Shown piece by piece: positions 1-17,215 of a DNA stretch of 17,215 nucleotides. The stretch covers positions 1 through 17,215 of the forward strand of contig ONPY01000053.1 of assembly GCA_900319835.1 (NCBI GenBank), given 5' to 3'. Each line of letters starts with the position of its first letter. Within the stretch, counting starts at the first letter, position 1. The notes beneath the pieces were generated by a model, which worked only from the letters and a program-made list of their open reading frames with translations, did no database searches and was not told the DNA's origin. The translations under genes were made by a program, and so were the position numbers. Source of the stretch: an uncultured Eubacteriales bacterium (GTDB taxonomy: Bacteria > Bacillota_A > Clostridia > Oscillospirales > Oscillospiraceae).

Positions 1-79
1 CATTATTGCCGACGGCTCCGATGAGGAAGAGGCCATTGCGACTCTGGCGGAACTGATCGATTCTGACTTCTCCGAGTAA
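1..79 (+). CDS. HPr-family phosphocarrier protein, C-terminal fragment
   Basis: Only the last 25 codons are in the window; the start lies upstream. Read from base 2 the frame gives IIADGSDEEEAIATLAELID followed by SDFSE and a TAA stop at 77-79. This matches the C-terminal strand and helix of HPr proteins, where an (A/S)xGxDExxA pattern is followed by a short amphipathic helix and an acidic end. HPr is the small cytoplasmic phosphocarrier of the PTS sugar system; in Gram-positive bacteria the related Crh has a regulatory role in carbon catabolite control. The phospho-accepting His15 and regulatory Ser46 are outside the window, so ptsH and crh cannot be told apart. In many Clostridia a gene of this kind follows whiA, but that is not visible here. 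The gene is followed at once by a terminator, so it ends its own transcription unit. Confidence 0.72.
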   Translation, partial: IIADGSDEEEAIATLAELIDSDFSE

Positions 80-93
80 TCCGACACTTTGGC

Positions 94-128
94 AGAGGCG
101 TGTGTTCAATGCACACGCCTCTTTTTCT
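94..128 (+). terminator. Rho-independent terminator after the HPr-like gene
   Basis: An 11-bp perfect stem, AGAGGCGTGTG (94-104) with CACACGCCTCT (112-122), encloses a 7-nt loop, and the 3' arm runs into TTTTTCT. It starts 15 nt after the HPr stop codon. It separates the HPr unit from the TIR gene and rules out the longer GTG/ATG reading of the TIR frame that would begin inside this stem. Confidence 0.92.
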
Positions 129-189
129 ATGGCTTGTCAGTGCGGACGGCCACGGGAGAAATCCCGGGTCTGGGCAGAGAGGGGATAGG
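129..189 (+). promoter_or_regulatory. Leader of the TIR gene: weak promoter candidate, small GNRA hairpin and RBS
   Basis: This 61-nt stretch must carry whatever starts the next operon if the upstream terminator is effective. A TTGTCA at 134-139 matches five of six -35 positions, but the hexamer 17 nt downstream (AGAAAT) is a poor -10, so the promoter is not convincing. A small hairpin CGGGA-GAAA-TCCCG (153-166) has a GNRA-type loop. GAGGGG at 179-184 lies 5 nt before the ATG at 190 and is the likely ribosome binding site, which decides the start. Confidence 0.3.
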
Positions 190-2649
190 ATGGAAGAACA
201 GAGACACTACAGCGCGTTTATTTCCTATCGGCATCTGAAAAACGATCAGGCGGTGGCCAAACAGGTGCAGAACCTGCTGGAGAGCTATCGCCCGCCGAAG
301 GGCATCACAGAGGGAAAACGCATCGGCCGCATCTTCCGCGACACCACAGAGCTGCCCGCCAGCCGGGATCTGGACGGGGCGCTGCAGGAGGCGCTGCTGC
401 ACTCAGACTATCTGATCCTGATCCTCTCCGAGACTACCAAGGATTCCAAGTGGTGCATGGAAGAACTGAACCGTTTCAAGCTGGCCCACGGCGGAAGCAT
501 CGACCGCATTCTGCCGGTTCTGGTCTCCGGGGAACCGGCGTCCGTGCTCCCGGACGAGCTGCGCTATGAGGAGCGCAGTGTCCCAGGCCCGAACGGGGAG
601 AGCACGCCGGTCCGGATCGATGTGGAGCCCGTCTGCGCCGACGTGCGCGCAGAGAGTGAGTCAAAACAGAAACGGCGGCTGCGCACAGAGTTTCTGCGCC
701 TTGCGGCACCCATGCTGGGGGTCGGCTACGACGATCTCTATCAGCGCCAGCGGAGGCGTCAGCGCCGCGTTCGGACCGCGCTGACAGGCGGCGCCTTTGC
801 GCTGCTGCTCCTGCTGCTCGGCGTCATCGGCACGGCTTATCTGAGGGTCTCCGCCGCAGAAAAGCAGATCTTCCACCAGATGGTCCTGGGCCATGTGGAG
901 GCCGGCCTGCGCAGCGCCGAGGCGGGCAAGACCCGAGAGGCACTGGCCTACTACGTCCAGGCACTCGTCGAGGATCCGGACAACGCCATGGCGCGCTCAG
1001 GCGCCCTCCTGCTCCTCCAGTCCCAGAGCTGGCTGTACGACAAGGGCGAGGCGGAGCCCGAAAAGCAAGAGACGGTCAAGCCGCCGGAACTTCTCACGGC
1101 GCTGATGGATCTGACAGCCTGGCCCGAAACGGGGGACGGTGCCTTCGTCTTTGCCGGGGCCGGCAACGTGTGCGTCTGGATGTCCGACACGGACAGCTGT
1201 TATGTCTGCCCCCGCACGGTGGACGGATACAACAACAAGAGCGTCCCGCGCGCGGCGCCCATCCTTCGGGAGGATCGCACCCTGATCGCCATACAGGATG
1301 ACCACGTGATCGCCGTGTTCGAGTGGGAGGGCGATACCTGCAAGCCGGGGCTCAAGCTCTGTACGCTGCGCAGCGTCACCGATGTGGACACCGGTCGCAT
1401 TGACGAGCAGGCCATCGACCCGGAGGACGAGGCCACCAGAATCGAACGGTCCTTTCTGGAGGAATATTACCGACCCGGACTCTTGCGGGACGAGGAGCTG
1501 GAGCTGGGGCCCTGTACGCCCCGCATCTATGCCGATCCTCAAAACGGCTGGGTGATCCCTGTGGCAAACACCATCTGGGCCCTGAACGCCGAATCCGGCA
1601 GGGTGGACTCCAAAAAGACCTTCAGCTCCTATGTGCTGGAGGCGGCCCAGTCGCCGGACTTTTCCGGCTACGCGGTGGTCACCGCCTCCCGCTGGAGCCG
1701 GGGCACTCGCGGGAATATCGTCACGGCCGTCAACGGTTACGGTTCCACAATGGGCGAGAGCGTGGAAGACTCCCGCTATGGCTTTCGCAGCCTCTGCTTT
1801 GACGGCAGCGGCCGCTATTTGCTGTGGGCGGACGCGGGGCTGCTCCAGCTCCTGAATGCCCCCACCCTCGGCCCTGCGGCGCCCGCGCTGCCCGTCAGCG
1901 GCATCCAAAGGGCGGACTTTACCCCGTCGGGAGAGATCCGCCTGGAGACCGCAGACGGCAGCCGCCTCTATGAGGCCGTCGGCTTTTCCTGTAAACCGGC
2001 GCGGGAATATGCCCAAGAGGACCTGGTTACGCTTTATAACCGACATAAGGACCAGGTGGCGGAGCACCTGGTGGAGGATCACAGCGTCCCGGCGAGCTAC
2101 CGCGATTTTGACAGTATCGAAAACGCCTGCGGCTTTGACGGGGGATTTGCGGTGCTGCTGCCCGGCGGCGTGGTGCTGGTCTACCTGGACGGGCAGGATG
2201 AGCCCGCCGCGGAGATCCAGCTCATGCACGGGGACTATGTGAACAACGGTCTTGCCGTCAGTCCTGCGGGCTGGCTCTGTGCAGTCTCCTTTTCGCAGAC
2301 GGTCTCCAACCTGGAGGAGGGAAAAACATCTTTCTGGGCTGTGGAGATCTGGAACTGGAAGGAGAACTGCTGCCTGGGCGACATCGGCAATCGCCGTCGC
2401 TACGGCGCGGACCAGCTGGCCACACCCTGCTTCCCGGAGCCGAACCTGCTCTGCTTCAACGAGAATGCGAGTGTCAAGACCCTTCTGCTCGACGGTGAGG
2501 CGCCGGACACCGAGACCGTGACCGCTCTGAGGGAGCTTGCGGGCATGGCCCTTGACGAAAACCAGAGTCTGCAGAATCAAACGCCGCACTTTGCGGGTAA
2601 ACTGGGAAACTGGGAAAACCTTCTCCGGCCGTATGATTCGCTGCCATAG
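190..2649 (+). CDS. TIR-domain membrane protein with TPR-like segment and beta-propeller-like C-terminal half
   Basis: A protein of 819 aa from the ATG at 190; the longer frame from 100 starts inside the terminator stem and was rejected. Residues 5-125 form a TIR domain: SAFISYRH at 8-15, then RIFRDTTELPASRDL (47-61) and the box SKWCMEEL. Here W88 is followed four residues on by E92, the position of the catalytic glutamate of NAD-cleaving TIR domains such as SARM1. A basic stretch (about 187-195, QRRRQRRVR) precedes one hydrophobic helix (about 197-217), so the TIR domain should be cytoplasmic and the rest outside. Residues 235-285 look like a TPR-type helical pair. About 300-775 is rich in Trp/Gly beta-strand repeats resembling a degenerate WD40-like propeller, and ALRELAGMALDENQSL (779-794) resembles the tail seen after WD repeats in bacterial proteins. 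It heads a tight run with EamA and uvrC. NADase, signalling or defence function is inference; substrate and ligand are unknown. Confidence 0.85.
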   Translation: MEEQRHYSAFISYRHLKNDQAVAKQVQNLLESYRPPKGITEGKRIGRIFRDTTELPASRDLDGALQEALLHSDYLILILSETTKDSKWCMEELNRFKLAHGGSIDRILPVLVSGEPASVLPDELRYEERSVPGPNGESTPVRIDVEPVCADVRAESESKQKRRLRTEFLRLAAPMLGVGYDDLYQRQRRRQRRVRTALTGGAFALLLLLLGVIGTAYLRVSAAEKQIFHQMVLGHVEAGLRSAEAGKTREALAYYVQALVEDPDNAMARSGALLLLQSQSWLYDKGEAEPEKQETVKPPELLTALMDLTAWPETGDGAFVFAGAGNVCVWMSDTDSCYVCPRTVDGYNNKSVPRAAPILREDRTLIAIQDDHVIAVFEWEGDTCKPGLKLCTLRSVTDVDTGRIDEQAIDPEDEATRIERSFLEEYYRPGLLRDEELELGPCTPRIYADPQNGWVIPVANTIWALNAESGRVDSKKTFSSYVLEAAQSPDFSGYAVVTASRWSRGTRGNIVTAVNGYGSTMGESVEDSRYGFRSLCFDGSGRYLLWADAGLLQLLNAPTLGPAAPALPVSGIQRADFTPSGEIRLETADGSRLYEAVGFSCKPAREYAQEDLVTLYNRHKDQVAEHLVEDHSVPASYRDFDSIENACGFDGGFAVLLPGGVVLVYLDGQDEPAAEIQLMHGDYVNNGLAVSPAGWLCAVSFSQTVSNLEEGKTSFWAVEIWNWKENCCLGDIGNRRRYGADQLATPCFPEPNLLCFNENASVKTLLLDGEAPDTETVTALRELAGMALDENQSLQNQTPHFAGKLGNWENLLRPYDSLP

Positions 2650-2669
2650 CACAAAAACAGGAGATCCCG

Positions 2670-3518
2670 ATGAACAAGGAAAGAATCGCAATCATTGAAA
2701 TGCTGACCTGCGCGGCTCTCTGGAGCATCGCGGGCATCTTCATCAAGCTGGTGCCCTGGAACGGCTTTGCCGTGGCTGGGATGCGCAGCCTGGTGGCCGG
2801 CATGACCATCTATCTCTGCATGCGCCTGATGGGCTTTTCTTACGTCCTCAACCGCAGGACCTTGACGGCGGGATTCTTCTCCGGCTGCACCTATCTCTGC
2901 TTCGTGGTGGCAAACAAGCTCACCACCGCGGCCAACGCCATCGTCATGCAGTTTACCTCCCCGGTTTTTATTGTCATTTACTCGATGCTGTTTTTCCACA
3001 AAAAGGTGAGAAGGCAGGATGTCGCCGTGGTGCTCTGCACCATGCTCGGCATCGCCCTGTTCTTCGTTGACCAGTTGGCTCCTGGCTATGTGCTGGGCAA
3101 TCTCGTGGGCATCGCCGCCGGCATGTTTATGGCGGGGATGTTCGTCACGGTGGGGGAGATCGAGCCGGAGGAGCGCTTTTCCGGCATCCTTAACGGCCAG
3201 ATCCTCACCTTTCTGGTGGGCCTGCCCTTCTTCCTCGTGACAAAGCCCGCGCTCACAGCCACGGCGCTGATCTCCATTTTGATCCTGGGCGTGTTTCAGC
3301 TGGGCATCTCCTATGTGCTGTATGTCCGCTCCACCAGATACTGTCCGCCTCTGGCCTGCAATCTGCTGGGCGCGCTTGAGCCGCTTCTCAATCCCGTCTG
3401 GGTTTTCCTCTTTGACGGGGAGCGGCCCGGCCTCTTCGCCCTGCTCGGCTCGGTGGTGGTCATCGTCTCCATCACCCTCTGGTGTATCTTCGGCCAGGCG
3501 AAAACACAGGAAGCATAA
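2670..3518 (+). CDS. EamA/DMT-family membrane transporter
   Basis: A 282-aa, very hydrophobic protein with about ten membrane helices in two halves, the length and layout of drug/metabolite transporter (EamA) proteins. The first half opens with a helix carrying WSIAGIFIKL (residues 18-27) and a second with GMRSLVAGM; the second half repeats the pattern, ending in LGSVVVIVSITLWCIF. These proteins sit in the cytoplasmic membrane and usually export or exchange small metabolites; the substrate cannot be read from sequence. The start is fixed by AGGAG at 2660-2664, 5 nt before the ATG. It begins 20 nt after the TIR gene with no terminator between, and uvrC follows 12 nt after its stop, so the three are probably co-transcribed. 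Whether the transporter serves the TIR protein or is just an operon neighbour is unknown. Confidence 0.9.
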   Translation: MNKERIAIIEMLTCAALWSIAGIFIKLVPWNGFAVAGMRSLVAGMTIYLCMRLMGFSYVLNRRTLTAGFFSGCTYLCFVVANKLTTAANAIVMQFTSPVFIVIYSMLFFHKKVRRQDVAVVLCTMLGIALFFVDQLAPGYVLGNLVGIAAGMFMAGMFVTVGEIEPEERFSGILNGQILTFLVGLPFFLVTKPALTATALISILILGVFQLGISYVLYVRSTRYCPPLACNLLGALEPLLNPVWVFLFDGERPGLFALLGSVVVIVSITLWCIFGQAKTQEA

Positions 3519-3530
3519 AAGGAAACCAAT

Positions 3531-5399
3531 ATGAGCAATCCGGTTCTGGATACCCTGCGGGACAAGGCCAACCGCCTGCCCCTCCTTCCCGGCGTGTACA
3601 TCATGCTTGACGAGCAGAGTGACGTCATCTACGTCGGCAAGGCCAAAAAACTGAAAAACCGGGTCAGCAGCTATTTCCACGGCGAGCACCTGCCCAAGGT
3701 GGCCGCCATGGTGGAGAAGGTGCGGGACTTCAATGTCATTGTCGCCGGTAGCGAGTTTGAGGCGCTGGTGCTGGAAAACTCCCTTATCAAGCAGCACAAG
3801 CCCCACTACAACATCCTGCTCAAGGACGACAAAGGCTACCCCTTCATCCGCCTGGACATGCGGGAGGAGTACCCCGCCATGACGCTGGTCAGCCGCGCGG
3901 GGAAGGACGGGGCCAAGTACCTCGGACCCTTCGGTGGACGCTACCAGACCAGGGAGATCATCAACACCGTCAGCCGCGCCCTGCTGCTGCCGGACTGCAG
4001 CCGGAAATTTCCCCGGGACATCGGCAAGGAGCGGCCCTGCTTGAATTACCACATGGGCGCCTGCGCGGGCTGGTGTCTCAAGGACAGCAACGCCGAGGAC
4101 TACCGCCGCCGCATGACCCAGGCCGCCTTGATCCTGGACGGCAAGAGCGCGGAGCTGATCGAGGAACTGAGAGAACAGATGGAGCAGGCGGCGCAGGAGC
4201 TGCGCTTTGAGCGGGCCGCGGAGCTGCGGGATCGGATGCGCGCGGTGGAGAGCCTTGCCAACAAGCAGCGGGTCATCGCCACCGCCTTTGCCGACACGGA
4301 CGCCGTGGGCTTCTGCCGGGGCGCCAAGAGCTGCTTTACCGTGCTGCATTTTGTGGACGGAAACCTCGTGGGCAAGGACGTGGAGATGATGGACGAGCCC
4401 CTGGAGGAGGACGGCGAGGCCATCTCCAATTTGGTGCGTCAGTACTACGGCGAGCATCGGGGCGGCTGGCCCAAGTCCATTCTGCTGCCGGCCGAGATCG
4501 AGGACGCGGCGGAGCTGGAGACCCTGCTGAGCCAGTACGCCGGACGGCGGATTTATATCGAGACCCCCAAGCGCGGCGAACGCATGCGCCTGATTGAGAG
4601 TGCGGCCCTCAATGCCCGGGAGGAGATCCAGCGCCGCACCACCGCGGCCCAGCGCCGCAGCAAGACGCTGGAGTGGCTGCAGAAGGCGCTGGAGCTGGAA
4701 GCCTTTCCCCGGCGCATCGAGGCCTTTGATATCTCCAACCTCGGTGCCACGGGCATCGTGGCCGCCATGACCGTCCACGTCGACGGCAAGCCCCTGAAAA
4801 AGGATTACCGGCGCTTTCGCATCCGGGACCTGGAGGGGCCGGACGACTACGCCAGCATGTATCAGGCGGTCACACGCCGCTTCTCCCACTACAAGGAGGG
4901 AGACGAGAAATTCAATGAGCTGCCGGACCTGCTGCTCATCGACGGCGGCGACACCCACGCCGCCACCGCCGAACAGGCGCTGCGGGATCTGGGACTGTGG
5001 GTGCCGGTCTTCGGCATGGTCAAGGACGACCGCCACCGCACCCGCGCCCTCATCGACTCCACGGGCCGCGAGATCGGCATTCAGGCCAACCAGGCGGTCT
5101 TCGCCCTCGTGGGGAACATCCAGGAGGAGACCCACCGCTTCGCCATCGAATACCAGCGCTCCCTGCGAAACGAGAGTCTGGCCTCGCGCCTCGACGAGAT
5201 CCCCGGCGTGGGAGAAAAGCGCAGGGCGGATCTCATCAAGGCTTTCAAATCCCTCAAGGCCATCCGGGAGGCGAGCCTGAGCCAGTTGGAGCTGGTGGTG
5301 CCCCGGAGCACAGCCAAGGCCATCTACGACACCTTCCATACGGAAAAGGAGGAAGCAGCATGCGCGTCATCACCGGCTCTGCCCGGGGCAGAAGACTGA
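3531..5399 (+). CDS. uvrC: UvrABC excinuclease subunit C
   Basis: A 622-aa protein of normal UvrC length. It makes both incisions around bulky DNA lesions after UvrA/UvrB recognition in nucleotide excision repair. The N-terminal GIY-YIG nuclease domain is clear (GVY at 21-23, YVG at 34-36). Four cysteines, C156, C170, C178 and C182, sit where the 4Fe-4S cluster reported for UvrC is bound. A UVR (UvrB-interacting) motif lies at about 208-242. The RNase H-like endonuclease domain has D400 (AFDISN), D471 (LLIDGGD) and H535 (THRFAI), matching the catalytic triad. A helix-hairpin-helix pair (DEIPGVGEKRRADLI, 555-569) closes the protein. AAAGGAAA precedes the ATG. The last 40 nt overlap the start of rsmD in another frame, so the final 13 residues, including CASSPALPGAED, look like a variable tail rather than a domain. 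Confidence 0.98.
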   Translation: MSNPVLDTLRDKANRLPLLPGVYIMLDEQSDVIYVGKAKKLKNRVSSYFHGEHLPKVAAMVEKVRDFNVIVAGSEFEALVLENSLIKQHKPHYNILLKDDKGYPFIRLDMREEYPAMTLVSRAGKDGAKYLGPFGGRYQTREIINTVSRALLLPDCSRKFPRDIGKERPCLNYHMGACAGWCLKDSNAEDYRRRMTQAALILDGKSAELIEELREQMEQAAQELRFERAAELRDRMRAVESLANKQRVIATAFADTDAVGFCRGAKSCFTVLHFVDGNLVGKDVEMMDEPLEEDGEAISNLVRQYYGEHRGGWPKSILLPAEIEDAAELETLLSQYAGRRIYIETPKRGERMRLIESAALNAREEIQRRTTAAQRRSKTLEWLQKALELEAFPRRIEAFDISNLGATGIVAAMTVHVDGKPLKKDYRRFRIRDLEGPDDYASMYQAVTRRFSHYKEGDEKFNELPDLLLIDGGDTHAATAEQALRDLGLWVPVFGMVKDDRHRTRALIDSTGREIGIQANQAVFALVGNIQEETHRFAIEYQRSLRNESLASRLDEIPGVGEKRRADLIKAFKSLKAIREASLSQLELVVPRSTAKAIYDTFHTEKEEAACASSPALPGAED

Positions 5400-5902
5400 A
5401 AACCCCGGAGGGCATGGATATTCGCCCCACCACCGACAACGTCAAGGAGTCGGTTTTCAACATCCTGCAATTTGATATCGAGGGCAGGAGAGTGCTGGAT
5501 CTCTTCGCGGGCACGGGACAGCTCGGCATCGAGTGTCTCAGCCGCGGCGCGAGGGAGGCGGTCTTTATCGACCAGAGCCGGGACGCTGTCAGAATCATCA
5601 AGGAGAACCTCAAGACCTGCGGTTTTTCGGCGCCGGTGCTGCAGCAGGACGCGCTGAGCTACCTGCGCGGCTGCGAAAAATTTGACCTGATTTTCATCGA
5701 TCCCCCCTATGACGCGGGGCTGTACGACGGAGTGCTGGAAACCATCAATTCGGTTGACATATTGTCGGATGGTGGTATAATAATATGCGAATCCCGGCGG
5801 GAAACCCAGCTGCCGGAGATGCGCGCTCCCTACCGGAAACGGAAGGAGTATCACTACGGCAAGGTCAAGCTTTGCCTCTACTGCAAGGAGAAGCCGGAAT
5901 GA
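5360..5902 (+). CDS. rsmD: 16S rRNA (guanine(966)-N(2))-methyltransferase RsmD
   Basis: A 180-aa protein beginning MRVITGSARGRRLKTP, the standard RsmD start. The longer open frame from 4997 is only uvrC shadow. RsmD methylates G966 of 16S rRNA in the small subunit using S-adenosylmethionine. Visible motifs are RPTTDNVKESVFNIL (22-36), the SAM-binding DLFAGTG (47-53) and the catalytic DPPY (114-117). GGAGG at 5349-5353, 6 nt before the ATG, is a strong ribosome binding site inside the uvrC end. The gene overlaps uvrC by 40 nt and coaD by 4 nt (ATGA), so translation of the three is probably coupled. rsmD-coaD adjacency is common in Firmicutes. The region encoding SVDILSDGGIII (131-142) uses ATA at I134 and three ATA codons in a row at I140-142, and spells a near-perfect promoter (see 5754-5781). 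Confidence 0.97.
   Translation: MRVITGSARGRRLKTPEGMDIRPTTDNVKESVFNILQFDIEGRRVLDLFAGTGQLGIECLSRGAREAVFIDQSRDAVRIIKENLKTCGFSAPVLQQDALSYLRGCEKFDLIFIDPPYDAGLYDGVLETINSVDILSDGGIIICESRRETQLPEMRAPYRKRKEYHYGKVKLCLYCKEKPE
5754..5781 (+). promoter_or_regulatory. Consensus sigma-A promoter inside rsmD, likely for coaD
   Basis: TTGACA at 5754-5759 and TATAAT at 5776-5781 are separated by 16 nt, and TG at 5773-5774 makes an extended -10. Both hexamers match the consensus fully. It lies in the last quarter of rsmD, 117 nt before the coaD ATG, so a transcript from it would carry a leader of roughly 110 nt. Four ATA isoleucine codons fall in or next to the hexamers, which stands out against the GC-rich neighbours. 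It would allow coaD and the coiled-coil gene to be expressed apart from uvrC. The match is seen; activity is inferred. Confidence 0.72.
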
Positions 5903-6390
5903 AAACCGCGATCTGTCCGGGCAGCTTCGATCCCATCACCCTCGGCCATCTGAACATCATCCGCCGGGCGGCGGCTATTTTCGACCAGGTGGTTGTGTGC
6001 GTGACCTTCAATTCCGCCAAGACCTCGCCCATGTTTTCCAACGAGGAAAAGCTGGAGATGGTGCGCACGGCGGTGTCGCGGTATCCAAATGTGATCGTGG
6101 ATCACTGTGAGACCCTGCTTGCCGAGCATGTGAAAAAATATGAAGGCGCGGTGCTTATCAAAGGCCTGCGGGCCGCGTCTGATTTCGATTATGAGTTCCA
6201 GATGGACCTGGTCAACAAGCGCATCAATCCCCAGCTTGAGACCATGTTCCTCACCGCCGACCAGAAATACACCTTTCTCAGTTCCTCCATCGTACGGGAG
6301 ATGGCCCGCTACGGGGCGGACCTGCACGGTCTGGTACCGGAAGAGCTGATCGACTTTATCGAAGAGAAAGCAAGAATGCGGAGGGAGTAA
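5899..6390 (+). CDS. coaD: Phosphopantetheine adenylyltransferase
   Basis: A 163-aa protein, the usual length. It transfers AMP from ATP to 4'-phosphopantetheine to form dephospho-CoA, the fourth step of CoA biosynthesis, in the cytoplasm. The nucleotidyltransferase signature PGSFDPITLGH (7-17) holds the T/HxGH-type motif. KGLRAASDFDYEFQM and LSSSIVREMA, the second nucleotide-binding signature, are both present. The start is the ATG that overlaps the rsmD stop (ATGA at 5899-5902), with AAGGAG at 5885-5890. The frame could be extended upstream into rsmD, but the protein family begins exactly at this methionine. It is followed 4 nt later by the coiled-coil gene. Expression may come both from the upstream operon and from the promoter inside rsmD. 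Confidence 0.98.
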   Translation: MKTAICPGSFDPITLGHLNIIRRAAAIFDQVVVCVTFNSAKTSPMFSNEEKLEMVRTAVSRYPNVIVDHCETLLAEHVKKYEGAVLIKGLRAASDFDYEFQMDLVNKRINPQLETMFLTADQKYTFLSSSIVREMARYGADLHGLVPEELIDFIEEKARMRRE

Positions 6391-6394
6391 GTCC

Positions 6395-7054
6395 ATGGCT
6401 AACAACGACATCATCGAACTGCTGGACGTCCTGTACGGCATGGTCACCGAGGCGTGGAGCGTCCCCCTCGGCAACGACAAGTGCATCATCGAGAGGGAAA
6501 AGGCCATCGAGATCATCAACGAGATCAAGGCCAATCTCCCCACCTCGATCGCCGAGGCCCAGCGCCTGGTCTCCGCCAGGGATGAGTTCATCGGCAACGC
6601 CAAGCGCGAGGCCGAGGCCCTGCGCAAGAACGCCGAGGAGCAGGCCCACACCATGATTGAGGAGCAGGAGGTCGTGCGCGTTGCGCGTGCCAGAAGCAGC
6701 GAGATGATCGCCTCGGCCGAGGCCAAGTCCAAAGAACTCCGGCGCGTGGCCAGCGAGTATGTAGACGATCTGATGCGCCAGACGGAGCAGAGCATGAGCC
6801 AGGCGCTCGAGACCATCCGCAGCGCCCACAGCTCCTTTCAGTCTCTCGGCGGCGGGGTTGCACCCCAGACGCAGCAGGTTCCCCGGCAGGAGCCGCCCAA
6901 AGCCCAGCCCAGACAGGAGCAGCCGAAGGCCCAGCCGGAGAAGGCCAAGCCCCAGCCGAGACAGACACCGCCCAGACAGGCCCAGATGCCCCAGGGTACG
7001 CCGGATCCGATTTCCAGTAAAATCCAGCGCATCCAGCGGAATGGGGAGAGCTGA
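6395..7054 (+). CDS. Uncharacterised coiled-coil protein with Pro/Gln-rich tail (DivIVA/F0-b-like)
   Basis: A 219-aa soluble protein with no signal peptide or membrane helix. Residues 1-60 include PLGNDKCIIEREKAIEII, a compact N-terminal region that I recall as conserved in similar Clostridia proteins next to coaD. Residues 60-145 are a long, charged helix rich in Glu, Ala and Arg, resembling DivIVA or ATP-synthase b-subunit stalks, so such proteins are often mislabelled as ATPase or F0 b subunit. No nucleotide-binding motif is visible. Residues 152-205 are a low-complexity tail built of QPRQ/QPKA units. GGAGGGAG at 6380-6387 is the ribosome binding site, and the gene starts 4 nt after coaD. 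It closes this operon and sits directly upstream of the division cluster. A scaffold or envelope/division role is possible, but this is inference. Confidence 0.85.
   Translation: MANNDIIELLDVLYGMVTEAWSVPLGNDKCIIEREKAIEIINEIKANLPTSIAEAQRLVSARDEFIGNAKREAEALRKNAEEQAHTMIEEQEVVRVARARSSEMIASAEAKSKELRRVASEYVDDLMRQTEQSMSQALETIRSAHSSFQSLGGGVAPQTQQVPRQEPPKAQPRQEQPKAQPEKAKPQPRQTPPRQAQMPQGTPDPISSKIQRIQRNGES
6893..6984 (+). repeat. Imperfect low-complexity repeats coding the Pro/Gln tail
   Basis: Short related units such as CCCAGACAGG (6908-6917 and 6973-6982) and AAGGCCCAGCC recur within about 90 nt of the coiled-coil gene and encode the QPRQ/QPKA repeats. The units are imperfect and do not break the reading frame. 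Such tracts often vary in length between strains. Confidence 0.6.
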
Positions 7055-7075
7055 ACACAAGATACATAGGATACT

Positions 7076-7114
7076 TGCCCACCCAGGACACAAGAACTTG
7101 GGTGGGCATTTTTT
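7076..7114 (+). terminator. Rho-independent terminator ending the uvrC-coaD operon
   Basis: A 10-bp perfect stem, TGCCCACCCA (7076-7085) with TGGGTGGGCA (7099-7108), is followed directly by six T (7109-7114). It begins 21 nt after the stop of the coiled-coil gene and insulates the dcw cluster from upstream transcription. Confidence 0.94.
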
Positions 7115-7120
7115 GCGCTC

Positions 7121-7154
7121 AAATGGGGCAAAAAAAAGTCAAAATATAACAAAA
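7121..7154 (+). other. Phased A-tracts upstream of the dcw promoter
   Basis: Runs of A occur at 7121-7123, 7130-7137, 7141-7144 and 7151-7154, that is about once per helical turn, ending 8 nt before the -35 box. Phased A-tracts bend DNA, and A-rich DNA here can act as an UP element for RNA polymerase alpha subunits. The pattern is seen; bending and activation are inferred. A lone AAATGGGG at 7121-7128 resembles the MraZ boxes further down. Confidence 0.5.
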
Positions 7155-7162
7155 TGTTTCTC

Positions 7163-7191
7163 TTGCATTTTCCACAGCCCCCCCATATAAT
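7163..7191 (+). promoter_or_regulatory. Sigma-A promoter of the dcw cluster
   Basis: TTGCAT (7163-7168, four of six consensus bases) and TATAAT (7186-7191, full match) are spaced by the ideal 17 nt. The spacer ends in a run of C. Transcription should start near 7198, about 60 nt before mraZ. The site lies between the terminator at 7076-7114 and mraZ, where the dcw promoter is expected. Confidence 0.88.
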
Positions 7192-7197
7192 AATAAC

Positions 7198-7224
7198 AAA
7201 GTGGTTAAAAGTGGGGCAAAATGG
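7198..7224 (+). promoter_or_regulatory. MraZ operator: three direct repeats with 10-bp period
   Basis: AAAGTGG at 7198-7204, AAAGTGG at 7208-7214 and AAAATGG at 7218-7224 start exactly 10 bp apart, so MraZ subunits would bind the same DNA face. MraZ proteins of other bacteria bind tandem TGGG or AAAGTG repeats of the same period upstream of their own gene. The repeats cover the expected transcription start, which suits repression. An inverted ACCCA at 7232-7236 can also pair with TGGGT at 7222-7226 in the leader RNA. Confidence 0.85.
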
Positions 7225-7256
7225 GTGGTTAACCCACGATCAGGGGGCGCGCGAAA

Positions 7257-7673
7257 ATGACGGGAGAATATCAGCATTCGCTGGACAGCAAGGGGAGATT
7301 GTTCATGCCGGCCAAGCTCCGGGATGAATTGGGCGACGTGTTTTATCTCACCATCTCCATGGATCGCTGCCTCTGCGCCTACAGCGGCGAGAGCTGGGCG
7401 GTCCTGTCCGAGCGCGTCAACGCCATGCCCTACGTCAAGCAGCGCAAGATGCGCCCGCTCTTTGCCCATGCCGCGAGATGCGAACTGGACAACCAGGGCC
7501 GGGCCCTGATCCCCCAGAACCTGCGGGAGTACGCGGGCTTTACTAAAAACGTGACCGTGGTCGGCTGCAACAACCACGCGGAACTCTGGGACAGCGAGGC
7601 CTGGAGCGCCGTGTTCCGGGAGGAGACCACGCCGGAGAACATCATGGCGGTTATGGAGGAACTGGAGTTTTGA
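7257..7673 (+). CDS. mraZ: Transcriptional regulator MraZ
   Basis: A 138-aa protein, close to the usual 140-150. MraZ is a DNA-binding, ring-forming regulator of the dcw cluster that represses its own promoter. The double SpoVT/AbrB-like fold is marked by two copies of the DxxGR signature: DSKGR (10-14) and DNQGR (78-82). The N-terminus MTGEYQHSLDSKGRLFMPAK is typical. AGGGGG at 7242-7247 lies 9 nt before the ATG. It is first in the operon, directly behind the three operator repeats. The stop TGA (7671-7673) overlaps the TTG start of rsmH, so the two are translationally coupled. Confidence 0.97.
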   Translation: MTGEYQHSLDSKGRLFMPAKLRDELGDVFYLTISMDRCLCAYSGESWAVLSERVNAMPYVKQRKMRPLFAHAARCELDNQGRALIPQNLREYAGFTKNVTVVGCNNHAELWDSEAWSAVFREETTPENIMAVMEELEF

Positions 7674-8623
7674 CGGAAAACGAGAGCACCCTGACGCCGA
7701 AACATGTTTCGGTTTTGCTGCAGGAATGCATCGACAATCTGAATATCAAGCCCGACGGGATCTACCTGGACGGTACGCTCGGAATGGGCGGACATTCTTT
7801 TGAGATCGCCTCCCGGCTCCGGAATGGCCGTCTCATCGGCATCGACAGAGATGAGACCGCCATTGAACGGGCCGGAAGGCGACTCGCGCCGTTTATGGAC
7901 AAGATCACTCTGGTACACGGTAACTTTTCCGACGCGGCTGCGATCCTGGATTCCCTGGGCATCGGCGGCGTGGATGGAATGCTGTTCGATCTGGGCGTGT
8001 CCTCGCCCCAGCTTGACGAGAGCGAGCGCGGCTTTTCCTACATGGCGGACGCGCCGCTGGACATGCGCATGGACGGCAGCGCCAGTCTCACCGCCTATGA
8101 TGTGGTGAACACCTGGGATGAGACCCGACTCAACCGCATCCTCTGGGACTACGGGGAGGAGCGCTACGCCCGGCGCATCTCCGCGGCCATTCTCCGCGCC
8201 AGAGAGCAAAAACCGATCGAGAGCACCCTGGAGCTGGTGGACATCATCAAATCCGCCATGCCGGCCCCGGCCCTGCGGGAAAAGCAGCACCCGGCCAAGC
8301 GCAGCTTTCAGGCCATCCGCATCGCGGTCAACGACGAGTTGGGCGCCATCTCGCAAATGATGGAGACCGCGCCGGACAAGCTGAACATCGGCGGCAGGCT
8401 CTGTGTCATCAGCTTCCATTCCCTGGAGGACCGCATTGTCAAAAGCGGTATCCAGGCCAGAGAGAACGGCTGCACGTGCCCCAGGGAGGCACCAATCTGC
8501 ACCTGCGGTTTTGTCCAGACCCTCCGCAGTGTCAGTCGTAAACCCATTCTGCCCTCTCCCCGGGAGCTCGCGGCCAATCCCCGCGCCCGCAGCGCCAAGC
8601 TCCGGGTGGCTGAGCGCGTGTGA
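7670..8623 (+). CDS. rsmH: 16S rRNA (cytosine(1402)-N(4))-methyltransferase RsmH (MraW)
   Basis: A 317-aa protein, the usual length. It methylates N4 of C1402 in the 16S rRNA decoding centre using S-adenosylmethionine. Family motifs are HVSVLLQECIDNL (12-24), the SAM-binding YLDGTLGMGGHS (33-44) and GIDRDETAI, followed by MLFDLGVSSPQLDESERGFS and RSFQAIRIAVNDEL. The start is a TTG at 7670 overlapping the mraZ stop (TTGA), supported by GGAGGA at 7655-7660; no ATG exists before the first conserved motif. It ends in a GTGA overlap with ftsL. The mraZ-rsmH-ftsL order is the standard dcw order. Confidence 0.97.
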   Translation: MTENESTLTPKHVSVLLQECIDNLNIKPDGIYLDGTLGMGGHSFEIASRLRNGRLIGIDRDETAIERAGRRLAPFMDKITLVHGNFSDAAAILDSLGIGGVDGMLFDLGVSSPQLDESERGFSYMADAPLDMRMDGSASLTAYDVVNTWDETRLNRILWDYGEERYARRISAAILRAREQKPIESTLELVDIIKSAMPAPALREKQHPAKRSFQAIRIAVNDELGAISQMMETAPDKLNIGGRLCVISFHSLEDRIVKSGIQARENGCTCPREAPICTCGFVQTLRSVSRKPILPSPRELAANPRARSAKLRVAERV

Positions 8624-8910
8624 GGGCGCGCATTCGAGTCAGAGAGAGACTGTTTCGCGCGGTCTGCCTGGGCTTTTCGGGCTTTCTGCTGGTACTGCTG
8701 CTCTTCTGGCAGATCCGGCTTGCACGGACCGAAGCCAGGATCGAGGATTTGCAGACCGCTATTCTCCGGGCCGAGGACGAGCGCACGAGGCTCACCCTCC
8801 TGGAGGAGGAAAGATTGAACCTGGAGGCGCTGGAGCAGACGGCTGTTTGGAGGCTGGGCCTGCGGCACCCCGCACAGGATCAGATTTTTGTATTGGACAA
8901 TCCGGGATAA
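8620..8910 (+). CDS. ftsL: FtsL/DivIC-type septum protein
   Basis: A 96-aa protein with a basic N-terminus, one membrane helix (about 12-31, LFRAVCLGFSGFLLVLLLFW) and a coiled coil (about 33-72). It closes with a short C-terminal motif, AVWRLGLRHPAQDQIFVLDN, of the form seen in FtsL and DivIC. These bitopic proteins form a complex with DivIB/FtsQ that activates septal FtsW and its PBP. Sequence conservation is low in the family, so the assignment rests on topology, size and position between rsmH and the PBP gene. The start is GTG at 8620, overlapping the rsmH stop as GTGA. The PBP gene follows within 10 nt of its stop. Confidence 0.88.
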   Translation: MRARIRVRERLFRAVCLGFSGFLLVLLLFWQIRLARTEARIEDLQTAILRAEDERTRLTLLEEERLNLEALEQTAVWRLGLRHPAQDQIFVLDNPG

Positions 8911-8919
8911 AGATACGCA

Positions 8920-11277
8920 ATGCCGAATAGGATGAGGCAGTATCATCAGGCGGTGCGTATCATGAACAGACAAGCAACAGAAGGCGGGGCACTCTCCCGC
9001 CGCAGCCGGCAGATGCTCAGGAGAGGTGCGGCGCTGGCCGCCATCTTTGGCATCGGGGTCTTTGCCCTGCTGCTGGCAAGACTCTATCAGCTGCAGATCG
9101 TGGACCATGAACAGTATGAGTCCATGGCCATCCGGCAGCAGCTCCGATCTACCCCCGGCGCGCTGGAGCGGGGGATCATCTATGACCGCAACGGCAATGT
9201 CCTGGCGGTCAGCGCCACGGTGGACAACGTCTACCTCAGCCCGGCAGAGATCGAGACCAACGGCGAGGATCGGGCTTTGATTGCCCGGGAGCTTGCCGGG
9301 ATCCTGGGGCTGGACGAAAAAGAGATTTACGAGAAATCCGGCCGGAAGGGGAGCTGGTATGTGACCCTGGCCCGGCAGGTGGAGCGGGAGCAGGCAAACG
9401 CCATCCGCCGCTTCAAGAGTGAAAACGGAATCCGAGGCGTGCGTTTGGAGAGCGACTCCAAGCGCTACTACCCCAACGGCCGCCTGGCCTGCCACCTCCT
9501 GGGTTTTGTGGGGGTGGACAACACGGGGCTGGAGGGGATTGAGGCCAAATATGACGCGGAGCTCTCCGGCACCCGGGGCAGCACCCGCCGGGCCACAAAC
9601 GCCTACGGGGGCGAGATGCTGCTGCGCCGCTATGAGGAGTACGACCCGGGCGAGGGAGGCGGCGACCTGACGCTCACCATCGACGCCACCATCCAATACT
9701 ACGTCGAAAAGCACCTGCGCGAGGCGGCGCGGGAGTACGACGTGCAGCACGGCGCGGGGGCCATTGCCATGGACCCCAACACCGGCGCCATCCTCGCCAT
9801 GGCGTCTCTGGCTGACTACGACCCCAATCACTTTCTTGATGTGGATGAGAAGGCCGCCGAGAACATCGCCCTGGCAGGCAGCAGCGAGGAGGCGGAGGCT
9901 CTGCGCGCTGCCGCCCAGGCACTGCAGTGGCGCAACAAGGCTCTGTCCGACACCTATGAGCCAGGCTCCACTTTCAAGATCATCACCCTCACAATGGCCC
10001 TGGAGGAGGGCAAGACGGGTTTGGGCGACTCCTTCTACTGCGGCGGCAACGTCAGCGTGTTGGGCAGATCCAATCCCATCCGCTGCTGGAAGACCCAGGG
10101 CCACGGCAGCCAGACGCTCACCCAGGCCGTGCAGCACTCCTGCAACGTGGCCTTTGTCAACATCGGCCAGCGGGTTGGGGCCGAGCGCTTTTACGATTAC
10201 TGCGAAGCCTTTGGTTTTTTAAACCAGTCCGCAGATCCGGACGCCAGTCTCACTGCCCGCACGGGTATCGATCTGGCAGGGGAGAGCGGCAGCATCTGGT
10301 GGAGCAGAAACACCTTCTGCTCAAAGAAAAACCTGTCCCAGCTGGCGGCGGCCTCCTTTGGCCAGACCTTCACCATCACACCGCTGCAGCTGGTGACGGC
10401 GGTCAGCGCCTGCGTCAACGGCGGCAGGCTGATGCGCCCCTATGTGGTGCGCCAGATCACGGACGGAGACGGCGGTGTCCTTCTGGATCGCAGCCCCGAA
10501 GTCGTCCGCCAGGTGATCAGCGAGGAAACCAGCCGCACGGTGCGCGCAATTCTGGAACAGGTGGTGGGCGACCCCAAGGAGGGTACCGGCCGCAACGCGG
10601 CCGTGGCCGGCTACCGCATCGGAGGAAAGACCGGAACCAGCGAAAAGGTGAGTCTGGAAGCGCAGACCGGCAAGAAGGAATACATCGTCTCCTTCATCGG
10701 CTTTGCCCCGGCGGACGATCCAAAGATCGTCCTGCTGGTATTTCTGGACACTCCGTCCGACGCCTCCGGCATCTACATCAGCGGCGGCCAGATGGCGGCC
10801 CCAGTGGTGGGCCGGATGATGGCGGATATCCTGCCGTATCTGGGCGTCGCGCCGGAACAGGACGCATCCGCTCAGGTCCGGATGCCCGAGACCGAGGGCC
10901 TGAGCCTGACGGACGCGGCGGGCGTCATCCGGGAGTCCGGACTGCGCTATCGTACCATCGGGTCGGGAGATACCGTTACGGATCAGCTTCCCAGACCCGG
11001 CTGCGAGATCGCGGAGGGGACGGAGGTGATCCTATACCTTGGGGCGGAGATCTCCCCTGAACAGGAGACGGTGCCGGAACTGACAGGCATGAGCCTGTCC
11101 GAGGCCCGGGACACCTTATCTTATTATGGCATCTATCTGACCACCAAGAGCCCCGACGCCGGAGAAGACAGCGTGGTCTCCGCCCAGAGTCTGCCGGCGG
11201 GCACGCTTGTGGAGCACGGAACAATATTGGAAGTGAGCCTGATTCATCAGGAGGAAAGTATGCTGGGCCGTTACTGA
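8920..11277 (+). CDS. Class B penicillin-binding protein with two PASTA domains (FtsI/PbpB/SpoVD type)
   Basis: A 785-aa D,D-transpeptidase that cross-links septal peptidoglycan outside the membrane. One membrane helix lies at about 37-56, followed by the PBP dimer domain (GIIYDRNGNVLA, 85-96). The transpeptidase active site is complete: SxxK at S350-K353 (STFK), SxN at S407-N409 (SCN) and KTG at K570-G572. Two PASTA domains end the protein (about 653-708 and 715-775). B. subtilis PbpB has two PASTA domains and SpoVD one, so the architecture is nearer PbpB, but only one such PBP gene is present here and it could serve division, sporulation or both. The start is uncertain: ATG 8920 has a weak ribosome binding site, while ATG 8962 has AGGCGG at 8948-8953, and would shorten the cytoplasmic tail by 14 residues. 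Confidence 0.93.
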   Translation: MPNRMRQYHQAVRIMNRQATEGGALSRRSRQMLRRGAALAAIFGIGVFALLLARLYQLQIVDHEQYESMAIRQQLRSTPGALERGIIYDRNGNVLAVSATVDNVYLSPAEIETNGEDRALIARELAGILGLDEKEIYEKSGRKGSWYVTLARQVEREQANAIRRFKSENGIRGVRLESDSKRYYPNGRLACHLLGFVGVDNTGLEGIEAKYDAELSGTRGSTRRATNAYGGEMLLRRYEEYDPGEGGGDLTLTIDATIQYYVEKHLREAAREYDVQHGAGAIAMDPNTGAILAMASLADYDPNHFLDVDEKAAENIALAGSSEEAEALRAAAQALQWRNKALSDTYEPGSTFKIITLTMALEEGKTGLGDSFYCGGNVSVLGRSNPIRCWKTQGHGSQTLTQAVQHSCNVAFVNIGQRVGAERFYDYCEAFGFLNQSADPDASLTARTGIDLAGESGSIWWSRNTFCSKKNLSQLAAASFGQTFTITPLQLVTAVSACVNGGRLMRPYVVRQITDGDGGVLLDRSPEVVRQVISEETSRTVRAILEQVVGDPKEGTGRNAAVAGYRIGGKTGTSEKVSLEAQTGKKEYIVSFIGFAPADDPKIVLLVFLDTPSDASGIYISGGQMAAPVVGRMMADILPYLGVAPEQDASAQVRMPETEGLSLTDAAGVIRESGLRYRTIGSGDTVTDQLPRPGCEIAEGTEVILYLGAEISPEQETVPELTGMSLSEARDTLSYYGIYLTTKSPDAGEDSVVSAQSLPAGTLVEHGTILEVSLIHQEESMLGRY

Positions 11278-11303
11278 GACCCAGAGAGGCAAAGGAGAAA
11301 ACC

Positions 11304-12761
11304 ATGAAGCTGTCCGAACTGCTGAAGAACATAGAGGTCATCGCCTGCACGGCGGATTTGGAGACCGAGATCACCGGCGTCAGCTATGACTCCCGCCAGA
11401 CACAGCCAGGGGACCTGTTCGTTGCCATCAAGGGCTTTGAGGCCGACGGCCACCGCTTTATCCCCAAGGCAATGGAAAAGGGGGCCGCGGCGGTGCTCTG
11501 CGAGGACGCGCCCACAGACGGCACGCCCTATGTGCAGGTGAAGGACTGCCGCTACGGCCTTGCCATCACGAGCCGGGACTTCTTTGGGGATCCGGCATCG
11601 AAGATGAAGATTGTGGGCTTTACCGGCACCAGCGGAAAGACCAGCTCCACGCATCTGTTAAAGCACGTGCTGGAGTGCCAGGCGGGCGCCAAGGTCGGCC
11701 TCATCGGCACCAACGGCAACATGATCGGCGCGGAGCTGCTCCACACCGAACACACCACCCCCGAGAGCTATGAGCTGCACAAGCTCTTTCGCGAGATGCT
11801 GGACGCCGGCTGCACCCATGTGGTGATGGAGGTCTCCTCCCACTCGCTGACGCTGGAGCGCGTGGCGGGCATCTGCTTTGACGTGGCGATTTTCACCAAC
11901 CTCTCCCAGGACCATCTGGATCTGCACGGCACCATGGAAGCCTACGCCGCGGCCAAGAAGAAGATCTTTTCCCAGTGCCGCGTGGGCTGTATCAACGCCG
12001 ACGACGCCCGGGCCGACTTTATGGCCGAGGGCGTGAGCTGCCCCATCCTGCGCTACTCCGCGGCGGACAACAACGTCGACTTGACGGCAAAGGACATCCG
12101 CCTCACCGCCTCAGGCGTGCGTTTTGCCGCCGTGAAGGGCGGGGAACTGGCGCTGACAAAGCTCGCCATCCCAGGCATGTTCTCCGTATACAACGCCCTG
12201 GGCGTCATGGCGGCGGGCCTCTCCCTGGGGCTGACGCTGGAGCAGTGTGCCGCGGGTCTCAGCTCCGCCTCCGGGGTCAAGGGCCGGATGGAATCGGTCC
12301 CAACCGACGGGGATTACAGCATCATCATCGACTACTCCCACAAGCCGGACGCCCTGGAAAAGGCGCTCAAGGCCCTGCGTCCCGTGACCCGCGGGCGGCT
12401 CGTCGCCCTCTTCGGCTGCGGCGGCGACCGGGACCGCGGCAAACGCCCCATTATGGGGGCCATCGCTGCCCAGAATGCGGATCTGGTGGTGGTCACCAGT
12501 GACAATCCCCGCACCGAAGACCCCATGGCCATCATCAATGAGATCCTGCCGGGACTCAAAAAAGGCCGGGCTGCCTCCAAGGTAATCTGCGACAGGCCGG
12601 AGGCGATCCGCTGGGCTATTGACAACGCGGCCCCCGGTGATGTAATATTGCTTGCCGGCAAAGGTCACGAGGACTACCAGGTGGTCGGACATGAGAAGCA
12701 CCACATGGATGAGCGCGAGATCGTCGCCGAGCATTTAAAAGAGAGAAAGTCCGGGCGTTAA
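11304..12761 (+). CDS. murE: UDP-N-acetylmuramoyl-L-alanyl-D-glutamate--2,6-diaminopimelate ligase
   Basis: A 485-aa Mur ligase of normal length that adds the third stem-peptide residue to UDP-MurNAc-L-Ala-D-Glu, using ATP, in the cytoplasm. The N-terminal VSYDSRQTQPGDLFVAIKG (26-44) binds the uridine nucleotide. The P-loop is GTSGKT (108-113). DNPR (400-403) is the signature of enzymes that use meso-diaminopimelate; lysine-adding MurE proteins carry a different motif here. The C-terminal AIDNAAPGDVILLAGKGHED is typical of MurE. AAGGAG lies upstream of the ATG. It stands 26 nt after the PBP gene and 28 nt before mraY. Its 3' end contains a promoter-like sequence (12619-12646). Confidence 0.97.
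   Translation: MKLSELLKNIEVIACTADLETEITGVSYDSRQTQPGDLFVAIKGFEADGHRFIPKAMEKGAAAVLCEDAPTDGTPYVQVKDCRYGLAITSRDFFGDPASKMKIVGFTGTSGKTSSTHLLKHVLECQAGAKVGLIGTNGNMIGAELLHTEHTTPESYELHKLFREMLDAGCTHVVMEVSSHSLTLERVAGICFDVAIFTNLSQDHLDLHGTMEAYAAAKKKIFSQCRVGCINADDARADFMAEGVSCPILRYSAADNNVDLTAKDIRLTASGVRFAAVKGGELALTKLAIPGMFSVYNALGVMAAGLSLGLTLEQCAAGLSSASGVKGRMESVPTDGDYSIIIDYSHKPDALEKALKALRPVTRGRLVALFGCGGDRDRGKRPIMGAIAAQNADLVVVTSDNPRTEDPMAIINEILPGLKKGRAASKVICDRPEAIRWAIDNAAPGDVILLAGKGHEDYQVVGHEKHHMDEREIVAEHLKERKSGR
12619..12646 (+). promoter_or_regulatory. Candidate internal promoter in the end of murE
   Basis: TTGACA (12619-12624, full match), a 16-nt spacer and TGTAAT (12641-12646, five of six) with TG at 12638-12639 forming an extended -10. 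It lies 143 nt before the mraY ATG and could give mraY-ftsW-murG extra transcription. The -35 falls in the codons of the conserved AIDNA motif, so part of the match may be protein-driven; the ATA and TTG codons after it are unusual for this region. Confidence 0.45.
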
Positions 12762-12767
12762 AACGCC
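12754..12767 (+). other. Short hairpin across the murE stop codon
   Basis: GGCGT (12754-12758) pairs with ACGCC (12763-12767) around a TTAA loop that contains the murE stop codon, and is followed by TTT. It is too short for a convincing terminator but could act as a weak attenuator or a stability element between murE and mraY. Confidence 0.25.
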
Positions 12768-12789
12768 TTTCGTAAATCGGGAGAACCTT

Positions 12790-13797
12790 ATGACGATAAA
12801 GCTGATCACTTCCTTCGTGCTGGCCTTTCTGATTTCCAGCGCGTTCGGAAAAGTTTATATCCCCTGGCTGATCAAACAAAAGGCCGGCCAGCAGATCAAA
12901 TCGCAGGTCATACAGCATGAGGGAAAGGCGGGCACGCCCACCATGGGCGGCGCGATGTTTATCCTGGCTGTGACCGTCGTCTGTCTCACCGTGGGCTTTG
13001 ACGGGATGCTCCATGGAAACTTTGAGCACATCTTTGTGCTGCTGTTTGCGCTGGTCTTCGGCGCGATCGGTTTCCTGGACGATTGGGAAAAACTGAAAAA
13101 GAAGGAGAACATGGGCCTGAGCTCCCGCAGCAAGTTCCTGCTGCAGCTGGCGGCGGCCCTGGTCTTCATTCTTATTATGCGGCAGCTGGGCTTTGTCAGA
13201 CCCCATCTGTATGTGCCGTTTTTCAACCGCACTGTCTTTATGCCCGAGTGGCTGTACTTCGTCTTTGCCGCCTTTGTCATCGTCGGCACGGTCAACGCCG
13301 TGAACATCACGGATGGCGTCGACGGCCTTGCCACCGGCACCTCTCTCCCGGTGTTTTTGTTCTTTGTTGTGATCTCCCTGCGCTGGGGCCAGCGCTTCCA
13401 GGAGCTGGGCATTTTCGCCTCCGGCATGGTAGGCGGTCTGCTGGGCTTTCTTATGTATAACTTCAACCCGGCCAAGTGCTTCATGGGCGACACCGGCTCG
13501 TTGTTTCTCGGCGGCGCCGTGGCGGCCCTGGCCTTTGCCTATGACATGCCCCTGATCCTCATCACCCTGGGCTTTATCTTCATCATCGAAACGCTTTCCG
13601 ACATTATCCAGGTCAGCTACTTCAAGCTCACCCACGGTAAGCGTGTGTTCAAAATGGCGCCCTTCCATCACCATCTGGAGATGGGCGGCTGGACGGGCAA
13701 GAAGTGGAAGGAAAAAGAGCTCTTCGCCCTTTTTACCGGAATATCGCTGGTCATGGCGATCATATCCTTTATTGGGGTGTATCTGCGTTACGCCTGA
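12790..13797 (+). CDS. mraY: Phospho-N-acetylmuramoyl-pentapeptide-transferase
   Basis: A 335-aa integral membrane enzyme with about ten helices. It transfers phospho-MurNAc-pentapeptide from UDP to undecaprenyl phosphate, forming lipid I on the inner face of the membrane. Catalytic motifs are all present: the aspartate pair D97-D98 (FLDDWEK), NITDGVDGLATG (172-183), FMGDTGSLFLGG (231-242, D234) and the histidine motif PFHHHLEMGGW (291-301). GGGAG at 12779-12783 precedes the ATG. ftsW follows after 33 nt; in most dcw clusters murD lies between them, and it is missing here. Confidence 0.98.
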   Translation: MTIKLITSFVLAFLISSAFGKVYIPWLIKQKAGQQIKSQVIQHEGKAGTPTMGGAMFILAVTVVCLTVGFDGMLHGNFEHIFVLLFALVFGAIGFLDDWEKLKKKENMGLSSRSKFLLQLAAALVFILIMRQLGFVRPHLYVPFFNRTVFMPEWLYFVFAAFVIVGTVNAVNITDGVDGLATGTSLPVFLFFVVISLRWGQRFQELGIFASGMVGGLLGFLMYNFNPAKCFMGDTGSLFLGGAVAALAFAYDMPLILITLGFIFIIETLSDIIQVSYFKLTHGKRVFKMAPFHHHLEMGGWTGKKWKEKELFALFTGISLVMAIISFIGVYLRYA

Positions 13798-13830
13798 ATA
13801 AAGGCCCAGTCAGGCCGGGGAGGTGGGAGC

Positions 13831-15006
13831 ATGCGTTACGACAGCGCCCGTCTCGCCGGCCTTTCCGATGTGTCCGGAAGGCGGAGACCGGCCTTTGACG
13901 GCCCGTTCTTTCTGCTGACATTGCTGCTGCTTTGCGCCGGAGTGATCATGGTACTCTCCGCCAGCTACCCGAGGGCCTGGTACGACCCGGGCCATGTCAC
14001 CGGCGGCAACGCCGCCTATTACTTCATCCGGCAGCTGGTCTTTGCCCTGCTTGGCCTTGCGGTCATGTGGCTGGCTTCCCGCTTCCCCATGGAGGTCTAC
14101 CGGCGCTGGGCCTTTCCCTTCCTGGGCTTTACGCTGCTGCTTTTGATGCTGGTGCCGGTGATCGGCGTCAAGGCCAACGGCTCGAGACGCTGGCTCGGCG
14201 TGGGGGGACTGACACTGCAGCCCTCGGAGCTTGCAAAGCTCGCGGTGATTTTGTCCTTTGCCGCCCTCATTTGCCGGACAGGGGAGCATATGCGCAGCTT
14301 CAGGCGCGGCATCCTGCCCTTCGCGTGCATCCTCGGGGCCATCGTGGGGCTGCTGGTGCTGGAGCCGCACTTTTCCGCCTCCATTATCATCCTCGCCATC
14401 GGAGCCGTGATGCTCTTTCTCGGTGGGGTGCGGCTCGGCTGGTTTGTCGGGGCCTTTGGCGCCGCCGGGGCGGGACTGGCCCTGCTGCTGACCTTGTTTC
14501 CCTATGCCTCCTCCCGCATCAACACCTGGCGCGACCCCTTCTCCGACACGAGCGACCGGGGCTATCAGATTGTACAGAGCCTGTACACCGTTGGTTCCGG
14601 CGGGCTGAGCGGTCTGGGGCTCGGCGGCAGCAGACAGAAGTTTTTATACCTGCCGGAGGAGCACAACGACTTTATCTTCTCCGTGGTGTGCGAGGAGCTG
14701 GGCTTCATCGGCGCCGCGCTGATTTTGTGTCTCTTCGCCCTGCTGATTCTGCGGGGCTTCTGGATCGCCTTCCACTGCCGGGACCGCTTCAGCTTCCTGG
14801 TGGTCTGCGGCATCACCTCGCTGCTGGCCCTTCAGGTGTTTTTGAATGTGGCGGTGGTGACAAATCTCTTGCCCTGCACGGGCATCTCCCTGCCAATGTT
14901 CAGCTACGGCGGCACGGCCTTGCTGATCCAATTGGGGGAGCTGGGGATCGTCCTCAGCGCGTCACGGGATCTTCCCGTTCATGAGAGAAAGGAAAACCAA
15001 CCATGA
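13831..15006 (+). CDS. ftsW: SEDS peptidoglycan polymerase FtsW
   Basis: A 391-aa polytopic membrane protein of the SEDS family, which polymerises lipid II into glycan strands together with a class B PBP. Visible family motifs are NGSRRWLGVGGLTLQPSELA (116-135), GYQIVQSLYTVGSGGLSGLG (244-263), and YLPEEHNDFIFSVVCEELGF (273-292). In the last of these D280 matches the essential aspartate of FtsW/RodA. LPFTGISLPFxSYGG-type motif appears as LPCTGISLPMFSYGG. RodA and SpoVE are related; the dcw position next to murG favours FtsW. GGGGAGG at 13816-13822 supports the ATG at 13831. The stop overlaps murG as ATGA, so the polymerase and the enzyme that makes its substrate are translationally coupled. 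Confidence 0.95.
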   Translation: MRYDSARLAGLSDVSGRRRPAFDGPFFLLTLLLLCAGVIMVLSASYPRAWYDPGHVTGGNAAYYFIRQLVFALLGLAVMWLASRFPMEVYRRWAFPFLGFTLLLLMLVPVIGVKANGSRRWLGVGGLTLQPSELAKLAVILSFAALICRTGEHMRSFRRGILPFACILGAIVGLLVLEPHFSASIIILAIGAVMLFLGGVRLGWFVGAFGAAGAGLALLLTLFPYASSRINTWRDPFSDTSDRGYQIVQSLYTVGSGGLSGLGLGGSRQKFLYLPEEHNDFIFSVVCEELGFIGAALILCLFALLILRGFWIAFHCRDRFSFLVVCGITSLLALQVFLNVAVVTNLLPCTGISLPMFSYGGTALLIQLGELGIVLSASRDLPVHERKENQP

Positions 15007-16124
15007 AATTCCTCTTTACCTGCGGCGGCACCGCCGGCCACATCAACCCCGCCCTTGCGGTGGCGGGACGCCTCAAGGAGCTGATGCCCGACAGTGAGTT
15101 TCTCTTCCTTGGCGTTGAAGGCAAGATGGAGATGAACCTGGTGCCCCGGGCGGGCTATGAGATCCGGGGCTTGAACATGACCTACATCAAGCGCGGCCAT
15201 GATCTGGAATCCATCGCCCACAATCTGGACACCGTGAAAAACGTTGTCCGCTCCAAGCGGGAAGCCAAACAGATCATCCGCAGGTTTCAGCCGGACGCGG
15301 TGATCGGCACCGGCGGCTATATCTGTTACCCCGTGCTGGAGGCCGCCCACGAAGAGCATGTCCCCACCCTGGTACATGAGAGCAACGCCGTACCGGGACT
15401 TACCACAAAGCTGCTGGCCGACCGGGTGGACCAGGTGCTGCTGGGCTTTGAGGAGAGCCGCCAGTACTATCGCCATCCCGAACGTGTCACCGTCACCGGT
15501 ACGCCCGTGCGCGGGGAGTTTGACCGCATTACCCGCGAGAGCGCCAGACAGGAGCTGGGGCTGAGGGAGGGAGAGAAGCTGGTGATCTCCGTCTGGGGTT
15601 CCCTGGGCGCCGAGCACATGAACCGGGTCATGGCCGAATTGATCCCGAAGCTGGACGGGAAACAGAGCTTCCGTCTGATCCACGCGTCCGGCAGCCTCTA
15701 TCACGAGCGCTTTGTCAAAAAGCTCGCCGAAACCGCGCCCGACTGCGCCGAGAAGGGCATCGAGGTGCGCGAATACATCTACGATATGCCGCGGCTGATG
15801 GCGGCGGCGGATCTGATCCTCTGTCGGGCGGGCGCGTCCACGATCTCCGAGCTCTGTTATCTGGGAAAGCCCGCGATCATGGTGCCGTCGCCCAACGTGA
15901 CCAACAACCATCAGGAGAAAAACGCCCGGGTGCTGGAGCGGGCCGGCGGCGCGAAAGTGCTGCTGGAGGGCAAGTTTGACGCGGACTCCCTGCTCCGGGA
16001 CATTCAGGAGCTGCTTTCAGACGAGGAAAAACTGCAGAGCATGGGTGACGCCTTGCGGACGCTCTCCGTGCGGGACGCCACCGAGCGCATCACCGGGATG
16101 ATCCTGGAGCTCTGCAAAGGCTGA
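15003..16124 (+). CDS. murG: UDP-N-acetylglucosamine--undecaprenyl-PP-MurNAc-pentapeptide GlcNAc transferase
   Basis: A 373-aa GT-B glycosyltransferase of normal length. It adds GlcNAc to lipid I to make lipid II on the cytoplasmic face of the membrane. The N-terminal glycine-rich loop GGTAGHINPA (8-17) is the acceptor-side signature; the common form has GG where this has AG. HESNAVPG (125-132) and the UDP-GlcNAc-binding region AAADLILCRAGASTISEL followed by GKPAIMVPSPNVTNNHQ are present. GAAAGGAAAA lies in the end of ftsW ahead of the overlapping ATG at 15003. It is the last gene before the hairpin at 16144-16192. Confidence 0.98.
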   Translation: MKFLFTCGGTAGHINPALAVAGRLKELMPDSEFLFLGVEGKMEMNLVPRAGYEIRGLNMTYIKRGHDLESIAHNLDTVKNVVRSKREAKQIIRRFQPDAVIGTGGYICYPVLEAAHEEHVPTLVHESNAVPGLTTKLLADRVDQVLLGFEESRQYYRHPERVTVTGTPVRGEFDRITRESARQELGLREGEKLVISVWGSLGAEHMNRVMAELIPKLDGKQSFRLIHASGSLYHERFVKKLAETAPDCAEKGIEVREYIYDMPRLMAAADLILCRAGASTISELCYLGKPAIMVPSPNVTNNHQEKNARVLERAGGAKVLLEGKFDADSLLRDIQELLSDEEKLQSMGDALRTLSVRDATERITGMILELCKG

Positions 16125-16143
16125 AATTGACAATAACACAGGC

Positions 16144-16192
16144 AAATCCCCCCGCATAGAATGAATTGACTTGATCATGCGGGGGGATTTTT
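16144..16192 (+). terminator. Terminator-like hairpin that also contains the murA ribosome binding site
   Basis: A 14-bp perfect stem pairs AAATCCCCCCGCAT (16144-16157) with ATGCGGGGGGATTT (16177-16190) around a 19-nt loop, and the 3' arm continues as a T-run ending at 16192. It lies 19 nt after murG and has all marks of an intrinsic terminator. However, the murA ATG begins at 16193, directly after the T-run, and the only Shine-Dalgarno-like sequence, GGGGGGA (16181-16187), is inside the 3' arm. Folding would therefore end transcription or block ribosome access to murA. The structure is seen; a regulatory role is inferred. Confidence 0.8.
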
Positions 16193-17215
16193 ATGGATAT
16201 TTGGACACTACGGGGCGGAAACCGGCTGGACGGCGAATGCCGGGTACAGGGCTCAAAGAACGCCTCGCTGCCCATTCTCGCGGCCTCCATCCTCCGTCCC
16301 GCGGAGTCGGAGTTGACAAATGTCCCCAGACTGCGGGATATCGACGCGGCACTGCGCATCCTGCGGCACCTGGGCTGTCGGGCCGAGCAGAAGGGGAACA
16401 CCCTGTACATAGACGCCCGGGGGCTGGTGCAGAGCGCGGTGCCCCATGAGCTGATGGCCGAGATGCGCTCCTCGGTGATCTTCATGGGCGCGCTGCTGGC
16501 CCGCTGCGGCGAAGCCCGCTTGAGCCTGCCGGGCGGCTGCCAACTGGGCAGAAGGCCCATTGATCTGCATCTGGCCGCACTGAGAGAGCTCGGGGCCTTG
16601 ATCGAGGAGCGGGACGGGGAGATCCTCTGCCGGGCGGAGAGGCTGCGGGGGACCACGGTGCGTCTGCCCTTTCCCAGCGTGGGCGCCACAGAAAACGTGA
16701 TGCTGGCCGCTACGGCGGCCAAAGGGGAGACCCGCATCGAGGGCGCCGCAAGGGAACCGGAGATCGAAGCCCTGCAGGACTATCTCAGGCAGATGGGCTT
16801 TTCGGTCACCGGGGCCGGAACCGGCAGCATCCGCGTCTCCGGCGGCCGGGACGTCTCCCACGCTGTCTGCCGCATCCAGCCGGACCGCATCGCCGCGGCC
16901 ACCTATGCCTGTGCCTGCGCGGCAGCGGGCGGGGACGTGGAACTTCTGGATGTAAACCCCGCACATTTTTTGACGGTTCTCCACTTCCTAAAACAGGCGG
17001 GCTGTGATATAATAACCAAAACCCACCGCGTGCGCGTGCGCGCAGACGGAAAATGCCGGGCAGTGGGGGAGATTGTCACCCGGCCCTATCCCGGCTTCCC
17101 CACGGACGCCATGCCCGTTTTGATGGCGGCGCTGCTGCGCAGCGAAGGGAAGACCATCATCCGGGAGACCATCTTTGAAAACCGCTTCCGCCAGGTGCCG
17201 GAGCTGAGAAAGCTG
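16193..17215 (+). CDS. murA: UDP-N-acetylglucosamine 1-carboxyvinyltransferase, C-terminus cut by the window
   Basis: An open frame of 341 codons runs from ATG 16193 to the window edge without a stop; a full MurA has about 420 residues, so roughly 80 are missing. MurA transfers enolpyruvate from PEP to UDP-GlcNAc, the first committed step of peptidoglycan synthesis, in the cytoplasm. K22-N23 in GSKNASLPILAA bind substrate. C116 in LPGGCQLGRRPIDLHL is the active-site cysteine attacked by fosfomycin. VGATENVMLAA, PDRIAAATYACA and YPGFPTDAMPVLMAAL are family motifs, and FENRF is near the edge. The start is not preceded by a free ribosome binding site (see the hairpin just upstream). Firmicutes often carry two murA copies, so this may be MurA1 or MurA2 (MurZ). 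An extended -10-like TGATATAAT at 17005-17013 lies inside but lacks a good -35. Confidence 0.95.
   Translation, partial: MDIWTLRGGNRLDGECRVQGSKNASLPILAASILRPAESELTNVPRLRDIDAALRILRHLGCRAEQKGNTLYIDARGLVQSAVPHELMAEMRSSVIFMGALLARCGEARLSLPGGCQLGRRPIDLHLAALRELGALIEERDGEILCRAERLRGTTVRLPFPSVGATENVMLAATAAKGETRIEGAAREPEIEALQDYLRQMGFSVTGAGTGSIRVSGGRDVSHAVCRIQPDRIAAATYACACAAAGGDVELLDVNPAHFLTVLHFLKQAGCDIITKTHRVRVRADGKCRAVGEIVTRPYPGFPTDAMPVLMAALLRSEGKTIIRETIFENRFRQVPELRKL

Follow-up and report, generated by a model that had tools for sequence, protein, structure and literature searches.

A putative membrane-anchored TIR receptor with a WD40-like propeller in Clostridia, and RyR-domain K+ channels beside some of its relatives

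Genes of the locus and architecture of the protein

The window, by which we mean the whole stretch of 17,215 nucleotides that was analysed, comes from a gut-type bacterium. It contains, in order, the end of an HPr gene, a strong terminator-like hairpin, a gene for a TIR protein, and the genes for an EamA transporter, uvrC, rsmD and coaD (Table 1). Beyond coaD lie a gene for a protein without clear family and a cell-division and wall cluster (window 7257-16124) with mraZ, rsmH, a SpoVD/PBP2-type PBP, murE, mraY, ftsW and murG. Terminator-like sites of any strength numbered 5 in the region, against 3.0 expected by shuffling, and a hairpin similar to that of the window can be read 3' of HPr in the HPr-EamA gaps of relatives. 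No RNA element of the window reached the Rfam gathering thresholds. Opposite uvrC runs an antisense ORF of 920 aa (window 2577-5339, minus strand), with a counterpart in the locus L001; it is probably no gene and most likely reflects, as an artefact, the composition of coding DNA rich in GC.

The TIR gene encodes 819 aa and begins with an ATG preceded by a purine-rich stretch. This ATG is the likeliest start, since earlier in-frame starts lie within or close to the hairpin. Homologues with 96% and 87% identity, a full-length orthologue at 58-59% identity in a Ruminococcaceae MAG, and a dN/dS of about 0.24 (at a dS of 1.4, near saturation) indicate that the protein is real and under selection. 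In it, an immune-type TIR domain with a predicted position inside the cell is linked to a propeller for which a position outside is predicted. The full AlphaFold2 model (22 sequences, mean pLDDT 80.8, pTM 0.63) has a continuous helix from residue 180 to 244, which contains the hydrophobic residues 196-214, followed by two short TPR-like helices and then mainly strands. The model and the fold searches place a WD40-like propeller in residues 281-819, best covered between 280 and 600. WD40 propellers predominated in the fold search with the whole model, but with a large rmsd and whole-model TM-scores near 0.1-0.2, and we therefore relied on per-domain alignments. No Pfam repeat signature of WD40/PQQ-type propellers matched the window protein up to E 0.1, and such signatures are present in relatives. 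A search with residues 285-819 returned 6 proteins, all already among the listed homologues. Profile match, hydropathy, structure models and fold searches confirm the membrane-anchored TIR protein with a propeller that a first, sequence-only reading of this DNA had described. One homologue, P0006, has a membrane region wholly unlike that of its near-identical sister P0004, with two hydrophobic stretches, perhaps through rearrangement or an assembly error; it was left out of alignment A1, in which the truncated P0003 was retained.

Table 1. Positions of the features of the window and of the channel genes beside relatives
Feature	Position	Strand	Basis
HPr gene, 3' end, outside the system	1..79	+	C-terminal end matches relatives' genes; L094 copy PTS-HPr PF00381, E 5.7e-33
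Intrinsic-terminator-like hairpin in the HPr/TIR gap	94..122	+	12 pairs, then T-run
TIR-TM-propeller protein, 819 aa	190..2649	+	ORF, homologues, Pfam TIR_2, structure models
TIR domain, residues ~1-125, with W88, C89, E92	190..564	+	
W88-C-M-E-E92 codons, catalytic-type motif	451..465	+	Invariance of W88 and E92 in alignment
Basic juxtamembrane stretch, residues 181-195	730..774	+	
Single membrane helix, residues 196-214	775..831	+	Hydropathy; inside continuous model helix
TPR-like helical part, residues 215-280	832..1029	+	TPR_2 match 235-265 below cut-off; helices 248-261 and 266-278
Propeller and C-terminal tail, residues 281-819	1030..2646	+	
EamA transporter, functional link to TIR unsupported	2670..3518	+	PF00892, E 2.4e-23; TIR-free uvrC linkage in relatives
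uvrC, functional link to TIR unsupported	3531..5399	+	TIGR00194, 533.8 bits vs 285.45
K+ channel, TVGYGD-type filter and C-terminal RyR domain, before TIR-TM	L059:12441-14033	-	
Same	L068:9920-11467	-	
Same	L151:1477-3006	+	
Same	L152:1504-2997	+	
Same	L153		

Predicted topology and the catalytic-type motif

On which side of the membrane is the propeller? Among the best 120 of 211 homologues, 118 have a hydrophobic stretch in the range searched (residue 151 to about 300), and in 117 of these 118 proteins with a clear helix K and R are commoner before the helix than after it. By the positive-inside rule this bias predicts a TIR domain inside and a propeller outside, in agreement with the cytoplasmic side first proposed for the TIR. 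For the window protein, hydropathy and the positive-inside count predict one membrane helix with its N terminus inside. The alternative is a membrane-tethered sensor that faces inward, with a propeller that would fold in the cytoplasm and sense phage proteins or stress, like the soluble TIR defence proteins. Inside-sensing defence of the TIR type is known, as in the portal-activated TIR-like NADase described in an excerpt of PMC13174449. The C-terminal part is rich in Cys, which would also suit such a sensor. With 2.3% Cys, this putative outer part exceeds the window's PBP and all but one of 21 exported-looking proteins in the fetched loci (pooled 0.9%; chosen by a crude signal-peptide rule, some doubtful frames included), a composition that speaks mildly against export. 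Yet the charge bias of the homologues predicts a C-terminal half outside, and the full-length model contains no second membrane helix, so we regard an inward-facing sensor as unlikely. A cytoplasmic C-terminal half, which the sequence-only reading had named as a possible objection, is thus disfavoured by charge and left open by the Cys content.

The TIR domain matches TIR_2 (PF13676) with 41.2 bits against a cut-off of 28, and the ThsB_TIR Pfam profile is also above its cut-off. A sequence search of solved structures gave marginal TIR matches only (best TIR E 0.12), and for this reason structure models were used. The model has a TIR fold, which superposes on the TIRs of SARM1, RUN1 and SPARTA, yet on adaptor TIRs too. 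The catalytic-type Glu is E92, at the position of the S-x-W-C-x-x-E motif. W88 and E92 are invariant in 26 of 26 sequences, the window included, and C89 is found in 16 of them (alignment A2, which omits loci whose TIR start was unclear). The expected TIR fold with its glutamate in place is thereby borne out, and loss of the NAD pocket is not seen in the model, which was built without NAD. In the excerpted text of a screen of bacterial TIRs, 28 of 152 were active (PMC9092222), so that NADase activity of the window TIR should not be assumed. The TIR could alternatively be a signalling scaffold, assembling partners without relevant NADase activity. However, a pure scaffold need not keep the motif, which is strictly present in 115 of the best 120 of 211 homologues, W88 and E92 do not vary, and family search named no TIR adaptor gene in the window; this option appears improbable.

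As initially stated, none of the window genes that family search could name is a known defence partner. Membership in a known system was rejected, because the PADLOC and NCBIfam matches are weak, partial and all on the TIR part (best PADLOC match SAVED_TIR, E 3.6e-5). The Thoeris TIR equivalog was not recovered (NCBIfam ThcB4 with 18 bits against a cut-off of 220; PADLOC ThsB1|ThsB with E 0.0028). The protein shares the TIR fold and the catalytic-type Glu with bacterial TIR_2 NADases, including ThsB of Thoeris, but adds a membrane helix and a propeller, and the named window genes include no ThsA or other Thoeris effector, with EamA, uvrC, rsmD and coaD downstream and only the 3' end of HPr upstream. 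In structure, the TIR model comes closest to SPARTA TIR-APAZ proteins, whereas the window proteins scanned have no match to APAZ or Argonaute. Bacterial proteins combining a TIR with an NBD and WD40/TPR repeats, as described in an excerpt of PMC9153377, also have the TIR at the N terminus and the repeats or propeller at the C terminus, but the window protein has a membrane helix instead of their nucleotide-binding domain.

Genomic neighbours of the family

The TIR gene is inserted between HPr and EamA, and it had been proposed to head a repair/CoA operon. EamA was matched in 62 of the 102 genomes of the genus of G001, one of two genomes with an orthologue of the window protein (the other being G243), and 30 EamA-uvrC loci were fetched and examined. 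In 27 of them, 62-646 nt separate EamA from the HPr gene upstream of it and contain no TIR match; the TIR gene is present in two (G001 and G243), and the locus L113 was not judgeable, being at a contig end. The longest of these gaps, in L104, may contain another small gene. The TIR-free loci imply that EamA and uvrC belong together independently of the TIR gene and speak strongly against a functional link to it; judged from gene order, both look like bystanders. In a tree of EamA and UvrC, the window, G001 and G243 form a clade with the TIR-free L096 (support 0.917), a topology that one gain and one loss of the TIR gene would fit. A functional role in the EamA/uvrC/coaD operon, e.g., in the control of NAD or CoA metabolites, would be consistent with the spacing of 20 nt to EamA and with the common site in the window, G001 and G243, but is strongly disfavoured, to the point of being very improbable, by the TIR-free loci and by the other neighbours of homologues elsewhere.

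Relatives with a TIR and a membrane helix (TIR-TM) occur in 31 of 102 genomes of the genus, 14 of 200 in a family sample (both figures take in remoter TIR-TM relatives) and 5 of 398 in a phylum sample, where at most two candidates were scored per genome and the count may be too low. Their neighbours, judged by eye in the 25 of 33 stretches in which a TIR pattern located the gene (the remaining 8 were excluded), vary among transporters, regulators, metabolic and translation genes. Random neighbourhoods without conserved architecture had been considered as evidence against a receptor: the neighbours are indeed varied, but the architecture is conserved, and a subset of relatives lies beside a K+ channel with a RyR domain.

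A channel protein of 515-530 aa is encoded directly before TIR-TM proteins of 1,115-1,146 aa in L059 (G093) and L068 (G220). The same order is found in L151 (G200), L152 (G140) and L153/L157 (G167), where the TIR gene exceeds the fetched stretch. All 28 channel proteins scanned have an ion-channel domain and 27 have a RyR domain (E 0.001 or better). In the L092 protein the pore is KcsA-like (TVGYGD; E 5.7e-13 for the best PDB match), and the C-terminal sequence matches that of ryanodine receptor 1 (E 2.2e-10). A membrane protein of about 620 aa often adjoins the channel; among four copies scanned, those of L066 and L092 gave sub-threshold matches to TrkA_N or NAD_binding_7 and those of L059 and L068 none. 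A second module consists of the channel, the ~620-aa protein, a secreted-looking protein of about 800 aa and two shorter TIR-TM proteins (~280 and ~690 aa). Six stretches (L086-L089, L091 and L092; the ~620-aa protein was not seen in L089) contain the channel with both TIRs, and one TIR accompanies the channel in L161. Near channels the motif sometimes deviates: in L151 and L152, W is replaced by Y or F and C by L, with the Glu present by eye, and in L092 the ~690-aa TIR retains W and E and the ~280-aa TIR seems to be without the Glu. Neither the channel nor the ~620-aa or the secreted protein had a PADLOC match at E 0.01. In G001, a TIR_2 protein of 479 aa with leucine-rich repeats (L169:12312-13751, plus strand) is encoded divergently beside a ~620-aa protein and a channel.

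Among the 102 genomes, 31 have TIR-TM proteins, 27 the channel and 21 both (Fisher p 1.9e-9, not corrected for relatedness). A TIR-TM gene lies in the fetched stretch of 12 of 34 channel-bearing genomes (these 27 and 7 more), a count in which several stretches end at contig ends and the partial matches of G239, G294 and G298 were left out. No channel gene adjoins the TIR gene of the window, which has EamA downstream and HPr upstream. Both genomes with a window orthologue, G001 and G243, encode the channel elsewhere (the TIR orthologue of G243 is cut by a contig end).

A possible receptor and its meaning

We tentatively propose, with slightly less than even confidence, that the window protein is an outside-in TIR receptor with a putative NAD-cleaving output. 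In this single-pass receptor, the propeller, on its short TPR-like stalk outside the membrane, would bind something there; the cue might be damage to the envelope, adsorption of a phage or the product of a neighbour. Binding would draw together the long helices (180-244) from several subunits, and the cytoplasmic TIR domains would then assemble and cleave NAD+ via E92, releasing nicotinamide and ADP-ribose or a cyclic ADP-ribose isomer. The lowered NAD+ or the nucleotide signal could arrest the cell. Of this scheme, the order of domains, the TIR and propeller folds, the catalytic-type Glu, the one membrane helix and the inserted position of the gene come from computation; topology, ligand, assembly, enzymatic activity and outcome are inferred. 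The membrane layout and the predicted TIR-inside topology of the sequence-only reading are thus kept, without its operon.

In some relatives, the TIR product may feed the RyR-domain K+ channel. Phage RyR-domain proteins that resemble the Repeat12 domain of RyR cleave or sequester cADPR signals, according to the excerpted text of a 2026 preprint (PMC13232231), which makes the passage of a TIR product to a RyR channel a reasonable guess by analogy. The family could, considerably more doubtfully than the receptor itself, form a receptor-to-channel pathway, in which an outside cue would lead the TIR to make messengers of the cyclic ADP-ribose type and these would act on the RyR domain to open the KcsA-like channel. 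The window protein would then stand alone as a receptor and signal to a channel whose gene lies elsewhere, given that both orthologue genomes encode one.

The TIR-TM-propeller arrangement appears to be new among TIR proteins: judged by titles and the start of abstracts, with few subscription papers covered, neither this architecture nor the TIR-RyR-channel neighbourhood is described in the papers listed. A 2015 paper on nucleotide-centred conflict systems reportedly discusses TIR and RyR domains, and operons of this kind may be mentioned there already. The succession of an N-terminal signalling domain, a helix and a propeller is also that of membrane Ser/Thr kinases whose propeller is C-terminal; the window protein has a TIR where the kinase stands. 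To our knowledge, those bacterial TIR proteins that have been studied well respond to intracellular cues. The single-pass plan, with the sensor outside and the TIR inside, is that of the Toll-like and IL-1 receptors of animals, although here the TIR is N-terminal, the sensor is a propeller rather than LRR or Ig, and no homology beyond the TIR fold is apparent. With its TIR inside and a large, variable propeller that is probably outside, this Clostridia family would give bacteria their own version of the Toll-type receptor layout. The RyR-domain K+ channels, which adjoin some relatives and not the copy in the window, would make a further question testable: do bacteria, like animals, pair cyclic ADP-ribose with ryanodine-receptor domains?
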